NCBI RefSeq assembly: GCF_902809865.1
Contig: NZ_CADDWH010000001.1
Location: forward strand, 434,001-498,000
DNA: 64,000 bases
Reading direction: 5' to 3'
From: Halobacillus sp. Marseille-Q1614
Lineage (GTDB): Bacteria; Bacillota; Bacilli; Bacillales; Halobacillaceae
Part shown: positions 1 to 64,000 of the stretch, piece by piece
Layout: the number at the start of each line of letters is the position of its first letter
How positions within the stretch are numbered: the stretch's first letter is position 1
The notes under the pieces: generated by a model
The model's database searches: none
The model's input: the letters and a program-made list of their open reading frames with translations, nothing else
What the model was told of the DNA's origin: nothing
Program-made: the position numbers and the translations under genes

Positions 1-2
1 TT

Positions 3-569
3 AAAGAGTATGAACAAACAGGCGAGCATACCTTTATGTTTGGTTATGAAGAAAGCTACGGCTATTTAGTCAAAGACTTCGCCCGTGACAAAGATGCCAT
101 CCAAGCCGCTGTCTTATCGGCTGAGGTAGCCGCATACTGGAAGTCTCAAGGCAAGACTTTATTAGAAGCATTAGATGCTCTGTATGAAAAACACGGTTAT
201 TTCTTAGAAGATCTTCAATCCATGACGATGGAAGGGAAGACAGGGACTGAACGTATCGAACAAATTATGGAGGACTTCAGAAGAAATCCTCTGAAACAGG
301 CTGGCGGTCTTCAAGTGATAGCGGTAGAAGACTATTCCACTTCTGAGCGCGTGAACGTGGATGGAACAAAAGCATCCATTGATCTGCCAAAAGCCAATGT
401 TGTGAAATTTATTTTAGAAAACGACAGCTGGTTCTGTTTACGTCCATCCGGCACTGAGCCAAAAATCAAGTTTTACTATGGCGTTAAAACGAATTCCGGT
501 GAAGAAAGCCGACGTCTGATCGAAGAAGTTAAACAATCGGTTAATGAACAAATTAAAAAAAGCGTTTAA
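3..569 (+). CDS. pgcA: Alpha-phosphoglucomutase, C-terminal part (5' end outside window)
   Basis: Interconverts glucose-6-phosphate and glucose-1-phosphate in the cytoplasm, feeding UDP-glucose synthesis together with GtaB, which is encoded at 45568 in this window. The reading frame is open from the first bases, so the start lies outside. Visible motifs are the sugar-binding loop GYEESYGY and the C-terminal phosphate-binding loop RPSGTEPK of the phosphohexomutase superfamily. The visible part covers about the last 188 residues. In B. subtilis this enzyme supplies glucose for glycolipid anchors and teichoic acid decoration, which fits the neighbouring teichoic acid genes. A strong terminator follows directly. 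Family assignment is secure; a phosphomannomutase paralogue is the only serious alternative. Confidence 0.9.
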   Translation, partial: KEYEQTGEHTFMFGYEESYGYLVKDFARDKDAIQAAVLSAEVAAYWKSQGKTLLEALDALYEKHGYFLEDLQSMTMEGKTGTERIEQIMEDFRRNPLKQAGGLQVIAVEDYSTSERVNVDGTKASIDLPKANVVKFILENDSWFCLRPSGTEPKIKFYYGVKTNSGEESRRLIEEVKQSVNEQIKKSV

Positions 570-581
570 TAGAGTAGAGGA

Positions 582-609
582 AGCCCTGAGATTTCAGGGC
601 TTTTTTTTA
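582..609 (+). terminator. Rho-independent terminator after pgcA
   Basis: Hairpin AGCCCTGA / TCAGGGCT followed by eight T residues, 12 bases after the pgcA stop codon. Confidence 0.9.
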
Positions 610-726
610 TGTGTTTCCAAAATTATTCTGAGTTACTTGAAATCACCAATTTGGCCGACTTTCTTACTGAATTATTACATTGCTTTTTCAATTTCCCCTG
701 AATTCCCCAAAACACGACATTACGTG

Positions 727-735
727 TGATATAAT
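727..735 (+). promoter_or_regulatory. Extended -10 promoter for the TagO homologue
   Basis: TGATATAAT is a perfect extended -10 element (TGn plus TATAAT), about 64 bases before the ATG at 799. No good -35 is seen at the right distance, as is common for extended -10 promoters. Confidence 0.5.
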
Positions 736-798
736 GAGATTCTTATTAATGTTAGTTAATTTTAAGGGAATTCCCTTTTCGATTAAGCGAGGATTATT

Positions 799-1893
799 AT
801 GAATATTTATATAGAAATTACGATAGCCTTTCTGCTGGCAATGACTGTAAGTTACCTTTTGGTATTTCCAGTTATTAAATTGGCGAGAAAGTGGAAAATG
901 ATGGATCAACCCGAAGCAAGAAAAATTCATGAGGTGACTACACCGAGAATGGGCGGTTTAGCCATTTTTGGAGGTGTGGTGGTAGGAATGCTGGTTATTC
1001 AGCCGGCCATTCAATATATGACAGCTATCTCAATTGGAGCTTTTGTCATTGTATTAACGGGTCTTTTAGATGATCGCTTTCAAATCAGGCCAATTGCAAA
1101 GCTTGCTGGCCAGGTTCTGGCAGCGTCAATTTTAATATTCTCAGGGCTGCAGATCGATATTCTTACTATACCTTTCATCGGGATGATTCCGCTAAGTGAT
1201 CCAGTAAGTATAGTTTTGTCTTACTTTTGGATTATTGGTATTACGAATGCTATCAACTTAATTGATGGTTTGGATGGTCTGGCCACCGGGGTTACGACAA
1301 TATCCTTAATAAGCATCGCCATCATGGCTTTAGCGATAGAACCTCAAGTAGCCATTGTTTATCTGTGTATCGTGTTAATTGGAAGTAATTTAGGATTTTT
1401 AGTACACAACTTTTACCCTGCCAAAATATATATGGGAGATTCAGGATCCTTATTTCTGGGATACTCCATGGCGGTCATCTCTATGGTCGGCTTATTTAAA
1501 AATGTGACATTGTTCAGCTTTGTCATTCCTATCATTGTGCTGGCAATTCCATTATTTGATACTCTGTTTTCGATCATAAGAAGATTCTTAAACAAGCAGA
1601 AAATTATGATGCCAGATAATAAGCATATCCACTATCAGATTTTGGCTGCGGGCTTCAGTCACAGAACAACAGTGCTCATTATTTATGGGTTCAGTGCACT
1701 TTTTGGCTTTTTAGCTATTCTTTTCTCATTAACATCTTTTAGTGTTTCTCTGGGGATAACGTTTGTTATGCTGTTTTTGCTGCATTTATTTGCAGAGATG
1801 ACGGGGGTTGTGCAAAAAGGTAAACGACCGGTTCTCCATACCATTCGTAGAATTTACAGGGGAAATGTAAAAAAAACCAAAAAGGGTGACTGA
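799..1893 (+). CDS. tagO: TagO/WecA-type undecaprenyl-phosphate GlcNAc-1-phosphate transferase (copy 1)
   Basis: A 364-residue polytopic membrane enzyme of the MraY/WecA family. It would transfer GlcNAc-1-phosphate from UDP-GlcNAc to undecaprenyl phosphate, the first committed step of wall teichoic acid and related polymers. Family signatures are visible in order: PRMGGLAIF near residue 50, the acidic LLDDRF, the catalytic NAINLIDGLDGLA near residue 155, FYPAKIYMGDSGSLFLG near residue 205 and HIHYQI near residue 270. Start ATG 799 follows GCGAGG. It stands alone downstream of pgcA. A second member of the same family lies at 21356, so which copy serves teichoic acid and which another polymer cannot be decided here. 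Confidence 0.88.
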   Translation: MNIYIEITIAFLLAMTVSYLLVFPVIKLARKWKMMDQPEARKIHEVTTPRMGGLAIFGGVVVGMLVIQPAIQYMTAISIGAFVIVLTGLLDDRFQIRPIAKLAGQVLAASILIFSGLQIDILTIPFIGMIPLSDPVSIVLSYFWIIGITNAINLIDGLDGLATGVTTISLISIAIMALAIEPQVAIVYLCIVLIGSNLGFLVHNFYPAKIYMGDSGSLFLGYSMAVISMVGLFKNVTLFSFVIPIIVLAIPLFDTLFSIIRRFLNKQKIMMPDNKHIHYQILAAGFSHRTTVLIIYGFSALFGFLAILFSLTSFSVSLGITFVMLFLLHLFAEMTGVVQKGKRPVLHTIRRIYRGNVKKTKKGD

Positions 1894-1967
1894 TAAAGTT
1901 TTGAAGTTTTGTTGAACAGTGATTAGTTCTATCATTATCTTAAATGTATTATTAATCGTAAGCAGTG

Positions 1968-2252
1968 CTCCTTTGGAAATACGAAGATGAAGAAATGAAG
2001 GCTCCGCCAGCTGCTAAGGATGAGACCTTTTATTTCTCAAATATAAAGGGTCAGTTCAAGCATTGGATACTCAAAGCGGTGAAAAAATAGGAGAGATACA
2101 TTTAGAGGGAACGCTGATACCTTCAAGGCCTATTATTATGAACGATACCCTAATAATAGGCAGTCAAGAATGTTTACGCTGTTCCTACAAGCGATAGTCT
2201 TGAAGAGGAAATTCAAAGTTTCTACAACTTAGTAAACACATATAGTAAATAG
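1968..2252 (+). pseudogene. Remnant of a PQQ-like beta-propeller protein (two frameshifts)
   Basis: Three short pieces in different frames join into one protein C-terminus. Frame A (from 1968) reads LLWKYEDEEMKAPPAAKDE and on to FYFSNIKG. Frame B (from 2051) reads SVQALDTQSGEKIGE and on to TLIIGSQE. Frame C (from 2169) reads NVYAVPTSDSLEEEI and ends in a stop at 2250-2252. The pattern 'ALDTQSGEKIGE ... PIIMNDTLIIGSQ ... VYAV' is that of PQQ-type propeller blades. An in-frame stop at 1959 closes the 5' side and no start is present. It is the decayed 3' end of a gene whose front part is gone. The specific parent family is not identifiable. Confidence 0.7.
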
Positions 2253-2341
2253 TGAGGTAAAAAGTGAAGAGGACCCGCTATTTAGTTATTGGGGGATTTT
2301 CCTGTTAGTGTTCGGAGTGGAATAATAGTAATTGAAAAGAG

Positions 2342-2376
2342 AACCCTGTTGAGTCTCAATTGGCTTAACGGGGTTT
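2342..2376 (+). terminator. Terminator-like hairpin downstream of the propeller remnant
   Basis: AACCCTGTTGAG pairs with CTTAACGGGGTT (with G-U pairs) and is followed by TTTTGATTTTTA. It is probably the relic terminator of the broken gene. The rest of 2253-2610 shows no convincing gene. Confidence 0.55.
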
Positions 2377-2622
2377 TGATTTTTATTTGGCTTATGTTCG
2401 CGATATTCTTAAGGGTTTCATTTGTCCTAATGTTTCCTGTTATTCTTAGCTTACTGATAACTACACTTCGACGAAAATGAGAAGTTTGTCACTTTATGTG
2501 GAAAATGATACATGGTTCCCTTAATGTATGCCTAAAAATAACAATGAAAACAATGATGAAATTTGTTAGATTATTGAATGTTATTAGGAGGTTGATTTTT
2601 TCAATAAAAGAAGAGGAGTTAA

Positions 2623-3663
2623 ATGTGTATGGTTAAAGAGTGGAATTACTTAAGGGTATTAGCTTGTCTATCCATTGTTTTCTTGCATAGTACAACCCAC
2701 ATTGGAAGACAATTAGGCCTCCCGGACTATGATTTATATGCATTAGCCAGAGTATTACTGTGTTACGCTACCCCTACCTTTATTGTTTTATCGGAAATCA
2801 TTTTAGCAAATCGGTATCCAGATAAATTACCAGAAGGTTTTTTTAAGAAAAGATTTAAATTTATTATATTGCCTTTTATCTCTTTTTCAATTATCGATGC
2901 ATTAGTAAAGAAATATATGGACCCCAATATCATTTTATCAGATAAGGTAGTAGACAATATGCTTTTTGGGCAATTTGAAGGGTATTTTATTCTAATTATA
3001 CTGCAGTTTTATATTCTTCATTATATTGTGGTGACCTTTAATATTTCTATGAAAACTTTATTACCTGTCAGTTTATTTATAATGTGCATTCACTTAATGG
3101 CGTTCAATGCTAATTTTCAATTTTTACAAGACTACACAAAACATCACAAGCTTTTATTTACTGCCTGGTTCGGTTATTTTACGGCCGCCTTTATTATTGG
3201 AAAGTATTATAAGGAAATTTTGAGTTTTCTTACTAAAAATATATGGCTGCCAATCTTATGTGTATTTCTTTCAATAGCAATTATATATATAAATTTTCAG
3301 AGTGGGGAAACAGGCGTTCATTCACGCAGAATAGACTTATTTGCCTTTACGATCTTCATAACCTTAAGTATTCTTAGCTTAAAGCGTTATTTTATGGACT
3401 CCACGATTATTAATTTAATCAGTAACTATTCGTTAGGGATATATTTAGTGCATTGGCAAGTCCAGCGACTTATTGCACCATATGTAGGAGATTTCTTTGG
3501 AAGCAACAGTACGGGGGTTATTGGTTTATTCCTAATATCTTTACTACTAACAATGTTTATTATTAAATTAATTTCTCTCATTCCGTTAGGATCTTTCGTA
3601 GTTGGAAATACGAAGAGAAGAGGTTATCAAAAAAAGAAAAAAGCAGTATCTGTTGCAAGTTAA
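2623..3663 (+). CDS. Acyltransferase family 3 membrane protein
   Basis: A 346-residue integral membrane protein with about ten hydrophobic segments, of the acyltransferase-3 (OafA/IcaC-like) family. The N-terminal EWNYLRVLACLSIVFLHS carries the conserved first helix with its arginine and the histidine thought to be essential in this family. Such proteins usually O-acetylate or O-succinylate surface polysaccharides, and a teichoic acid or exopolysaccharide substrate is inferred from the neighbours. GAGGAG lies 4 bases before ATG 2623 and 10 before ATG 2629, so the second ATG may be the true start. The gene is AT-rich and has its own terminator. A second, distantly similar acyltransferase is at 39116. 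Confidence 0.8.
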   Translation: MCMVKEWNYLRVLACLSIVFLHSTTHIGRQLGLPDYDLYALARVLLCYATPTFIVLSEIILANRYPDKLPEGFFKKRFKFIILPFISFSIIDALVKKYMDPNIILSDKVVDNMLFGQFEGYFILIILQFYILHYIVVTFNISMKTLLPVSLFIMCIHLMAFNANFQFLQDYTKHHKLLFTAWFGYFTAAFIIGKYYKEILSFLTKNIWLPILCVFLSIAIIYINFQSGETGVHSRRIDLFAFTIFITLSILSLKRYFMDSTIINLISNYSLGIYLVHWQVQRLIAPYVGDFFGSNSTGVIGLFLISLLLTMFIIKLISLIPLGSFVVGNTKRRGYQKKKKAVSVAS

Positions 3664-3664
3664 A

Positions 3665-3698
3665 AAAAGCTCCATGTGCATAAGCACATGGAGCTTTT
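3665..3698. terminator. Bidirectional terminator between acyltransferase and tagB-like gene
   Basis: AAAAGCTCCATGTGC / GCACATGGAGCTTTT is a near-perfect hairpin with A-run and T-run on the two sides. It lies between convergent genes and serves both. Confidence 0.9.
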
Positions 3699-4881
3699 AA
3701 AGTTGACCTGCGACTTCAGGCTGCCTTAAGACTTTCTTATCATAGACTGCTTGAATTAATTTTTCGCTGGATCGGCCATCGGAATACTCATTCCATTGCT
3801 TGGAAAATTGTTTTATTCTTTCATAGTTATAATTTTCTCCCCAAAGAATTTCAACAATTTCTTCAGTAGTGTAAGCAATAGGGCCTGGCGTCATTGCATG
3901 ATAGTCTTCCCAAAAACCACGAACTCTCGCATACTCTTCAAGATCAAAAGAGTAAAAGATCATTGGCTTATTGAGTAGTGAAAATTCGTACGGTATAGAA
4001 GAATAATCAGTGATGAGAATATCGGTTATTAATAATAGATGATTAATATGATCTCCGCTTGATACATCAACAATAAACTCAGGATAAGGATTACGAAAAC
4101 TTGAATTTACAGCAGGATGAAGTCTTAAAAGAAGTACACAGTCTTCGTGAAGAGACTCATACATAAGCTTAAGGTCCAGCTGAATATCAGGGTCAGTTAA
4201 TTGGTGATCCCTGAAGGTAGGAGCGTACAAAATGACTTGCTTTCCATTAATTTGAGGATATTTTCGTTTTAAACTTTCCTCGATATCTGAGTGATCCTCA
4301 AAAAAGAAATCAGTACGCGGAATACCTGTCTTTAAGATATTATGATCTTTAAGATCAAAGCTTTTCTTAAAGATGTCGGCCATTTTATCAGAGCCTACAA
4401 TCACTTGATCGAATCGTTGATATACTTTTCTAAATCTCTCATTCGCTTTTTGGGTCCGGCCCTCAATAGATGGATCGGCCAGTCCAAATCGTTTAACGGC
4501 ACCAGAGGCATGCCATAGCTGAATGCACTCTACATTATCCCGAAATTCAGTAGCTGCTAAGAAACCGAAATAATTATCTACAAATACTTTCTCAGAAGTC
4601 GCTAAATGATAAATAGATTGAACGAACTTTAAAGGATGTTTGAATTGGAAAGGCAAAACAGTCGTCTGTTCGTCCTCTTGAAAGGCAAAACTGCATCGAT
4701 CTTCCTTTAAAATAACGATTTCTCCACTGTACTGTTTCTTCAGAGCTTCAACTGTAAACAAAATATTATCCCCAAAAGAAGAAACAAACACCGTTTTCTT
4801 CCGTTGGGGAGTTAACTTAGCGATATTAAAAATAATTCTTATGATAAGCAGATAATTGCTTATCATAAAGTCTCTAACCAT
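3697..4881 (-). CDS. tagB: CDP-glycerol glycerophosphotransferase, TagB-like primase
   Basis: A 394-residue cytoplasmic, membrane-associated enzyme of the TagB/TagF family. It would transfer glycerol-3-phosphate from CDP-glycerol to the lipid-linked ManNAc-GlcNAc disaccharide, priming wall teichoic acid. Family motifs: LWHASGAVKRFGL (residues 122-134), YAPTFRD (219-225), RLHPAV (253-258) and ITDYSSIPYE (from 290). Length matches the primase TagB (about 380) better than the polymerase TagF, which is longer. The start ATG at 4881 overlaps the tagD stop by 8 bases, so the two are translationally coupled, and TagD makes its donor substrate. A TarF-like role is possible; family certain, TagB assignment inferred from length and context. 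Confidence 0.8.
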   Translation of the reverse strand: MVRDFMISNYLLIIRIIFNIAKLTPQRKKTVFVSSFGDNILFTVEALKKQYSGEIVILKEDRCSFAFQEDEQTTVLPFQFKHPLKFVQSIYHLATSEKVFVDNYFGFLAATEFRDNVECIQLWHASGAVKRFGLADPSIEGRTQKANERFRKVYQRFDQVIVGSDKMADIFKKSFDLKDHNILKTGIPRTDFFFEDHSDIEESLKRKYPQINGKQVILYAPTFRDHQLTDPDIQLDLKLMYESLHEDCVLLLRLHPAVNSSFRNPYPEFIVDVSSGDHINHLLLITDILITDYSSIPYEFSLLNKPMIFYSFDLEEYARVRGFWEDYHAMTPGPIAYTTEEIVEILWGENYNYERIKQFSKQWNEYSDGRSSEKLIQAVYDKKVLRQPEVAGQL

Positions 4882-5272
4882 CGTTCACATCAAGTAAATC
4901 GTTTTTTATTTTACTAGTTGAAATCCCGACAGTACGTGGAAGATAGACTACTTCACAATAATCTTTTAAGTGATCGAATTTACCTTTCCAATCGTCACCC
5001 ATAACGAAAACGTCCACATCGTGCTTTTGAACATCTTCTACTTTTTGTTCCCAATTCTCTTCTGCAATCACTTCATCTACATAACGAATGGCTTCTAGAA
5101 TCATTTTACGATTCTCAAAGCTGTGGTAAGCTTCTTTATTTTTAATGGCGTTAAATTCATCAGATGAAATAGCAACAATTAAATAATCTCCTAAATCTTT
5201 TGCTCTTTTTAATAAATTAATATGTCCCCAGTGAAGTAAATCAAAGGTTCCATATGTGATTACTTTTTTCAT
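4874..5272 (-). CDS. tagD: Glycerol-3-phosphate cytidylyltransferase
   Basis: Makes CDP-glycerol from CTP and glycerol-3-phosphate, the building block for all three glycerophosphotransferases in this window. The protein is 132 residues, as expected for TagD (129 in B. subtilis). It opens with MKKVITYGTFDLLHWGH, containing the nucleotidyltransferase HxGH motif (residues 14-17), and ends with the RTVGISTSKIK motif. The reading frame extends 36 bases further upstream, but AAGGAGGAG sits 7 to 8 bases before the ATG at 5272, which fixes the start. It is the first gene of a two-gene operon with tagB. Confidence 0.93.
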   Translation of the reverse strand: MKKVITYGTFDLLHWGHINLLKRAKDLGDYLIVAISSDEFNAIKNKEAYHSFENRKMILEAIRYVDEVIAEENWEQKVEDVQKHDVDVFVMGDDWKGKFDHLKDYCEVVYLPRTVGISTSKIKNDLLDVNDG

Positions 5273-5306
5273 TTTTGTTTTCTCCTCCTTGGTTGATAAA
5301 CATACC

Positions 5307-5336
5307 ATTATAGAGTATATACCTTTTATTTTACAA
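5307..5336 (-). promoter_or_regulatory. Sigma-A promoter of the tagD-tagB operon
   Basis: On the minus strand TTGTAA, an 18-base spacer, then TATAAT; the -10 ends about 35 bases before the tagD start. Confidence 0.6.
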
Positions 5337-5472
5337 AACTAAAACATTATATTTACAGTTTAATAAAAATTATAGAATATAATAGAAATGTGCGTGCTTA
5401 GTCTAATACTACAAGATGTTACAAATTAAAACAACTGAATTCTATAGTTTTGAAGTTATTACCAAATTATAT

Positions 5473-5511
5473 AAAAACAGCAGTTCTCTCAAGGAGAACT
5501 GCTGTTTTTTG
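5473..5511 (-). terminator. Terminator of the glucosaminidase gene
   Basis: Perfect 15-bp hairpin (AACAGCAGTTCTC / GAGAACTGCTGTT) with a T-run on the minus strand, directly after the stop codon of the minus-strand autolysin. Confidence 0.88.
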
Positions 5512-8082
5512 TTATCTTCTTACAATGAAACTATGGTCGGTGCCACTGCTTGCCCAAGCTGTATAATCATTAAAGTTAATTTGATACCATTCATTACTTG
5601 TTATGATTTTATCACTATTGTCTAAGACGCCTGCAACAAAATCTCCGGTTTGCAGTGATCCAACCGGCTGATAGGAAGTAGAAGGGCCGGTTCTAACGTT
5701 TAAGTTGCTTGCTTTAACCTCTAATAGATTTAGCAATTTAACAAACTCTCCGCTAACCCATCCTTTAGTACCATCAAAAGAGACTTCATACCAAGATCCA
5801 TTAGTACCAAGCACATCAATCTTACTTCCGCCTGGTATAGAAGCTTGAATTGAATCATTTATTGATGGGCCGCTTCTTAAGTTCAGATTTGAACCAGTCT
5901 GTACTGCAACTTCTCCTTTTACATTAGCAGGGTACTCAATATAAGTGCCTGCTGAGTCATCAGGATCTGGTTTAGGCGAAGAAGAAGGCTGACCGATATA
6001 AGCTGGAACATCATATACTAAAACATAATTGTTAAGAGCATCATAAATGTTAGATATTGTTCTTGTTTGTAAATCAGCCCATGCTACATGAGTTGCATAT
6101 TGGTGATAACCAGGGTTGTCAGGGTTCCAGCGCATTTTATATAAAGTATCCTGACCGCTATGGACATAATTAACAGAAACAAATCTCGCTCCTCCAATTA
6201 TAGCCTCTTCAGGAGTGAACCATCCTTCGTTAAAAGCTCTCTTAGCTCCCCCTGATACCGGTGAATCGTCTACTGCTCCTATTCCATAAACGTTGTAAAC
6301 AGTATGAACTTTATTACTTTCTGAAACCACATTACCATTGTTATCAACAGGAACACCTCTAGCCAAGGTGGATGTGCCATATCCAGTTTCATGAATAGCA
6401 TGGGAGATCAGGTAAGCTTCATTAATGCTGTGTATTTTACCAGCTTCAATAAAAGCTGAAGCTTTTCCTTCCAATATTTCAGCATTATAAAGAACTTTAC
6501 GGTTGGCTTCTTCAGCATTCAGGCCTGCAGGCTGTGATAATTTTAAAAACTGGTAAAAACTGCTGGAGTTTTTATCAAAATTATCAGGATTTAAGTAATA
6601 AGATACCTCTTCTTCAGTAGCACTCACTTTTCCAGCACCGTCTGCTTTTGGAGTTCTAGTCATTTGAATTTCTAGCACATCATCAAAGTGAATATCGTAG
6701 TTAGTAGTTTCATAGATTAATTTTTCTGTATTAACTTGGTCTTTGTGAATATATCCAGTATTACTTTCTCCATTTATATACGCTTTCGCTTCGTACCAAT
6801 CTGCACTAAATGTTTTAAGGTCTAGGATATCATTTTTATTGTAGACATGAATGATCCCTGACCGCTTTGATGCTTTTTCATACATAATTGTTTGATCAAC
6901 AGCTGCTAGTCCACTGACTATTTGTTGATCACTCGATAGATTCTCGACGTGTGACTTGGCAATATAACCTGTATAGGGTTCATGGTTCAAATACACTGTA
7001 GCTTCATACCAATTGGCCGAGAAGTCTTTGTATTGAAGGATGCTTCCTTGTTCGTATGACTTCAGTGGCTTGGAATTTGTTGAAGCAGCGTTGAAAACAT
7101 GTGTTGGGGACTGCAATCCAATCCCTCTGCGGGCATTATTTGTTGAAGAAGGCTTCTCCACATGACTTTTGTGAAGGTATCCTGTTTCCTCTACACCGTT
7201 CACCCCTTTTTCAACGATATACCAATTACTCGAATAATCTTTATAAGATAAGGTGGTACCTGGAGAAAAAGATTTTATAACTTGTGAATTTGTGCGGGCA
7301 TTTGAATAGATATTAGTTGGTTTTAATAACGCAATACCCGAATCTTTTGCCCCATCTACTTCTCCTGTCTCTACGTGGCTTTTGTGAATGTACCCCGTAT
7401 GAGGTTCATGATTCAAATAAACAGTAGCTTCATACCAGTCATTTAAGAAGGACTTATATTGCAGAATAGTTCCATTCGAATAAGATTTTAAGATCTTTGA
7501 TCCTGTTGCTGCTTTAGAATACACATTCGTAGTATTCTGAAGAGCAATTCCTGTTAAATCTTGTTGAGGCTGCACGGAAGTCTCTACATGACTTTTATGT
7601 ATATAACCTGTATAGGGTTTGTGGTCTAAGTACACGGTGGCTTCATACCAATCATTAGAAAAAGTTTTATATCTTAGTATAGAACCCTGCCCGTATGATT
7701 TTAAAGGTTGTGCCCCTATATTTGCTTCCTCGTACACACTAACTAGATTATTAATTGCTCGTCCTTCTAAATCGTGTTGCGTGCTCACTGAATTTTCTAC
7801 ATCATCTTTATGTATGTAACCTGTGTAAGCTTTGTAGTTTAAATATATAGTGGCAATATACCAGCTGCTGCTGTGTTCTCTGTATTGAAGGATCGACCCC
7901 TCATTATATTGTTTCAGCACATTTGAATTTCTGCTTTCTGTGCTATAAACCTTAGTAGGGTTCTTAAGAGCAACCCCTCTAAATTCTTCTTCGGCTGTTA
8001 CAGTGCCCGATGCAGGAAAATAAGCAATTAGCAGTAACAAAAACAAAAGAGCTGACAATAATTTAAAAAACCCAAAACGCAT
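5512..8082 (-). CDS. Secreted N-acetylglucosaminidase autolysin with six N-terminal SH3/GW-like repeats
   Basis: An 856-residue secreted protein. Residues 1-31 form a signal peptide. Residues about 33-450 hold six repeats of about 70 residues, each ending in a form of TGYIHKSHVE; repeats 2, 3 and 5 are nearly identical (WYEATVYLNHEPYTGYI). A GH73-type glucosaminidase domain follows, with HAIHETGYGTSTLA around residue 565, where the glutamate is the expected catalytic acid. Two bacterial SH3 domains close the protein (LNLRSGPS, LNVRTGPS). It would cut the glycan strand of peptidoglycan, like LytD of B. subtilis. The repeats probably bind the wall or teichoic acids (inference). Start ATG follows TAGGAGGTAG. 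It lies between teichoic acid genes. Confidence 0.85.
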   Translation of the reverse strand: MRFGFFKLLSALLFLLLLIAYFPASGTVTAEEEFRGVALKNPTKVYSTESRNSNVLKQYNEGSILQYREHSSSWYIATIYLNYKAYTGYIHKDDVENSVSTQHDLEGRAINNLVSVYEEANIGAQPLKSYGQGSILRYKTFSNDWYEATVYLDHKPYTGYIHKSHVETSVQPQQDLTGIALQNTTNVYSKAATGSKILKSYSNGTILQYKSFLNDWYEATVYLNHEPHTGYIHKSHVETGEVDGAKDSGIALLKPTNIYSNARTNSQVIKSFSPGTTLSYKDYSSNWYIVEKGVNGVEETGYLHKSHVEKPSSTNNARRGIGLQSPTHVFNAASTNSKPLKSYEQGSILQYKDFSANWYEATVYLNHEPYTGYIAKSHVENLSSDQQIVSGLAAVDQTIMYEKASKRSGIIHVYNKNDILDLKTFSADWYEAKAYINGESNTGYIHKDQVNTEKLIYETTNYDIHFDDVLEIQMTRTPKADGAGKVSATEEEVSYYLNPDNFDKNSSSFYQFLKLSQPAGLNAEEANRKVLYNAEILEGKASAFIEAGKIHSINEAYLISHAIHETGYGTSTLARGVPVDNNGNVVSESNKVHTVYNVYGIGAVDDSPVSGGAKRAFNEGWFTPEEAIIGGARFVSVNYVHSGQDTLYKMRWNPDNPGYHQYATHVAWADLQTRTISNIYDALNNYVLVYDVPAYIGQPSSSPKPDPDDSAGTYIEYPANVKGEVAVQTGSNLNLRSGPSINDSIQASIPGGSKIDVLGTNGSWYEVSFDGTKGWVSGEFVKLLNLLEVKASNLNVRTGPSTSYQPVGSLQTGDFVAGVLDNSDKIITSNEWYQINFNDYTAWASSGTDHSFIVRR

Positions 8083-8477
8083 CTACATTTCTACCTCCTA
8101 GTTTCTAATTGTTTCAACCTTTACATTTTAAGAAGTTTGGTCATAAGCCTCACCCTCTCAAAAGGAATTTTAAAATGTAATAAAACAGGAACTAGGTAGG
8201 TTGTAGACTTTCGTACAAATCTATTAATTTACTTCTATAAATTTCATGTTGTTCATTATTATGGACATAGTATATCATCATGTTACAGGAAAATGAATGA
8301 AATATGTCGAAAAATGATAGAATTTGACCAAAAATGTAATCAAATTTTTGCTGCTGCTCTAAAAAGAAGGGGAGATATTTCTAGATATAATAAGTTGATG
8401 GAGTTCAATTATATGTTTAAAATAACCGTTGTGATGTGAGAATTTTTTTATAAAGTTTTGAAGGGGAGTACGATTTT
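8083..8477. other. 395-bp divergent intergenic region
   Basis: Separates the minus-strand autolysin from the plus-strand glycerophosphotransferase. It is AT-rich. On the plus strand AGATATAAT at 8383-8391 could be a -10 for the gene at 8478, but no -35 is clear. No further gene or repeat was recognised. Confidence 0.4.
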
Positions 8478-11330
8478 ATGGAACTTCTAAAAAGCGCGCT
8501 GGCTTTTTTTAATATATTTTGGTGGAAAGAAAATGTTGAGGGTACTTCCCTTAACCTGGAGAACGTCAACATAGAGAATATTATCTTATATGAAAAGGGA
8601 GAGCTGCATATCCAGCTTGCAAATCTACCTAATAAAATCAATGTAAAAAAAGAATTAATAATCACTAATATGAATAATGAAGAAACTGTCCAAAAAATTA
8701 ATATTGATTCGGAGTCTGAAGCAGTTGTTAATTTAAAGGACAGTTTGTTACATAGCGGTAAGTATGCTTTTTATTTAGTTGTTGAGCAAGAAAAAATTCG
8801 TTTAAGCCTGGATCAGGCGTTACATAACCAAATTAAAGGCTGGTCTCATGCTAAAGAAATCAGTGATTTCCTGGTAGTGCCTTATACCACTATAAAGAAC
8901 AATTTTAGTGTGAAGGTAATAGACATGTGTGAACATAACTCCTCTAATACATTACCCCATGTAGTAGAAAGCCTCGATAAAGTTAATGGAAAAGTTACCA
9001 TAAAGGGAAAGGTTTTTGCAGAGAAACATCTGAAAGATAATTTAGAGTTTATTGTGAAAAGAAGAGGATCTAAATTAAGTTATCAACTGCCCCTAGTAAT
9101 AAAACATAATAAATGGGAAGGTCATATAGACTTTTCTAATTGGGAGCCTTCTAAAGGAATATGGGACTATTATTTAAAGACAGAAAATAAAAAGTATAGA
9201 ATTCAGATAGAAAATGATCAATTAATTAACAACACCAAAGGCAGTATATTTCCATCCAGAAGAGAATCCAGATGGAATAAATTCTATATAACTAGAAATG
9301 GAAAACTTTCTTCTAAAATTCAATCGGCCACAATTAAGATGAAAAGTGTAGAAGCAAAAGTTTTCAATGATTGGAAAGTTAAATGCTGGGGTGTGTTAAA
9401 AAGCAGTATTATTGGAGCGAAAACGGGAGATGTCGAAGTTTTAATTTTAAGGAGGAACATTTATGAAGAGTTTGTTGTGCCACTAAAACTAGAACCAAAA
9501 AGTGGGAATGAAGACGTCTATAAATTTGAGTTTGAATTGAATTATAAAGATTTAATTCCTTCTGAACATAAAGAAATTTACAGGGGAGATGTTTTTTTAC
9601 GGATCCCTTTAGAAAACGATAAACAAAAGATACGCTTCCAACTAGAAAATGATGAGTTAGCCTATCAATCAAGAATTACAATAGAAGATGATAAGATTTT
9701 TCAAATTTATTTTTACTCTACCATTAATCAACAGTTGTCCATTGCTTTTAAAGATTTGAGCATCGAACGGAATGTCACGAACATTCAGTTATCTCATGAA
9801 AGCTTGAAAATAGAAGGGTATGCTTACTTGGACACAGTAGAGTGGGTTGAAAAAGAAGGTGTGTTAAGGTATTTAGTTATTCGGGAAAGAGAGTCAGAAA
9901 GAGAGTATGTTACTCCATTAGAAGGGATTCAAAACAATCTTGAAAGCCACGGTTATCGGTACACTTATAGTGGTTTTAGCTGTGAACTTAATGTGAACGA
10001 ATTTTTGGATCTTTCTAATGAGGAGAAAAAGATATTTGATCTTTATGTACGGTTCCGATACAAAGGGAATATTAAGGAGAGGAGAGTAGGGCAAAAAGAG
10101 TTTAATTATTTTAAAGATGATATTATAGACCGTACAGTATTAACAAAAACATCTTTTAATGAGATTCTGTATTTAACTTATACTCCAAGTGGCAACATAA
10201 AAATTGAAATAAATCGGATTCCTTTAGAAGCCATACCGTATTTAACTAAAAGCTATTGGGAGGAAAACCGTAGCGGGCATGAAGATATCTGGCTGATTGG
10301 GGAACGTCCAGATACAGCTCAGGATACGGGGTATCACTTTTTTAAATATTGCCGGGAGAATTTCCCAGACATGAAAGTTTATTATGCGATTGACTCTCAG
10401 TCAGGTGATTTAGAAAATATTGAGTACTTAGGAAACGTACTTCATATAGGAACTTTAGAACATTATAAGATTTCGGCTACAGCTACTGCATTCATAGGCT
10501 CGCATGACTTAGAATACTTTCTCCCGGCAAAAGCAGTAGAATTTGAGTCATTTAAGAATGGGAAAAGGGTTTTTCTTCAACATGGTGTTTTAGGAAGGAA
10601 AAATGTAGAGTACCATAAAGATTATTATAAATATCCATTTGATTTATTTTGTGTAAGCTCACTATCAGAAAAGAATTTAGTCATTAAAAAATTGGGGTAT
10701 GATAAAGAAGATGTAAAAGTAACAGGACTGACTCGCTTTGACAACCTGCTCAAACAGAAGAATAATAACTATTCCATATTATTTATACCAACCTGGAGAG
10801 ATTGGCTTTTAAATGAAGAGCAATTCTTAGAATCTGATTATTTTGGCAGATATAAGAGTTTTTTAAAAAATCCCAATCTGCATAAATTATTAGATGAGTA
10901 TAATGTAGAACTTAATTGCTATCCTCATTATCGAATGCAGCCCTTTATTGACCATTTTGACATTACACGGGAAAATATTAAGGTTATTAAACTTGGTGAA
11001 AAGTCTGTTCAAGACCTTTTATTGGAAAGTAATTTTATGATAACCGATTATTCTTCTGTATCATTTGATTATCATTATATGGAAAAACCAGTTGTTTTTT
11101 ATCATTTTGATAGGGAATCTTTTTTTAGAAACGGTATACTAAGGCCCGTGGAAGAAACTTTTTTAGGAGATATCTGCTTTACTGAAGACTCTTTAATTCA
11201 GAAGGTTCAAAGTTATATTGAGAATGGGTTTAAAGAGAGAGAAATATTCACTAGAAAGAAAGACTTAATTTTTAATAATATTGATTCAAACAATTGTGAA
11301 AGAGTGTACAATGAAATTAAACAATTTTAA
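8478..11330 (+). CDS. Large CDP-glycerol glycerophosphotransferase family protein (950 aa)
   Basis: The C-terminal 350 residues are a TagB/TagF-type glycerophosphotransferase domain: RVFLQHGVLGRKNVEY near residue 695, LFIPTWRDW near 770 and FMITDYSSVSFDYHYMEKP near 852. The N-terminal 560 residues are a charged, beta-rich region with repeated modules of about 120 residues that I cannot assign to a named domain. The protein is longer than TagF (746 in B. subtilis) and distinct from the 681-residue TagF-like protein encoded next. It may add or extend a different polyol phosphate chain, or act on a side branch (inference). Codon use is clearly AT-rich. GGGGAG lies 11 bases before the ATG. The next family member starts 35 bases after its stop, so the two probably form an operon. 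Confidence 0.8.
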   Translation: MELLKSALAFFNIFWWKENVEGTSLNLENVNIENIILYEKGELHIQLANLPNKINVKKELIITNMNNEETVQKINIDSESEAVVNLKDSLLHSGKYAFYLVVEQEKIRLSLDQALHNQIKGWSHAKEISDFLVVPYTTIKNNFSVKVIDMCEHNSSNTLPHVVESLDKVNGKVTIKGKVFAEKHLKDNLEFIVKRRGSKLSYQLPLVIKHNKWEGHIDFSNWEPSKGIWDYYLKTENKKYRIQIENDQLINNTKGSIFPSRRESRWNKFYITRNGKLSSKIQSATIKMKSVEAKVFNDWKVKCWGVLKSSIIGAKTGDVEVLILRRNIYEEFVVPLKLEPKSGNEDVYKFEFELNYKDLIPSEHKEIYRGDVFLRIPLENDKQKIRFQLENDELAYQSRITIEDDKIFQIYFYSTINQQLSIAFKDLSIERNVTNIQLSHESLKIEGYAYLDTVEWVEKEGVLRYLVIRERESEREYVTPLEGIQNNLESHGYRYTYSGFSCELNVNEFLDLSNEEKKIFDLYVRFRYKGNIKERRVGQKEFNYFKDDIIDRTVLTKTSFNEILYLTYTPSGNIKIEINRIPLEAIPYLTKSYWEENRSGHEDIWLIGERPDTAQDTGYHFFKYCRENFPDMKVYYAIDSQSGDLENIEYLGNVLHIGTLEHYKISATATAFIGSHDLEYFLPAKAVEFESFKNGKRVFLQHGVLGRKNVEYHKDYYKYPFDLFCVSSLSEKNLVIKKLGYDKEDVKVTGLTRFDNLLKQKNNNYSILFIPTWRDWLLNEEQFLESDYFGRYKSFLKNPNLHKLLDEYNVELNCYPHYRMQPFIDHFDITRENIKVIKLGEKSVQDLLLESNFMITDYSSVSFDYHYMEKPVVFYHFDRESFFRNGILRPVEETFLGDICFTEDSLIQKVQSYIENGFKEREIFTRKKDLIFNNIDSNNCERVYNEIKQF

Positions 11331-11365
11331 TTAGAAAAATATCATCAGAAAGGGTTTTATTTTAT

Positions 11366-13411
11366 ATGAAAAATAGGTTGAAGCCATTCGTAGCAGATGT
11401 AAAGCTGCACAAGGATGAAAAAATATCCATATATATTCCCGTTTCAAAGGAAGACGATAGGATTAATCGATTAATCTTAATTAATCGCCAATCTTATGAA
11501 GAGATTAATCTGCCTTTGTTTGAAAAAGATGTTAACGATAATGTAAGGCTAATATATGGAATTTTAGAGTACCAAAAGTGGAATGAAAAATTGCTGAATG
11601 GAGAGTTCTGGGATCTTTATTTGCAAAATGGAGAAGGAAACCACCGACTAAATTCCAATAATCATGCTATTGAATATGTCAGAGTTAAAGGAGAAGAATC
11701 AGGAAAAACATTCCACCCATATTTAACAAAGAAAGGAAATGTTTCCTTTAGATTCAGTGAAATTGACTTCTTTGGCGGCATCAATAGCTTAACTCTCAGT
11801 GAAGAAGGAAAGCTTTCATTATTGGGTAAAGTAGAAAAAGTGGATTTAGATAACGTAAGGGAAGCTAATTTGTTGATTAGTGATTCTTTAAACGTTGAAA
11901 CAAGAATCCCGTTAAATATAACAGCCCAAAAGAACTCTTCATTCGATGAATTTGAGGCGGAAGCTGATCTCGTTAATTTCTACACAGGTGAACTTCCAAA
12001 TTATTTGAAGTTTTCTATTGAGTTAGAGACCTCTGATGGAAATCAAACGATGTGGCGAGAGAGTCCCCGCTTAAAGTTCTACGGTAAAAATGACTTAGAT
12101 AAGTCGTTTCTTACTAATATAGAAGACATTGATGTGAAATTTAAGGTTTCTAAGACTAAAGTGATGAAGTATCTCAGTGTTCAAATCGTTGAAGACAACT
12201 TTATTAAGGAGTCACTTAGAAAAGCTGAAAGAAAAATTGTTAAAGTTAGAAGGGGCAAGAAGGCCTTAGACGTTTATAAGAAAGTTTTCCGTTTATTCAG
12301 CTTTCTGCCAAGCAATCAAAATTTAGTGGTTTTTGAAAGCTTTCATGGCAAACAGTATAGCGACAGCCCAAGAGCGATTTATGAGTATATGAAAGAGAAT
12401 TATCCATCTTATGAGTTGATATGGAGTGCAGACCGACGCCACTATCCGGACTTTATGGAAAAAGATCTTCCTGTTGTAAGACGTTTCTCTTTAAAGTGGC
12501 TGCTCGTTATGACAAGAGCGGGGTATTGGGTTACGAACACACGTCTTCCTAACTGGCTTCCTAAACCAAAGGGTACTGAGTATGTCCAAACATGGCATGG
12601 TACTCCTTTAAAACGCTTGGCCGCTGATATGGATGAAGTTCATATGCCCGGCACGAACACTTTGAAATATAAGAGCAACTTTATTAAGGAAGCAAATAAG
12701 TGGGATTACCTTGTAGCTCCTAATGAGTACTCCAGCGAAATATTCAAGAGTGCTTTCTTATTCGGTAAAAATATGATTGAATCGGGATATCCAAGAAATG
12801 ATTATTTATATAATCAAAATAACCCGCAGACGATTCGCGCATTAAAAACCAAATTGAATCTGCCTGAAGATAAAAAGGTTGTGCTTTATGCACCTACGTG
12901 GCGAGACAATCAGTTTTATCAAAGAGGGAAATACAAGTTTGATTTGAGTTTAGATCTTCAAAAAATGAAGGATGAACTTGGCGATGAATATGTAGTTGTT
13001 CTGCGTATGCACTATCTAATTGCCGAGAACTTTGATCTTGGCCCATTCGAAGGGTTTGCTTATGACTTTTCTAAACACGAAGATATTAGAGACTTGTATC
13101 TAATATCTGATATTTTAATTACTGATTATTCTTCCGTTTTCTTTGATTATGCGAACTTAAGAAGGCCGATTATATTCTACGTATATGATATTGATGAATA
13201 TCGTGACAGTCTACGCGGGTTTTACCTAGATCTTGAGAAGGAAGCACCAGGTCCATTGACTAAGACTACTGAAGAAGTCATTGCTTCTATAAAAGAATTC
13301 GAACGAAATAACTACCAGCTCGATGATTCTTTCGAAGCGTTTTATGAAAGATTTTGCGCCTGGGAAAAAGGTGAATCTTCTAAGCGAGTAGTTGAAACCG
13401 TCTTTCAATAA
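11366..13411 (+). CDS. tagF: Poly(glycerol phosphate) polymerase, TagF-like
   Basis: A 681-residue cytoplasmic, membrane-peripheral enzyme that would polymerise glycerol phosphate from CDP-glycerol onto the primed lipid carrier. The N-terminal 290 residues are beta-rich, as in TagF. The C-terminal catalytic domain shows the classic motifs: VQTWHGTPLKRLAADMDE near residue 405 (with the family histidine), SGYPRNDYL near 472, VLYAPTWRDNQF near 505, LRMHYL near 545 and ITDYSSVFFDYANLRRP near 585. Length and motif spelling fit TagF best among the three homologues here. The exporter tagGH follows on the same strand behind its own promoter, as expected for a teichoic acid locus. Polymer type is inferred. 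Confidence 0.83.
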   Translation: MKNRLKPFVADVKLHKDEKISIYIPVSKEDDRINRLILINRQSYEEINLPLFEKDVNDNVRLIYGILEYQKWNEKLLNGEFWDLYLQNGEGNHRLNSNNHAIEYVRVKGEESGKTFHPYLTKKGNVSFRFSEIDFFGGINSLTLSEEGKLSLLGKVEKVDLDNVREANLLISDSLNVETRIPLNITAQKNSSFDEFEAEADLVNFYTGELPNYLKFSIELETSDGNQTMWRESPRLKFYGKNDLDKSFLTNIEDIDVKFKVSKTKVMKYLSVQIVEDNFIKESLRKAERKIVKVRRGKKALDVYKKVFRLFSFLPSNQNLVVFESFHGKQYSDSPRAIYEYMKENYPSYELIWSADRRHYPDFMEKDLPVVRRFSLKWLLVMTRAGYWVTNTRLPNWLPKPKGTEYVQTWHGTPLKRLAADMDEVHMPGTNTLKYKSNFIKEANKWDYLVAPNEYSSEIFKSAFLFGKNMIESGYPRNDYLYNQNNPQTIRALKTKLNLPEDKKVVLYAPTWRDNQFYQRGKYKFDLSLDLQKMKDELGDEYVVVLRMHYLIAENFDLGPFEGFAYDFSKHEDIRDLYLISDILITDYSSVFFDYANLRRPIIFYVYDIDEYRDSLRGFYLDLEKEAPGPLTKTTEEVIASIKEFERNNYQLDDSFEAFYERFCAWEKGESSKRVVETVFQ

Positions 13412-13420
13412 GACTGCTTG

Positions 13421-13449
13421 TTGTTTTTCTAAAGAATCCTTAGTATAAT
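13421..13449 (+). promoter_or_regulatory. Sigma-A promoter of tagGH
   Basis: TTGTTT, 17-base spacer, TATAAT, placed 43 bases before the preferred tagG start. This suggests tagGH can be transcribed apart from tagF. Confidence 0.65.
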
Positions 13450-13491
13450 TTGACGGGTGTTATGATCAAAGGATTAAGGAAGGTACCATAT

Positions 13492-14307
13492 ATGAAGTCT
13501 GCTTTAACCGTGTTAAAAGAACAGATAAAATATTTCTATTTAGTAAGACGGTTATCTTTATACGAGTTGAAAAGCTCGAACAATAATAATTATTTAGGGA
13601 TGCTATGGGAGCTGCTCAATCCGGGAATTCAAATTGCCATTTTCTGGTTTGTGTTTGGTTTTGGTATACGAAATAGAGTAGGTGAGGGAGGAATGGACTT
13701 CTTCCCTTGGATGCTTTCTGGTATCGTAGTCTGGTTTATGATTCACCAAGGCCTGATCCAGGCTTCGAAGTCGATTTATACCAAAATTAAAATGCTGTCT
13801 AAGATGAATTTTCCGATGAGTGTGATCCCAAGCTATGTTATTTTTTCTAAGTTTTATCCGCACTTAATGCTGCTGGCTGTTGTTATTATTATTCTCAACT
13901 TGCTTGGTTTTACGGTAAGTATTTATTATATTCAGCTGCCTTTATATATGATTGGAGTATTGGTGCTGCTATATGCGATTTCTTTAATTACTTCAACATT
14001 AGCTACAATCGTAAGAGATGTTCAGATGCTTTTACAGTCCACACTCAGAATGCTTTTATATCTGTCACCGATTTTGTGGGATATCAGTAAATTCGGTGAA
14101 GATCTGAATTGGTTGAAGATTATTATGCAGATCAACCCATTCTACTATGTGGTAGAAGCTTATCGTACATCACTGCTTGGCCAGGGATGGTATTTTATTG
14201 AGGAGTGGCAGTACACGCTGTATTTTGTCTCTCTAATTGCTGTCCTGTTCCTGATTGGTTCGGCGCTGCATGTGAAGTTTAGAAGGCACTTTATTGATTT
14301 TCTATAA
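13492..14307 (+). CDS. tagG: Teichoic acid ABC exporter, permease TagG
   Basis: Membrane half of the ABC-2 type transporter that moves lipid-linked teichoic acid across the membrane, working with TagH encoded next. It is 271 residues with six hydrophobic segments. ELKSSNNNNYLGMLWELLNP near residue 30 is the typical N-terminal signature of TagG/Wzm proteins, and MQINPFYYVVEAYRTSLL near the C-terminus is also family-typical. The frame is open back to TTG 13450 and ATG 13462, but AAGGAAGG lies 8 bases before ATG 13492 and the length then matches TagG (275 in B. subtilis), so I chose this start. TagH follows after 17 bases. Confidence 0.88.
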   Translation: MKSALTVLKEQIKYFYLVRRLSLYELKSSNNNNYLGMLWELLNPGIQIAIFWFVFGFGIRNRVGEGGMDFFPWMLSGIVVWFMIHQGLIQASKSIYTKIKMLSKMNFPMSVIPSYVIFSKFYPHLMLLAVVIIILNLLGFTVSIYYIQLPLYMIGVLVLLYAISLITSTLATIVRDVQMLLQSTLRMLLYLSPILWDISKFGEDLNWLKIIMQINPFYYVVEAYRTSLLGQGWYFIEEWQYTLYFVSLIAVLFLIGSALHVKFRRHFIDFL

Positions 14308-14324
14308 AAAACGGAAGTGATAAT

Positions 14325-15131
14325 ATGGCTAAATCAGTCATCGTAAAAGATGTATCCAAAAAATATAAGCTTTTCTCAAATCCGCGGGAACGTATGCTGG
14401 ACCTGATCGTGCCACGTAAATCTTACGGAGAAGATTTTTACGCACTTCAAAACGTCAGCTTCGAAGTGGATGAAGGAGACATCGTCGGCTTTGTCGGGGT
14501 CAATGGTTCCGGTAAATCGACTTTATCTAATATTATTGCTGGGATCGTTCCCCAAACGACCGGGTCTGTTGATGTAAAAGGACAGGCAGCCCTAATTGCG
14601 GTTAACTCAGGTTTGGATAATAAGCTGACAGGCAGAGAGAATATTGAACTGAAGCTCCTTATGCTTGGTTTCAGCAAGTCTGAAATTAAAAGCCTGGAAG
14701 ATGAAATTATTGAATTTGCTGAAATAGAAAAGTTTATTGATCAGCCTGTGAAGTCTTATTCCAGCGGTATGAAATCTCGTTTAGGCTTTGCGATTTCAGT
14801 CAATGTAGACCCGGATGTGCTCATTATTGATGAGGCGCTCTCTGTCGGAGACAAAGCATTTGCTGAAAAAAGCTTAAATAAGATGTATGAGTTTAAGAAG
14901 AGTGGAAAAACGATGTTCTTTGTCAGCCACTCCATTGGGCAGATGAAGAAGTTCTGTGAAAAAGTTCTTTGGCTGGAATATGGGGAAGTAAAAGAGTACG
15001 GCCCTGCGAAAGAAGTTCTCGGCCATTATGAAGAATTCTTGGAAAAGTATAAGAAAATGTCTAAACAGGAAAAGAAAAAATATAAAAAAGAAGTTACCCG
15101 TAAGCAAAGCGGGATCAAGGCAACATCTTAA
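14325..15131 (+). CDS. tagH: Teichoic acid ABC exporter, ATPase TagH (short form)
   Basis: ATP-binding subunit that powers TagG. Motifs: Walker A VNGSGKST near residue 62, signature SYSSGMKSRLGFA near 145, Walker B VLIIDEALSVGDKAF near 165 and the switch histidine in FFVSHS. The protein has 268 residues, so it lacks the long C-terminal extension of B. subtilis TagH (527 residues) and resembles the short TarH type of Staphylococcus. The C-terminus is lysine-rich. It is the last gene of the tagGH operon and ends just before a shared terminator. Confidence 0.9.
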   Translation: MAKSVIVKDVSKKYKLFSNPRERMLDLIVPRKSYGEDFYALQNVSFEVDEGDIVGFVGVNGSGKSTLSNIIAGIVPQTTGSVDVKGQAALIAVNSGLDNKLTGRENIELKLLMLGFSKSEIKSLEDEIIEFAEIEKFIDQPVKSYSSGMKSRLGFAISVNVDPDVLIIDEALSVGDKAFAEKSLNKMYEFKKSGKTMFFVSHSIGQMKKFCEKVLWLEYGEVKEYGPAKEVLGHYEEFLEKYKKMSKQEKKKYKKEVTRKQSGIKATS

Positions 15132-15135
15132 TGCA

Positions 15136-15175
15136 GAAGCACCTCCTCTTTAAAAAGAGGGGGTGCTTTCTTTTT
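15136..15175. terminator. Shared terminator of tagH and the convergent glycosyltransferase gene
   Basis: AAGCACCTCCTCTT / AAGAGGGGGTGCTT hairpin with T-rich sides. The stop codon of the minus-strand gene (15150-15152) lies in the hairpin loop region, so the last codons of that gene double as one terminator arm. Confidence 0.85.
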
Positions 15176-16328
15176 GAATGGCTTTTGCATAAATGTCCAG
15201 GAATTTCTCCGATGCGGCCGAATGGGAGTGAATCTGCTGGATTTTCTGCTGGGCTTTATTTGCCATGTCCTGAGCCTGCAGCGGGTTATCCAGTAGATAT
15301 AGAATATGGTGGGTTAATTCTTTTTCATCACGGTCAGCGAACAAAAGACCGTTCGTTCTATGGTCGATTAATTCCTTCAGTCCTCCAACCGCCCCGGCGA
15401 TCACAGGTGTGCCTGAACCCATGGCTTCTAAGGCAGAAATAGAAGTGGCTTCTTCCACTCCGTGAGAGTGGACACTAGGGATTAGAGCAATCTGCGATGT
15501 CTTATAAAGCTCCACCATTTCGGAGTGAGCGACAGAGCCGAGCATATAAACATGGTCCTCAAGGTTGAATTCAGAAGTCTTTTTCTTAATTGCTGGAAGC
15601 TGCTCTCCTGTTCCGGCGTACACTAATATAACGTCCGGATGTTTTTCCGCTATTTGCTTTAATGCAATCAGTGGATAAATGACGCCGTTCTTTTCTGTAA
15701 GCCGCCGCGGGACAAACAGCATAGGGGCATTTTCAGGAAAGCCGAACTTGGATCTTATCTCTTTTCCGGGTTTCAAGAAAGGTTCAGGGTCTATAAAGTT
15801 TCGGACAACGGTTGCTTCCGCCTGTGCGGTTTCATACACATAATCTTTAATGCGCTGATCGACTGTAATGTTAGCGACCGCTTTTGTGTAGGCTTTACGT
15901 TCAAGGTCCTTAATTTCTTTCGCTTCCGAGCTGTCTGTTTCGATGGCGCCTCGGCTAATCGCTTCATAAGCATAATAACCATGAATCGTAGCGACTACTG
16001 GAAGGTTCGTTTCCAAAGAGGCTAAGGTAGCAAAAATATCCTGAGAGTTAATGATGTCATAGTGGTGTTCATGGTCTTTGATCAGCTCAGCAAGTAATTT
16101 CATACGCTGTTTATCATTGGTCAGCTGTCCCTTGCCTTTCTTAAGCTTATTCATTAAAAAACCAGGACCTTGTGCCAGCAGTTTCTTTTTCCAGGTGGAT
16201 ATATTAGAAATTGACAGCACATCTACTGTATGGCCGCTGGTCTCAAGGCCTTTTTTTAATGTCGTTACATGAGTGGACAAGCCGCCTTCATGAGGATAGT
16301 CGAAAATGGTGGTAATTAAGACTTTCAC
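15150..16328 (-). CDS. GT4-family glycosyltransferase
   Basis: A 392-residue cytoplasmic glycosyltransferase with the two-domain GT-B layout. The N-terminal motif DYPHEGGLSTHV is the glycine-rich acceptor-side loop. The C-terminal half has FVPRRLTEKNGVIY near residue 210 and the GT4 nucleotide-sugar motif EEATSISALEAMGSGTPVIA near 315. Donor and acceptor sugars cannot be read from sequence. It overlaps the flippase gene upstream by 4 bases (ATGA), so it is the last gene of a three-gene minus-strand operon that looks like a Wzx/Wzy-type polysaccharide module. Its stop codon is inside the terminator shared with tagH. Confidence 0.83.
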   Translation of the reverse strand: MKVLITTIFDYPHEGGLSTHVTTLKKGLETSGHTVDVLSISNISTWKKKLLAQGPGFLMNKLKKGKGQLTNDKQRMKLLAELIKDHEHHYDIINSQDIFATLASLETNLPVVATIHGYYAYEAISRGAIETDSSEAKEIKDLERKAYTKAVANITVDQRIKDYVYETAQAEATVVRNFIDPEPFLKPGKEIRSKFGFPENAPMLFVPRRLTEKNGVIYPLIALKQIAEKHPDVILVYAGTGEQLPAIKKKTSEFNLEDHVYMLGSVAHSEMVELYKTSQIALIPSVHSHGVEEATSISALEAMGSGTPVIAGAVGGLKELIDHRTNGLLFADRDEKELTHHILYLLDNPLQAQDMANKAQQKIQQIHSHSAASEKFLDIYAKAIQKESTPSF

Positions 16329-17842
16329 GATGTTTCCCTCCTTTTAAGTAAGTGAGCGAGTTCTTCTTTTAGAAAGGTCAGGTTAAATATTTTCAATAAA
16401 AACAGGTAAAAAACAAAAATTATTAATGTACATATAATCAGTTGAAGCCATGGGTTATCGAAATGGAAGCTGTAAGACAGCAGGAAAGAACCGCACATCG
16501 TTAAAATCAACACGAGACTAAGTTTTAGCCAGTCTCTTTGAAAAGTTGTCTTTTTAAATCGTGCTTTTTGTTTTAATGTGTAATATAAATAAACCGATTG
16601 AAACAGCATGGACAGACTTGTTGCAAAAGCGACTCCTCCCACTCCAAAAATAGGAGCTAAGCTCGCGCTGATTACAATATTAATTCCCACCCCATAAATA
16701 CAGGATCTTAGTGCGGTTTGATTGGCTTTGACCGCATACGCGCTGTTGATTAAGTAATCTCTTATGGCAAAGAACGGCAGGGCGACCGCGAAAAATAAAA
16801 ATGCGATCGATGTTAAAGAGACAGCCTTCGTATCAAAAGCCCCCCGCTCAAAAGCGAAGGATACCAATGTCTCCGCTTCAGATGCCATCACTGCCATTAC
16901 GGGAATTGAAAATAAAGCAATTACTGTAATCCCTCGGTAGACCAGATGGAAATACTCTTCTTTATTTCTCGCTGCCAGTTTGGCCAGCTGAGGATATAGA
17001 ATCGTCGATATCGGCATAAGCAGAATACTCAGCGGGAGCCATAAAAGCCGGTTTCCATAATTAAGGGCTGACACACTTCCTTCTTCCAGAAAAGAGGTCA
17101 CGATTCGGTCGATTACTCCATTTAACTGCACGAACAGTGAAGCGAGAATTATCGGCCAAAATGGCTGAATGACTTGCTTAATAGCACCCCATTCCTTCCA
17201 GGGAAGCAATAGAACCGGTCCTCTATGCTGGGGCCGTATCCATGGCCACTGAATAGCAATCTGCAAAATGCTTCCGATCAATACGCCCCAAGCCAGTCCA
17301 TAGATACCCAGCCATTCGTATAGAGCAAACATAGAGACAATGATTCCTAAATTGTTCACAGTTGGTGCCCAGGCGGAAGGCCCGAATTTTCCATTCGCAT
17401 GCAGAAGCCCCTGGGCAAGAGACTGTGCTGTCATAAATAAAAGGGAAGGCAGCATAATCAGAGTCAGGATCACAGCTAAATTCTGCTCATTGCTCCCAAA
17501 CCCTGGTGCAAACAAAAAGACTAGAGGCTGAATAAGAGCCATGGCAATAATGGTTAACCCTAAAGAAACGAAGATAAAAAAGGTTCCGAGTCTTCGTATC
17601 AGCAGTGAGGCCTGTTCAGGTGACCGTTCTTTTTCACTGATATAAAGCGGTATGATTCCGGCTTGAATTCCTGTCCCAAGTGCTGTGAACAGAATGGTCG
17701 GAATTAGATAAGCGACAAAGAATATATCCGCTGTCTGACTGGCACCAAACAAGGAAGCGATAAGAGCTTCACGGAAAAAGCCTAATATTTTTCCAAAAGC
17801 AGATAGAATGGTAACCATTCCAAATAGTTTAATCCATTTCAT
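16325..17842 (-). CDS. MurJ/MviN-like lipid-linked oligosaccharide flippase
   Basis: A 505-residue membrane protein with about 14 hydrophobic segments, of the MOP superfamily (MurJ/MviN branch). The N-terminal part contains GKILGFFREALIASLFGAS, a typical MurJ-family stretch, and LYPQLAKLAARNKEEY lies mid-protein. It would flip a lipid-linked saccharide to the outer face of the membrane. The setting between a GT4 glycosyltransferase and an O-antigen-ligase-like protein suggests a polysaccharide flippase (Wzx-like, compare TuaB of the teichuronic acid operon) and not the main lipid II flippase. It overlaps both neighbours, by 4 and 14 bases, showing tight translational coupling. Confidence 0.82.
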   Translation of the reverse strand: MKWIKLFGMVTILSAFGKILGFFREALIASLFGASQTADIFFVAYLIPTILFTALGTGIQAGIIPLYISEKERSPEQASLLIRRLGTFFIFVSLGLTIIAMALIQPLVFLFAPGFGSNEQNLAVILTLIMLPSLLFMTAQSLAQGLLHANGKFGPSAWAPTVNNLGIIVSMFALYEWLGIYGLAWGVLIGSILQIAIQWPWIRPQHRGPVLLLPWKEWGAIKQVIQPFWPIILASLFVQLNGVIDRIVTSFLEEGSVSALNYGNRLLWLPLSILLMPISTILYPQLAKLAARNKEEYFHLVYRGITVIALFSIPVMAVMASEAETLVSFAFERGAFDTKAVSLTSIAFLFFAVALPFFAIRDYLINSAYAVKANQTALRSCIYGVGINIVISASLAPIFGVGGVAFATSLSMLFQSVYLYYTLKQKARFKKTTFQRDWLKLSLVLILTMCGSFLLSYSFHFDNPWLQLIICTLIIFVFYLFLLKIFNLTFLKEELAHLLKRRETS

Positions 17843-19280
17843 AATCAGTCTCCATATTTCGTTTGTTTAATACGTAACCTATTATGAAATAGAAGTAAAG
17901 TGTAAATGTCTTATCTTCAAGGATGTTATAAAATAAGCCGGAAATCATGAATACGAAGACAGCACTTAAGCTTATCGTTCTCCAAAGCCTGTGTTGAATA
18001 TTCCACAGCTTATAAATCAACCATCCAAAGAGAGTGAGAATGATCAGCGTGCCTATTATGCCGGTTTCAGTCAGCAGTGCGATGTACTGGTTATCAGCAT
18101 ACAGACCATCGAGTATTCCATACTCCTCATAAATCGGAGAAGAAAAGCTTTGGGTAGCTGCGTCTCCGTAGGTGGCAAAACCACTTCCGATAAGCGGATG
18201 ATCCAAAAAGATCTCCACTCCTTTTAAGACGACATAAATCCGTCCCCACTCGGCACTTGCCTGCACCGTTTCACTGGCAAACATTTCTTTGAAACGCTCG
18301 ATAAATACGTTGTTTTCCTTAACAGTCACTGGCTTTTTCGCCGCTGAATTGGATTCTGACTGATCAGATTGAGCTGTTTCGTGGAAGTATCCATTTTCCT
18401 CAATGAGCTCGGTTGCTGATACGACAGGATAGTAAATAAGCACAAAAGCAGCAACACCATATAAGGTTAACGGAATAATTTTCTTCCAGTATCTATAGAT
18501 GAGCAAGAAGATAGCCGTTCCCCCGGCAAATGCTAAAAGCGTCCCTCTTGAAAAAGTAAGCAGTGTTGTACCGACGATCAGCAATCGTACAGGGATTAGC
18601 CACCAGGTCTTCTTTTTGAGTAAAAAGGTTAGAAAAAAGACGATGAGCAAATAAGTCGCCAGCACATTTGGGTTCCCGATTAGACCATAGATCCGCATCG
18701 CATTAGCTGAAGCTAAATTCCATTCCGTCCAGGCTTCGGGCAGAAGCCACTGTCTTAGGGTCAGCTTCTCTACGATGCCGTGCAGGGAAAGGAGGACCGC
18801 TGTTCCTAATGAAATCCAGATGATCTTCTGAAGATCCCCTTTCCTCCACGTAATTTCTTTCGCCAAAATTAAAACGAGCACAGTAATTATTAAAGCACGT
18901 ATTTGAAAAATCCCGGCGGTCAGCGAAATTCCTGATAGAAGTCCTGAAATAAGGCCGATCAAGAGAAAGACACCGACCGCAGCAAGCCAGCTGTAGTTTT
19001 TAAACAGGTTCTTCCATGGTCTTTTATTAATGAACACAGCTCCAAGAATAAATAAAATAAGGGCGTCGCCCAAATAAGTCAGTCCTTCATTAATCTCGAC
19101 CAAAAAAGGACGCAGCGGGAAGAAGGCAAATAATAGAAACAGTCCATTTTTTAAATAGACTAGGGATGATAATACAATCACAAGACTCACAAAATACCCC
19201 ATAAGCGGGTGAGGTATAATTAGGCCGCGAATGATAAGAATGATATGTAAAATAAACACCCATCCAGTGAAACGATACAT
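17829..19280 (-). CDS. O-antigen ligase/polymerase-like membrane protein
   Basis: A 483-residue polytopic membrane protein of the Wzy/WaaL (O-antigen ligase) superfamily. It has about 11 hydrophobic segments and the family core TFSRGTLLAFAGGTAIFLL near residue 240, followed by a large extracellular loop (about residues 290-390) containing the usual HPLIGSGFATYG motif. It would polymerise or ligate lipid-linked repeats on the outer face of the membrane, like TuaE. It is the first gene of the minus-strand trio with the flippase and the glycosyltransferase. Polymer identity is unknown. No clear strong ribosome binding site is seen before ATG 19280 except AGGTG. Confidence 0.8.
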   Translation of the reverse strand: MYRFTGWVFILHIILIIRGLIIPHPLMGYFVSLVIVLSSLVYLKNGLFLLFAFFPLRPFLVEINEGLTYLGDALILFILGAVFINKRPWKNLFKNYSWLAAVGVFLLIGLISGLLSGISLTAGIFQIRALIITVLVLILAKEITWRKGDLQKIIWISLGTAVLLSLHGIVEKLTLRQWLLPEAWTEWNLASANAMRIYGLIGNPNVLATYLLIVFFLTFLLKKKTWWLIPVRLLIVGTTLLTFSRGTLLAFAGGTAIFLLIYRYWKKIIPLTLYGVAAFVLIYYPVVSATELIEENGYFHETAQSDQSESNSAAKKPVTVKENNVFIERFKEMFASETVQASAEWGRIYVVLKGVEIFLDHPLIGSGFATYGDAATQSFSSPIYEEYGILDGLYADNQYIALLTETGIIGTLIILTLFGWLIYKLWNIQHRLWRTISLSAVFVFMISGLFYNILEDKTFTLYFYFIIGYVLNKRNMETDYEMD

Positions 19281-19305
19281 TTAAACACCTCAGTATATTT
19301 TCTGA

Positions 19306-19333
19306 TTGTTTTTGTGTGCCTTCCCTTTATAAT
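19306..19333 (+). promoter_or_regulatory. Sigma-A promoter of the tagA operon
   Basis: TTGTTT, 16-base spacer, TATAAT in the divergent region between the polymerase gene and tagA. Confidence 0.6.
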
Positions 19334-19426
19334 AAACCTATTGCCTATTATCTAACTATCCTTAAATTGTAAGGATTTTGTAAATGTAATCTTAAACATT
19401 GTTAAGAAGCAGGAAGGTGGCTTGTT

Positions 19427-20158
19427 ATGAGTAAAGATAGCACGTATGTTGAAATTAAAGGAATTCCTTTTATCCGGGTAACGAATGATCAGCTTCTCAA
19501 AGATCATTTGTTTCCGGCGATTAACCATAAAGAAAACACGTTTCTAGTAACGGCAAACCCTGAAATCGTCATGGCAGCAGACGAAGATGAAGAATATAAG
19601 AGTATTCTTCAAAAAGCCGATTATGTAATTGCAGACGGCATAGGAGTTGTAATTGGCTCCAAGCTGCTGAAGGATCCTCTTCCTGAGAGAATTGCAGGAT
19701 TTGATCTCATGCATCAGCTCTTAGAAAAAGCCGAACAAGAAAATTGGAGATGCTTTTTTCTAGGAAGCAGACAGGAAGTTCTGGATCAGGCTGTTGTGAA
19801 TATAAAAAAACGATTTACGGATTTAACAGTCGCAGGACGGCACCACGGATATTTCGATTTGAATGACTCTTCGATTGTCCAGCAGGTAAAAGACGCTGCA
19901 CCTGATTTAGTATTCGTAGGTTTAGGATTTCCTAATCAGGAGAAGTGGATACATCAATATCGTAATGAATTTACGCATGGATTGTTTATGGGTGTCGGAG
20001 GCAGCTTTGACGGCTGGGCCGGTCATGTAAAAAGAGCACCGAAGATATGGCAGAATCTTAACTTGGAATGGTTTTACCGCTTAATAAAACAACCGTCACG
20101 CTGGAAACGGATGTTACAATTACCAAGGTTCATTTGGCATATTTTATTGAGAAAGTAA
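19427..20158 (+). CDS. tagA: UDP-N-acetyl-D-mannosaminyltransferase TagA
   Basis: WecG/TagA family glycosyltransferase of 243 residues. It adds ManNAc to undecaprenyl-PP-GlcNAc, the second step of wall teichoic acid linkage-unit synthesis, at the inner membrane face. Family motifs: TANPEIVMAADED near residue 42, YVIADGIGVVIGSKLL near 65, ERIAGFDLM near 87, LVFVGLGFPNQEKWI near 160 and VGGSFDGWAGHVKRAP near 187. The ATG follows GGAAGGTGG. It heads a plus-strand group with a glycosyltransferase and a second TagO homologue. Length and motifs leave little doubt. Confidence 0.92.
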   Translation: MSKDSTYVEIKGIPFIRVTNDQLLKDHLFPAINHKENTFLVTANPEIVMAADEDEEYKSILQKADYVIADGIGVVIGSKLLKDPLPERIAGFDLMHQLLEKAEQENWRCFFLGSRQEVLDQAVVNIKKRFTDLTVAGRHHGYFDLNDSSIVQQVKDAAPDLVFVGLGFPNQEKWIHQYRNEFTHGLFMGVGGSFDGWAGHVKRAPKIWQNLNLEWFYRLIKQPSRWKRMLQLPRFIWHILLRK

Positions 20159-20196
20159 CATCCTAAAAGCAATACGGTAGAAAAGAGGGATTCGCT

Positions 20197-21321
20197 ATGA
20201 AAATTCTTCACCTTAATGCAGGGAACGAAACAGGCGGGGGCATGAGCCACATTCTTTCTTTGCTGAATTCTTTAGACCATGATGAAGTAGTGCTTGGTGT
20301 TTTGGAAGATGGAGAAATGGAACGAAGAGCAAAAGAATTATCGATTGATACAGTAAATTTTAATCAAGCCTTTCCTTACGATCTTTCCGTATTGTTTCAA
20401 ATTAAGAGATATATTGAAAAAGAAGAAATTAGTGTAGTTCATACGCATGGACCGCGGGCTAATGTACTGATGAAAATGCTGAAGCCGACACTTTCCATCC
20501 CTTGGGTGTTGACGCTGCACAGTGATCCAGAAGATGACTTTATTGGTCACGGCGTAAAAGGTGAATTTTTTACGAGGCTTCATAAGTGGGTCATTCGTTC
20601 TGCTGATCACTGTTTAGCTATTTCCGAAAGTTTTAAGCAGCTGCTGTTAAAGCTCGGTGTGCCGGATTACAAAATTTCTACGATCTATAACGGGATCGAC
20701 TTTAATGATAAACCTGACCATACAGCAACAAAGCAGGAGTTAGGTTTTTCTGAAGATGATTTTCTAATTGGGATGGTAGCGCGGCTTGAGCCTGTCAAAC
20801 AGCATGAGATCGCGATTGAGTCCTTTGCCTCCTTGCATAAGGAGCATCAAAACGCGAAACTGCTTTTGATTGGAGAAGGATCCAGGGAATCAGAGCTTAG
20901 ACACCTTTGCAGGCAGTATAACGTCGAAAAAGATGTATGCTTTTTAGGCCGGCGTGATGATGTGTCTTCCGTCCTTCCTGCGATGGATGTAACTCTGCTT
21001 ACTTCAAAAAGTGAAAGCTTTCCTCTTGTGTTATTAGAATCTGCGCGGGCACAAGTACCCGTGATTTCCACTAAAGTCGGCGGTGTCAACCAGCTTGTTC
21101 CATCTCCTAAATATGGCTGGGTGACAGAGTCTCATCAGGTGAGCGAAGCGCTCAAGCAGGCGTATGAACGGGACTGCGCAGAAAGACAGACGATGGGTCA
21201 GCAGTTTTATAACTTTGCCCGAAGCCGTTATTCATTGAACCACTTAGCGGATCAAGTAACAAAAATTTATGACTTACTGTATAAACTTCCACTTGAAAAT
21301 GAAGTAGAATCCCACGTGTAA
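20197..21321 (+). CDS. GT4-family glycosyltransferase
   Basis: A 374-residue GT-B fold glycosyltransferase. The N-terminus MKILHLNAGNETGGGMSHIL carries the glycine-rich loop. VARLEPVKQHEIAIES near residue 197 and SKSESFPLVLLESARAQVP near 270 are GT4 signatures, the latter with the paired glutamates of the retaining catalytic site. It is cytoplasmic. It starts 38 bases after tagA and ends 34 bases before the second tagO homologue, so it probably shares their operon. The sugar and acceptor are unknown. It could act early in an exopolysaccharide or glycosylate teichoic acid. Confidence 0.83.
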   Translation: MKILHLNAGNETGGGMSHILSLLNSLDHDEVVLGVLEDGEMERRAKELSIDTVNFNQAFPYDLSVLFQIKRYIEKEEISVVHTHGPRANVLMKMLKPTLSIPWVLTLHSDPEDDFIGHGVKGEFFTRLHKWVIRSADHCLAISESFKQLLLKLGVPDYKISTIYNGIDFNDKPDHTATKQELGFSEDDFLIGMVARLEPVKQHEIAIESFASLHKEHQNAKLLLIGEGSRESELRHLCRQYNVEKDVCFLGRRDDVSSVLPAMDVTLLTSKSESFPLVLLESARAQVPVISTKVGGVNQLVPSPKYGWVTESHQVSEALKQAYERDCAERQTMGQQFYNFARSRYSLNHLADQVTKIYDLLYKLPLENEVESHV

Positions 21322-21355
21322 TTAAAAGAAATAGTGAATCGAAAGGAGGTGCACA

Positions 21356-22402
21356 GTGGAACTTCGTGCATTTTTATTTTGCTTTATTTTAGCACTGATT
21401 GTGACTCCTCTTGTCATTAAACTCGCTCTCCTTGTAGGAGCAACGGATCATCCGAATGGGAGAAAAGTGCACAAGAAACCAATGCCGCGTCTCGGTGGTT
21501 TAGCTGTTTATCTAAGTGTGGTCCTTGGAGTTATCGTGTACATGCCCGATGATCCTTTAGTTTTTCCTATTCTTCTCGGTGCGACGATTATTGTCTGTAC
21601 GGGAATTATTGATGACATTGTCAATTTAAAGCCTTTATATAAATTAATGGGCCAGGGGACAGCTGCTTTTATTGTGATTGCCTCAGGAATTCAAATCGAA
21701 TTTATTAATTTGCCTGACCAGACTGTGATCGATTTTCAGTTTTGGAGCATCCCGATTACTTTATTGTGGATTGTAGGAGTTACCAATTCCATTAACCTTG
21801 TAGATGGATTGGACGGGCTGGCAGCCGGTATTTCATCGATTGCCCTGCTTACGATTTCCGGCATGGCAATAATGGTGGGTAATGAGTTCGTCATGTTAAT
21901 TGGACTCATGATGCTTGGCGGGACATTAGCCTTTTTAGTGTTTAACTTTTACCCGGCAAAAATCTTTATGGGGGATACAGGTGCCATGTTTTTAGGCTTT
22001 ATGATCAGTGTCTTATCCCTGCTTGGGTTTAAGAATGTGACCCTTTTCTCTTTAGTTATCCCTATTCTTATCCTTGGTGTTCCTATTTCCGATACGATTA
22101 TTGCTATGGTAAGGAGGACAATGCAAAGAAAGCCGATTATGAAAGCCGATTTTTCTCACTTGCATCACAACTTACTGAAGCTTGGGTACAGTCACCCGCA
22201 AACGGTGGTCGTAATTTACACCTTAAGTGCTTTATTTTGTTTATCGGCCGTGCTGTTTTCCCAAGCCACCCTGATTAACTCGCTTGTCGTCGTCGTTCTG
22301 TTAGTCTTTACGTTGGAGATTATCGTCGAAATAACAGAAGTAGCAGGAGAAAAGTACCGCCCTATTTTAAAGAGAATCGAATCACAGCAGAGCAAAGAGT
22401 GA
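21356..22402 (+). CDS. TagO/WecA-type glycosyl-1-phosphate transferase (copy 2)
   Basis: A 348-residue membrane protein of the same family as the gene at 799. Motifs: PMPRLGGLAVYLSVV near residue 42, IIDDIVN near 82, TNSINLVDGLDGLAAG near 143, NFYPAKIFMGDTGAMFLGF near 195 and HLHHNLL near 260. The GTG start at 21356 is preceded by GAAAGGAGGT, an ideal ribosome binding site 6 bases away. It is the third gene of the tagA group. As tagA product needs undecaprenyl-PP-GlcNAc, this copy may be the teichoic acid TagO, leaving the 799 copy for another polymer, or the reverse. The two are clearly paralogues, not a recent duplication. Confidence 0.87.
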   Translation: MELRAFLFCFILALIVTPLVIKLALLVGATDHPNGRKVHKKPMPRLGGLAVYLSVVLGVIVYMPDDPLVFPILLGATIIVCTGIIDDIVNLKPLYKLMGQGTAAFIVIASGIQIEFINLPDQTVIDFQFWSIPITLLWIVGVTNSINLVDGLDGLAAGISSIALLTISGMAIMVGNEFVMLIGLMMLGGTLAFLVFNFYPAKIFMGDTGAMFLGFMISVLSLLGFKNVTLFSLVIPILILGVPISDTIIAMVRRTMQRKPIMKADFSHLHHNLLKLGYSHPQTVVVIYTLSALFCLSAVLFSQATLINSLVVVVLLVFTLEIIVEITEVAGEKYRPILKRIESQQSKE

Positions 22403-22434
22403 AGATTTCCTAGTCGAAATTCCTCACTCTTTGA
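22393..22434 (+). terminator. Probable terminator after the second tagO homologue
   Basis: CAAAGAGTGAAGA / TCCTCACTCTTTG hairpin overlapping the end of the gene, followed by a short T-containing tract. Confidence 0.55.
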
Positions 22435-22482
22435 TTAATTTTAGTAAGAATTGCTATCCTTTCTTCAAATAAAGACATTGTA

Positions 22483-22491
22483 TGATATAAT
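22483..22491 (+). promoter_or_regulatory. Extended -10 promoter of the wzz-like/tyrosine kinase operon
   Basis: TGATATAAT is a perfect extended -10, 47 bases before the ATG at 22539. Confidence 0.5.
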
Positions 22492-22538
22492 GTTTATATC
22501 TTTTTGAAAATTTTACACAAAGTGGAGGTACAACATCT

Positions 22539-23294
22539 ATGGAGGAGACGATCTCTCTCAAGGAAATCTTCGAAGTTTTAAAGAAGAGATTGTGGATGAT
22601 TCTTGCTGTAACTGCTGGCGCAGCGATCATTAGCGCAATTATAACTTTTTTCGTATTAACACCTACATATGAAGCTTCGTCCGAATTTATAGTTAACCAA
22701 GAAGAAAGTATGGAAGAGAATCCGTACGACGTAAATAATATACGTACAAACATAGAACTTATCAGTACATATAACGTCATCATAAAAAGTCCAGCAATAT
22801 TAAATGAAGTCATTGAAAATATGGACCTCCAAATGACAGCCGAACAGCTAAGCCAGAAGATTCAAGTATCCAGTGCTGAAGAATCACAGGTAGTGAATGT
22901 TACGGTTACTGATGAAAGTCCTGCTATGGCAGTAGGTATCGCAAACGGCACTGTCGAAACGTTCGAACAGGAGATTCCTGACCTGATGAATGTGGATAAC
23001 GTCAGTATTTTGTCTCCCGCTGTAGAGAGTTCTAATCCTTCCCCAGTAAGCCCAAAACCACTATTAAATATTGCTATAGCTATTGTAGTTGGTTTAATGG
23101 TAGGCGTTGGTCTGGCCTTCCTGCTTGAATACTTGGATAATACGATTAAGACAGAGCAGGATGTGGAGAAGACTCTTGGACTTCCGCTTATGGGAGTCAT
23201 CTCAACCGTGTCTGAAGAAGACTTAGGACCAGAGAAGATGAATAGACAGCCGAGTCGTTCATCTAAAGTGAGAGGTGAATCTGTTGGTACGTAA
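22539..23294 (+). CDS. Wzz/YveK-type chain-length regulator and kinase activator
   Basis: A 251-residue membrane protein of the polysaccharide co-polymerase family (Wzz; CapA/YveK/YwqC type). It has an N-terminal helix (about residues 18-40), an extracellular coil region and a second helix (about 175-197, LLNIAIAIVVGLMVGVGLA) followed by the LEYLDNTIKTEQDVE stretch typical of Wzz proteins. In Firmicutes such proteins bind and activate the separate BY-kinase encoded next and set polysaccharide chain length. GTGGAGG lies 12 bases before the ATG. It overlaps the kinase gene. Confidence 0.87.
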   Translation: MEETISLKEIFEVLKKRLWMILAVTAGAAIISAIITFFVLTPTYEASSEFIVNQEESMEENPYDVNNIRTNIELISTYNVIIKSPAILNEVIENMDLQMTAEQLSQKIQVSSAEESQVVNVTVTDESPAMAVGIANGTVETFEQEIPDLMNVDNVSILSPAVESSNPSPVSPKPLLNIAIAIVVGLMVGVGLAFLLEYLDNTIKTEQDVEKTLGLPLMGVISTVSEEDLGPEKMNRQPSRSSKVRGESVGT

Positions 23295-23982
23295 ATCCAA
23301 AAAGAAGCAATTTGCATTGAAAGCCAGAAAAATTATTGCAAATGACAATCCAAAATCTCCAATCTCAGAACAATACAGAACGATTCGTGCCAATCTGCAA
23401 TTTGCATCCGTGGATCAGGATCTCCACACATTATTGGTTACTTCTTCCGGTCCCGCCGAAGGGAAGTCCATGACCGCTGCTAACTTGGCTGCGGTGTTTG
23501 CTCAGCAGGGCAAAAGAGTTCTCTTAGTTGATGCCGACTTACGAAAACCTACTGTTCACCACACTTTTCGCCTGAACAATACTCGTGGACTAAGTAATTT
23601 TCTCGTGGGAAGAGAAGTATTAAAAGATATTTCTCAGGTGACAGCAGTAGAGAATCTGGAAGTATTAACAAGCGGACCTATTCCGCCTAATCCATCAGAA
23701 CTTCTAGGTTCAAAAGCAATGGCGAAACTGCTTCTAGAAGCACGCCAGACTTATGACTTAGTCCTCCTGGATACACCTCCGATACTCGCTGTATCCGATT
23801 CGCAGGTGCTGGCCAGTGAAGTAGATGGAGTACTGTTAGTCGTAAGAAGCACACAAACAGAATTTTCTGCAGCAGAGCGAGCGAAAGAATTATTGCAGCA
23901 GTCTAAAGCGAACATACTAGGTGTCGTCTTAAACGACCGCGAAAAGAAAAACAGCAACTACTATTATTACTATGGTACTTAA
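23284..23982 (+). CDS. Bacterial tyrosine kinase (BY-kinase) of the CpsD/CapB/YwqD family
   Basis: A cytoplasmic autophosphorylating tyrosine kinase that controls surface polysaccharide synthesis with the Wzz-like partner. Motifs: Walker A SSGPAEGKSMTAANLA near residue 57, Walker A' VLLVDADLRKP near 80, Walker B LVLLDTPPIL near 160, and a C-terminal tyrosine cluster SNYYYYYGT, the usual autophosphorylation site. The frame is open back to GTG 23275. I prefer TTG 23284 because AGAGGTG lies 6 bases upstream, but GTG remains possible. It overlaps the preceding gene. The phosphatase gene (ywqE/cpsB type) that often accompanies it is not present; an insertion sequence follows instead. Confidence 0.88.
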   Translation: MVRKSKKKQFALKARKIIANDNPKSPISEQYRTIRANLQFASVDQDLHTLLVTSSGPAEGKSMTAANLAAVFAQQGKRVLLVDADLRKPTVHHTFRLNNTRGLSNFLVGREVLKDISQVTAVENLEVLTSGPIPPNPSELLGSKAMAKLLLEARQTYDLVLLDTPPILAVSDSQVLASEVDGVLLVVRSTQTEFSAAERAKELLQQSKANILGVVLNDREKKNSNYYYYYGT

Positions 23983-24000
23983 AAAAAGCAGGGCCTTTGC
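23981..24000 (+). terminator. Left half of the BY-kinase terminator, split by the IS3 element (right half 25479-25492)
   Basis: AAAAAAAGCAGGGC is one arm and GCCTTGCTTTTTTT at 25479-25492 is the other. Removing the IS and one copy of TGC rebuilds a continuous hairpin with a six-base loop (CTTTGC) and T-run. The hairpin no longer exists as one unit. Confidence 0.75.
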
Positions 24001-24054
24001 GGTAGTGCACCCCAGAAGTTAGAGTTAATAATCTAACTTCCGGGGTGTTTTTGT

Positions 24055-24618
24055 ATGTCAAAGTATAGTGAGAAATTTAAATTACAGGTGGTAACGGAGT
24101 ACTTCCAAGGTCATCTAGGGTACGCTTTATTAGCTAAGAAGTACTCGATCCCTAGTGATGTTCAAATTTTACGCTGGGTTCGTGCTTATCAAGCCTTCGG
24201 AGAAGAAGGTTTAAAAAGGAAGCATTCGAAACAAGTCTACCCTGTCCAATTCAAGCTGGATGTATTAAACTTTATGAAACAGACAGGCGCTTCTCATCAG
24301 GAGACTGCGATTGCCTTCCAATTGAACAACCCTGCGTTAATTGCGAACTGGTCCAACATTTTTCGGAAGGAAGGGATCGGAGGCCTCCAAGAAAAAGCGA
24401 AAGGACGGCCCTCTATGTCAAAAAATCATAAGAAAAAGTCAACCAAATCAGATAAAGAATTAACTCGTGAAGAACAATTAGAACGTGAAAATGAACTCCT
24501 ACGTTTAGAGAATTCCTATCTAAAAAAGTTAAAAGCTTTTCAGGAGAATCCGAATGCCTATCTCGAAAAGCACAAACAGCGCTGGTATTCGAACTCAAAA
24601 AAGAAGGATTCAAATTAA
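24055..24618 (+). CDS. IS3-family transposase OrfA
   Basis: A 187-residue DNA-binding protein with two helix-turn-helix units (about residues 8-50 and 62-110) and a C-terminal leucine-zipper-like coiled coil (EEQLERENELLRLENSYLKK, from about residue 143), as in IS150 OrfA. It binds the ends of the element and regulates transposition. Near its end the sequence A AAA AAG at 24597-24603, in the correct phase (TCA AAA AAG), is the canonical slippery heptamer for -1 frameshifting into orfB. It stops at 24616-24618. Confidence 0.92.
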   Translation: MSKYSEKFKLQVVTEYFQGHLGYALLAKKYSIPSDVQILRWVRAYQAFGEEGLKRKHSKQVYPVQFKLDVLNFMKQTGASHQETAIAFQLNNPALIANWSNIFRKEGIGGLQEKAKGRPSMSKNHKKKSTKSDKELTREEQLERENELLRLENSYLKKLKAFQENPNAYLEKHKQRWYSNSKKKDSN

Positions 24619-25445
24619 AAGATGCCTTACGAAGAGTGGACATTCCTGAAGCCACTTATCATTACCAGAGAAAGCAGTTCAAGAAGGAAGATCCGAATAA
24701 AGAGTGGAAAGAAATGATTACGAACCTCTTCCATAAGCACAACGGAACCTATGGCTATCGCCGCATTTCCTTCGAACTTAGAAACCAGGGGTATATCATC
24801 AACCATAAAAAAGTTCAACGGATCATGAGTACGCTCGGATTGAAATGTGAAAAATTCACCCGTAAATCCAGGTATAAATCGTACAAAGGTACGGTCGGGA
24901 AAGTGGCTCATAATCGATTAAAACGCAGATTCCATACGCCCATTCGGCTCCAAAAATTAGTCACAGATGTGACGGAATTCAAATGTGCAGGAAATGAGAA
25001 ACTTTATTTAAGTCCGATTATGGACTTATTCAACGGAGAAGTTGTCTCTTTTGGCATTTCCAAACGGCCAACCCTGAACTTTGTTTTAAAGCCGTTGAAG
25101 GAAGCGTTGGATACCATTCAAACGGAAGCCGAATACCGGACAACCATCCACTCCGATCAAGGCTGGCATTATCAACACAACACGTGGGTGAAAACATTAA
25201 AGAAACATCAAATCTTTCAAAGTATGTCCAGGAAAGCAAACTGCGCAGATAATGCGGCCATGGAGAATTTTTTCGGGATCCTCAAACAAGAAATGTATTA
25301 CGGAGAAGAAGTGGTTTCTTATGAAGCGCTTAAAAGAAAGCTCGAGGTCTACGTGGACTACTATAATCATGAACGCGTAAAAGCAAAATTGGCTGGTTTA
25401 AGTCCCATACAATACCGAACTCAAACCAGCCAATCAGCTGCATAA
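24603..25445 (+). CDS. IS3-family transposase OrfB (integrase core, made by -1 frameshift)
   Basis: DDE catalytic part of the transposase. In the -1 frame the reading continues open from the slippery heptamer at 24597-24603 as EGFKLKDALRRVDIPEATYH, so the product is an OrfAB fusion; an internal GTG at 24636 could also start OrfB alone. Catalytic residues sit in LVTDVTEF (first Asp), HSDQGWHYQ (second Asp) and NCADNAAMENFFGILKQE (Glu), the D,D(35)E arrangement of the rve superfamily. The C-terminal YVDYYNHERVKAKLAGLSP is the usual family ending. It has about 280 residues after the shift and is apparently intact. Confidence 0.92.
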   Translation, partial: EGFKLKDALRRVDIPEATYHYQRKQFKKEDPNKEWKEMITNLFHKHNGTYGYRRISFELRNQGYIINHKKVQRIMSTLGLKCEKFTRKSRYKSYKGTVGKVAHNRLKRRFHTPIRLQKLVTDVTEFKCAGNEKLYLSPIMDLFNGEVVSFGISKRPTLNFVLKPLKEALDTIQTEAEYRTTIHSDQGWHYQHNTWVKTLKKHQIFQSMSRKANCADNAAMENFFGILKQEMYYGEEVVSYEALKRKLEVYVDYYNHERVKAKLAGLSPIQYRTQTSQSAA

Positions 25446-25478
25446 TAAAAACTCTAACTTTTAGGGGTCACTACCTGC

Positions 25479-25722
25479 GCCTTGCTTTTTTTAATATAGT
25501 TTTTTTAGTTTTTTAAAAGGAGAAGGGGAGGGGAGTAAAGCGCCGGAAAGAAAGGCTTAACTGCCGATAAAAAGGCCGGACTCTATTATCAGCAGATATG
25601 ATAATAAAAATATTACGGAAATATTAGAATTTTTAGTAAAAAGATAGGTATTGCTTGCCAGATGTATGAAATTGGATTATTCTATATTTTATATTGTTAA
25701 AATGTTTAAGGGGGACTTAATT
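25479..25722 (+). other. Intergenic stretch between the IS and the DUF2187 gene
   Basis: Contains the displaced terminator arm, a purine-rich tract, weak inverted repeats around 25541-25577 and an AT-rich palindrome-like segment (TATTATCAGCAGATATGATAATA, about 25582-25604). I could not match it to a known riboswitch or promoter class. Confidence 0.3.
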
Positions 25723-25929
25723 ATGTTTACACCAGACAAAAAGATAGCTCAACCTGGGAACATTGTAGAATTTGAAAGAAACGATATTATGTTTAAAGGG
25801 AAAGTCATCCCTAGTCAATGCCAGAGATCGGTTATTGTCGACTTAACCATTATGGATAATTTAGACGAAATTGACTTCGAATTCGACCGTACCGTAGTCG
25901 CTCACGAAAATTACCGAATAATATCATAA
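25723..25929 (+). CDS. DUF2187 (YkvS-like) small protein
   Basis: A 68-residue cytoplasmic protein. The order PGNIVEFERNDIMFKGKV ... SVIVDLTIMDN ... TVVAHENYRII matches the small beta-barrel-like YkvS/DUF2187 family, whose function is not known. The frame is open much further upstream (to 25651), but AAGGGGGA lies 8 bases before ATG 25723 and the family starts there. It stands alone between the IS and the riboswitch-controlled sinI homologue. Confidence 0.78.
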   Translation: MFTPDKKIAQPGNIVEFERNDIMFKGKVIPSQCQRSVIVDLTIMDNLDEIDFEFDRTVVAHENYRIIS

Positions 25930-25945
25930 TTTTCAGAAAAATATA

Positions 25946-25974
25946 TTGTATATTTGAGATAAGGTTATTATAAT
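25946..25974 (+). promoter_or_regulatory. Sigma-A promoter upstream of the c-di-GMP riboswitch
   Basis: TTGTAT, 17-base spacer, TATAAT. Transcription would start near 25981, about 20 bases before the aptamer. Confidence 0.65.
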
Positions 25975-26000
25975 GAAGATTAACAAAACAACTTCTCCTT

Positions 26001-26096
26001 GAATAAAGGCAAACTTATTGAAAAATAAGGACGCAAAGCTACGGGTCTAAGGTCAGGCTCCCCCTGGCTATGGTTTTGACCGCCGGGTCGTCTAGG
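26001..26096 (+). ncRNA. Class I cyclic-di-GMP riboswitch (GEMM-I)
   Basis: Strong GEMM-I signature in order: AAAGGCAAAC, a stem closed by a GAAA tetraloop (CTTATTGAAAAATAAG), GGACGCAAAGC, then GGTCTAAG and TATGG, the two strands of the 11-nt tetraloop receptor, separated by a CAGG/CCTG hairpin, and GACCGCCGGGTCG at the 3' side. GGTC (26044-26047) pairs with GACC at the base of this helix. The base equivalent to G20 of the Vc2 aptamer appears to be G26008, which favours c-di-GMP over the cGAMP-specific variant. No terminator follows; the aptamer ends just before the ribosome binding site of the sinI homologue, so translational control is likely. The apical CCCCT (26061-26065) could pair with AGGGG of that site (inference). 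Confidence 0.9.
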
Positions 26097-26118
26097 TGAA
26101 TGGTGGAGGGGTCATTCA

Positions 26119-26259
26119 TTGAAAAAGGATAAGGTTATGAAGTTGGATGCGGAATGGGTCAGTCTCTTGAAAGAAGCAAAGGAAATCGGGCTGTCATCCC
26201 AAGAAGTACGAGAATTTTTAGCCCTCACTCAAGATACAAAAGTTAAGGAAAGAGCTTAA
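26119..26259 (+). CDS. sinI: SinI-family anti-repressor, 46 codons, TTG start
   Basis: A short protein with the SinI domain: LDAEWVSLLKEAKEIGLSSQ then EVREFLAL, which follows B. subtilis SinI (LDQEWVELMVEAKE...) almost residue by residue. SinI binds and inactivates the biofilm master repressor SinR. TGGAGGGG lies 7 bases before TTG 26119, which decides the start; an in-frame ATG at 26137 lacks such a site. The gene follows a c-di-GMP riboswitch and ends in a strong terminator, so it is a complete single-gene unit. No sinR is adjacent, unlike in B. subtilis. Its target repressor must lie elsewhere, or it may act on a SinR-like protein in trans. Confidence 0.85.
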   Translation: MKKDKVMKLDAEWVSLLKEAKEIGLSSQEVREFLALTQDTKVKERA

Positions 26260-26288
26260 AACCTCTCATTGCATGAGAGGTTTTTTTA
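26258..26288 (+). terminator. Terminator of sinI
   Basis: AACCTCTCA / TGAGAGGTT hairpin, 4-base loop, followed by seven T residues; it starts at the stop codon. Confidence 0.92.
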
Positions 26289-26380
26289 TTTGAAGAAGAG
26301 GAGAAAATTGGAAAAACATGAGTGTCCTGTTGAGTCTTATAGTAAAATAGAAGTGGTTTTTAGAGGAAGGGGGGAGAAAA

Positions 26381-27562
26381 GTGGGAGAAAATAAAAAGAA
26401 AGCAAAACAGCCTGCTGAATTTGCGAATAGCACCGAGTGGTTAGACGCCAGCAACTACTATGAAAAGTATAAAGAATCACAGCAGTCATATAAGAAAAGA
26501 AACTGGAAGAGGATCTTCATTTCAATTATTACTATTTCACTCCTGTTAGTTTTTTTAGTAACAGGCTGGCTTTATTTAGATAAAATTTCTTCAGCTGAAC
26601 ATGCAGTCAATCAAGAGGATCCTGAAAAGCTGGCAGACCTGATTTCTTTTCCTCATGATTCTCAGTCATTTAATGCTTCTCAAGCTAACCATATGATCGA
26701 CTATTATAAAAAACATCCTGGTGAGTTTGTTTCAACGGTGGGTTATTTAAGAACCTCTTCGGGTACATCGGAAGAAATTGAATCAGAACATTTCTTACAT
26801 ATTAAAGATTTTGGAAAGAAGTGGCTTGTTTTTGATCATTACGCGATTGAATTAGATGCAGCAAAGGCTGAAGTCCAGTCTGATATAAATGAAGTTTCCT
26901 TGTATTTAAATGGTGAAGAAGTTGGAAAACTGTCAAACGGAATATATGCTATCAATGGATTAACTCCAGGTGAGCATGTATTAAAAGGAGAAGTTCATAG
27001 AGGAGATAAAGTGTATGATGAAGTCGTTTCACTAAATACATACCAAACGTCGAATGAACCTATTACGTTAGAGTTTGAAGAGTTTTCTACAGAGAGCCAG
27101 GAAGAGGTGTTATCAGACAATCTCGAGAGTGATTTAAAGCAGGCCGTTCAAGAACACGTTGAAGAATATATTGCTGCTTTTGAAGCGAAGGACATGGGAG
27201 AATTCAAGCGCATGAAAAATGAATCTTACCTTGAACGTACAGACGAAACGATTCAGGAAATGACGGACTTAGGTCAGAATTATGATGGGAAAGTTATGGG
27301 GATTGGCTATGACATCGGAAGCCTGGACTTCTCGTATGATGAGGATTCGAAATTATACAACGCTGCTTTTACCGTTTCTTTCACGTTTGACTCTGGTTAT
27401 TATCTAGATGGAGATGGGCTGGAAAACTCCTTGCGAACGGAAAATACATATTATTGGAATTATGAATTCACATATGATGAAGCAGAACAGAATTGGTTTA
27501 TTACCGGTGGAACTCCGTTATCGGGTTATACGACAGATGAATTGGATATACGAGAATTCTAA
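26381..27562 (+). CDS. TcaA-like membrane-anchored protein
   Basis: A 393-residue protein with a charged cytoplasmic N-terminus (about 45 residues), one membrane helix (IFISIITISLLLVFLVTGWL, about 49-68) and a large acidic extracellular part. The outer part contains two beta-rich segments (DINEVSLYLNGEEVGKL ... PGEHVLKGEV) and a C-terminal NTF2-like stretch ending YYWNYEFTYDEAEQNWFI. This layout is that of TcaA/YvbJ proteins, which influence teicoplanin susceptibility and wall teichoic acid display in Staphylococcus. The usual N-terminal zinc ribbon is missing. Start GTG 26381 follows GGAAGGGGGGAG. Exact role unknown; a cell-envelope function is likely from architecture and neighbours. Confidence 0.7.
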   Translation: MGENKKKAKQPAEFANSTEWLDASNYYEKYKESQQSYKKRNWKRIFISIITISLLLVFLVTGWLYLDKISSAEHAVNQEDPEKLADLISFPHDSQSFNASQANHMIDYYKKHPGEFVSTVGYLRTSSGTSEEIESEHFLHIKDFGKKWLVFDHYAIELDAAKAEVQSDINEVSLYLNGEEVGKLSNGIYAINGLTPGEHVLKGEVHRGDKVYDEVVSLNTYQTSNEPITLEFEEFSTESQEEVLSDNLESDLKQAVQEHVEEYIAAFEAKDMGEFKRMKNESYLERTDETIQEMTDLGQNYDGKVMGIGYDIGSLDFSYDEDSKLYNAAFTVSFTFDSGYYLDGDGLENSLRTENTYYWNYEFTYDEAEQNWFITGGTPLSGYTTDELDIREF

Positions 27563-27582
27563 AAAACCGCTCCTGTATTAGG
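27561..27582. terminator. Left half of a bidirectional terminator split by the IS1182-like element (right half 28392-28411)
   Basis: AAAAAACCGCTCCTGTATTAGG here and CTGTATTAGGAGCGGTTTTTT at 28392-28412. Removing the element and one repeat restores a 14-bp stem (AAAAAACCGCTCCT / AGGAGCGGTTTTTT) with loop GTATT, placed between the convergent tcaA-like and LCP genes. Confidence 0.85.
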
Positions 27583-27655
27583 AGGCCACTGAAAAAGTCC
27601 TTTCTAATCTAAAGGAGCTGTTAAAGTTTGTTTTTGATTCTCACGAATCGCTTGT

Positions 27656-27758
27656 CGGTGGGTGCTTGCCGCGGGCACGGCCTCAGCTAACTTGGTCAAG
27701 AAGATCACTTGACCAAGTGGATCTTCGGCTCGCGCTGTTCCCGCAGGCGTCACCACCG
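27656..27758. repeat. Imperfect long inverted repeat inside the IS1182-like element
   Basis: CGGTGGGTGCTTGCCGCGGG pairs imperfectly with CCCGCAGGCGTCACCACCG, and a second nested pair, ACTTGGTCAAG / CTTGACCAAGT, lies at the centre. RNA or single-stranded DNA from this stretch would fold into a long hairpin. It resembles the untranslated end of related elements (inference). Confidence 0.6.
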
Positions 27759-28052
27759 AACGCTCATCGTGGAATCAACAGAGGCCAATCTAAAAAGAGT
27801 GAGTTTCTATGATTTATAAAAGAAAGTCACTTTTTTTTCTTGTACAATGAAAGTAATACATAAAAATTGAGATTCGATGTTAGACCGTGAATTTAAGTCA
27901 GTACGATAAAATGGGTACGCAATACTTCTTGAGGAGATGTTTGATTGTATCGAGCGCTGGTGTGTGTCGCATCAAGGATGAGAGACTTCGACTGATTTAC
28001 GCCTGTCTCAATATGTTATAAACCTGGGGCCAAAACCAAGAGTTATTCGGTC

Positions 28053-28280
28053 AGCCTTAAATCAGAAGAACATATGAATCAACTCGCCTTTCAAAACAGT
28101 GAGAACTTCAAGCAAAAGGCTAAAGAACGATATAAGATTGAAGCGAAGAATAACGAACTGAAGCATAGACACGGATATGAGGTGGCCTCATCTTCGGGTC
28201 TCGAAGGCATGGGCATTCAAGGTGCGATGGCGATTTTCACAGCTAATGTGAAACGAATCGTTAAACTTATGAAGGAATAG
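28053..28280 (+). pseudogene. C-terminal fragment of an IS1182-family transposase
   Basis: About 75 codons remain, reading NQLAFQNSENFKQKAKERYK, then IEAKNNELKHRHGYEVASSS and IQGAMAIFTANVKRIVKLM, the typical end of IS1182-family DDE transposases. The catalytic core is gone. The region just upstream (27960-28020) contains RLRLIYACLNM in another frame, which also looks like a transposase tail, so more than one deletion or a chimera is likely. Not functional. Confidence 0.75.
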
Positions 28281-28307
28281 AGGGCACAAATCTCTTAAAA
28301 TTAGAAG

Positions 28308-28349
28308 AAAAGCGTCTGTGTGGAATGTAAATTCCACACAGACGCTTTT
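28308..28349 (+). terminator. Perfect 19-bp hairpin after the transposase fragment
   Basis: AAAAGCGTCTGTGTGGAAT / ATTCCACACAGACGCTTTT with a 4-base loop. It is probably the terminator of the former transposase gene. Confidence 0.7.
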
Positions 28350-28447
28350 AAAAATTCTATCTTTCACAGATCTTCAGTTTTTCAGTGGCCTCTGTATTAG
28401 GAGCGGTTTTTTCGACATCTACAGCCTTATTTCCCGGGGAATAAAGC

Positions 28448-29479
28448 TTAGTACTGATATTCTTCCGTATACTGGTTCGTTTCCTCGATGCTGTCTTGTC
28501 CTGCAAACGAGTTATTGGAAGAAGAATCTTGAATATCCAGATGAGACTGCAGAGAATCTTGAATATTCATTAGGCTTGTCTCATTAATCTGATAGTACCA
28601 GATTCCATCAATATATCCGCCTTCACCTTCAAGCTGCATTTCCTCAAAGTTCAATCCATTTTCCGATAACACATAATCTTTATAAGCTGTCATTTCATTA
28701 AAGCTAAGGTTTGTTTTCATATTGTCACCGATCGATTCGATTACATTTCCGTAATTCTTGATCGATCCCACACTTGCCGCCTTATTGACGATGGCTTCAA
28801 TCATTTCCATTTGGCGCTCGCCGCGCGCTAAGTCGCTGTCATATTGACGGGACCTTACAAGAGCAAGAGCTTCTTCTCCAGATACTGTCTGGTATCCTTC
28901 CTCCAGCACGATCGCACCGGCTTTATCCTCACTGTTTTGTTCAGATAAGTCAAAAGGAACATCAAACTGTACACCGTTTAAAGAGTCAATTACATCAATG
29001 AATGAGTTGAAATTTAATCGAACATAATAATCCACGGGGACATCTAAAAGATTTTCAACCGTTTCGATCGTGGCATCAGTTCCTCCAAAGGCGTGAGCAT
29101 GAGTAATTTTATCATTGTATCCGACTTCTGGAATGTAGGTGTACGAATCCCGGGGAATGCTTACTAGCTTGACTGATTTATTATCATTGTTAAAAGTAGC
29201 TAAAACGAGGGCATCCGAACGAGTAGCTGAATAAGTGGTACTTCTTTTATCGCTGTCATCTACTCCAATAAATAAAACGGAAGTAGAGTTAGAAATCGGA
29301 GTCACGGCCTGGTCTCTCTTATCTGACTTTCCTCCCCGTTCCAAAGATTCGTGCGAACTATTGGCTGTATCTCTTGCTTTGTCAGTCAAAAAAGCAGCAT
29401 AACCTGCAGTTGCTCCTATTGTCATTAAGACAAGAAACAAGATACTCCATAAAAAAATTTTAACTTTTTTCCTTTTCAT
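28448..29479 (-). CDS. tagV: LytR-CpsA-Psr (LCP) family wall polymer ligase
   Basis: A 343-residue membrane-anchored enzyme with an N-terminal helix (about residues 7-30) and an extracellular LCP domain. Motifs: VLFIGVDDSDKRSTTYSATRSDALVLATF from about residue 68 (with the arginine and aspartates that bind pyrophosphate), SIPRDSYTYIP near 105, and ALALVRSRQYDSDLARGERQ near 210. LCP proteins transfer lipid-linked teichoic acid or other glycopolymers to peptidoglycan. In B. subtilis the gene next to yvyE is yvhJ (tagV), so I use that name by synteny; ligand choice is not shown. AAAGGGAG precedes the ATG. A low-complexity acidic and glutamine-rich tail ends the protein. Confidence 0.85.
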   Translation of the reverse strand: MKRKKVKIFLWSILFLVLMTIGATAGYAAFLTDKARDTANSSHESLERGGKSDKRDQAVTPISNSTSVLFIGVDDSDKRSTTYSATRSDALVLATFNNDNKSVKLVSIPRDSYTYIPEVGYNDKITHAHAFGGTDATIETVENLLDVPVDYYVRLNFNSFIDVIDSLNGVQFDVPFDLSEQNSEDKAGAIVLEEGYQTVSGEEALALVRSRQYDSDLARGERQMEMIEAIVNKAASVGSIKNYGNVIESIGDNMKTNLSFNEMTAYKDYVLSENGLNFEEMQLEGEGGYIDGIWYYQINETSLMNIQDSLQSHLDIQDSSSNNSFAGQDSIEETNQYTEEYQY

Positions 29480-29527
29480 CCAAGTGCTCTCCCTTTTTTA
29501 GTTGGTTAACCGTGTTCTCTTCTCTCT

Positions 29528-30166
29528 TTATAATTCAATGGAATGTTCATGGTAGCTGTATTCCCCTGGTTCGAAGCTTACTTGTCCATGGGCGAGATCT
29601 GTTATCCACTGTTCAAATTCTTCCTGATTATCTTTCTTGACATATACTTCTATTTCCACGTTATCTAAGTAATGAATCATTTTAATCGGGTAAATCGAGT
29701 TCCTAATTTCATTTTCCAGTTTTCCAAGCAGCGTATAATCCGCCGTTACTTTCACCGTGCGCATTAATTCACGCTGAACTACACCAGTTGCCTGGATGGC
29801 TTCTGATGCTGATTTGGAATAGGCCCTGATTAATCCGCCGGCGCCTAGCTTAACACCGCCAAAATATCGGGTAACTACTACAGCTGTGTCTTTGAGCTCC
29901 ATTTTTTTAAGGACTTCGAGCATAGGAACACCAGCTGTACCGCTTGGTTCTCCGTCGTCATTGGCCTTTTGAATTAAATCATGTTCGCCGATCATATACG
30001 CCGAGCAGTTATGGTTCGCATCACGGTGCTTTTTCTTTATTGACCGAATAAAGTCTTGAGCTTCTTGTTCTGTTTCACATCGTTTAATATACCCAATAAA
30101 TCGGGATTTTTGTATATTGATTTCATGTGATCCTTCTAATTGAACGGTTTTATAACTTTCTAGCAC
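29528..30166 (-). CDS. yvyE: YigZ/IMPACT family protein
   Basis: A 212-residue cytoplasmic protein of the conserved UPF0029/IMPACT family. The N-terminal domain has SRFIGYIKRCETEQEAQDFI, DANHNCSAYMIG near residue 50 and the hallmark DGEPSGTAGVPMLEVL near residue 72, then VTRYFGGVKLGAGGLIRAYS near 97. The C-terminal ferredoxin-like domain (DUF1949) follows from about residue 140. Its molecular role in bacteria is unsettled. GTG 30166 is the start, with AGGAGGTT 7 bases upstream. It lies beside degS, as in B. subtilis. Confidence 0.9.
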   Translation of the reverse strand: MLESYKTVQLEGSHEINIQKSRFIGYIKRCETEQEAQDFIRSIKKKHRDANHNCSAYMIGEHDLIQKANDDGEPSGTAGVPMLEVLKKMELKDTAVVVTRYFGGVKLGAGGLIRAYSKSASEAIQATGVVQRELMRTVKVTADYTLLGKLENEIRNSIYPIKMIHYLDNVEIEVYVKKDNQEEFEQWITDLAHGQVSFEPGEYSYHEHSIEL

Positions 30167-30325
30167 GAATGTAACCTCCTAATATTTTATTATATAATGA
30201 TTTTGAGATGAGAGACAATAATATGTTGAATATTGTTTAAATATATTCTATCACGACAAAAACCCCCACAAATGGGCTTAGGTATTACGAATGAGTATCG
30301 TGAATATTGATGGAGGAGACTTGCG

Positions 30326-31465
30326 ATGAAAGATTTGAAATCTGGGGATAAAGCACTTGACTACATTATTAAAGATATGGTCTCTACTGTGTCAAACAGT
30401 AAAGATGAAATCTTCCAGATTGGTGAGGATTCCCGCAAAGAATTTGAGGAATTGAGTAATGAGCTGCAGCTTATTAAAAAGCAAGTCACCACTTTAATTG
30501 AAGAAGGCGATGAACTAGAGAAGAAAGTGCGTTTATCGAGAACGCGCTTATCTGAAGTAAGCAAGCAATTCCAGAAGTATTCTGAAGGAGAAATTAGAAA
30601 AGTATATGAACAAACTCATGGACTGCAAATGGATTTATACATGAAAAGAGAGAAAGAAAAGCAGCTCCGCGAGCGAAGAGACGAAATTGAACTTCGTCTT
30701 AGAAATATTGATGAGACGGTAGGGCGTGCAGAAGCCCTGGCTGGTAAAATTTCCGTAGTTCTAAACTATTTGACGGAAGACTTTAAGAAAGTTACAGAAA
30801 CTTTGGAATCAGCAAAAGAAAAACAGGAATTCGGTTTGCAGATCATTGAAGCCCAGGAAGAGGAGCGAAGACGCCTATCGAGGGAAATCCATGATGGACC
30901 CGCTCAGGCTCTGGCCAATGTAATGCTCAGGTCGGATTTAGTCGAACGAACGTTTAACGAGCGGGGGATCGAAGAAGCCCTGGCTGAAATGCGTAATGTA
31001 CGAAAGCTTGTACGCGCTGCGCTTTATGACGTTCGACGAATTATTTATGACCTGCGGCCTATGGCATTAGACGACCTCGGACTTGTTCCTACCCTTAAAA
31101 AATATTTAGCCACTGTCGAAGAATATAGTAAGGTGAATATTCGCTTCCTCTCCTTAGGAAGTGAGAAAAGGTTAGACAGTAAGTACGAAGTCGCTATTTT
31201 TCGCCTTATACAGGAAGCAGTGCAAAATGCTGTAAAACATGCTGATGCCGGGGGAATTGATGTAAAAATTGAGCTTAAATCACATATGGCAGCTATCGTA
31301 ATAAAAGACGACGGGAAAGGCTTTGACCCTTCGAAAAAGAAAGAGAAATCCTTTGGGCTTTTGGGAATGCGGGAACGCGTTGATATGGTAGGTGGAGAAT
31401 TACATATCAATTCCAAGCCGGGCGAGGGGACCATAGTCACGATACATTTACCATTAAATCAATAA
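30326..31465 (+). CDS. degS: Sensor histidine kinase DegS
   Basis: A 379-residue soluble sensor kinase of the DegS/NarX class; it phosphorylates DegU to control exoenzymes, competence and motility. The N-terminal half is a long coiled coil (about residues 20-175) with no membrane helix, as in DegS. The dimerisation/phosphoacceptor box is LSREIHDGPAQALANVMLRS with the phosphorylated His at residue 189, the same number as in B. subtilis. The ATPase domain has EAVQNAVKHA and FGLLGMRERVDMVGGELHI. TGGAGGAG precedes the ATG. degU follows after 160 bases with its own leader. Confidence 0.95.
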   Translation: MKDLKSGDKALDYIIKDMVSTVSNSKDEIFQIGEDSRKEFEELSNELQLIKKQVTTLIEEGDELEKKVRLSRTRLSEVSKQFQKYSEGEIRKVYEQTHGLQMDLYMKREKEKQLRERRDEIELRLRNIDETVGRAEALAGKISVVLNYLTEDFKKVTETLESAKEKQEFGLQIIEAQEEERRRLSREIHDGPAQALANVMLRSDLVERTFNERGIEEALAEMRNVRKLVRAALYDVRRIIYDLRPMALDDLGLVPTLKKYLATVEEYSKVNIRFLSLGSEKRLDSKYEVAIFRLIQEAVQNAVKHADAGGIDVKIELKSHMAAIVIKDDGKGFDPSKKKEKSFGLLGMRERVDMVGGELHINSKPGEGTIVTIHLPLNQ

Positions 31466-31625
31466 TTTTACGAAAAACTATGTAAAAAGGCATGTATCGT
31501 TTATAATAGGAATTAGGATTAGGGTCGATCGACTAAAAAACAAAGAGACAAAAAGAGAAAAGACCCATTCGGATACAAAACATAGAAACATTCGAGTGGT
31601 CAAAATTTAGGAGGTAGACTCAAAA

Positions 31626-32300
31626 ATGACCAGAATCGTACTAATTGATGATCATAAACTATTTCGTGAAGGCGTGAAACGCATCCTTGATTTTGAAGCA
31701 AGCTTTGAAGTTGTTGCTGAAGGAGACGACGGTTCCCAAGCCTTAGATTTAATAGAAAAAAATAATCCGGATATCGTTTTAATGGACATTAATATGCCAA
31801 GCATGAATGGCGTAGAAGCGACAGCTGAACTTACAAAACGTTATCCTAATCTAAAAGTCATCATTCTCTCGATTCACGATGATGAGAATTATGTAACCCA
31901 TGCGTTAAAAACCGGTGCTCAAGGGTACCTGTTAAAAGAAATGGATTCTGATGCTTTAATCGAAGCCATTAAAGTTGTAAGCAATGGCGGCTCATACCTT
32001 CATCCGAAGGTTACTCATAATTTGGTAGCCGAGTATCGCCGTTTATCTGACACTGCATCCAATGAAGCCTTCCGTACGATTGAATACCGCAAGCCTCTTC
32101 ACCTGTTGACACGCCGCGAATGTGAAGTTCTGCAGCTATTAGCGGACGGACAAAGCAACCGGGGAGTAGCCGAAGCTTTGTTTATCAGTGAAAAAACAGT
32201 GAAAAACCACGTAAGTAATATCCTTCAAAAGATGAACGTAAACGACCGTACACAAGCTGTTGTTACCGCTATTAAAAACGGCTGGGTTGAAGTAATTTAA
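31626..32300 (+). CDS. degU: Response regulator DegU
   Basis: A 224-residue NarL/LuxR-type response regulator paired with DegS. The receiver domain begins [15 protein letters not shown], and the phosphoacceptor aspartate is in [13 protein letters not shown] (residue 54). The C-terminal LuxR helix-turn-helix reads [18 protein letters not shown] then [17 protein letters not shown]. The 160-base gap after degS contains TTTATAATAGG (31499-31509), a likely -10 for a separate degU promoter, and the palindrome GTCGATCGAC (31524-31533). AGGAGGT precedes the ATG. Confidence 0.95.
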
Positions 32301-32311
32301 TAGTTTCATAG

Positions 32312-32346
32312 AGTTCCAGAGTCATAAGGCTCTGGAACTTTTTTAT
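32312..32346 (+). terminator. Terminator of degSU
   Basis: AGTTCCAGAG / CTCTGGAACT hairpin followed by TTTTTT. Confidence 0.92.
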
Positions 32347-32456
32347 TGGAAAAACGTCTATACACAAGTGCAAAGTATCAAGGCATGTTGTAAAATAGAC
32401 CGTAAGCATGGCTTTTATTTAAGCTATAGGAAACAAACGACGAGGAGAATGACCTT

Positions 32457-33302
32457 ATGAAAACAGCGGTACTTACGGACAGTACAGCATACCTTCCAAA
32501 GAAAATTCGTCAGTCGAATAATATACATATGGTGCCACTTAATGTCGTGTTCGGTGAAGAATCCTATCAGGAAGAAAAAGATATTACCGTTGATGACTTC
32601 TACGATATGGTAAAAGAAAGCGAGAAGCTCCCGAAAACATCTCAGCCATCAATAGGGCTAATGACCGAGAAGCTTGAGGAACTCGCGAAAGATTACGATG
32701 CGGTAATTGCGATTCACTTATCGAGCGGGATCAGCGGGACGTATCAAGGAATGGTCACAGCAAGAGGTATGGTGGATGACATTGAAGTCTACGTTTTTGA
32801 TTCTGAGATCAGTTGTCTCATGCAAGGTTATTATGCATTAGAAGCAGCCGAGCTTGCCGATAACGGTGCCCTGCCTGATCAGATTTTGAGCAGACTTGAA
32901 GAAATGAAATTTTCTATGCGTGCCTACTTTATGGCGGACGATTTGTCTCATTTACAAAGAGGCGGCCGTTTGAATGGGGCTCAAGCTTTTGTCGGGAGTC
33001 TGCTGCAGGTCAAACCTGTCCTTCACTTTGTCGATACGAAAATAGTTCCATTTGAAAAAATCAGAACCCGTAAGAAAGCATTAAAGAGAATTTTAACACT
33101 GTTTGAAGAATCAATTGAAAGTGACGCCTGCTATAAGGCGAGTGTTATACACGCGAATCGTCAGGAAGAAGCCGAACAAATTAAGCGTGAAATTGAATCC
33201 GAATTTTCAAACGTTGAAGTAACTGTAAGCTATTTTGGTCCGGTAATTGGCACCCATTTAGGCGAAGGGGCGATGGGCCTTGGCTGGTATAGACATTCTT
33301 AA
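32457..33302 (+). CDS. degV: DegV-family fatty-acid-binding protein
   Basis: A 281-residue cytoplasmic protein of the DegV (FakB) family, which binds a fatty acid so that FakA kinase can phosphorylate it. The start AVLTDSTAYLP is the family opening, TSQPSIGLMTE near residue 62 and HLSSGISGTYQGMVTA near 90 line the lipid pocket, and DLSHLQRGGRLNG near 162 is also conserved. It sits downstream of degSU, as in B. subtilis (yviA). The ATG follows GACGAGGAG. The acyl specificity cannot be read. Confidence 0.9.
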   Translation: MKTAVLTDSTAYLPKKIRQSNNIHMVPLNVVFGEESYQEEKDITVDDFYDMVKESEKLPKTSQPSIGLMTEKLEELAKDYDAVIAIHLSSGISGTYQGMVTARGMVDDIEVYVFDSEISCLMQGYYALEAAELADNGALPDQILSRLEEMKFSMRAYFMADDLSHLQRGGRLNGAQAFVGSLLQVKPVLHFVDTKIVPFEKIRTRKKALKRILTLFEESIESDACYKASVIHANRQEEAEQIKREIESEFSNVEVTVSYFGPVIGTHLGEGAMGLGWYRHS

Positions 33303-33309
33303 AGGAAGC

Positions 33310-33347
33310 AAGCCTGCTTGTGAGACTCAGGCAGGCTTAATTTCTTT
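33310..33347 (+). terminator. Probable terminator between degV and comFA
   Basis: AAGCCTGC / GCAGGCTT hairpin followed by AATTTCTTT; a weak T-run. Confidence 0.6.
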
Positions 33348-33365
33348 AGGAAGGTGATTGATGCC

Positions 33366-34778
33366 ATGCTTCATTTATTGAAAAAAACCTCTATCCCTAC
33401 ACCCGTTTATTCTTCGTTTTCTCCTATTCCTCCCGATTCCCCCTATCTGCGGCTTTCTGGAAAACTACTGACAAGAGACGAACTCTCCTGTTCGTCTGAA
33501 GAACTGAATGGTTTGCTCAACCAGTCAATCCTTCAGATAACTCCTTCTATTTATAAAAACTCTGTCCAGAAATTTTGTTACCGATGCGGAGCCGATAAAC
33601 CCTATTTATTTGGCATCTTTCTGCATGCAGCGTGTAAAAAGGAATGCACCTACTGCCGCAATTGTATTCAAATGGGGCGAATTATCGAGTGTGAGTGTTT
33701 ATATGCAGGCAGTTCCTTAGTGGAATGGACGAAGCACGATGGTCCATGTAAATGGGATGGCGAGTTAATGTTGGCCCAGAAAAAAGCCGCCGAAGAAATC
33801 AGAGAGACGATTGAAACTAAGTCCGAGCTTTTGGTATGGGCGGTATGTGGAGCAGGAAAAACAGAAATGCTCTTTCCCGGACTTACGAGAGCCCTCGAAC
33901 TCGGATTAAGGATATGTATCGCCACACCAAGAACTGATGTTGTCAGGGAGCTGCTGCCGCGATTGAAAAATGCTTTTCCTCTAGTGACGATTCAAGGCTT
34001 ATACGGCGACAGTGAAGAAAAGCACGGCGATGCGCAGCTGATCATTACAACAACACACCAGCTGTATCGGTATGCTTCCGCTTTTGATGTGATGGTCATT
34101 GATGAAATTGATGCCTTTCCCTACCATAAGAATGACACCCTCAAATATGCTGCTAAGCGGGCATCTAAGCCGGGTGGTGCGCGTATCTACTTAACTGCTA
34201 CTCCTAGAAAAAAAGAAAAAATCCTCGTCCGTCGTAAAAAGCTTAAAGCCGTATTTATTCCTTCCCGCTTTCATGGATACCCTCTTCCTGTACCTGTCTT
34301 TCAATTAACCCCTATGCTTCGAAAGAAACTCGATAAAGGAGGGCTGCCTGAAAGTCTTCTGCAGAAAATCCGTCAGCAGCAGAAAGGAAACCGTCAGCTT
34401 CTGCTGTTTACTTCGACGGTTTCTCAAGCTCTTCAATTAGAAGAACTATTAGCAGGAAAATTTACTCTGACTTCTGTTCATGCGGAAGATCCTGAGCGTG
34501 CACAGAAAGTCCAGGATTTTCGGGATAAGAAACTTTCTATCCTTATTACAACAACGATCTTAGAAAGGGGAGTTACTTTTCCGGCGGTTGACGTATATGT
34601 GATCGACGCCGGGCATGAAGTATTTGATGAAGCAGCTTTAGTGCAAATTGCCGGACGGGCTGGAAGAAGTCCTGATGATCCAACAGGAGAAGTCATCTTT
34701 TATCACATTGGAAAAGCGAATGCGATGATCGACGCACGCGAGGCCATCATTCAAATGAATAAGAGGGCAAAGCGATGA
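33366..34778 (+). CDS. comFA: Competence helicase ComFA
   Basis: A 470-residue DEAD-type ATP-dependent DNA translocase for DNA uptake during transformation, acting at the inner face of the membrane. A four-cysteine zinc finger is near residues 66-112 (CYRCGAD, CKKECTYCRNC). The helicase core has VCGAGKTEML (Walker A, near 162), VIDEIDAFP (DEAD-like box, near 246), YLTATPR (motif III) and QIAGRAGRSPDDP (motif VI, near 437). The frame is open back to GTG 33354, but TAGGAAGGTG lies 9 bases before ATG 33366. comFC overlaps its end by 4 bases; comFB of B. subtilis is absent. Confidence 0.93.
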   Translation: MLHLLKKTSIPTPVYSSFSPIPPDSPYLRLSGKLLTRDELSCSSEELNGLLNQSILQITPSIYKNSVQKFCYRCGADKPYLFGIFLHAACKKECTYCRNCIQMGRIIECECLYAGSSLVEWTKHDGPCKWDGELMLAQKKAAEEIRETIETKSELLVWAVCGAGKTEMLFPGLTRALELGLRICIATPRTDVVRELLPRLKNAFPLVTIQGLYGDSEEKHGDAQLIITTTHQLYRYASAFDVMVIDEIDAFPYHKNDTLKYAAKRASKPGGARIYLTATPRKKEKILVRRKKLKAVFIPSRFHGYPLPVPVFQLTPMLRKKLDKGGLPESLLQKIRQQQKGNRQLLLFTSTVSQALQLEELLAGKFTLTSVHAEDPERAQKVQDFRDKKLSILITTTILERGVTFPAVDVYVIDAGHEVFDEAALVQIAGRAGRSPDDPTGEVIFYHIGKANAMIDAREAIIQMNKRAKR

Positions 34779-35452
34779 GCCGGTGTGTCATATGCTTTAC
34801 TGACATTATGCCCCAGGTCACGTGGGCGAATTTTCTAACCCTGCCTAAAGAAGAAAAGGTCTGCCTAAGCTGCCTTGATAAACTTGAAATCATCAAGAAG
34901 CCGGGCTGTCTGAAATGCGGACGGATAGATACTGATAAAGTATGTTTTGACTGTGAACGCTGGGAGAAATTCTCGGAATTTTCCGGCGTATTAGAGAGGA
35001 ATGTCGCTGTATTTAAATACAATGATTTTGCAAAAGAGCTTGTCGTCCGCTGGAAGTACCGGGGGGACTTTACGCTCATTGAGGTTTTTGCTGAAACTCT
35101 ACAGACGAAGCATCAAGAGCAGTTTCACGGCATGGAAGCAGACTATGTAGCAATTCCATTAAGTAAAGAGCGGCTGTCGGAGCGGGGGTTTAACCAGTCG
35201 AAAGCGATTATTTCTCTGCTCGGTGTGCAGGCTAACGATTTTTTTAAGAGAAAGGGAAATGAGAAGCAGTCGAAGAGGGGACGGGCGGAAAGAATCGAAG
35301 CTGAGAATCCATTCATTTTAAAAAGGTCTGTGGATCGGCCTGTGGTGCTGGTGGATGATATTTATACGACGGGAACAACGGTGAGACATTTGGCACGGCT
35401 GCTTAGGGAAGCGGGCTGTCCATCGGTGAGTTCTCTGACACTTTTTCGTTAG
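34775..35452 (+). CDS. comFC: Competence protein ComFC (phosphoribosyltransferase-like)
   Basis: A 225-residue cytoplasmic protein needed for handling internalised single-stranded DNA. The N-terminus has a cysteine-rich zinc-binding part (CVICFTD, CLSCLDKL, GCLKCGRIDTDKVCFDC) and the C-terminal half a PRTase fold with VVLVDDIYTTGTTVRHLARLL near residue 190. LSERGFNQSKAI is also typical of ComFC. It overlaps comFA by ATGA, so the two are translationally coupled. The flgM and flgN relics follow immediately, as in the ancestral operon order. Confidence 0.93.
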   Translation: MSRCVICFTDIMPQVTWANFLTLPKEEKVCLSCLDKLEIIKKPGCLKCGRIDTDKVCFDCERWEKFSEFSGVLERNVAVFKYNDFAKELVVRWKYRGDFTLIEVFAETLQTKHQEQFHGMEADYVAIPLSKERLSERGFNQSKAIISLLGVQANDFFKRKGNEKQSKRGRAERIEAENPFILKRSVDRPVVLVDDIYTTGTTVRHLARLLREAGCPSVSSLTLFR

Positions 35453-35453
35453 G

Positions 35454-35642
35454 GTGGCTTTGGTTTTGCCTAAGGGTGCCGATATAATATATAAAGAGGA
35501 TTATGGGGGAGCTAATACTGTGTTGGATATCGTAAGGCAGACTGGCAAGGAAATTAAAGAAAAAGTCGACAGTGGCAATTACAAAGTAGATCATCTGACA
35601 GCGGCTCAGCGCCTTGCAAAATTTTTTAAGGGAGAGTCGTAA
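35454..35642 (+). pseudogene. flgM: Truncated flgM (anti-sigma-D factor) relic
   Basis: The last 35 codons resemble the sigma-D-binding C-terminus of FlgM (GKEIKEKVDSGNYKVDHLTA then AQRLAKFF). The N-terminal half of a normal FlgM (about 88 residues) is missing; the 5' part of the frame (MALVLPKGADIIYKED...) does not look like FlgM and covers an old promoter. Position between comFC and flgN matches B. subtilis (which also has yvyF). GCCGATAT at 35478-35485 is a perfect sigma-D -10 motif, but its TAAA -35 partner is absent. Probably nonfunctional; expression of a short C-terminal peptide cannot be excluded. Confidence 0.65.
35478..35485 (+). promoter_or_regulatory. Relic sigma-D -10 element (GCCGATAT)
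   Basis: Exact match to the sigma-D -10 consensus in the position of the flgM promoter of Bacillus; a matching -35 is not seen 15 bases upstream. Confidence 0.45.
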
Positions 35643-35645
35643 GTG

Positions 35646-36075
35646 ATGGTAAAAGTTATTTTTGAGTCATTAGATCACTCGAAACAGCTTCATGAAAGTC
35701 TGCTTACAGTTTCTAAGAAAAAGACCGAGGCACTTAAAGAGAATCAGATCGAAAGGCTGCTGGAGTGTTTGGTTCAGGAGCGAAAGCACGTAGCGGCAAT
35801 TGAAAAATTGGAGGAATGTAATTGAAAGTGTCCAGCAGCTAACCAGCCAGCGGGGTCTCATGTTATCAGAACTCAATGAGCCAGTCAGTGAGACAGATCA
35901 GTCAGCAACTTTAAAGGTAAAGGAATTGGATGAAGTTATAAATAAGCAGCTTGCTTCTTTAATGGCGCAGTTGAAAAATGAAATCCGCGATGTTCGAAAG
36001 CAGCGGCCAGTCAAAAGAAATATTCCAACCCTTACAAAAGCGTCGCAAACTTTGATGGAATGTTTTTAGATTAAA
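35646..36075 (+). pseudogene. flgN: Frameshifted flgN (flagellar export chaperone) relic
   Basis: The start matches FlgN: LHESLLTVSKKKTEALKENQ ... LVQERKHVAAIEKLEE. Around 35805-35822 the frame breaks at a stop (TGTAATTGA), and the protein continues in the -1 frame as NVIESVQQLTSQRG through to about 36045. A second shift near the end gives KSVANFDGMFLD and a stop at 36073-36075. Normal FlgN has about 160 residues and chaperones the hook-junction proteins FlgK and FlgL, whose genes should follow but do not. GGGAG precedes the ATG. Two frameshifts mean no functional product. Confidence 0.8.
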
Positions 36076-36107
36076 AAAATGAGTATTGTGGACTCCCAAA
36101 GTGAAAT

Positions 36108-36186
36108 GGTGAGACTCATGCGGAAAAAACGGACGATTCAACACCCCGCAACGTGTGGTACCGCTTAAAAGCGAGCGATTTCTCTG
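36108..36186. repeat. Degenerate dispersed intergenic repeat (copy 1)
   Basis: GTGAGACTCATGCGGAAAAAACGGACGA ... GCGAGCGATTTCTC (split here for length limits: first GTGAGACTCATGCGG, then AAAAAACGGACGA) resembles the Bacillaceae intergenic repeat beginning GCGAGACTCCTGC. It sits at the border between the flagellar relic and the inserted transporter genes. Confidence 0.5.
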
Positions 36187-36194
36187 AGGAAGAC

Positions 36195-36230
36195 AAAAAA
36201 GAGCCTTCCATTTACAGGAAGGCTTTTAAT
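36195..36230 (-). terminator. Terminator of the ABC transporter operon
   Basis: AGCCTTCC / GGAAGGCT hairpin; the T-run is on the minus strand after the substrate-binding protein gene. Confidence 0.85.
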
Positions 36231-36232
36231 TA

Positions 36233-37237
36233 TTATTCTTCAATAAAAGAAGTATCCACTAAACCATTTAAGTTCGGTTTCTCTTCTAAGAACTGCAGTT
36301 CATAAGAAGAATCAGCAAACATTTGAACTTCTTTAGGATCTACGTCATAAGTAAACGTCATACGCTCCCAAGATCTGTCAACCACTTCTTTAGATAGTTC
36401 TTGGTCTGTGATTTCTTTAATTTTATCAATCGCGATTTGTTTAGATTCTTCTGGGTTTTCGTTTACAAAGTCTGTTGCTTTTATGTGAGCATCGACTAGG
36501 TTTTGAATTAACCCAGGATCTTTTTCTTTAAGTCTTTCAGAAGTTACAAATACGGAAGCTGGCATGTCGGCATTATGAGCAACTTCTTCATTCTCAAACA
36601 GTACTTTTCCTGTTCCTTGTGCTTCAATGTAGGCTGCCCATGGTTCCGGAACTGCCGCTACATCTACTTTTCCAGATTCAAACATGCTGCTGTAAGTGGC
36701 AGGTTTACCTGTTACGTGCTTCATTTCTCCATCTAAGCGGTCAGACGTAATACCGAACTCTTTCATCATCATCGCTTCAAATTGAACATCGTGAGTACAA
36801 CCAACACGAGGGGAAATAAATGTTTTTCCTTTAATGTCTTCGGCAGATTCAATACCTGCTCCATTTCTCGCCATGATTACAGTACCGCCTGTTGCACCGG
36901 CTGCTACAATGTTAATTTTAGCGCCGCTTGTAAAGTGATTCATTGCAGGTCCCGGCCCAACAATTCCGCCTTCAATTTCTCCTGTTTCAATCGCTGTCAT
37001 AAAAGCTGACCCATCCGGGAAATACTGATAATTTACTTTTGTACCATCAGGAAGTGTATCTTCATAAAATCCTTTTTCTTCAGCGACCATCCCTGCTGCA
37101 TGGTCGACATTAGGAAAGTATCCAATGGTTACCTCGTTCTCTGAATCTCCACTTTTCGATGCAGTGCCCCCGCTCCCACAAGCGGCTAACACCCCTGTTA
37201 AACACAATAATATGAGTGCAGTTAATATTTTCTTCAC
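36233..37237 (-). CDS. NitT/TauT-family ABC transporter substrate-binding lipoprotein
   Basis: A lipoprotein that would capture a small anion or amine (sulfonate, nitrate, taurine or thiamine precursor type) outside the membrane. The signal peptide KKILTALILLCLTGVLAACG has a clear lipobox (LAAC). The mature part reads VTIGYFPNVDHAAGMVAEEK, a typical start for SsuA/NrtA/ThiY-like binders; later VAAVPEPWAAYIE is also typical. The frame is open to ATG 37258, but AAAGGGAGAGG lies just before GTG 37237, which gives an ideal lipoprotein signal, so I chose it. Last gene of a three-gene operon. Substrate not determinable. Confidence 0.85.
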   Translation of the reverse strand: MKKILTALILLCLTGVLAACGSGGTASKSGDSENEVTIGYFPNVDHAAGMVAEEKGFYEDTLPDGTKVNYQYFPDGSAFMTAIETGEIEGGIVGPGPAMNHFTSGAKINIVAAGATGGTVIMARNGAGIESAEDIKGKTFISPRVGCTHDVQFEAMMMKEFGITSDRLDGEMKHVTGKPATYSSMFESGKVDVAAVPEPWAAYIEAQGTGKVLFENEEVAHNADMPASVFVTSERLKEKDPGLIQNLVDAHIKATDFVNENPEESKQIAIDKIKEITDQELSKEVVDRSWERMTFTYDVDPKEVQMFADSSYELQFLEEKPNLNGLVDTSFIEE

Positions 37238-37258
37238 TATACCTCTCCCTTTCTTCAT

Positions 37259-38017
37259 TTAAGCTAAGCCCCATCGTTTCATTACATTTTTCTCTAATTT
37301 AGAAAAGATTAACTGATCGGCAATCGCTCCGATTACTCCAATGATAATAATAATGGCCACAACTTGATCCATTCGAGCGTAATCCTGTGCGTAGGCTAAG
37401 GAATATCCAAGTCCCGGCCCGTTACTCAATAATTCACCGGCCATCAATGCTCTCCAACTGAAAGCCCATGCGAGACGTAACCCTGTCATAAAGTAAGGAA
37501 TACTCGCTGGTACCTCGATACGGAAAAATAATGGAATGCCTTTAGTACCCATCGTGCGAGCGGCACGGATAAACTGGGGAGGTACACTGCGGATTGCTGT
37601 TCGTACGTTGAGCGCCATAACGAAGGTGCCGCCGAATACGACGACGAAAATAACAGCAAACTCGGAGAATCCAAATAACATAATGGCTAACGGCACCCAG
37701 ACAATACTAGGAATACTTTGTAATGCAATTAAATACATTCCGGCTGTTTCGTCAGCCTGCCTGGATTTCCCTAAAATGATTCCAACGGCTGTTCCGATAA
37801 GGATCGCTAAGAATAATCCAATAAATAAGTGCTTAAAGCTGGCTCCTAATGCAGCAACAAAGTCTCCTTCCGTAAAACCGTATACGAGAGCCTCCCAAAC
37901 ACTCGTAGGGGAAGGGAAGACGATTTCTTCTAAAATCCCGGCTGAGAAAATCAGCTGCCATATGCCAATAACCACGGCCAGAAATACGATGCGTTTAACT
38001 AGAATATTCAATGTCAT
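37259..38017 (-). CDS. NitT/TauT-family ABC transporter permease
   Basis: A 252-residue membrane protein with six hydrophobic segments, of the BPD_transp_1 family (SsuC/TauC-like). LALQSIPSIVWVPLAIMLFG near residue 92 and the cytoplasmic EAA-like loop AARTMGTKGIPLFFRIEVPAS near 145 are the family marks; the latter docks on the ATPase. The start overlaps the ATPase gene by 23 bases and the substrate-binding protein gene follows closely, so the three form one operon. The substrate is unknown (sulfonate, taurine or nitrate class). Confidence 0.88.
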   Translation of the reverse strand: MTLNILVKRIVFLAVVIGIWQLIFSAGILEEIVFPSPTSVWEALVYGFTEGDFVAALGASFKHLFIGLFLAILIGTAVGIILGKSRQADETAGMYLIALQSIPSIVWVPLAIMLFGFSEFAVIFVVVFGGTFVMALNVRTAIRSVPPQFIRAARTMGTKGIPLFFRIEVPASIPYFMTGLRLAWAFSWRALMAGELLSNGPGLGYSLAYAQDYARMDQVVAIIIIIGVIGAIADQLIFSKLEKNVMKRWGLA

Positions 38018-38789
38018 GACTAAGCTCTTCCTTTAAAACTTTATTGATTTCATCTTTTAGAAGGTCCATTACTTTGTTCTCAAGTTCAATTACTCTCGCG
38101 TCATCTCGTTTTCTTGGACGCGGGATATCCACTTCAAAGTCTGCGATAATCCGGCCAGGACGCGTCCCCATAACGACCACCCGGTCAGACAGCTTAATCG
38201 CTTCTTGAATACTGTGGGTTACAAAAACGATTGTCTTTTGTGTTTCCTGCCAAACTTTTATAAGTTCATCATGCAGGATATGGCGGGTTTGTTCATCCAA
38301 CGCACCAAATGGTTCATCCATCAGCAAAACTTTTGGATCCATGGCAAGGGCACGGGCAATTGCAACACGCTGCTGCATACCGCCGGATAATTCATACGTA
38401 TAACGGTCTTTGAATCGGCTTAAGTGAACCATTTTTAAAAAGTGATCTGCTCGTTCTTCGGCTTCCTTTTTGCTTACAGTGGATTTAAGTGGAAAAATCA
38501 CGTTTTCCTTAACATCAAGCCAAGGAAATAAGGAAGGCTGCTGAAACACCATGCCACGGTCGGGCCCGGCCTGCTTAATTTCTTTTCCTTCTAATGTAAT
38601 CTCGCCAGAAGTTGTCTTTTCAAGGCCGGCGATTAAGGAAAGAAGTGTTGATTTTCCGCAGCCAGAAGGACCCAGCAGGGAAACGAACTCTTTCTGGTTA
38701 ATATCTAGATCGATGTTTGAGAATACGTCGAAATCCCCCTTTTCTTTATCATGAAAGGTCTTACCGACGTCATTAATTCGTAAGAACAT
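37995..38789 (-). CDS. NitT/TauT-family ABC transporter ATPase
   Basis: A 264-residue ATPase (SsuB/TauB-like). Walker A GPSGCGKSTLLS near residue 40, Q-loop FQQPSLFPWLDV, signature LSGGMQQRVAIARAL near 135, Walker B VLLMDEPFGALDEQ near 155 and switch VFVTHSIQEA near 190. The frame is open to 38882, but GGGAGGAA lies 5 bases before ATG 38789 and the extra upstream residues are not family-like. First gene of the operon, with a good promoter about 50 bases upstream. Confidence 0.9.
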   Translation of the reverse strand: MFLRINDVGKTFHDKEKGDFDVFSNIDLDINQKEFVSLLGPSGCGKSTLLSLIAGLEKTTSGEITLEGKEIKQAGPDRGMVFQQPSLFPWLDVKENVIFPLKSTVSKKEAEERADHFLKMVHLSRFKDRYTYELSGGMQQRVAIARALAMDPKVLLMDEPFGALDEQTRHILHDELIKVWQETQKTIVFVTHSIQEAIKLSDRVVVMGTRPGRIIADFEVDIPRPRKRDDARVIELENKVMDLLKDEINKVLKEELSHDIEYSS

Positions 38790-38838
38790 GTGCTTCCTCC
38801 CAGTAATATGATAATTCCTATCTACATAGTCGGTTTTA

Positions 38839-38867
38839 ATTATATAGTTTATGATTATACAGGGCAA
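38839..38867 (-). promoter_or_regulatory. Sigma-A promoter of the NitT/TauT-type transporter operon
   Basis: On the minus strand TTGCCC, 17-base spacer, TATAAT, 50 bases before the ATPase start. Confidence 0.65.
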
Positions 38868-38964
38868 GCGTATAGCGTGCAATAATTTTTAAACAATTCT
38901 TTAAATTATTTAATGAATTGCCGCTTTTAAACATAAAAAATGTTAATATCATCCATGAAAACAA

Positions 38965-39040
38965 GAGGTTCTGCCAGACTCCTGTATAAAATTGGGCCGC
39001 CTGCGACCCTTAGAGTGGCCAAAAGAAGGAGGCTTATGCT
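38965..39040. repeat. Degenerate dispersed intergenic repeat (copy 2)
   Basis: GTTCTGCCAGACTCCTGTAT followed by GGGCCGCCTGCGACCC and an AAGAAGGAGGCTT end resembles the GAGACTCCTGC repeat family. It lies on the far side of the transporter operon from copy 1, so the operon is bracketed by two family members. Nothing else is seen between 38883 and 39085. Confidence 0.45.
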
Positions 39041-39085
39041 TTTTTATGAAAATCAATATTAACCAATTAATGTAAGCCTATGGAT

Positions 39086-39117
39086 AAAAAAATGGAATCA
39101 TAATAGATTCCATTTTC
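39086..39117 (-). terminator. Terminator of the second acyltransferase gene
   Basis: AAAATGGAATC / GATTCCATTTT hairpin with T-run on the minus strand, right after the stop codon. Confidence 0.85.
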
Positions 39118-40240
39118 AGCTTGCTTTATTTAGCTTTTCTTTAGTTTCATCTATATTAAAGCGTATATTGTGATTGTTGGATTGTACCAGTGTCACTATA
39201 TATTCATTAAATGGAAGGTACGATAGCACTTTTAAAGTAACCATACAAATTGCTATAACCATAATATGGTAGGGGATGATTAGTATCGGATAGGCAAACA
39301 CATCATAAGGGGCATAGTCTTGATATAAATATATAACTAATGGGTGGAGCAGGAATATACCCATCGACATGTTTCCTAGATTGATAAAGCCTTTTATAAT
39401 TTTCTCACTAAATAATAAAAGAGAATAATAGATACTTATAAGGACAATAAAAGCAATAGGTATTGTAAACATGTTGAGCACATTTTCGTTGGAATTCAAC
39501 ACTTTTTGGGTGGTGTGGTAATCAAACACAGTTAATGCAATAACAGCTAAGCCAATTAGCTGAACATATACACGATTACTTTTCGCGGCTAAATATTCAT
39601 GTATATAAGGCCATAAGTGAACTAACAAAGGACCAAGCATAAAATAATAGATCCACTGAAGTAAGAAACCTCTTCCATTAATGAAATTCTCAAAATAAGA
39701 GCCGCCTGCTTCAAAATGGTTTGTGATAAATACATAATTAATAAAGATCGCGGCTATTGTCATGAATAATATTGATTTAAAGTTCAACCAATTTTTTATT
39801 AATATAAAGAATACATAAAATTGAATAACTAAACTAATAAAATATAAATGATAGTGAGATTTTCCAGCGACAAACATATAAAAGAAATCCTTTAATTGCT
39901 CCGGATTTGACCAATCAGGTAAGCTGTAGCTGCCTATTAAATATTTATAGGTTAGATATATGAAACTCCATACGATAAATGGTGAAATGATTTTAACCAT
40001 TCTGCTTTTGATAAATCGTTTTAGAGTAAAGTTTTTCCTGATCATTTGATTGTACAAAAGAAACCCGCTCATTACGGCAAAAAGGGGAGTTCCTATCCTG
40101 GATATCTGGTTTAAGAAATTGGTAAAAGTGGTATACCCATCCGTTGAATGATAAAAACGGGCACCGACGTGAACCATGACAACTAATAAACAGGCGACCG
40201 CCCTCACGAAATTGATTTCATAAAAATATCTTCTCTCCAA
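39116..40240 (-). CDS. Acyltransferase family 3 membrane protein (second copy)
   Basis: A 374-residue integral membrane protein with about ten helices of the acyltransferase-3 family. The opening YEINFVRAVACLLVVMVHVG has the conserved arginine and histidine; FLLHPLVIYLYQDY near the C-terminus is the other typical stretch. The start is TTG 40240 (TTGGAGAGAAGATATTTT) with GGAAGTGAAAG upstream. It probably acylates a surface glycan. It occupies the place where late flagellar genes are found in related genomes. It is only distantly similar to the acyltransferase at 2623. Confidence 0.78.
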   Translation of the reverse strand: MERRYFYEINFVRAVACLLVVMVHVGARFYHSTDGYTTFTNFLNQISRIGTPLFAVMSGFLLYNQMIRKNFTLKRFIKSRMVKIISPFIVWSFIYLTYKYLIGSYSLPDWSNPEQLKDFFYMFVAGKSHYHLYFISLVIQFYVFFILIKNWLNFKSILFMTIAAIFINYVFITNHFEAGGSYFENFINGRGFLLQWIYYFMLGPLLVHLWPYIHEYLAAKSNRVYVQLIGLAVIALTVFDYHTTQKVLNSNENVLNMFTIPIAFIVLISIYYSLLLFSEKIIKGFINLGNMSMGIFLLHPLVIYLYQDYAPYDVFAYPILIIPYHIMVIAICMVTLKVLSYLPFNEYIVTLVQSNNHNIRFNIDETKEKLNKAS

Positions 40241-40405
40241 TTTCTTTCACTTCCATTCCCACTAAATTATACCTTGCCTTATCTCTTAAAATTCAATTCA
40301 ATGTAACATTATCAGGGGGAAAGGGATAATTTTCAATAGGATAATTTAACAAGAAATAGTGAATCCCAACAATTTCCGACACATTTTGTTCAAAAAATTC
40401 CGAAA

Positions 40406-40441
40406 GTTTATGCAGGAATGGCCAGGGGTATGGTAGAATAT
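40406..40441 (+). promoter_or_regulatory. Overlapping sigma-B and sigma-H promoters of hpf
   Basis: Sigma-B: GTTTAT (40406-40411), 14-base spacer, GGGTAT (40426-40431). Sigma-H: GCAGGAATG (40412-40420), 12-base spacer, GTAGAATAT (40433-40441). Both match consensus closely and interleave. B. subtilis yvyD (hpf) is known to use both sigma factors. Confidence 0.8.
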
Positions 40442-40475
40442 AAACTACATAAGGATGAAAGGAGGACACTTCTAA

Positions 40476-41036
40476 ATGTTAAATTACAACATTCGTGGTG
40501 AAAACTTAGAGGTGACAGATCCAATTAAGGACTATGTGGAAAAAAAGGTGGGCAAATTAGAACGCTACTTTGAAACTCCACCGTCATCTGAAGTACACGT
40601 TAATTTAAGTGTCTATAATGATGAGCAGACGATTGAAGTGACCATTCCTATGAAGAATTTACTTCTTCGTGCTGAGGAGCACAATACAGACTTATACGCT
40701 GCCATCGACCTTGTGGTAGATAAATTGGAAAGACAAATTCGCAAGCACAAAACGAAAGTAAATCGGAGATCCCGCCAGGAAGGCGCTCCGAAATACGTAT
40801 TTGCAGAACTTGAAAGAGAAGCTCAAGAACAAAGATTAGAGCAGGAAGAAAATGATTCTGATATCGAAATTGTAAGAACAAAACGCTTTGACCTAAAACC
40901 AATGGACAGTGAAGAAGCTGCCCTTCAGATGGAAATGCTGGGACATGCATTTTATGTTTTTACAAATGCGAACACCGATGAAACAAATATTGTATATAAA
41001 CGCCGGGATGGACGTTACGGGTTAATTGAAACTTGA
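40476..41036 (+). CDS. hpf: Long-form ribosome hibernation promoting factor
   Basis: A 186-residue protein that dimerises 70S ribosomes into inactive 100S particles in stationary phase. The N-terminal S30AE domain (about residues 1-100) begins MLNYNIRGENLEVTDPIKDY, a charged linker follows, and the C-terminal dimerisation domain contains FDLKPMDSEEAALQMEMLGH and FVFTN-like FYVFTNANTDE with RRDGRYGLIE at the end. This is the long form usual in Firmicutes. GAAAGGAGG precedes the ATG. Its promoters suggest general stress and stationary-phase control. In B. subtilis it lies just after fliT, which is missing here. Confidence 0.93.
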   Translation: MLNYNIRGENLEVTDPIKDYVEKKVGKLERYFETPPSSEVHVNLSVYNDEQTIEVTIPMKNLLLRAEEHNTDLYAAIDLVVDKLERQIRKHKTKVNRRSRQEGAPKYVFAELEREAQEQRLEQEENDSDIEIVRTKRFDLKPMDSEEAALQMEMLGHAFYVFTNANTDETNIVYKRRDGRYGLIET

Positions 41037-41050
41037 TAATACTTATCTCA

Positions 41051-41088
41051 AAAAACAGCTCCGCTTTAAGTGCGGGGCTGTTTTTTTA
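41051..41088 (+). terminator. Terminator of hpf
   Basis: AACAGCTCCGC / GCGGGGCTGTT hairpin plus seven T residues. The following 200 bases up to the small gene at 41317 show nothing else. Confidence 0.9.
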
Positions 41089-41316
41089 TTTGTGGCCTAT
41101 CCTTTCCTTTAAAGCTCGAAACTCACAAGAAAAAGGTCTCAAAAGCTATACTTCTATTTTTTGACTTCCTATTTATATAATTTTTTATGTTTACCTATGC
41201 GGAAATTTAATTTTTGAGAAAATCGGCACTATAACTGTCTCGCTTTGCTTCTTTTTCATATATCCATAAAAAGTGTATAAATAAAATGTAAGATCCCTAC
41301 CAAGGAGGCGATATGA

Positions 41317-41517
41317 ATGTCTAATACTTATTCTTGCAAAGATTGCCAGCAAGTTTTTGAGCGAGTGAAGCAGCAGGAAAAAACAATTGCCCAGCTTGTT
41401 GAAATCATCGGTGCCCTTAACGGAAGAATTACTGATGTTAATCAACGCCAAATGAAATTGGAGCGAGTCCTTGTTCCTGAACAGTTACCTCGTACGGCCA
41501 CTTCAACCTTCTCCTAA
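41317..41517 (+). CDS. Small coiled-coil protein with an N-terminal CxxC
   Basis: A 66-residue protein I do not recognise. It starts MSNTYSCKDCQQVFERVKQQ, with one CxxC pair, then a helix-rich, probably coiled-coil stretch (QEKTIAQLVEIIGALNGRIT). A perfect AAGGAGGCG 7 bases before the ATG and a strong terminator 14 bases after the stop show it is a real, separately transcribed gene. One CxxC pair is not enough for a zinc finger unless it dimerises. It lies between hpf and secA. Confidence 0.7.
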   Translation: MSNTYSCKDCQQVFERVKQQEKTIAQLVEIIGALNGRITDVNQRQMKLERVLVPEQLPRTATSTFS

Positions 41518-41530
41518 ATCGCCTCCATCT

Positions 41531-41568
41531 GGGCAAGTAGTTACCCCCAAATTACTTGCCCTTTTTTA
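41531..41568 (+). terminator. Terminator of the small coiled-coil gene
   Basis: GGGCAAGTAGTT / AATTACTTGCCC hairpin followed by TTTTTT. Confidence 0.9.
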
Positions 41569-41688
41569 TTAGCAAAGTCCTGATCCTGCATTCCTGTTTT
41601 GTTGTCAGTATGCTTCTCTTAATGTTATTATTAGGATTGGATTATACTATTCAACCGAAGTTTTGGAATTTGAAGAGGAGCGGTTGCA

Positions 41689-44196
41689 ATGCTTGGAACC
41701 TTAAAGAAAATTTTTGGTGGAGAGAATCGCCAGCTTAAAAGTTTAGAGAAGTTAGCAGAAAAAGTAGAAGAACTAGAACCTGATATAGAGAAGCTCCCAG
41801 ATGACGGGCTTCGCCAAAAAACGGAAGAATTTAAATCACGTTATGAAAAGGGAGAATCACTGGATGATCTCCTCGCAGAAGCTTACGCCGTAGTAAGGGA
41901 AGCTTCTAAGCGCGTGTTAAACATGCGTCCTTTTAAAGTGCAGATACTTGGAGCAATCGCGCTTCACGAAGGTAACATCGCCGAGATGAAAACAGGTGAA
42001 GGTAAAACATTAGCCTCTACTATGCCGGCTTATTTAAATGCGCTCACTGGTAAAGGCGTTCATATTATTACTGTGAACGATTATCTTGCCAGCCGTGATG
42101 CTACGGAAATGGGCAAATTATTCGAGTTCCTAGGACTGACTGTTGGACTGAACTTAAATGGTATGTCGAAGGATGAAAAGCGTGAGGCTTATAAGGCCGA
42201 TATCACCTATGGTACTAACAATGAGTTTGGTTTCGACTATTTAAGAGATAATATGGTGTTGTATAAAGAACAGATGGTACAACGTCCACTTCATTATGCC
42301 ATCATTGATGAAGTAGACTCCATTTTAATTGATGAAGCACGTACTCCACTGATCATTTCCGGATCAGCTTCTAAATCAGCAGACTTATATCAAGCAGCGA
42401 ATTCTTTTGTCCGTCTGCTGGAGCGTGACGATGAATACACCTATGATGAAAAAACGAAAAACGTTCAACTTACAGAAGAAGGGATCAACAAGGCAGAGAA
42501 GTTCTTTAAAATTGAGAACCTGTTTGATCTTTCAAATGTAACGCTGATTCACCACATCAATCAGGCCTTAAAGGCCCATACAACCATGCAGCGTGATACG
42601 GATTATGTAGTGGAAGAAGGAGAAGTCGTTATCGTTGACCAGTTCACTGGACGTCTCATGAAAGGACGCCGGTACAGCGACGGCCTTCACCAGGCAATTG
42701 AAGCAAAAGAAGGATTGCCGATTCAAAATGAAAGCATGACGCTTGCTTCCATTACGTTCCAGAACCTCTTCCGTATGTATGAAAAGCTGTCAGGTATGAC
42801 GGGTACAGCTAAAACGGAGGAAGAAGAATTCTTAAATATTTACAACATGCGCGTTATTTCCATTCCTACGAATAAAGATGTTATTCGCGATGATAAACCG
42901 GACCTTGTGTATAAAACAATGGATGGGAAGTTTCGAGCGGTAGTGGAAGATATTAAAGAACGATACGAAAATGGACAGCCGGTCCTTGTCGGTACCGTAG
43001 CCGTTGAGACTTCGGAGATTATCTCCCGTTATTTAACGAAAGCCAAAGTGCCGCATAACGTACTAAACGCGAAAAACCACTTCCGCGAAGCGGAAATTAT
43101 TGAAAAAGCAGGTCAAAAAGGTGCGGTTACAATCGCTACAAACATGGCCGGGCGTGGTACGGATATCAAGCTTGGCGAAGGCGTAAGAGAACTTGGCGGC
43201 TTGGCGGTTATCGGTACAGAGCGTCACGAATCCCGTCGTATTGATAATCAGCTCCGCGGGCGTTCAGGACGTCAGGGTGACCCGGGAATGTCCCAATTCT
43301 ACCTGGCGACAGATGATGAACTTATGCGCCGCTTTGCTTCAGATAATATGCGCAATATGATGGAACGTTTAGGCATGGATGACTCTCAGCCGATCGAAAG
43401 TAAAATGATCTCTCGTGCGGTAGAGTCTGCTCAAAAACGGGTAGAAGGTAATAACTTTGATGCTCGTAAGACGGTACTGTCTTATGATGATGTCTTACGT
43501 CAGCAGCGTGAAGTCATTTACAAGCAGCGTTATGAAGTGCTGGATTCTGATAACCTGCGCGAAATCGTTGAACAGATGATTGAACGCACGGTAAGCCAGA
43601 CGGTTCAAGCTCACACAACTGAAGAACTGGATGAGGATTGGAACTTAGAAGCCATTGTGGATTATGTTAAAGCCAACTTGCTAGAAGAAGGCGATGTATC
43701 CGTTGAGGATCTTAAAGGAAAAGATCCAGAAGAAATGGAAGAACTGATCTTACAGAAGATCAAAGAGCGCTATGATGAAAAAGAAGCGGAGCTTTCAGAA
43801 GAGCAAATGCGTGAGTTTGAAAAAGTTATTCTGCTTCGAACCGTTGACCAGAAATGGATGGACCATATTGACCAAATGGATCAGTTGCGACAGGGTATCC
43901 ATCTGCGTGCTTATGGCCAGAACGATCCATTACGTGAGTATAATTTTGAAGGCTTTAATATGTTTGAGAAAATGGTAGGTTCTATTGATGAGGAAGTTGC
44001 TAAATATGTGATGAAGGCCCAAATCCGCAACAACCTGCAGCGTCAGGAAGTAGCCAAAGGGGCAACCGCAGTTTCTGGAAGCCAGGAAAGCAAGCAGCCA
44101 AAGAAAAAGTCACCTTACGTGAAAAAAGATACAGTCGGCCGCAACGATCCGTGCCCTTGCGGAAGCGGGAAAAAATATAAAAATTGTCATGGTTAA
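41689..44196 (+). CDS. secA: Preprotein translocase ATPase SecA
   Basis: The 835-residue motor of the Sec pathway; it pushes secreted proteins through SecYEG. Walker [20 protein letters not shown] near residue 100, [12 protein letters not shown], Walker [19 protein letters not shown] near 207, [13 protein letters not shown] near 367, helicase motif [15 protein letters not shown] near 485 and [12 protein letters not shown] near 520. The C-terminal zinc/SecB-type tail [18 protein letters not shown] is complete. GAGGAGCGG precedes the ATG. Full length and typical for Firmicutes. Confidence 0.97.
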
Positions 44197-44269
44197 GAAA
44201 GGGAAGAGGCACTCTCAAATAGAGTGTCTTCCCTTATGTTTTTAGAAGAATAATAGGAGTGAGTGGATA

Positions 44270-45371
44270 ATGGATATGGCAGAAATTCGCCACGAATTAG
44301 ATAATACAGCTAAACAATTAGCGGACTTCAGGGGGTCTCTTTGACGTCGAACAAAAGAAAACCCGAATTGCCGAGTTAGAAGAGGAAATGACTGAGCCCG
44401 GATTCTGGGATAAGCAGGAGACAGCACAAAAGGTCATCAATGAACTCAATGGCCTTAAGTATCTTGTCAATACTCTTGAAGGGCATGAAGAAAATCACGA
44501 AAACCTCGAAGTTTCTTATGAACTCGTTAAGGAAGAGGATGACGAAGATCTTCTTGCGGAGCTTGTAGAAGAAATCCATCAGCTTGTTGAGAAACTCGGT
44601 GAGTTTGAATTATCCCTGTTACTAAGTGAGCCATACGATAAAAACAATGCGATTCTTGAACTGCACCCAGGGGCAGGTGGAACAGAATCACAAGACTGGG
44701 CGAGCATGCTTCTTCGTATGTATACGCGCTGGGCAGAGAAACGTGGATTTTCTGTTGAAACGCTCGATTATCTCCCTGGTGAAGAAGCCGGCGTTAAAAG
44801 TGTAACCCTTTTGATCAAAGGGCATAATGCCTACGGCTATCTTAAGGCTGAAAAAGGAGTTCACCGTCTCGTTAGGATTTCTCCGTTTGATTCTTCGGGG
44901 CGCCGCCACACTTCTTTTGTGTCTTGTGAAGTAATGCCGGAATTTAATGACGAAGTTGAAATAGATGTTCGCACAGAAGATTTGAAGATCGATACGTATC
45001 GATCAAGCGGTGCCGGAGGTCAGCACGTCAACACGACAGATTCCGCCGTGCGGATTACTCACGTCCCGACGAATACGATCGTTACCTGTCAGTCTGAGCG
45101 TTCTCAAATTAAGAACCGTGAGCAGGCAATGAAGATGTTAAAATCTAAGCTTTATCAGCTGGAGATCGAACGCCAGCAGGCGGAACTTGATGATATCCGC
45201 GGCGAACAGAAGGAGATTGGCTGGGGAAGCCAAATCCGCTCTTATGTTTTCCACCCTTATTCCATGGTGAAAGATCACCGCACCAATGTGGAAAACGGTA
45301 ATACCCAAGCCGTCATGGACGGTGAACTTGAGAAATTCATTAACGCTTATCTGCGCTCACAGATGGACTAG
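44270..45371 (+). CDS. prfB: Peptide chain release factor 2 (programmed +1 frameshift)
   Basis: Ends translation at UGA and UAA. The gene is complete only if ribosomes shift +1 at CTT TGA C (stop at 44342-44344): codons 1-24 run from ATG 44270 ([20 protein letters not shown]), an internal Shine-Dalgarno-like AGGGGG stands 3 bases before CTT, and reading resumes at GAC 44343 ([15 protein letters not shown]). Later motifs: stop-codon recognition SPFDSSG, and GGQ in [20 protein letters not shown] precedes the ATG. This is the autoregulated arrangement of most bacteria: low RF2 favours the shift. About 366 residues. Confidence 0.97.
44330..44345 (+). promoter_or_regulatory. prfB programmed frameshift site
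   Basis: AGGGGG, TCT, CTT TGA C: internal SD, slippery leucine codon and UGA in the standard spacing. Confidence 0.96.
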
Positions 45372-45407
45372 GCTTCAAATGATAAACCAAACCCCTTAAA
45401 AAACTAG

Positions 45408-45442
45408 AAATCCCTTAGAGAAATCTCTGAGGGATTTTTTTC
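45408..45442 (+). terminator. Terminator of secA-prfB
   Basis: AAATCCCTTAGAGA / TCTCTGAGGGATTT hairpin plus T-run. Confidence 0.92.
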
Positions 45443-45567
45443 TTTTGAATAAAAAGAAAAACTTAAATCACTGCCACTTTTCTATGGAAGGAAGTGATTT
45501 CTGTTTATTCTTTATCTTTTTTGCTATTCTAAATATAAAGTAGAGTAAGAAAGGCAGGTTTGCAAAG

Positions 45568-46446
45568 ATGACAGTAAAAAAAGCAATTATTCCCGCAGCT
45601 GGACTGGGCACTCGTTTTCTTCCAGCCACCAAAGCAATGCCTAAAGAAATGCTTCCAATCGTTGATAAGCCGACCATTCAATATATTGTTGAGGAAGCTA
45701 TAGCTTCTGGAATTGAAGATATTATCATTGTGACCGGTAAAGGGAAACGGGCCATTGAAGATCATTTTGACCATTCCTTTGAACTTGAAGATAACTTATA
45801 CAAAAAAGAAAAGTTTGATTTATTGGAAAAGGTAAAGCAGCCAGGTGCTGTAGATATTCACTACATCCGCCAGAAGGAACCAAAGGGGCTGGGGCATGCG
45901 GTCTGGTGTGCAAGAAAGTTTATTGGGGATGAACCTTTTGCCGTTTTACTCGGAGATGACATTGTGGAGGCAGACAAACCTTGTTTAAAACAGCTGATCG
46001 AGCAGTATGAAGAAACAGGGTCATCTATTATAGGGATTAAACAAGTACCTGAAGAAGATACGTCTCGCTATGGAATTATTGCACCGTCCAATCAAGAGGA
46101 CCGGCGCTATCAAGTGGAATATTTTGTGGAAAAACCAAAGCAGGGCGAAGCTCCTTCTAATTTAGCGATCATCGGCCGTTACGTTCTGACACCTGAAATT
46201 ATGGATTTGCTTGATAATCAGAAGGCCGGTGCGGGGAATGAAATTCAGCTTACTGACGCTATTGAACGATTGAATAAGACGAAGCCAGTCTATGGATATG
46301 AGTTTGAAGGTGACCGTTATGATGTTGGCGATCAGCTAGGTTTCATTGAAACGACTTTATCTATGTCTTTAAAACGGGATGATCTAAAAGATGACGTTCA
46401 GAAGCTTATACAAAAGCTTGCTTCCGGAAATACTACACCAAAATAA
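45568..46446 (+). CDS. gtaB: UTP-glucose-1-phosphate uridylyltransferase
   Basis: Makes UDP-glucose from glucose-1-phosphate and UTP (292 residues). It works after PgcA, encoded at the window start, to supply glycolipid anchors and polymer glycosylation. The signature [20 protein letters not shown] is at residues 9-28, followed by [28 protein letters not shown] and [20 protein letters not shown] complete the pyrophosphorylase domain. In B. subtilis gtaB lies in another locus; here it stands between prfB and the yvjA-like gene. No terminator is obvious behind it. Confidence 0.94.
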
Positions 46447-46586
46447 CAACCATCCTTTAATGGAGTAATGCGTTATCATGCTCTCGTTTACATGTCTAAC
46501 CCCGAGTGGTATACTCCTAGCGGTAGTTTTAACGGATGAGAGGAGTCACTCGTATGATGATGACCAAAAAATATAGGAGGGAACCA

Positions 46587-47426
46587 ATGCCTCTGCTAGT
46601 GCGGCATGCTATTGAATATGGACTTGTTATTTTAGGTTCATTCTTTGTTGCGCTGGCTTTTAATGTTTTCTTATTGCCCAATAATATTGCGTCCGGCGGC
46701 GTAGCTGGGATCAGTACTATTACGAAAGGTATCTTCGACTGGGAGCCAGGGATCGTCCAGTGGGTGCTTAATGTACCTCTTTTTATAACAGGAGTCATTA
46801 TATTAGGAAAAAATTTCGGAGTGAAATCATTTGTCGGGACGATGGTGCTGCCTCTTTTTGTATTACTAACGAGCAATCTTGCGCCAGCAACGCCTGATCC
46901 TTTGCTTGGAGCTATTTTTGGAGGAATGGGGGTAGGTCTTGGTCTTGGAATCGTGTTTAGAGGCCGGGCATCTACAGGTGGAATTGACTTAGCGGCACAG
47001 GTTTTACATAAGTTTACTCATTTACCGCTTGGAGTCAGTGTTGCTCTCTTTGATGGATTGATTGTTTTAACGTCAGCCCTTGTCTTTTCGCTTGAAGAAG
47101 GCCTTTACGCGTTAATTGGTTTATTTGCTACAAGCCGAACCATTGATTTTGTTCAAGTCGGATTAAATACATCGAAAAACGTAATGATTATTACGGAAAA
47201 CTTGGAAGAGACACGCCTTAAAATTTTAAATGAAATAGACCGGGGAGTTACTGTACTTCAAGGTTCCGGCGGGTATACCGATGAGCAGCGAAAAGTGATT
47301 ATGTGTGTGGTACAGCAGAATGAATTCATCAAATTGACACAAACTGTTAAAAGGATTGACCCGGGTGCTTTTGTAGTCGCTATGAACGCGACAGAGGTAC
47401 TCGGCGAGGGTTTTAAAATGCCGTAA
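46587..47426 (+). CDS. YitT-family membrane protein (YvjA-like)
   Basis: About 279 residues, with five or six membrane helices in the N-terminal part (DUF161/YitT) and a cytoplasmic C-terminal DUF2179 domain (GVTVLQGSGGYTDEQRKVIM, from about residue 210). Typical stretches are FNVFLLPNNIASGGVAGIST and FRGRASTGGIDLAA. Function unknown; some members affect spore or stress traits. The frame is open to ATG 46536 and 46554, but ATAGGAGGG lies 5 bases before ATG 46587, which I prefer; ATG 46554 with GAGAGGAG upstream is also possible. Its position before cccB-ftsEX matches yvjA of B. subtilis. Confidence 0.85.
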   Translation: MPLLVRHAIEYGLVILGSFFVALAFNVFLLPNNIASGGVAGISTITKGIFDWEPGIVQWVLNVPLFITGVIILGKNFGVKSFVGTMVLPLFVLLTSNLAPATPDPLLGAIFGGMGVGLGLGIVFRGRASTGGIDLAAQVLHKFTHLPLGVSVALFDGLIVLTSALVFSLEEGLYALIGLFATSRTIDFVQVGLNTSKNVMIITENLEETRLKILNEIDRGVTVLQGSGGYTDEQRKVIMCVVQQNEFIKLTQTVKRIDPGAFVVAMNATEVLGEGFKMP

Positions 47427-47486
47427 TTAGGTTATACTAATTACATCCAATTTTTAAAAATGATGGTATAGTGAGGTGCAACTGAA

Positions 47487-47846
47487 ATGAAAAAGTGGCT
47501 ATTGACTCTCCTATTTGGAGGCACACTTGTCCTCAGCGCTTGTGGAGGCGGCGGTGATGAAGGTGCCGAAGAATCTGATGGCGGCGGTGATACCGGCGGA
47601 GAAGAAACGACAAGTGAAGAAGTAGATGTAGCAGCTGCAGAGCAGGTATATGAGCAGAACTGTGCGAGCTGTCACGGCGGTGACATGGAAGGTAATGTAG
47701 GCCCGGCTCTTACAGACGTAGGTTCTAACTATTCTCCTGAAGAAATTTCTCAAATTATTCAGGAAGGGAAAGGTTCCATGCCTGCTCAAAATGTTCAGCC
47801 GGAAGAAGCTGACAATGTAGCAAAATGGCTGACTTCCATGGAATAA
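47487..47846 (+). CDS. cccB: Cytochrome c-551 lipoprotein
   Basis: A 119-residue membrane-anchored cytochrome c. The signal peptide KKWLLTLLFGGTLVLSACGG has the lipobox LSAC, so it is lipid-anchored. A glycine- and glutamate-rich linker follows (about residues 22-50), then a class I heme domain: heme site CASCH near residue 60 and the distal methionine in GKGSMPAQNV near 95. It carries electrons outside the membrane. The acidic linker fits a halotolerant organism. A terminator follows, so it is a single-gene unit before ftsEX. Confidence 0.93.
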   Translation: MKKWLLTLLFGGTLVLSACGGGGDEGAEESDGGGDTGGEETTSEEVDVAAAEQVYEQNCASCHGGDMEGNVGPALTDVGSNYSPEEISQIIQEGKGSMPAQNVQPEEADNVAKWLTSME

Positions 47847-47860
47847 CAATTTATACTTAA

Positions 47861-47890
47861 AAAATCCGGTGAATTTCACCGGGTTTTTTG
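47861..47890 (+). terminator. Terminator of cccB
   Basis: AAAATCCGGTGA / TCACCGGGTTTT hairpin plus T-run. Confidence 0.9.
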
Positions 47891-48149
47891 TTTGCTGAGG
47901 ACTTTTTAACTATTTTTTGGGGGAAGTTGTATACTCTATTCTTTAATTTTTACAAGCCATTAATAGAAAATCTTCAGTTTTTCTATCAGTAAAAATGAGT
48001 GTTTCACCCTGTTAATTATGCCATTTCAAGAGTTTTGAATGTGAAATTACCAGGAAGGAATATATCGATATTTGTCGAATGTTATGTAAATATTGAAAAG
48101 TTTGAAACAAAAATGTAATATATTTTTGTCTTAAAAACTCGAAATCCAA

Positions 48150-48158
48150 TGTTATAAT
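48150..48158 (+). promoter_or_regulatory. Extended -10 promoter of ftsEX
   Basis: TGTTATAAT, with TTAAAA about 15 bases upstream as a weak -35. The 360-base leader region between the cccB terminator and ftsE is AT-rich and shows no other gene. Confidence 0.5.
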
Positions 48159-48251
48159 GTACGAGGACTTGAGTGACGAGAAAGTCAATAACTAAAGTAA
48201 AGTTTTTACAACATAGATGATAAACAGCAAAGGAGTATGGGTGATTACTAT

Positions 48252-48938
48252 ATGATTGAGATGAAGGGTGTGTACAAGACTTACCCTAATGGTGTCACTG
48301 CGTTAAACGGGATCGATGTACATATAGCGAAAGGCGAGTTTGTATATGTAGTTGGACCTAGTGGGGCCGGTAAGTCAACTTTTACGAGACTGATGTTCAG
48401 GGAAGAAAGACCTTCAAAGGGTACAGTAAAGATAAATGATTATAATCTATCAACAATAAAAGAACGCAAGGTTCCAAAATTCCGTCGTGACATTGGAGTA
48501 GTCTATCAGGACTTTCGTTTACTTCCAAGATTAACAGTTTATGAAAACGTCGCATTTGCTTTAGAGGTTATCGAAGAATCTCCTAACCAAATTCGACGTC
48601 GAGTTATGGATGTACTAGATCAGGTGCGTTTAAAAAATAAGGCGCGCTTTATTCCCGATGAGCTGTCGGGAGGAGAACAGCAGAGAGTATCAATTGCCAG
48701 GGCGATTGCCAATCGGCCAAAGCTGTTAATCGCTGATGAGCCAACAGGTAACTTGGATCCGGATACGTCGTGGGAAATTATGCACATCTTGGAAGAAATT
48801 AATTCAAAAGGTACTACAGTACTTATGGCTACCCACAGCCAGGAGATAGTAAACACGATCAGAAGACGCGTTATTGCGATCGAAGATGGACAGATCGTGC
48901 GTGATGAAGCACGGGGGGAATATGGCTATGAAATTTAG
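48252..48938 (+). CDS. ftsE: Cell division ABC ATPase FtsE
   Basis: ATPase of the FtsEX complex, which activates a peptidoglycan hydrolase across the membrane. The homologous start is MIEMKGVYKTYPNGVTALNG at ATG 48252, as in B. subtilis, giving 228 residues; ATG 48237 is also in frame, but AAAGGAG abuts it with only one base between. Walker A GPSGAGKSTFTRL near residue 36, signature LSGGEQQRVSIARAI near 140, Walker B LLIADEPTGNLDPDTSWEI near 160. It overlaps ftsX. Confidence 0.93.
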   Translation: MIEMKGVYKTYPNGVTALNGIDVHIAKGEFVYVVGPSGAGKSTFTRLMFREERPSKGTVKINDYNLSTIKERKVPKFRRDIGVVYQDFRLLPRLTVYENVAFALEVIEESPNQIRRRVMDVLDQVRLKNKARFIPDELSGGEQQRVSIARAIANRPKLLIADEPTGNLDPDTSWEIMHILEEINSKGTTVLMATHSQEIVNTIRRRVIAIEDGQIVRDEARGEYGYEI

Positions 48939-49821
48939 AACCCTTGGCAGACATACGCGTGAAGGTGCAAAAAGTGTTTGGCGAAACGGTTGGATGACGA
49001 TATCCGCCATTGGTGCTGTTACGACTACTCTGTTACTGGTCGGAGTTTTTCTGGCCGTCATGCTCAATTTAAATGAATTTGCAAGCAACGTTGAACAAGA
49101 CGTAGAGGTAAAAGTGCTTGTAGATGTTACAGCTAATGAGGAACAAATCAATAACCTTGAAAATGAATTAAGCGATATTCCTCAAGTAAATGAATTAAAT
49201 TATTCATCCAAAGAGGAAGAGCTGGATCAGCTTGTAGAAAGCCTCGGGGACCAGGGGAAAGCTTTTGAATTGTTTGAGCAGAGCAATCCGCTTAACGACG
49301 CTTTCGTTATTAAACCTGAAGAACCTGTAGATGCTATTGAGATTGCAGATAAAGCTCAATCCATGGAACACGTGGATGAAGTGGATTATGGTGAAGAAAT
49401 TGTTCAGCGCTTATTCCAATTTAACGAATACGCAAGGTACATTGGACTGGCTCTTATAGTAGGACTAGTCTTTACAGCTATCTTTTTAATCTCTAACACT
49501 ATCAAGATTACAATTATTGCCCGGAGAAAAGAGATTGAAATTATGAAGCTGGTAGGAGCAACCAATTCCTTTATACGCTGGCCGTTCTTTATTGAAGGAA
49601 TGATTTTGGGAGTTCTAGGAGCGCTTATCCCTATAACGGCAATTATAGGCGGTTATTACTACTTGTATTATAACCTGCAGGACCGCATCAGCTTTAACTT
49701 TATTCAATTGCTTCCATTCAATCCATTTGCCTTCCAGCTGGCAGGCATTGTCTTAGTTATCGGGGCGTTCATCGGCGTTTGGGGAAGCGTCATGAGTGTA
49801 CGTAAGTTCTTGAAAGTTTAA
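48928..49821 (+). CDS. ftsX: Cell division membrane protein FtsX
   Basis: Membrane partner of FtsE, 297 residues. A first helix (about residues 22-45), an extracellular loop (about 46-165) that should contact the hydrolase, and three C-terminal helices. ISNTIKITIIARRKEIEIMK and LVGATNSFIRWPFFIEGM are highly typical, as is the end GVWGSVMSVRKFLKV. GGGGGGAA lies 8 bases before ATG 48928 and 2 before ATG 48922, so the former is preferred. It overlaps the ftsE stop by 11 bases. A secreted M23 hydrolase follows after 29 bases. Confidence 0.93.
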   Translation: MKFRTLGRHTREGAKSVWRNGWMTISAIGAVTTTLLLVGVFLAVMLNLNEFASNVEQDVEVKVLVDVTANEEQINNLENELSDIPQVNELNYSSKEEELDQLVESLGDQGKAFELFEQSNPLNDAFVIKPEEPVDAIEIADKAQSMEHVDEVDYGEEIVQRLFQFNEYARYIGLALIVGLVFTAIFLISNTIKITIIARRKEIEIMKLVGATNSFIRWPFFIEGMILGVLGALIPITAIIGGYYYLYYNLQDRISFNFIQLLPFNPFAFQLAGIVLVIGAFIGVWGSVMSVRKFLKV

Positions 49822-49850
49822 GAGAGGAAACAGGGGAGGAAGAAAACCAG

Positions 49851-51197
49851 ATGAGGAAGTTTTACACTGTATCACTTACTACATTATTAGTAGCCGGTTC
49901 GCTTCTTACACCTTTTCAAGTGGAAGCAAACGGTGATCTTGATGAGGTAAGAAAAGAGTTACGTGAATTAGAAGAAGAAAAAGGAAATGTCGGAGATAAA
50001 AAAAGTAAGATCTCTGAAGATAAAAGTAAAACCGAAGAAGAGATAGCTCAAAACGAAGCAGAGCAGGAAAAAACTGAGAAGCAGATGGAGAAGATCGATA
50101 AGCAGCTAAGTGAAACTCAGGAAAAGCTTCGTCAAAAAGAAACGGAAATTAAAGAAACTGAAGAACAAATCACTCAGTTGAAAAAGGAAATTGAAGAATT
50201 ACAAAAAAGAATTAAAGAGCGTGAAGAGCTCCTGACTGAACGCCTGCGTGCCCTGCAAAAGAGCGGCGGGGACGTTCAGTATCTAGAAGTTCTTATGGGA
50301 GCACAGAGCTTTGGAGACTTCCTCGACCGCGCTTCGGCTGTAACGACAATCATGGATCAAGATAAAAACATTATGGACACGCATATGAAAGAAAAACAGC
50401 TTCTTGAAGAGAAACAAATAGAAGTAAAGCAGAAGAAAGAGGATCTAGTCAGTCAAAAAGCTGATCTTGAAGAAATTAAGGCCGATTTAGATAAGCAAAT
50501 GGCAGAAAAAGAAAAATTAATGGAAGAGCTTGAAGTTCAGGAGAAAGAGCTTCATGATCATAAGATGGATTTAGAAGAAGAAGAGTCCCTGCTTAAAAGC
50601 CAGGAAGCAGCTATTCAATCCGCCATGAAAAATGCTGAAAATGAAGAATCAGAAATTCAGGCTGAAATAGAACGGCAGGCAGAGCTGGAACGACAAAGAG
50701 AAGCAGAGCGTAAGAAGCAAGAAGCAGCTAAGAGCTCAAGTTCTAGCAGTTCTTCCAGTGCATCACCTGCCCCGGCACCTAAACCGGCAGCATTAAGCTC
50801 CGGCGACAAGTTTATCCGCCCGGCAGCCGGTCCTATAACTTCTGAAATGGGAGCGCGCTGGGGAAGTAATCATGCGGGGATGGATATTGGAGGCAACGGG
50901 ACCCCAATTAAAGCAGCGGCTTCCGGTGAAGTTCTGCGTTCGTATTATTCTTCTTCCTATGGTAATGTTGTGTATTTGACACACTATATCGATGGAAAAG
51001 TTTATACAACCGTATATGCCCACATGCAAAACCGTCAAGTCAGCTCTGGAGATACAGTTTCTCAAGGCCAGCAGCTTGGTCTAATGGGGAACACGGGACA
51101 GTCAACCGGGCCGCACCTTCACTTTGAACTGCATGAAGGGGCGTGGAACGCTTCAAAGAGTAATGCAGTAAACCCTAGAAATTACATTAACTTTTAA
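49851..51197 (+). CDS. Secreted coiled-coil M23 peptidoglycan endopeptidase, probable FtsEX partner
   Basis: A 448-residue secreted protein. Signal peptide (about 1-26, ends QVEA). Residues about 30-290 form long coiled coils with a middle segment LEVLMGAQSFGDFLDRASAV, the signature of the CwlO/PcsB-type FtsX-binding coiled-coil domain. A serine- and proline-rich linker (about 295-318) leads to an M23 (LytM) domain: SNHAGMDIGG (metal His and Asp) near residue 343 and GPHLHFELHEG near 425, both with the zinc ligands. In B. subtilis FtsEX acts on CwlO, which has an NlpC/P60 domain; here the catalytic part is M23, as in EnvC-like proteins, but active. It lies directly behind ftsEX, so joint action is likely. 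Confidence 0.87.
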   Translation: MRKFYTVSLTTLLVAGSLLTPFQVEANGDLDEVRKELRELEEEKGNVGDKKSKISEDKSKTEEEIAQNEAEQEKTEKQMEKIDKQLSETQEKLRQKETEIKETEEQITQLKKEIEELQKRIKEREELLTERLRALQKSGGDVQYLEVLMGAQSFGDFLDRASAVTTIMDQDKNIMDTHMKEKQLLEEKQIEVKQKKEDLVSQKADLEEIKADLDKQMAEKEKLMEELEVQEKELHDHKMDLEEEESLLKSQEAAIQSAMKNAENEESEIQAEIERQAELERQREAERKKQEAAKSSSSSSSSSASPAPAPKPAALSSGDKFIRPAAGPITSEMGARWGSNHAGMDIGGNGTPIKAAASGEVLRSYYSSSYGNVVYLTHYIDGKVYTTVYAHMQNRQVSSGDTVSQGQQLGLMGNTGQSTGPHLHFELHEGAWNASKSNAVNPRNYINF

Positions 51198-51275
51198 TAA
51201 CAAGGCTTGAAGAATGAGGCTGAAGGGAAAGGGAGTGGCTTTCTCTCTATTCATCAAGTTAACAGAGCCAATATT

Positions 51276-51312
51276 AAAAACAGCTGGTCATAAATGACCA
51301 GCTGTTTTTTTA
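51276..51312 (+). terminator. Terminator of the ftsEX-hydrolase operon
   Basis: AAAAACAGCTGGTCA / TGACCAGCTGTTTTT hairpin plus T residues. Confidence 0.92.
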
Positions 51313-51330
51313 GATACTTCACAATAAAAG

Positions 51331-51396
51331 GAAGATGTTCTGCGAGACTCCTGGCTAGCTAAAAAACGGGCACAGGCTAATTCCCGCACATTTCAA
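51331..51396. repeat. Degenerate dispersed intergenic repeat (copy 3)
   Basis: TTCTGCGAGACTCCTGGCTA then AAAAAACGGGCACAGG and TTCCCGCACA. The GCGAGACTCCTGC core is nearly intact. It lies between two terminators. Confidence 0.6.
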
Positions 51397-51397
51397 G

Positions 51398-51433
51398 AAA
51401 AAAGGACTCAGCATAACAAGCTGAGTCCTTTTC
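51398..51433 (-). terminator. Terminator of the glutamine-rich gene
   Basis: AAAAGGACTCAGC / GCTGAGTCCTTTT hairpin with T-run on the minus strand. Confidence 0.88.
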
Positions 51434-51438
51434 ATATA

Positions 51439-51666
51439 TTATTGGCCCATTTGCTGCTGACATTGTTGTGCCAGCTGTTGAATTTGCTGAAGCTGTTGAG
51501 CTGCATTCTGTTCGCGCTGAGCCATTGGCTGCTGAGCGTTCATGTTCGCACCTGGCTGCTGTTGAGCTTGCTGCATTTGCTGTGCATTTTGTCTTTCCTG
51601 CTGTTCTAATTGCTGAGCAATTTGTACGATTTGCTGAAGAGTTTGTTGAACTTGTTGTTGTGGCAT
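51439..51666 (-). CDS. Very glutamine-rich small protein
   Basis: A 75-residue protein in which about half of all residues are glutamine (MPQQQVQQTLQQIVQIAQQL and so on), with a few alanine, methionine and leucine residues and one cysteine near the end. AAGGAGG lies about 7 bases before ATG 51666, and a strong terminator follows, so it is a genuine gene. I do not recognise the family. The composition resembles some spore coat or gamma-type small acid-soluble spore proteins, but no diagnostic motif of those is present. A helical, self-associating structure is likely. Confidence 0.7.
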   Translation of the reverse strand: MPQQQVQQTLQQIVQIAQQLEQQERQNAQQMQQAQQQPGANMNAQQPMAQREQNAAQQLQQIQQLAQQCQQQMGQ

Positions 51667-51819
51667 GAAAAGAACCTCCTTGAAATTTTGAATCAATACG
51701 TAGTGTGCTTCAAAAATTTTTTCTCATACAAAGAAAATGATCTTTTATGGGTTAAGAGTAATTATGTGAATAGCACGTTCACTTTTACAGAAGCTAATGA
51801 AGAAAGGAGGTGCTTATGA

Positions 51820-52257
51820 ATGAGACATGTTAAATTACTGGCCGTTAAGTTTATTGTGACTTTGATTGCTCTAACACTTATTCTCGGAGCAGGATACGAT
51901 GTATCTTTTGGAAATGTGTTCTTAATCTCTCTTGTTTTAGGGGTATTATCATATGTTCTGGGAGATTTAATAATCTTGCCGCGAACGAGTAATACGATTG
52001 CTACTCTGGCCGATTTTGTTCTTGCTTATTTTGTCATCTATTTCATGACGGATGCGTTAACTGCAGGAGGCGACTTATTTACCGCAGCTCTGTTGTCTTC
52101 GGTTGCGATCGCTATCTTTGAGTATTTCTTCCATAAAAATGTAAGTAACACTCTTAGATATGACAGGACTAAACGACAAGATCGAGCTGCCAATATGGAA
52201 TTAAGAACGGAAGCTTCCGAGGAATTAACTCCGTACCCCGAAGATGAAGAAGAATAG
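51820..52257 (+). CDS. DUF2512 (YndM-like) membrane protein
   Basis: A 145-residue protein with four membrane helices (about residues 8-110), a short charged loop (FHKNVSNTLRYDRTKRQD) and an acidic C-terminal tail (EELTPYPEDEEE). It matches the YndM/DUF2512 family of Bacillaceae by length and by VLGDLIILPRTSNTIATLAD. The function is unknown. GAAGGAGGTGC precedes the ATG, and a terminator follows. Confidence 0.8.
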   Translation: MRHVKLLAVKFIVTLIALTLILGAGYDVSFGNVFLISLVLGVLSYVLGDLIILPRTSNTIATLADFVLAYFVIYFMTDALTAGGDLFTAALLSSVAIAIFEYFFHKNVSNTLRYDRTKRQDRAANMELRTEASEELTPYPEDEEE

Positions 52258-52267
52258 TAGGGCAGTC

Positions 52268-52301
52268 CCACACCCTCCTGCTTTTTAGGAGGGTATTTTT
52301 T
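52268..52301 (+). terminator. Terminator of the DUF2512 gene
   Basis: ACCCTCCT / AGGAGGGT hairpin followed by ATTTTTTG. Confidence 0.85.
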
Positions 52302-52445
52302 GTCCTTTTAGAAGAGGGTATTTCACTTTCAATGGGATATACTAAGGTCTGCCACAAAATATGTGAATATTGGTGCAGGTTGAATCTTAAGGAGACCTGT
52401 AAACAGATGCCTTTATAGAAAGAAAAGGAACGTTAAGGGGGAAGG

Positions 52446-53780
52446 ATGCCCGTGAAAACAAAATGTAAGCCTAATGATAAAAAAATTGCCTGGTGGCAGC
52501 TCTCGCTCATTGGAGTCGGCTGTACAATCGGAACGGGCTTCTTTTTAGGTTCCTCCTTAGCAATTAACAGGGGAGGACCCAGTGTCCTTATCTTATTTGT
52601 TTTAGCTGCTTTAGGAACCTATATCGTGTTTGACGCACTATCCAGGATGACAGCAGACGACCCGCAAAAAGGTTCATTTCGCACCTATGCTAAAAATGCT
52701 TTCGGCCGGTGGGCAGGTTTTAGCAACGGCTGGGTTTACTGGTCATCTGAATTGCTTATAATGGGCAGCCAGTTAACAGCATTAGCGATATTTGCGCAAT
52801 TTTGGTTTCCGAGTATTCCAATCTGGGTGCTGTCGAGTATTTTTGGGGTGCTTGGCATCGGAGTCATCGTAACAGGTGTAAGCGGATTTGAAAAAATGGA
52901 AAATATCTTTGGGGTTATGAAAATCGCGGCTATCTTAATGTTTATCGTTATTGGAATACTTGCGGTCGGTGGTTTTCTTAAAGGAGGCCAGCCTGATCAG
53001 GCCTTTGCTTTTTCAAACGAAGGTCTGCTGCCAACAGGGTTTGTCGGGCTATGGACTGCATTTATTTACGTTTTTTATGCGTTTGGCGGAATTGAAGTTA
53101 TGGGGATCATGGCGAATGAATTAAAAGAGCCGAAAGAAGCTCCAAAAGCAGGGAAGGTCATGCTCCTCCTGCTGACAACGATTTATGTAATATCTATAGG
53201 ACTGGCCGTCTGGCTGCTTCCTTCCGACAAGTTCAGTGACGATGAGAGTCCGTTTTTATCGGCACTTAAAGCCTTTGATTTATCGTTTGTCCCACATGTG
53301 TTTAATGGTGCTCTTATCATTGGAGGATTTTCCACAATGGTGGCATCGCTTTATGGAATTACGACTATCCTGACCTCCCTGTCAGAGGATGGGGATGCCC
53401 CGAAGTTCTTTTCGAAGAAAGGACCACGGGACGTGCCTTACTTTTCTCTTCTGCTGACAGTTGGTGGGTTGATCGCATCGATCATCGCAGCCCTTTTGCT
53501 GCCTGGAAAAATATATGAGTATTTTACAACAGCGGCAGGATTAATGCTTCTCTATATTTGGGTGTTCATTTTATTTACGTACCATAAAATTGTGGATCTC
53601 TCGATGTTTAGTGAAATAAAGCGCTGGGCAGGTGCAATATTGATTGTACTTGGTATTAGTGGTACCTTTTTTCACGCCTCCAGCCGAATTGGTTTCTTCA
53701 TCAGCCTCGGCTTTGTACTGGTCATTGGTGCTGTCACCCTTTTAATGAGAAAAAGGTGGAGTTCACAAGTGGAACAATAG
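52446..53780 (+). CDS. Amino acid permease (APC superfamily)
   Basis: A 444-residue membrane transporter with about 12 helices. The first helix region WWQLSLIGVGCTIGTGFFLG contains the APC substrate-binding GxGxIGxG-like motif. ANELKEPKEAPKAGKVMLLL near residue 230 is the typical cytoplasmic loop of the family. The amino acid is not determinable. AGGGGGAAGG precedes the ATG. Its last 18 bases overlap the end of the convergent LysE-type gene, so the two genes share their 3' ends with no terminator between them. Confidence 0.88.
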   Translation: MPVKTKCKPNDKKIAWWQLSLIGVGCTIGTGFFLGSSLAINRGGPSVLILFVLAALGTYIVFDALSRMTADDPQKGSFRTYAKNAFGRWAGFSNGWVYWSSELLIMGSQLTALAIFAQFWFPSIPIWVLSSIFGVLGIGVIVTGVSGFEKMENIFGVMKIAAILMFIVIGILAVGGFLKGGQPDQAFAFSNEGLLPTGFVGLWTAFIYVFYAFGGIEVMGIMANELKEPKEAPKAGKVMLLLLTTIYVISIGLAVWLLPSDKFSDDESPFLSALKAFDLSFVPHVFNGALIIGGFSTMVASLYGITTILTSLSEDGDAPKFFSKKGPRDVPYFSLLLTVGGLIASIIAALLLPGKIYEYFTTAAGLMLLYIWVFILFTYHKIVDLSMFSEIKRWAGAILIVLGISGTFFHASSRIGFFISLGFVLVIGAVTLLMRKRWSSQVEQ

Positions 53781-54392
53781 CTTCGCTGCCTGATAGCCGA
53801 AATAGAGAGCGAACCCTAATAAACATACTCCTGATGAAATGGAGATTCCTTTTAGAAGTGTTGGGGTGAGAATTCTTCGAAAACCACTCGAAACGAGTGC
53901 CATAGTGACATCCCAGATCATTAGGCCGGTTAATATAGCCGCTCCATACAGGACGACATGGGAGTAGTCATACTTATTCATCGTGTTTGCAAGTACAGAG
54001 CCGTATATTCCCAGCCAGAATAAGATCGATAAGGGATTGGTTATCGTTAAAAGAAAGCCGCTTCTAAACGTTTTCCTTAAAGAGTCTTTTTCTCTGTGCT
54101 GGGAGGCCGTGATTTCCTGAGAGCTGACCATGCTTTCGATGGCTGTATAAAAAAGCACAAAGGAACCAAACAGCCAAAGGAAAGTTTTCATCAATGGAAT
54201 TTCTAAAAAGTGAACGACTCCAAAAAATACTCCTGAAATTAATAAGCATTCTCCAATAATGGAACCCAGCCCAATAATCCATGAGTGAAGAAATCCATTG
54301 CGGATCCCCTGATCAATTTGTGCCGCATTGATTGGACCAATGGGAGCGGCTAATGATAAACCTAACAATATGTAGCTTAAAAATACGCCCAC
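53763..54392 (-). CDS. LysE-family amino acid exporter
   Basis: A 209-residue membrane protein with six hydrophobic segments, of the LysE/RhtB family. The opening LGLSLAAPIGPINAAQIDQG has the PGP-like PIGP motif of the first helix, and TNPLSILFWLGIYGS near residue 112 is the second family mark. It would export an amino acid or similar compound by proton exchange; the substrate is unknown. It converges on the amino acid permease gene with an 18-base overlap. Confidence 0.87.
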   Translation of the reverse strand: MGVFLSYILLGLSLAAPIGPINAAQIDQGIRNGFLHSWIIGLGSIIGECLLISGVFFGVVHFLEIPLMKTFLWLFGSFVLFYTAIESMVSSQEITASQHREKDSLRKTFRSGFLLTITNPLSILFWLGIYGSVLANTMNKYDYSHVVLYGAAILTGLMIWDVTMALVSSGFRRILTPTLLKGISISSGVCLLGFALYFGYQAAKLLFHL

Positions 54393-54464
54393 GAGTTTCG
54401 CTCCTCTGCATTTTAATAACTTGTCCTATCCTATTCAGAAAGATAGAGGTCTATGAGGAGGAAA

Positions 54465-54496
54465 GAAAAAGACACATCCTTAAAGAATGTGTCTTT
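54465..54496 (-). terminator. Terminator of the small coiled-coil gene at 54495
   Basis: AAAGACACAT / ATGTGTCTTT hairpin with A-run (T-run on the minus strand). Confidence 0.85.
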
Positions 54497-54734
54497 ATTG
54501 GTTGGAAGCCTGGTAAGTTTCTTCAATTAAGCGAAGCAGATCTTCTGCCTTTTGGATTTCCTGGGTGTTGGCTTCGGTATTGATTTCAGAGTTCTCTTTC
54601 AGCTGGTTAAGGGCTTCTTCTGCCATCTTGACATGCTGCTGAGCTTCAGCAAAGCCGGTATTGCCTTCCTGCATTTTTTCAACTGATTCTTTCGCGCGAA
54701 ACAGCTGGTCTTTTACATCTTTTATTTGGTCCAT
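54495..54734 (-). CDS. Small acidic coiled-coil protein, unknown family
   Basis: A 79-residue, highly charged, helix-rich protein (MDQIKDVKDQLFRAKESVEK ... AEDLLRLIEETYQ). No cysteines, no membrane helix, no signal peptide. GAAGGGAGC lies 8 bases before the ATG, and a terminator follows at once, so it is a real single-gene unit. Similar small acidic helical proteins are common in Bacillaceae, but I cannot name the family with certainty. Confidence 0.65.
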   Translation of the reverse strand: MDQIKDVKDQLFRAKESVEKMQEGNTGFAEAQQHVKMAEEALNQLKENSEINTEANTQEIQKAEDLLRLIEETYQASNQ

Positions 54735-54819
54735 TTTATAAGCTCCCTTCTATACGGTTAATTTGCTGATAACCTCTCCTTTTTATACAGGGCGTTGAGA
54801 AACGGTAGAAAGGAAGGGA

Positions 54820-54940
54820 ATTTGCGAGACACCACGAGGGACGAGGCTTTACTAGAGAGGAAGCTCGATTAAGTTCGGAACGTCGTGTGCCAACATCGAA
54901 CGACCTCAAGTCCTTTAGGGCCGGGCAAGCGAGTTTGTTT
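54820..54940. repeat. Possible strongly degenerate dispersed repeat (copy 4)
   Basis: TTTGCGAGACACCACGAGGG, then GGAAGCTCG, and GGGCAAGCGAGTTTG at the end. Only the GCGAGAC start and GCGAGT end recall the repeat family; the core has diverged. Confidence 0.35.
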
Positions 54941-55011
54941 GAAAATGTTCAATATGAGGAACTGAAAGGAAATAAACAGTAGAGATTTATTTTTATGGAG
55001 GTGATATCGTT

Positions 55012-55878
55012 ATGACGAATAACTATCATGGAATGAAAGATACAATGGACGGCAGGCATGTGCCGATGACCTCTCTAAGAAGCGGGAAAGGAGAAGAGCT
55101 GCTTCCTGACCTGTACAGCTTTACGAATCAGATTGTTAACCTTTGCTTAGTCGGGAATCATTCAGATGATTGGGTCCTTGTTGATACAGGGATGCCCGGC
55201 TCCGCAGACACGATATTAAAAGAGGTGGAGGAGCGATTCGGCAAAGGCAGTAAGCCGAAGGCAATTATTTTAACTCACGGCCACTTTGACCATGTAGGCG
55301 CAGTGGTGGACCTAGTTGAAAAATGGGACGTGCCTGTCTATGCCCATGAAGCTGAACTGCCTTATTTAACAGGGAAATTAGCCTACCCAGAACCTGATTC
55401 TTCTGTTGAAGGAGGATTAGTTGCTAAGATGTCCCGTTTCTTTCCTAACGAGCCTGTCGATCTTGGGAATCATGTACTTGCCTTGCCGGCAGATGGATCG
55501 ATCCCGTTTATGCCTGAGTGGAAATGGCTGCACACACCAGGTCACAGCCCGGGACATGTCTCTCTTTTCAGAAGAAAAGACCGCTCACTGATTGTGGGTG
55601 ATGCTTTTGTTACCGTGAGACAGGACGCTTTATATAAGGTATTGGTTCAAAAGCAGGAAGTTCATGGCCCGCCAAGATATTATACAACCAATTGGGATCA
55701 AGCTTTTGCATCTGTGAAAAAGCTTCAAGGATTAAATCCTGAAGTGGCTGTAACCGGTCATGGAACACCGATGACTGGCCAAGAGCTGGAGCTGGGATTA
55801 AGGGCCCTGGTTGAAAACTTTGAACAAGCCGCCGTCCCTGACCACGGACGATTCTTGAAACGGGAAAATGATCGATAA
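55012..55878 (+). CDS. Metallo-beta-lactamase fold hydrolase
   Basis: A 288-residue cytoplasmic hydrolase. The dinuclear metal motif is complete: THGHFDHVGAV near residue 86 (HxHxDH), HTPGHSPGHVS near 182 and VGDAF near 205, and the last histidine in VTGHGTPM near 246. The substrate is unknown; glyoxalase II-like or lactonase roles are possible for such stand-alone proteins. TGGAGGTGATATC precedes the ATG. A terminator follows before ctpB. Confidence 0.86.
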   Translation: MTNNYHGMKDTMDGRHVPMTSLRSGKGEELLPDLYSFTNQIVNLCLVGNHSDDWVLVDTGMPGSADTILKEVEERFGKGSKPKAIILTHGHFDHVGAVVDLVEKWDVPVYAHEAELPYLTGKLAYPEPDSSVEGGLVAKMSRFFPNEPVDLGNHVLALPADGSIPFMPEWKWLHTPGHSPGHVSLFRRKDRSLIVGDAFVTVRQDALYKVLVQKQEVHGPPRYYTTNWDQAFASVKKLQGLNPEVAVTGHGTPMTGQELELGLRALVENFEQAAVPDHGRFLKRENDR

Positions 55879-55927
55879 ACCTTTATATTGGACATGCTTC
55901 ACAAATTTGTCGCATAATTTGATAAAT

Positions 55928-55962
55928 AAGACATCGCACATTTACGGTGTGGTGTCTTTTTT
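55928..55962 (+). terminator. Terminator of the metallo-hydrolase gene
   Basis: AAGACATCGCAC / GTGTGGTGTCTT hairpin (with mismatches) plus TTTTTT. Confidence 0.7.
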
Positions 55963-56010
55963 GCTAGTATAGAATCATCCAAAGAAAATTTTAACAGAAG
56001 GGTGAATGCG

Positions 56011-57504
56011 ATGAATGTTAAGCCGCGTCACGTCGCGATCATAGTAGTACTCTCTTTACTTCTAGGGGCTGCTGGATCGTACATAGGTATGCAGTATTTT
56101 GGAGCATCAGGCCAGGGTTCCAATTCAGCTGCAGAAAGCGCAGAGAATTTTGGGAGTCTTTCTCAGGCAGAACAAAAAAAATTTATTGAAGGACTTTCGG
56201 GTGGATCCGAGACAGACATAGAAAAAGTGAAGCAAGCGTTCGGCATTATCCAGGAAAACTCCTTAATTGAAGCTGACAAGAACCAGCTGGTCGAAGGGGC
56301 GATTAAGGGGATGCTAGATACATTAGAAGATCCTTATAGTGTTTATATGGATAAAGAAACAATGGAGCAATTTGATCAGTCGATTGAATCTTCTTTCCAG
56401 GGGATCGGGGCTGAAGTCAGCATGGTGAATGAAAAGGTAACCGTTGTTGCTCCAATTAAAGGCTCGCCGGCAGAGGAAGCCGGATTAAAGCCGAACGATC
56501 AGATTCTCGAAGTGGATGGCGAAAGTGTAGAAGGACTGGATCTCTATGAGGCGGTCTTGAAAATACGCGGCGAAAAAGGCACAGAGGTGACCCTGACGGT
56601 TGAACGTCCTGGCGCAAGCGACCCCCTTCAAGTTAAAATGGTCCGTGATGAAATTCCGTTAGAAACGGTTTATGAAGATATTAAACAAGTAAATGGCAAG
56701 AAAGCAGGCGTCATAGAAATCACTTCATTTTCTGAAGAAACCTCTAAAGAATTTGAGCAAGCCCTTAAGAAGCTGGAAGGCGAAGGTATTGAGGGGCTGA
56801 TTATCGATGTGCGAGGTAACCCGGGCGGCTTATTTACAGACGTTCAGGACATCTTAAAGCTGTTCATCCCTGAAGACAAACCATATGTTCAAGTAGAGGA
56901 TCGTAACGGAGAAACTTCCCGTTATTTCTCTGATATTAAAGAACTTAAAGATTACCCGATTACGGTTCTTCAGGACGAAGGAAGTGCTTCCGCTTCAGAA
57001 ATCCTTGCAGCTGCCATGAAGGAGGCAGGCAGTTATGACATTGTAGGTACTCAAAGCTTCGGTAAAGGAACAGTACAGCAAACTGTTCCAATGGGAGATG
57101 GAAGTACGATTAAGCTTACCTTGTTTAAATGGCTGACTCCTGATGGCAACTGGATTCATGAAAAAGGAGTAGAACCGACGGTAGAGGTGAAGCAGCCTGA
57201 TTATTTCTATAGTAACCCTGTTGAAGTGGAAGAAACCTTAAAGTATGACGATAATAGTGACCAAGTGAAAAGCATTCAGGAAATGCTGAAAGGACTAGGC
57301 TATGATCCTGGCCGGACAGATGGTTACTTTAGTAAAGAAACAGAACAAGCTGTGAAAGAGTTCCAGCAGGACGAGAACCTGGAAGCGACCGGACAAGTAA
57401 CGGGAGAGACGGCCGGAAAAATTCAGGAGCTGATCGTCAGCGAAGTACGCGATGAGGAAAATGACCGTCAGCTGGACGAAGCGTTAGAAGTATTATTTAA
57501 ATAA
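56011..57504 (+). CDS. ctpB: C-terminal processing protease CtpB (S41 family)
   Basis: A 497-residue membrane-anchored serine protease. N-terminal helix (about 8-25), PDZ domain (about 105-190, FQGIGAEVSMVNEKVTVVAP), S41 protease core with the nucleophile serine in DEGSASASEIL (near 325) and the catalytic lysine in FGKGTVQQ (near 350), then a C-terminal peptidoglycan-binding domain (SIQEMLKGLGYDPGRTDGYF, from about 420). In B. subtilis CtpB cuts SpoIVFA during sporulation. The frame opens at GTG 56002, but AGAAGGG is best spaced for ATG 56011. Adjacent to minJ, as in B. subtilis. Confidence 0.93.
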   Translation: MNVKPRHVAIIVVLSLLLGAAGSYIGMQYFGASGQGSNSAAESAENFGSLSQAEQKKFIEGLSGGSETDIEKVKQAFGIIQENSLIEADKNQLVEGAIKGMLDTLEDPYSVYMDKETMEQFDQSIESSFQGIGAEVSMVNEKVTVVAPIKGSPAEEAGLKPNDQILEVDGESVEGLDLYEAVLKIRGEKGTEVTLTVERPGASDPLQVKMVRDEIPLETVYEDIKQVNGKKAGVIEITSFSEETSKEFEQALKKLEGEGIEGLIIDVRGNPGGLFTDVQDILKLFIPEDKPYVQVEDRNGETSRYFSDIKELKDYPITVLQDEGSASASEILAAAMKEAGSYDIVGTQSFGKGTVQQTVPMGDGSTIKLTLFKWLTPDGNWIHEKGVEPTVEVKQPDYFYSNPVEVEETLKYDDNSDQVKSIQEMLKGLGYDPGRTDGYFSKETEQAVKEFQQDENLEATGQVTGETAGKIQELIVSEVRDEENDRQLDEALEVLFK

Positions 57505-57534
57505 GCAGGAAAATTTGATTGCATTCTCGAATAA

Positions 57535-57565
57535 TATCCGTAGTCCTGGACTGCGGATTTTTTCG
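57535..57565 (+). terminator. Hairpin terminator between ctpB and minJ
   Basis: ATCCGTAGTC / GACTGCGGAT with a short loop, followed by TTTTTTC. It ends 19 bases before the minJ start, so it may attenuate read-through. Confidence 0.8.
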
Positions 57566-57583
57566 AGGAAGGAGGTCGGAGTA

Positions 57584-58765
57584 ATGGACATTTGGCTGAG
57601 TGAAGAAGGGGCTGCGGTTCTGAGATTTTTTACATCGCCCCTGTTATATTGGGCGATTCTGCTTTTATTTATTGTATCTATCCGACGCATGAAGCAGGAA
57701 CGCCGCAGTTTTGGTACGAGAGTTTACGATATTTTTACAGAAGGGCGAAGTACGTGGAAGATTTCTATCTTAGGAGGAGTGTTGCTCTCCTTGCTGTTCG
57801 TAGTAAGTGGAATGGTTTTAACACAAGAGTTCCTGTGGCTGTTAGCAGCTATAACTATTCTGCTGAGCCTGCCGTTTAATTTAAAAGGACTATCACCTGC
57901 CTATACGGTCGGTATCAGCATTTTGTTAGTATCGCTATTGACGTTTCTGCCTCAATCTAGCTTAGGCGGAGTTGAATTGTCTCCATTAACTGGTCTTTCA
58001 TCGGCCAGTCTTGCCATCTTGCTAAGCCTGATGCTAGTCATTGAAGGCATTTTATTAGTGCAGACATCTTCTCGAAGAACCTTTCCTGAGAGGACGTTAG
58101 GAAAGCGGGGAATGACTGTGGGCCAGCACCGCGTGAAGAAGATGGCTGTTATTCCTGTGGTCACACTTTTTCCATCAGGGATGATCGAGCCTTTTGCCCA
58201 ATGGTGGCCAGTCTTTGATGTGGCAGGCAGCAGCTTTGGCCTTATCGGATTTCCGTTTCTATTAGGATATGAATTTGTGGTAAAAGGGCAGTCGCCAAAG
58301 CTTGCTTCTATTAATATTGGGAGGCAGACCATCCTATTAGCTGTTATTAGTCTATTAGTAGCAACAAGCGGCTTCTTCCTGCCGGTTCTTTCTTTGGCTG
58401 CTGTCGGCATCAGTATTATCGGGCGTTTTGTTATTTACATGATGCAGAGGAGCAGAGACGAGGAGAAGGCTTACTTCACAGAAGATCATCGCGGACTTAG
58501 AGTGCTTGGTACGATTCCAAACAGTCCCGCTGATGAAATGAACCTATTGCCTGGAGAGCTGATTGTCCAGGTGAATGGTGCTTCTGTATCCACCGTACGG
58601 GAATTCTATGAAGCTCTGCAGCGAAATCGTGCACTGACTAAAATGGAAGTGAGAGACTTCCGGGGGGAAAACCGTTTCCTTCAGCGAGCCGCTTACGAAG
58701 GAGAGCATCACGAACTTGGAGTTATTTTTGTACAGGAAGTTCGTTACGATTCTTTAGCCCAATAA
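57584..58765 (+). CDS. minJ: Cell-division topology protein MinJ
   Basis: A 393-residue membrane protein that links DivIVA to MinD/MinC and so places the division site. The N-terminal 300 residues hold about seven or eight helices, and a C-terminal PDZ domain follows (HRGLRVLGTIPNSPADEMNL from about residue 305). The length matches B. subtilis MinJ (397). The frame is open to 57515, but GAGGAAGGAGG precedes ATG 57584. Position after ctpB is conserved. Confidence 0.88.
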   Translation: MDIWLSEEGAAVLRFFTSPLLYWAILLLFIVSIRRMKQERRSFGTRVYDIFTEGRSTWKISILGGVLLSLLFVVSGMVLTQEFLWLLAAITILLSLPFNLKGLSPAYTVGISILLVSLLTFLPQSSLGGVELSPLTGLSSASLAILLSLMLVIEGILLVQTSSRRTFPERTLGKRGMTVGQHRVKKMAVIPVVTLFPSGMIEPFAQWWPVFDVAGSSFGLIGFPFLLGYEFVVKGQSPKLASINIGRQTILLAVISLLVATSGFFLPVLSLAAVGISIIGRFVIYMMQRSRDEEKAYFTEDHRGLRVLGTIPNSPADEMNLLPGELIVQVNGASVSTVREFYEALQRNRALTKMEVRDFRGENRFLQRAAYEGEHHELGVIFVQEVRYDSLAQ

Positions 58766-58849
58766 AAAAGTACTCCTTTTGGGGAAGAGTTAGAAAAAGA
58801 AAACTCTCGTGAATAATCCTCCCGACATACTGATCAGAGGGAAGAGAAT

Positions 58850-58900
58850 ACCGTGAGACTTCGGCTTAAAAAACGGACGATCCGAGTTTTTCTAAAAGCT
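58850..58900. repeat. Degenerate dispersed intergenic repeat (copy 5, half)
   Basis: ACCGTGAGACTTCGGCTTAA, then AAAACGGACGATCCGAG. Corresponds to the first half of copy 6 at 61880. Confidence 0.5.
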
Positions 58901-58909
58901 TAAAAGCAG

Positions 58910-58943
58910 ATATCCTATTGGAGGATTCCTGCTTTTTTCTTTT
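58910..58943 (+). terminator. Terminator after minJ
   Basis: AAAAGCAG (with ATCCT / AGGAT inside) pairs with CTGCTTTT, followed by TTTCTTTT. Confidence 0.7.
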
Positions 58944-58975
58944 GTAAAATTTTTGTGAAAAATCTAAAGACTGAA

Positions 58976-58990
58976 TGAAAATGATTCTCA
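58976..58990 (+). promoter_or_regulatory. Fur box
   Basis: TGAAAATGATTCTCA matches the 7-1-7 Fur consensus TGATAATnATTATCA at 12 of 14 positions. It ends 6 bases before the -35 of the next promoter, so iron-bound Fur would block transcription. Confidence 0.75.
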
Positions 58991-58996
58991 AATTCA

Positions 58997-59025
58997 TTGA
59001 CAAGGAGTTTGTTACATTCTAAACT
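58997..59025 (+). promoter_or_regulatory. Sigma-A promoter of the iron-uptake ATPase gene
   Basis: TTGACA (perfect -35), 17-base spacer, TAAACT. Confidence 0.65.
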
Positions 59026-59125
59026 GAAAAGAGAATATTAAGTTCGATCTCTATATATTAATAAAAATAATACTGTACTTTTTGAATAGATGACCGGGAT
59101 CGTTGTACAAAGGAGAGAATGAGAG

Positions 59126-59965
59126 ATGGAGTCACTGCTGGCGAATAATCTGACACTAGGCTATGGAGATACAGTAATTATCGACTCACTGGACATAAAA
59201 ATTCCAAAAGGAGAAGTAACTGTCCTCATTGGCGGGAATGGCTGCGGGAAATCGACACTTTTACGTTCGTTAGCCCGTCTTCTTAAACCTAAAGATGGAG
59301 AAGTAGTGTTGGATAGTGCAGATATTTCCAAGATGCGCACGAAAGATGTAGCTAAAAAGATGGCGATCTTGCCACAGAGCCCGACGACACCGGAAGGACT
59401 AACTGTCTTTCAACTGGTTAAGCAGGGACGCTATCCCTATCAGAGTTGGGCAAAGCGCTGGTCGAAAGAAGATGAGGAAGCAGTGAACCGAGCCTTGGAA
59501 GATACCAATCTGACCGAACTTAAAGATCGTTCAGTTGACTCTTTGTCCGGGGGACAGCGTCAGCGTGCATGGATCGCAATGACATTGGCGCAGGACACTG
59601 ATCTCCTCCTGTTAGACGAACCGACAACATACTTAGATATGACTCACCAAATTGAAATTCTGGACTTACTTTTTGACTTAAATCAGGATAATGGCCGGAC
59701 GGTGGTTATGGTCTTACATGATATCAACCTCGCCTGTCGATATGCCGATCACCTTATCGCTGTCAAGGATAAAAAGGTGTTTGCCCAAGGGAAGCCGGAA
59801 GAAGTGATCACTTGTGATTTAATGCAGCACGTTTTTGAAATGACTTGTGACGTTCGCAAGGATCCTCTTTTTGGTACACCGATGTGTATCCCGCACGGTA
59901 AAGGCCGCTGTTTGATTAAGCAGGCGCAGGCAGAAGCCCAGGTGAAAAGTCAGACAGTCAGCTAA
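59126..59965 (+). CDS. Iron-siderophore ABC transporter ATPase (FecE/YusV-like)
   Basis: A 279-residue ATPase of the FecE/FhuC family. Walker A IGGNGCGKSTLLRS near residue 36, Q-loop ILPQSPTTPEGLTVFQLVKQ near 88, signature LSGGQRQRAWIAMTLAQDT near 140, Walker B LLLLDEPTTYLDMTHQ near 162, switch VMVLHDINLACRYAD. No permease or binding protein is adjacent, so it is probably a shared ATPase serving several siderophore uptake systems, as YusV does in B. subtilis. The Fur box upstream supports an iron role. AAAGGAGAG precedes the ATG. Confidence 0.9.
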   Translation: MESLLANNLTLGYGDTVIIDSLDIKIPKGEVTVLIGGNGCGKSTLLRSLARLLKPKDGEVVLDSADISKMRTKDVAKKMAILPQSPTTPEGLTVFQLVKQGRYPYQSWAKRWSKEDEEAVNRALEDTNLTELKDRSVDSLSGGQRQRAWIAMTLAQDTDLLLLDEPTTYLDMTHQIEILDLLFDLNQDNGRTVVMVLHDINLACRYADHLIAVKDKKVFAQGKPEEVITCDLMQHVFEMTCDVRKDPLFGTPMCIPHGKGRCLIKQAQAEAQVKSQTVS

Positions 59966-59970
59966 ATGAT

Positions 59971-60003
59971 AAAAACAGCAGAGACTTCTCTGCTGTTTTT
60001 TTA
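59971..60003. terminator. Bidirectional terminator between the ATPase and HAD genes
   Basis: AAAAACAGCAGAGA / TCTCTGCTGTTTTT hairpin with A- and T-runs. The HAD stop codon overlaps its right edge. Confidence 0.9.
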
Positions 60004-60651
60004 TTGGGGCAGCTTAGTTAAATTTTCTATTATATAGGAAGGTGCAATTCCGATTCGCGGCCACTCTGTTTTCGAGCGGTTCACCCATGCTGTATGGAAC
60101 CCATAGCTTGCAGCTCCGGCAATATCCCATGGATTGCTGGAAAAGAAAAGAATCTCTTCCTTATCTGCGTTTACCTGCTTTTTCGCATATTCATAAGCTT
60201 CTGCCTGAGGCTTATAGACTTTCGGCTCATCAGCACTCATAATAGAAAAGCTGGACGTTAGATAATTATTTTCAAGCAGAGGCTCCAGCATAGAAAGGGT
60301 GCCATTGGAGAAGATCATTAATTCTTTGTCTTCATTCACTGCTTTCATTTTTAAAACTTCTTCATAAGGTGTTAACTTTTTATACTGCTCCATTAGTTCT
60401 TCTATAACAGAAGAAGAAGCACTCACCTCATTTTCGGCTAAAGCATCCTGCAGGGACCAAAGGGTGATTTGGTCAAAAGGGACATAATCATCCACCAACT
60501 GGCGAATCATAAAGTAATGCACTTGTTTCTGGCGCCAGTCCTGGCTGATTTGACCGGCTTTATCAGGATAATGATCTTCCAGCCGTTCTTTGACGGAATG
60601 GACATCAAACAGCGTCCCATAGGCATCAAAAAGATAAGCTTTATACTTCAT
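60001..60651 (-). CDS. Haloacid dehalogenase, type II (HAD superfamily)
   Basis: A 216-residue cytoplasmic hydrolase. HAD motif I YLFDAYGTLFDV (nucleophile Asp at residue 9), motif II IFSNGTLSML near 114, motif III lysine in EPKVYKPQAEAYEYA near 148 and motif IV SSNPWDIAGAASYGF near 175. The DAYGTL and SSNPWDIAGA spellings are those of type II L-2-haloacid dehalogenases, which hydrolyse 2-haloalkanoic acids; a general phosphatase role is less likely with these motifs. AAGGAGG precedes the ATG. Confidence 0.87.
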   Translation of the reverse strand: MKYKAYLFDAYGTLFDVHSVKERLEDHYPDKAGQISQDWRQKQVHYFMIRQLVDDYVPFDQITLWSLQDALAENEVSASSSVIEELMEQYKKLTPYEEVLKMKAVNEDKELMIFSNGTLSMLEPLLENNYLTSSFSIMSADEPKVYKPQAEAYEYAKKQVNADKEEILFFSSNPWDIAGAASYGFHTAWVNRSKTEWPRIGIAPSYIIENLTKLPQ

Positions 60652-60690
60652 TAAGGAAAACCTCCTTTTGAAAGTGGTGGTACCCTTGTT

Positions 60691-60710
60691 GAGCTGTTTA
60701 TAAACAGCAC
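60691..60710. promoter_or_regulatory. Perfect 16-bp palindrome, possible operator
   Basis: GCTGTTTATAAACAGC (60693-60708) is a perfect inverted repeat, in the divergent region between the HAD gene and ctaA. Such symmetric sites are often bound by dimeric regulators; the regulator is unknown. Confidence 0.35.
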
Positions 60711-60858
60711 TATAGAGCTAAGCGCTTCCAATGGGGAGTTCACAAAAAATTCACCACCGTTCGCGTGTTTTTTAGCTTATGAAACAAGAATTTCGTGATA
60801 TGATTTGATAGTAAGACCAATTTATCTAATGAGTTCTATATATAGAAAGGGTAAGACG

Positions 60859-61743
60859 ATGAAGAAATTCTCAATCCTAACAACGGTCGTCACGTTTATC
60901 GCACTCATTCTTGGAAACTTAGTAGTTGCTACTAATTCAGGTGATGCCTGCGGAACAACGTGGCCGGTTTGTAATGGTCAAATCATACCTGACATCACAA
61001 ACTATCACGTCATCATAGAATATTCGCATCGGCTGATGGTGCCGTTACTTGCAATCCTTACATTTATTAATGCGGTGGGAGCGATAAGAAAGCATCGTAG
61101 AAGCCGGCCCGTGTTGATTTTAGCAATCGCAAGCCTTGGGATGCTTATTTTTCAGTCTGCCATTGGCGGCCTGAATGTACTACTTGGTACCCCGCCTGGA
61201 TTTACAACATTAGATGTTACATTTAGCCAGGTACTGCTGCTGATTCTCGTGCTGCTCAGCTACAGCCTTCACGAAAAGAAAAAAGAACTGGACCAAGTTA
61301 GCTGGTCGACCGTAAGTATGAGCTACAGGGCATTCGTCCTCGGGTTTGCCGTATATGTGGCCCAGGTCATCCTTGGAGCATTCTTTAAGCATAGCCGGGC
61401 AAGCAACGTACTGCTTGAAATTCCTGCAGCGGAATACTTGATTCGCAGTGAATCACTTGCCAATGTTGTTTACTCTCTTCACTGGGTAGCTACTGTGGTT
61501 ATTTTTGTGGCTGCTCTCTGGTATGTAATTTACGCGACAAGGTTTCAATACCACCGCTCTTTAGCATGGGCTTATTTAGTGACCATCCTGTTAAATGCAG
61601 CGGTTGGCTTTGTGATCGTAATTACAGGAAACGTCGTTCTAGCGTCTTCCATTCATATGATCATTTCTACGATTACGATGGTCATAGGCGGAATGATTCT
61701 TGGAGGTTACTGGTTTAAACTGCAAAAAAAATCAATTGCATAA
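60859..61743 (+). CDS. ctaA: Heme A synthase CtaA
   Basis: A 294-residue membrane enzyme with eight helices that oxidises heme O to heme A for terminal oxidases. The cysteine pair in SGDACGTTWPVCNGQIIP (residues about 30-47) is the functional pair in the first outer loop, and IIEYSHRLMVPLL near residue 55 holds the first heme-ligand histidine with its catalytic glutamate; VYSLHWVATVV and SSIHMIISTI give the other histidines. The frame is open to 60805, but AGAAAGGGTAAG precedes ATG 60859. No ctaB lies next to it in this window. Confidence 0.92.
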   Translation: MKKFSILTTVVTFIALILGNLVVATNSGDACGTTWPVCNGQIIPDITNYHVIIEYSHRLMVPLLAILTFINAVGAIRKHRRSRPVLILAIASLGMLIFQSAIGGLNVLLGTPPGFTTLDVTFSQVLLLILVLLSYSLHEKKKELDQVSWSTVSMSYRAFVLGFAVYVAQVILGAFFKHSRASNVLLEIPAAEYLIRSESLANVVYSLHWVATVVIFVAALWYVIYATRFQYHRSLAWAYLVTILLNAAVGFVIVITGNVVLASSIHMIISTITMVIGGMILGGYWFKLQKKSIA

Positions 61744-61744
61744 A

Positions 61745-61786
61745 AAAGGAGGATGTCGCGAATAACTCGACATCCTCTTTTTTTGT
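61745..61786 (+). terminator. Terminator of ctaA
   Basis: GAGGATGTCG / CGACATCCTC hairpin followed by TTTTTTT. Confidence 0.9.
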
Positions 61787-61879
61787 TTTTGATTCCTAAC
61801 AGGGGGGCGGATTATGAGTAAGGAATTGTGTCAGAAAAACAATTGTTAATATTTCGCTTATATGTGGTATGGCGTTAAT

Positions 61880-61976
61880 ATCGCGAGACTCCTGCTTAAA
61901 AAACGAGCGACCCGAGACCTCGCAGAGTGGATTTCGCGAGGAGGCTCGGGCGTTCGTCTGCGAAAAAGCGAGTGGT
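61880..61976. repeat. Dispersed intergenic palindromic repeat (copy 6, the most complete)
   Basis: ATCGCGAGACTCCTGCTTAA, AAAACGAGCGACCCGAGACC, a GCGAGGAGGCTCGGGCGTTC arm and GTCTGCGAAAAAGCGAGTGG. It is an imperfect palindrome (CCCGAG / CTCGGG; CTCGC). The other copies in this window match parts of it. Confidence 0.7.
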
Positions 61977-62010
61977 ATTCGGTCCAAGAAATAAAAATCA
62001 TGAGCCTTTT

Positions 62011-64000
62011 CTATTGAAATAGTTCTCGGATTTCCTGTTCGCTTAGGGATGTAAGCATTGATTCTCCTGGCTGGATAATCTGGTCTACTAAATCCCGTTT
62101 TCTCTGCTGGAGCTGGAAGATCCGTTCTTCAATCGTTCCTTCAGAGATCATTCGAATCACTTGAACAACCTTTTCCTGACCGATCCGGTGAGCGCGTCCT
62201 GCTGCTTGTTCCTCAATCGCCGGGTTCCACCATAAATCATATAGAATGACAGTGTCAGCACCTGTTAAGTTAAGCCCTGTCCCTCCAGCTTTTAGCGAAA
62301 TAAGGAAGGCATCTTTTTCTCCTTCATTAAATCGTTCCACCATCTCAAGACGGCGGTCACTCTTCGTACTGCCGTCTAAATAAAAGAGGTCCAGCCCTTC
62401 GTTTGTCAGTTCCTGCTGAAGAATGCGAAGCATACTGGCGAATTGGGAGAAGATGAGAACACGGTGACCTCCTTCTTTCAATTCACTCGTCAGCTCTTTC
62501 AACTGCTCAAGCTTCCCTGATGTTCCTTCGTAGTTTTCAAGGAAGAGGCCAGGGTGGCAGCAGATTTGACGTAGACGGGTCAGTCCCGCTAATATCTCGA
62601 GTTTGCCCCGCTGCAGCCCTTTCGCTGCAATCGTCTCCTGCACATCTGACTGAATTTTTTCCAGGTAGCCTAAATAAACTTCTTTCTGCTGGCGCGACAA
62701 TTCTGAGTATTGGACGGTTTCTATCTTATCCGGCAATTCTTCTAACACTTCTGTCTTCATTCTTCTTAAAATAAACGGACGTGTCATGCGGGCGATTTTT
62801 TCTGGCTTCATTTGCAGGAACTTTTTCTTGCTCGTATAAAAGCCGGGCATGATTGTCCGGAACAGCGACCATAACTCCTGCAGTGAATTTTCAATAGGAG
62901 TCCCGCTTAATGCAAAGCGATGGGACGCTTTTATTCCGCGTACAGCCTGCGATGTTTTTGTAGATTCATTTTTAATTGCCTGGGCTTCGTCTAAAATCAT
63001 CGCATGAAACACCCGTCCTGAATAGAATTCGGCATCCTGGCGAAGAAGAGGATAGGATGTAATTAAGATATCTACATCACTCAACTCAATCAGTTCACTG
63101 CGGGCGGCTGGGTCGCCAGTAATCACCTGGACAGTTAGTGAAGGAGCGAATTTTTCAATCTCCTTTTTCCAGTTGTAAACGAGCGAAGCAGGCGTCACAA
63201 TCAGTACGGGCTGCTTCAGCCGTTGTGCTTCCTTTTCATAAAGAATAAAAGCAATGCTCTGCAGTGTCTTTCCAAGTCCCATATCATCCGCGAGAACACC
63301 ACCAAGCCCGTAAGTTGCCAGTGTTTTTAACCAGCGGAAGCCTGTCAGCTGATAGGACCGGAGTTCAGCTTGTAAGTTATCCGGCGGATGAATGTTAAAT
63401 GTTTCCGGGGATTTCAGTCTTTCAACAAGCTGAGTAAAACGCTCGTTTCGCTCAGTGTCTTTTAAGTCGAGAGTATCGTTCACCTGCAGACTTCTTACTT
63501 TAGCCACTTGAAGCTCAGAGTCTTTAATATCACTTGAAGATAATTCGAGCTCATCGGCCAGTGAGCGAAAGCGTCTGAATGATTCTGACGTCAGGGAAAG
63601 CAAAGATCCATTTGATAAACGATAGTAACGTTTCTTCTCGATAGCGGCTCTTAAAGCGTTCGTTATGTCATCGTCTGAAATTCCTTCAATTTCAAATCGG
63701 ATATCAAGCCAGCTGCCTTCTGATTCAATATTCACCGAAGGGATCAGCTCATGAGTCTGATCTTCAATTAAAGAGCGTACAGAAGAAGATGTGTACACAT
63801 GGGCCAGCTCATTTAACAGGGGAAGATACTTCGTTAAAAACTCATCTAGCGCTTCATCATCTTCGATATAAACTGTCTCTCCGTCAAATTTGAATTCGGC
63901 TAGTTCAATGATATGAATTATCGATTGTTCAGTCTGCCGATCCCGCTGAATGATTTGCGATTGACCGGGTGGGTAATGAAAAGGTCTGATCACATGGTCT
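62011..64000 (-). CDS. SNF2-family DEAD/DEAH helicase, C-terminal part (start outside window)
   Basis: An ATP-driven DNA translocase of the Snf2/RapA-like group. The frame is open to the window edge, so the N-terminus is missing (full-length relatives such as B. subtilis YwqA have about 900 residues; at least 662 are seen here). Motifs: I ADDMGLGKTLQSIAFI, II LDEAQAIKNESTKTS, III ALSGTPIENSLQELW, V GGTGLNLTGADTVILYDLWW and VI AGRAHRIGQEKVVQVI, all in order in the C-terminal 450 residues. It probably remodels protein-DNA or RNA polymerase complexes; its cellular role is not established. Confidence 0.92.
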   Translation of the reverse strand, partial: DHVIRPFHYPPGQSQIIQRDRQTEQSIIHIIELAEFKFDGETVYIEDDEALDEFLTKYLPLLNELAHVYTSSSVRSLIEDQTHELIPSVNIESEGSWLDIRFEIEGISDDDITNALRAAIEKKRYYRLSNGSLLSLTSESFRRFRSLADELELSSSDIKDSELQVAKVRSLQVNDTLDLKDTERNERFTQLVERLKSPETFNIHPPDNLQAELRSYQLTGFRWLKTLATYGLGGVLADDMGLGKTLQSIAFILYEKEAQRLKQPVLIVTPASLVYNWKKEIEKFAPSLTVQVITGDPAARSELIELSDVDILITSYPLLRQDAEFYSGRVFHAMILDEAQAIKNESTKTSQAVRGIKASHRFALSGTPIENSLQELWSLFRTIMPGFYTSKKKFLQMKPEKIARMTRPFILRRMKTEVLEELPDKIETVQYSELSRQQKEVYLGYLEKIQSDVQETIAAKGLQRGKLEILAGLTRLRQICCHPGLFLENYEGTSGKLEQLKELTSELKEGGHRVLIFSQFASMLRILQQELTNEGLDLFYLDGSTKSDRRLEMVERFNEGEKDAFLISLKAGGTGLNLTGADTVILYDLWWNPAIEEQAAGRAHRIGQEKVVQVIRMISEGTIEERIFQLQQRKRDLVDQIIQPGESMLTSLSEQEIRELFQ

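Follow-up and report, generated by a model that had tools for sequence, protein, structure and literature searches.

In Bacillus subtilis, sinI adjoins sinR and is driven by Spo0A without a riboswitch, and c-di-GMP is usually regarded as a pathway apart from the biofilm master switch. The initial annotation of the locus described here placed a direct coupling of c-di-GMP to SinI through RNA outside this textbook model. That part of its claim stands, as to our knowledge the conserved combination of a c-di-GMP riboswitch with sinI is absent from the model.

The closest described systems include that of Bacillus methanolicus MGA3, which like our locus carries a predicted c-di-GMP riboswitch before sinI (BMMGA3_08510). 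A 2015 paper gives this pair in one row of its Table 4, among predicted cis-regulatory RNAs, and in one sentence of text, the row and sentence being without mechanism, direction, distribution or SinR arrangement (PMC4342826). In Paenibacillus, an "antisense-acting" c-di-GMP-I riboswitch was reported in 2023 at a SinR-like XRE gene (PMC9943018). Riboswitches of the same aptamer class as ours are also described in the B. cereus group, but the targets named for them differ, being cap/cbpA, a collagen adhesin, and the chemotaxis gene mcpA; one of these riboswitches, Bc1, contains terminators in its platform (PMC4933901, PMC11218506, PMC7423583, PMC7793685). For B. thuringiensis, sinI expression is stated to increase when c-di-GMP is high, with the data cited as unpublished and no riboswitch given for sinI in the passage concerned (PMC7793685). 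Within the open-access literature as searched, the wiring as such was found nowhere beyond the B. methanolicus row. That row makes the "unknown" of the initial annotation too strong; the c-di-GMP riboswitch-sinI wiring is little noticed, not unknown, its parts being ordinary and their conserved combination almost unremarked in the searchable literature.

The riboswitch-sinI locus of Halobacillus and its genomic partners

The locus lies in a window of 64,000 nucleotides (the whole stretch of DNA analysed) from Halobacillus sp. Marseille-Q1614, and all of its elements are on the forward strand. The c-di-GMP-I (GEMM-I) riboswitch aptamer at 25998-26095 matches the full RF01051 model (positions 1-87) at 66.8 bits (E 6.9e-11, cut-off 35), so the covariance check bears out the GEMM-I assignment of the initial annotation. 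It comprises a GAAA tetraloop hairpin, a GGACGCAAAGC core and a CUAAG/UAUGG receptor arm. Positions 26005-26014 read AAAGGCAAAC and include the guanine of GGCAAAC, which we take to be G20 of Vc2, the base that selects c-di-GMP over cGAMP. A single RF01051 match was listed in the source genome, where 150 of 249 first-look candidates were scored, and no c-di-GMP-II aptamer was matched there.

Upstream of the aptamer, a sigma-A promoter can be read from the sequence at 25946..25974, with a 17-nt spacer between its two elements. The -10 element TATAAT (25969-25974) agrees with all six consensus bases as first claimed, but the -35 element TTGTAT (25946-25951) agrees with three of six and a consensus promoter scan did not flag the promoter, which we therefore call plausible and nothing stronger. 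The 5' leader, ACUUCUCC (25991-25998), could form base pairs with GGAGGGGU in the Shine-Dalgarno (SD) sequence, and it overlaps a possible 5' strand of the P1 helix, CCUUG (25997-26001), read by hand. The SD sequence itself, GGAGGGG, was read from the sequence at 26105-26111 (GGAGGG at 26105-26110). Downstream of the gene, an intrinsic terminator at 26258..26287 (12-pair stem, loop of 3, T tract; 26258-26284 in the terminator scan) ends a one-gene transcript; this terminator and the ribosome binding site are both as initially described. Within the 64-kb window, the terminator scan flagged no terminator between the aptamer and the start codon, and gave one weak terminator-like match within an aptamer arm (26051-26069).

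The gene served by this leader, at 26119..26259, begins with TTG 23 nt 3' of the aptamer and has 46 codons, with the SinI domain at residues 9-35 (PF08671, 45.5 bits, cut-off 31.4), which agrees with the short TTG-started SinI gene first proposed. The 46-aa protein has no HTH. Its closest solved structures are the B. subtilis SinI chains 1b0n_B (E 9.4e-06) and 5tmx_A (E about 1e-5), which rank above the SinR chains. It scores 38.6 bits against the NCBIfam SinI equivalog NF046031, below the cut-off of 80, and is therefore not assigned to it; a MerR domain also gave a weak match below threshold. The TTG stands at the same place, after the same CATTCA, in 10 members of the genus with the locus (our own included), and a relative from genus g4 also starts with TTG, while one g2 and five g6 relatives of the same type have ATG there. 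This conservation supports the TTG start. In all five pairs tested dN was below dS, and by this comparison the open reading frame is under purifying selection.

Like the sinI-sinR system of B. subtilis, the genome combines a SinI-domain anti-repressor with SinR homologues containing an HTH and a SinI-like domain. Where B. subtilis sinI lies next to sinR under Spo0A, the Halobacillus gene has a riboswitch and no sinR beside it, as was noted from the start. A search of the genome for SinR, on whose presence the initial annotation had made its reading depend, found two SinR homologues of 110 and 112 aa, 53% identical to each other (L007:7634-7966 and 9659-9997, corresponding to C1:3887634 and C1:3889659). 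The first matches B. subtilis SinR (1b0n_A) over its length with E 1.4e-35 and lies upstream of a CpsB/CapC gene; the second lies upstream of a gene that resembles CpsB/CapC by eye, with a polysaccharide synthesis gene beyond. Three CpsB/CapC-like genes occur in a row in this region (L007:8528-9295, scanned, and 10124-10921 and 11217-11976, judged by eye), two of them behind the sinR homologues and the third seemingly split over two frames.

Four SinI domains in the genome exceed the cut-off. The fourth is a second SinI, without a riboswitch upstream; it is found about 29 kb upstream of our locus, next to a SinR-like gene with an HTH only. This gene, at L008:6045-6281 (about 430 kb on the chromosome), encodes a 78-aa SinR-like HTH protein without a SinI-like domain and is followed by the 47-aa SinI at 6515-6658; the two look like a SinR split or reduced into two halves. 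The genome also encodes two GGDEF proteins with intact GGDEF/GGEEF motifs, five EAL matches (one partial) and one PilZ. The motif GTTCTYT, which we take to be the SinR operator, showed no enrichment in the 17-kb SinR/EPS stretch (10 occurrences, 7.4 expected) or in the 64-kb window (31, with 26.9 expected).

Several further features of the neighbourhood were observed. Two open reading frames at 24055-25445 resemble, by eye, an IS3-type transposase pair and lie between chain-length/tyrosine-kinase genes (22539-23982) and the riboswitch locus, and a gene for a YvbJ/TcaA-like protein (26381-27562) lies directly 3' of the sinI terminator. A dispersed repeat with the same probably spurious peptide, VTPAGTARAEDPLGQV..., occurs in the window at 27604-27812, about 1.4 kb past sinI, and at L007:8132-8328, between sinR and the CpsB gene. 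A Bacillaceae-1 RNA (RF01690, 38.5 bits) was found at 54853-54919.

Distribution of the riboswitch-sinI pair

In the family of the source organism, RF01051 was found in 27 of 44 genomes. All 39 matches were inspected, and in 24 a SinI gene lies 3' of the aptamer: 10 of 12 in our own genus, 2 of 4 in g2, 1 of 7 in g3, 1 of 2 in g4, 0 of 4 in g5 and 10 of 10 in g6. The pair is present in 10 of the 11 genomes of our genus, and each of five g6 genomes has two such loci. In eight of the 24 family loci the pair is followed within 1.3 kb by a seemingly full-length SinR gene in the same orientation.

A profile built from the 24 family SinI proteins matched 296 of the 397 genomes in the order. From at least about 150 listed SinI places we sampled 110 (L079-L188), mostly in rank order and with some skipped without rule; by their frames and tails, all 110 look like short SinI-only proteins. 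With a model made from 15 aptamers, a c-di-GMP-I aptamer was found just upstream of 55 of the 110, a proportion that is no unbiased share, since ranking by similarity to SinI proteins linked to a riboswitch favours positives in the sample. These 55 genes represent 16 of the 25 families and 24 of the 37 genera sampled, and 50 of the 91 genes outside our own family. All 11 positives checked were confirmed by Rfam, seven as RF01051 and four as the variant RF03167. The 55 genes negative for class I were also all checked with Rfam, and 54 of the 110 had no c-di-GMP aptamer of any kind. The remaining gene, at L086, is preceded by a c-di-GMP-II riboswitch (RF01786, 72.8 bits, L086:1394-1477) and followed by a convergent sinR, so that an aptamer structurally unrelated to c-di-GMP-I serves the same gene. 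Linked and unlinked SinI genes occur together in 17 of the genomes sampled.

The pairing was also approached from the aptamer side. Among the 30 highest-scoring loci of the order in each class, SinI lies downstream of none in class I and of one in class II (L333, the same place as L086), top scorers being an unfair sample. A class-wide pattern, similar to the exact one given below, matched 13 of the 38 genomes that belong to the order and 2 of the 360 from elsewhere in the class, and its backward control gave zero among the matches listed. SinI was present in all 18 matches, and Rfam confirmed the nine that were checked (seven RF01051, two RF03167). These matches added the families f3, f29, f31, f39, f43 (genus g65) and f47, which brings the class I-SinI pair to 22 families in the order (class II adding one more), plus f65 and f73 outside it. 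Since the pairing recurs in many Bacillus-like bacteria, c-di-GMP is probably a direct input to the biofilm switch in them.

The distribution also has gaps. Genus g48 of family f43, which from the protein tail we take to be the kin of B. subtilis, has no c-di-GMP aptamer at the five SinI places sampled; g65, of the same family, includes three genomes with such an aptamer at SinI. In f68, a large-genome family outside the order that may not be the family of Paenibacillus, the aptamer was found at none of eight SinI places, and nine of 39 genomes had an A1 match.

An exact pattern combining the aptamer core with codons for the D-x-(D/E)-W stretch of SinI was found in at least 117 stretches representing at least 80 loci, in genera that include Neobacillus, Peribacillus, Jeotgalibacillus, Metabacillus, Cytobacillus, Oceanobacillus, Halalkalibacter, Halobacillus and others. 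All 80 listed loci match the SinI profile, a result partly built into the pattern, and Rfam confirmed the six aptamers checked. At least 52 of the 80 have a full-length sinR no more than 2 kb downstream, a lower bound as 18 have less than 2 kb of downstream sequence. It is on the same strand in 16 and convergent in 37, one locus having both.

The convergent arrangement bears on the Paenibacillus case, which like at least 37 of the 80 loci here has a c-di-GMP-I aptamer running against a sinR homologue. Its authors read this as antisense control of sinR (PMC9943018), whereas the loci found here have a short sinI in sense orientation in between. This shared geometry suggests that a short sense sinI may have been overlooked there, and the "antisense" case may be the same arrangement.

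Expression platforms and the direction of the switch

The spacing between aptamer and gene is short throughout. A script placed the start codon 15-45 nt past the aptamer in 51 of the 55 class I loci, and the other four, with starts set by hand, fall in the same range by eye. (Starts were set by hand for L081, L140, L148, L155 and L169, four being missing and one corrected.) Such spacing leaves little room for a terminator, and the riboswitch therefore likely acts at the level of translation.

Two types of platform appear from the predicted pairings: an SD/start-codon hairpin and a pairing of the leader with the SD. The hairpin type is that of Halobacillus and of some loci in g2, g4 and g6, with the SD in the loop and the start codon at the foot of the hairpin. 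In our locus the hairpin GUGAAUGGU-GGAGGG-GUCAUUCAU (26096..26119) has nine pairs and takes the first base of the start codon into its stem, and at its base it shares positions with the putative 3' strand of P1. It is conserved across 17 relatives, whose 12 distinct rows give 108 of 108 paired cells. Five of the nine pairs vary, always on one side, so the hairpin shows conservation only, and covariation was rejected as support for it since no pair changes on both sides.

Examples of leader-SD pairing are GAUUCUUC with GGAGGAUC in g6 and AUCCUCC with GGAGGAU in f20. The pairing is stronger than in shuffled leaders at p<=0.05 in 20 of 74 loci, with about four expected (our own locus, which occurs twice in the test set, was counted once). 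The duplex at our locus has -11.4 kcal/mol and p 0.083 against shuffled leaders, and is thus suggestive only. Cognate leaders pair at -7.7 kcal/mol, compared with -7.4 kcal/mol with the SDs of other families. A general leader-SD rule was rejected, as 20 of 74 loci are significant and swapped leaders do nearly as well; the pairing is kept as a suggestive candidate for one of at least two platforms.

Accessibility was computed by folding 13 loci, which were chosen by hand together with the P1 pairs to be forced. Forcing P1 strips competing pairs by construction, which builds in a lean toward ON. With P1 and P2 forced in silico, the accessibility of the SD rose in eight of nine leader-type loci under this lean, and that of the start codon rose in three of four hairpin-type loci, from 0.39 to 0.86 in ours. 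The SD of our locus lies open in its loop in both computed states (0.94 and 0.96). The exceptions to the model were L020 among the hairpin loci and L113 among the leader loci. The start codon of the leader-type loci behaved less uniformly, with a clear fall in three of nine (L041, L042, L178), little change in three and a rise in three. In the leader type, the bases common to P1 and the anti-SD make for an ON switch, and on these models high c-di-GMP probably switches SinI ON.

Proposed mechanism and alternative readings

We propose that the locus produces a one-gene transcript in which a c-di-GMP-I aptamer and its expression platform control the translation of SinI, as an ON switch feeding the biofilm switch, and give this reading a probability of about 0.65. 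High c-di-GMP would stabilise the aptamer and its P1 helix, which shares bases with structures predicted to hide the ribosome site. P1 would compete in Halobacillus with the base of the SD/start-codon hairpin, and in other genera with the pairing of the leader to the SD. Translation of SinI would rise, and SinI would bind the SinI-like domain of SinR and break its DNA-binding oligomer. The matrix genes would then be released, and c-di-GMP would be joined directly to the biofilm switch. The coupling of c-di-GMP to SinI put forward in the initial annotation gains support at the sequence level from the strong RF01051 match, the SinR homologues, the c-di-GMP enzymes and the recurrence beyond this genome.

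Were ligand-bound P1 to leave the SD/start hairpin free to form, the riboswitch would be an OFF switch and high c-di-GMP would lower SinI. The local, conserved SD hairpin of Halobacillus forms with or without the forced aptamer, as its nearly constant SD accessibility indicates, and this fits an OFF switch, as do the hairpin-type locus that gains nothing when P1 is forced and the clear fall in start-codon accessibility in a third of the leader-type loci. We nevertheless judge it unlikely, because start codons become more accessible in most hairpin-type loci, the bases shared by P1 and the anti-SD in the leader type point to ON and SD accessibility there almost always increases. An OFF switch would also run contrary to general knowledge, c-di-GMP being usually linked with sessile life.

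A SinI-domain paralogue acting on another HTH partner, for instance the 78-aa SinR-like protein encoded some 29 kb from the locus or else a regulator of the MerR type, seems slightly less probable again than an OFF switch. It would suit the missing adjacent sinR, the second SinI beside an HTH-only SinR-like gene, the missed NCBIfam cut-off and the weak MerR-domain match. Against it, the best solved relatives are SinI chains, SinR's own SinI-like domain matches as well, both SinRs of this genome keep their SinI-like domain, and riboswitch-linked sinI genes in most of the listed relatives have a full-length SinR close downstream. It is very improbable that the aptamer lies beside the gene by chance, or is a decayed riboswitch, and does not regulate it: the weak -35 element would agree with decay, but the Rfam score is strong, the short-spaced arrangement recurs in 22 families with class I and one more with class II, and the gene is evidently under purifying selection.

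A wider reading extends this proposal to the Bacillales. RNA sensing of c-di-GMP, through class I, I-GGC and II riboswitches, could be a standard and perhaps older input to SinI-SinR, the Spo0A-only control of B. subtilis a special case, and the "antisense" riboswitches at sinR in fact sense riboswitches of unannotated sinI genes. We hold this reading tentatively, as one that falls a little short of what we would favour. If the wiring works as proposed, c-di-GMP would act directly on the anti-repressor in 22 or more families of a single order, and the textbook model would be an exception. Short sinI genes beside c-di-GMP riboswitches may often lack annotation, and the putative antisense control of sinR would have to be re-read.
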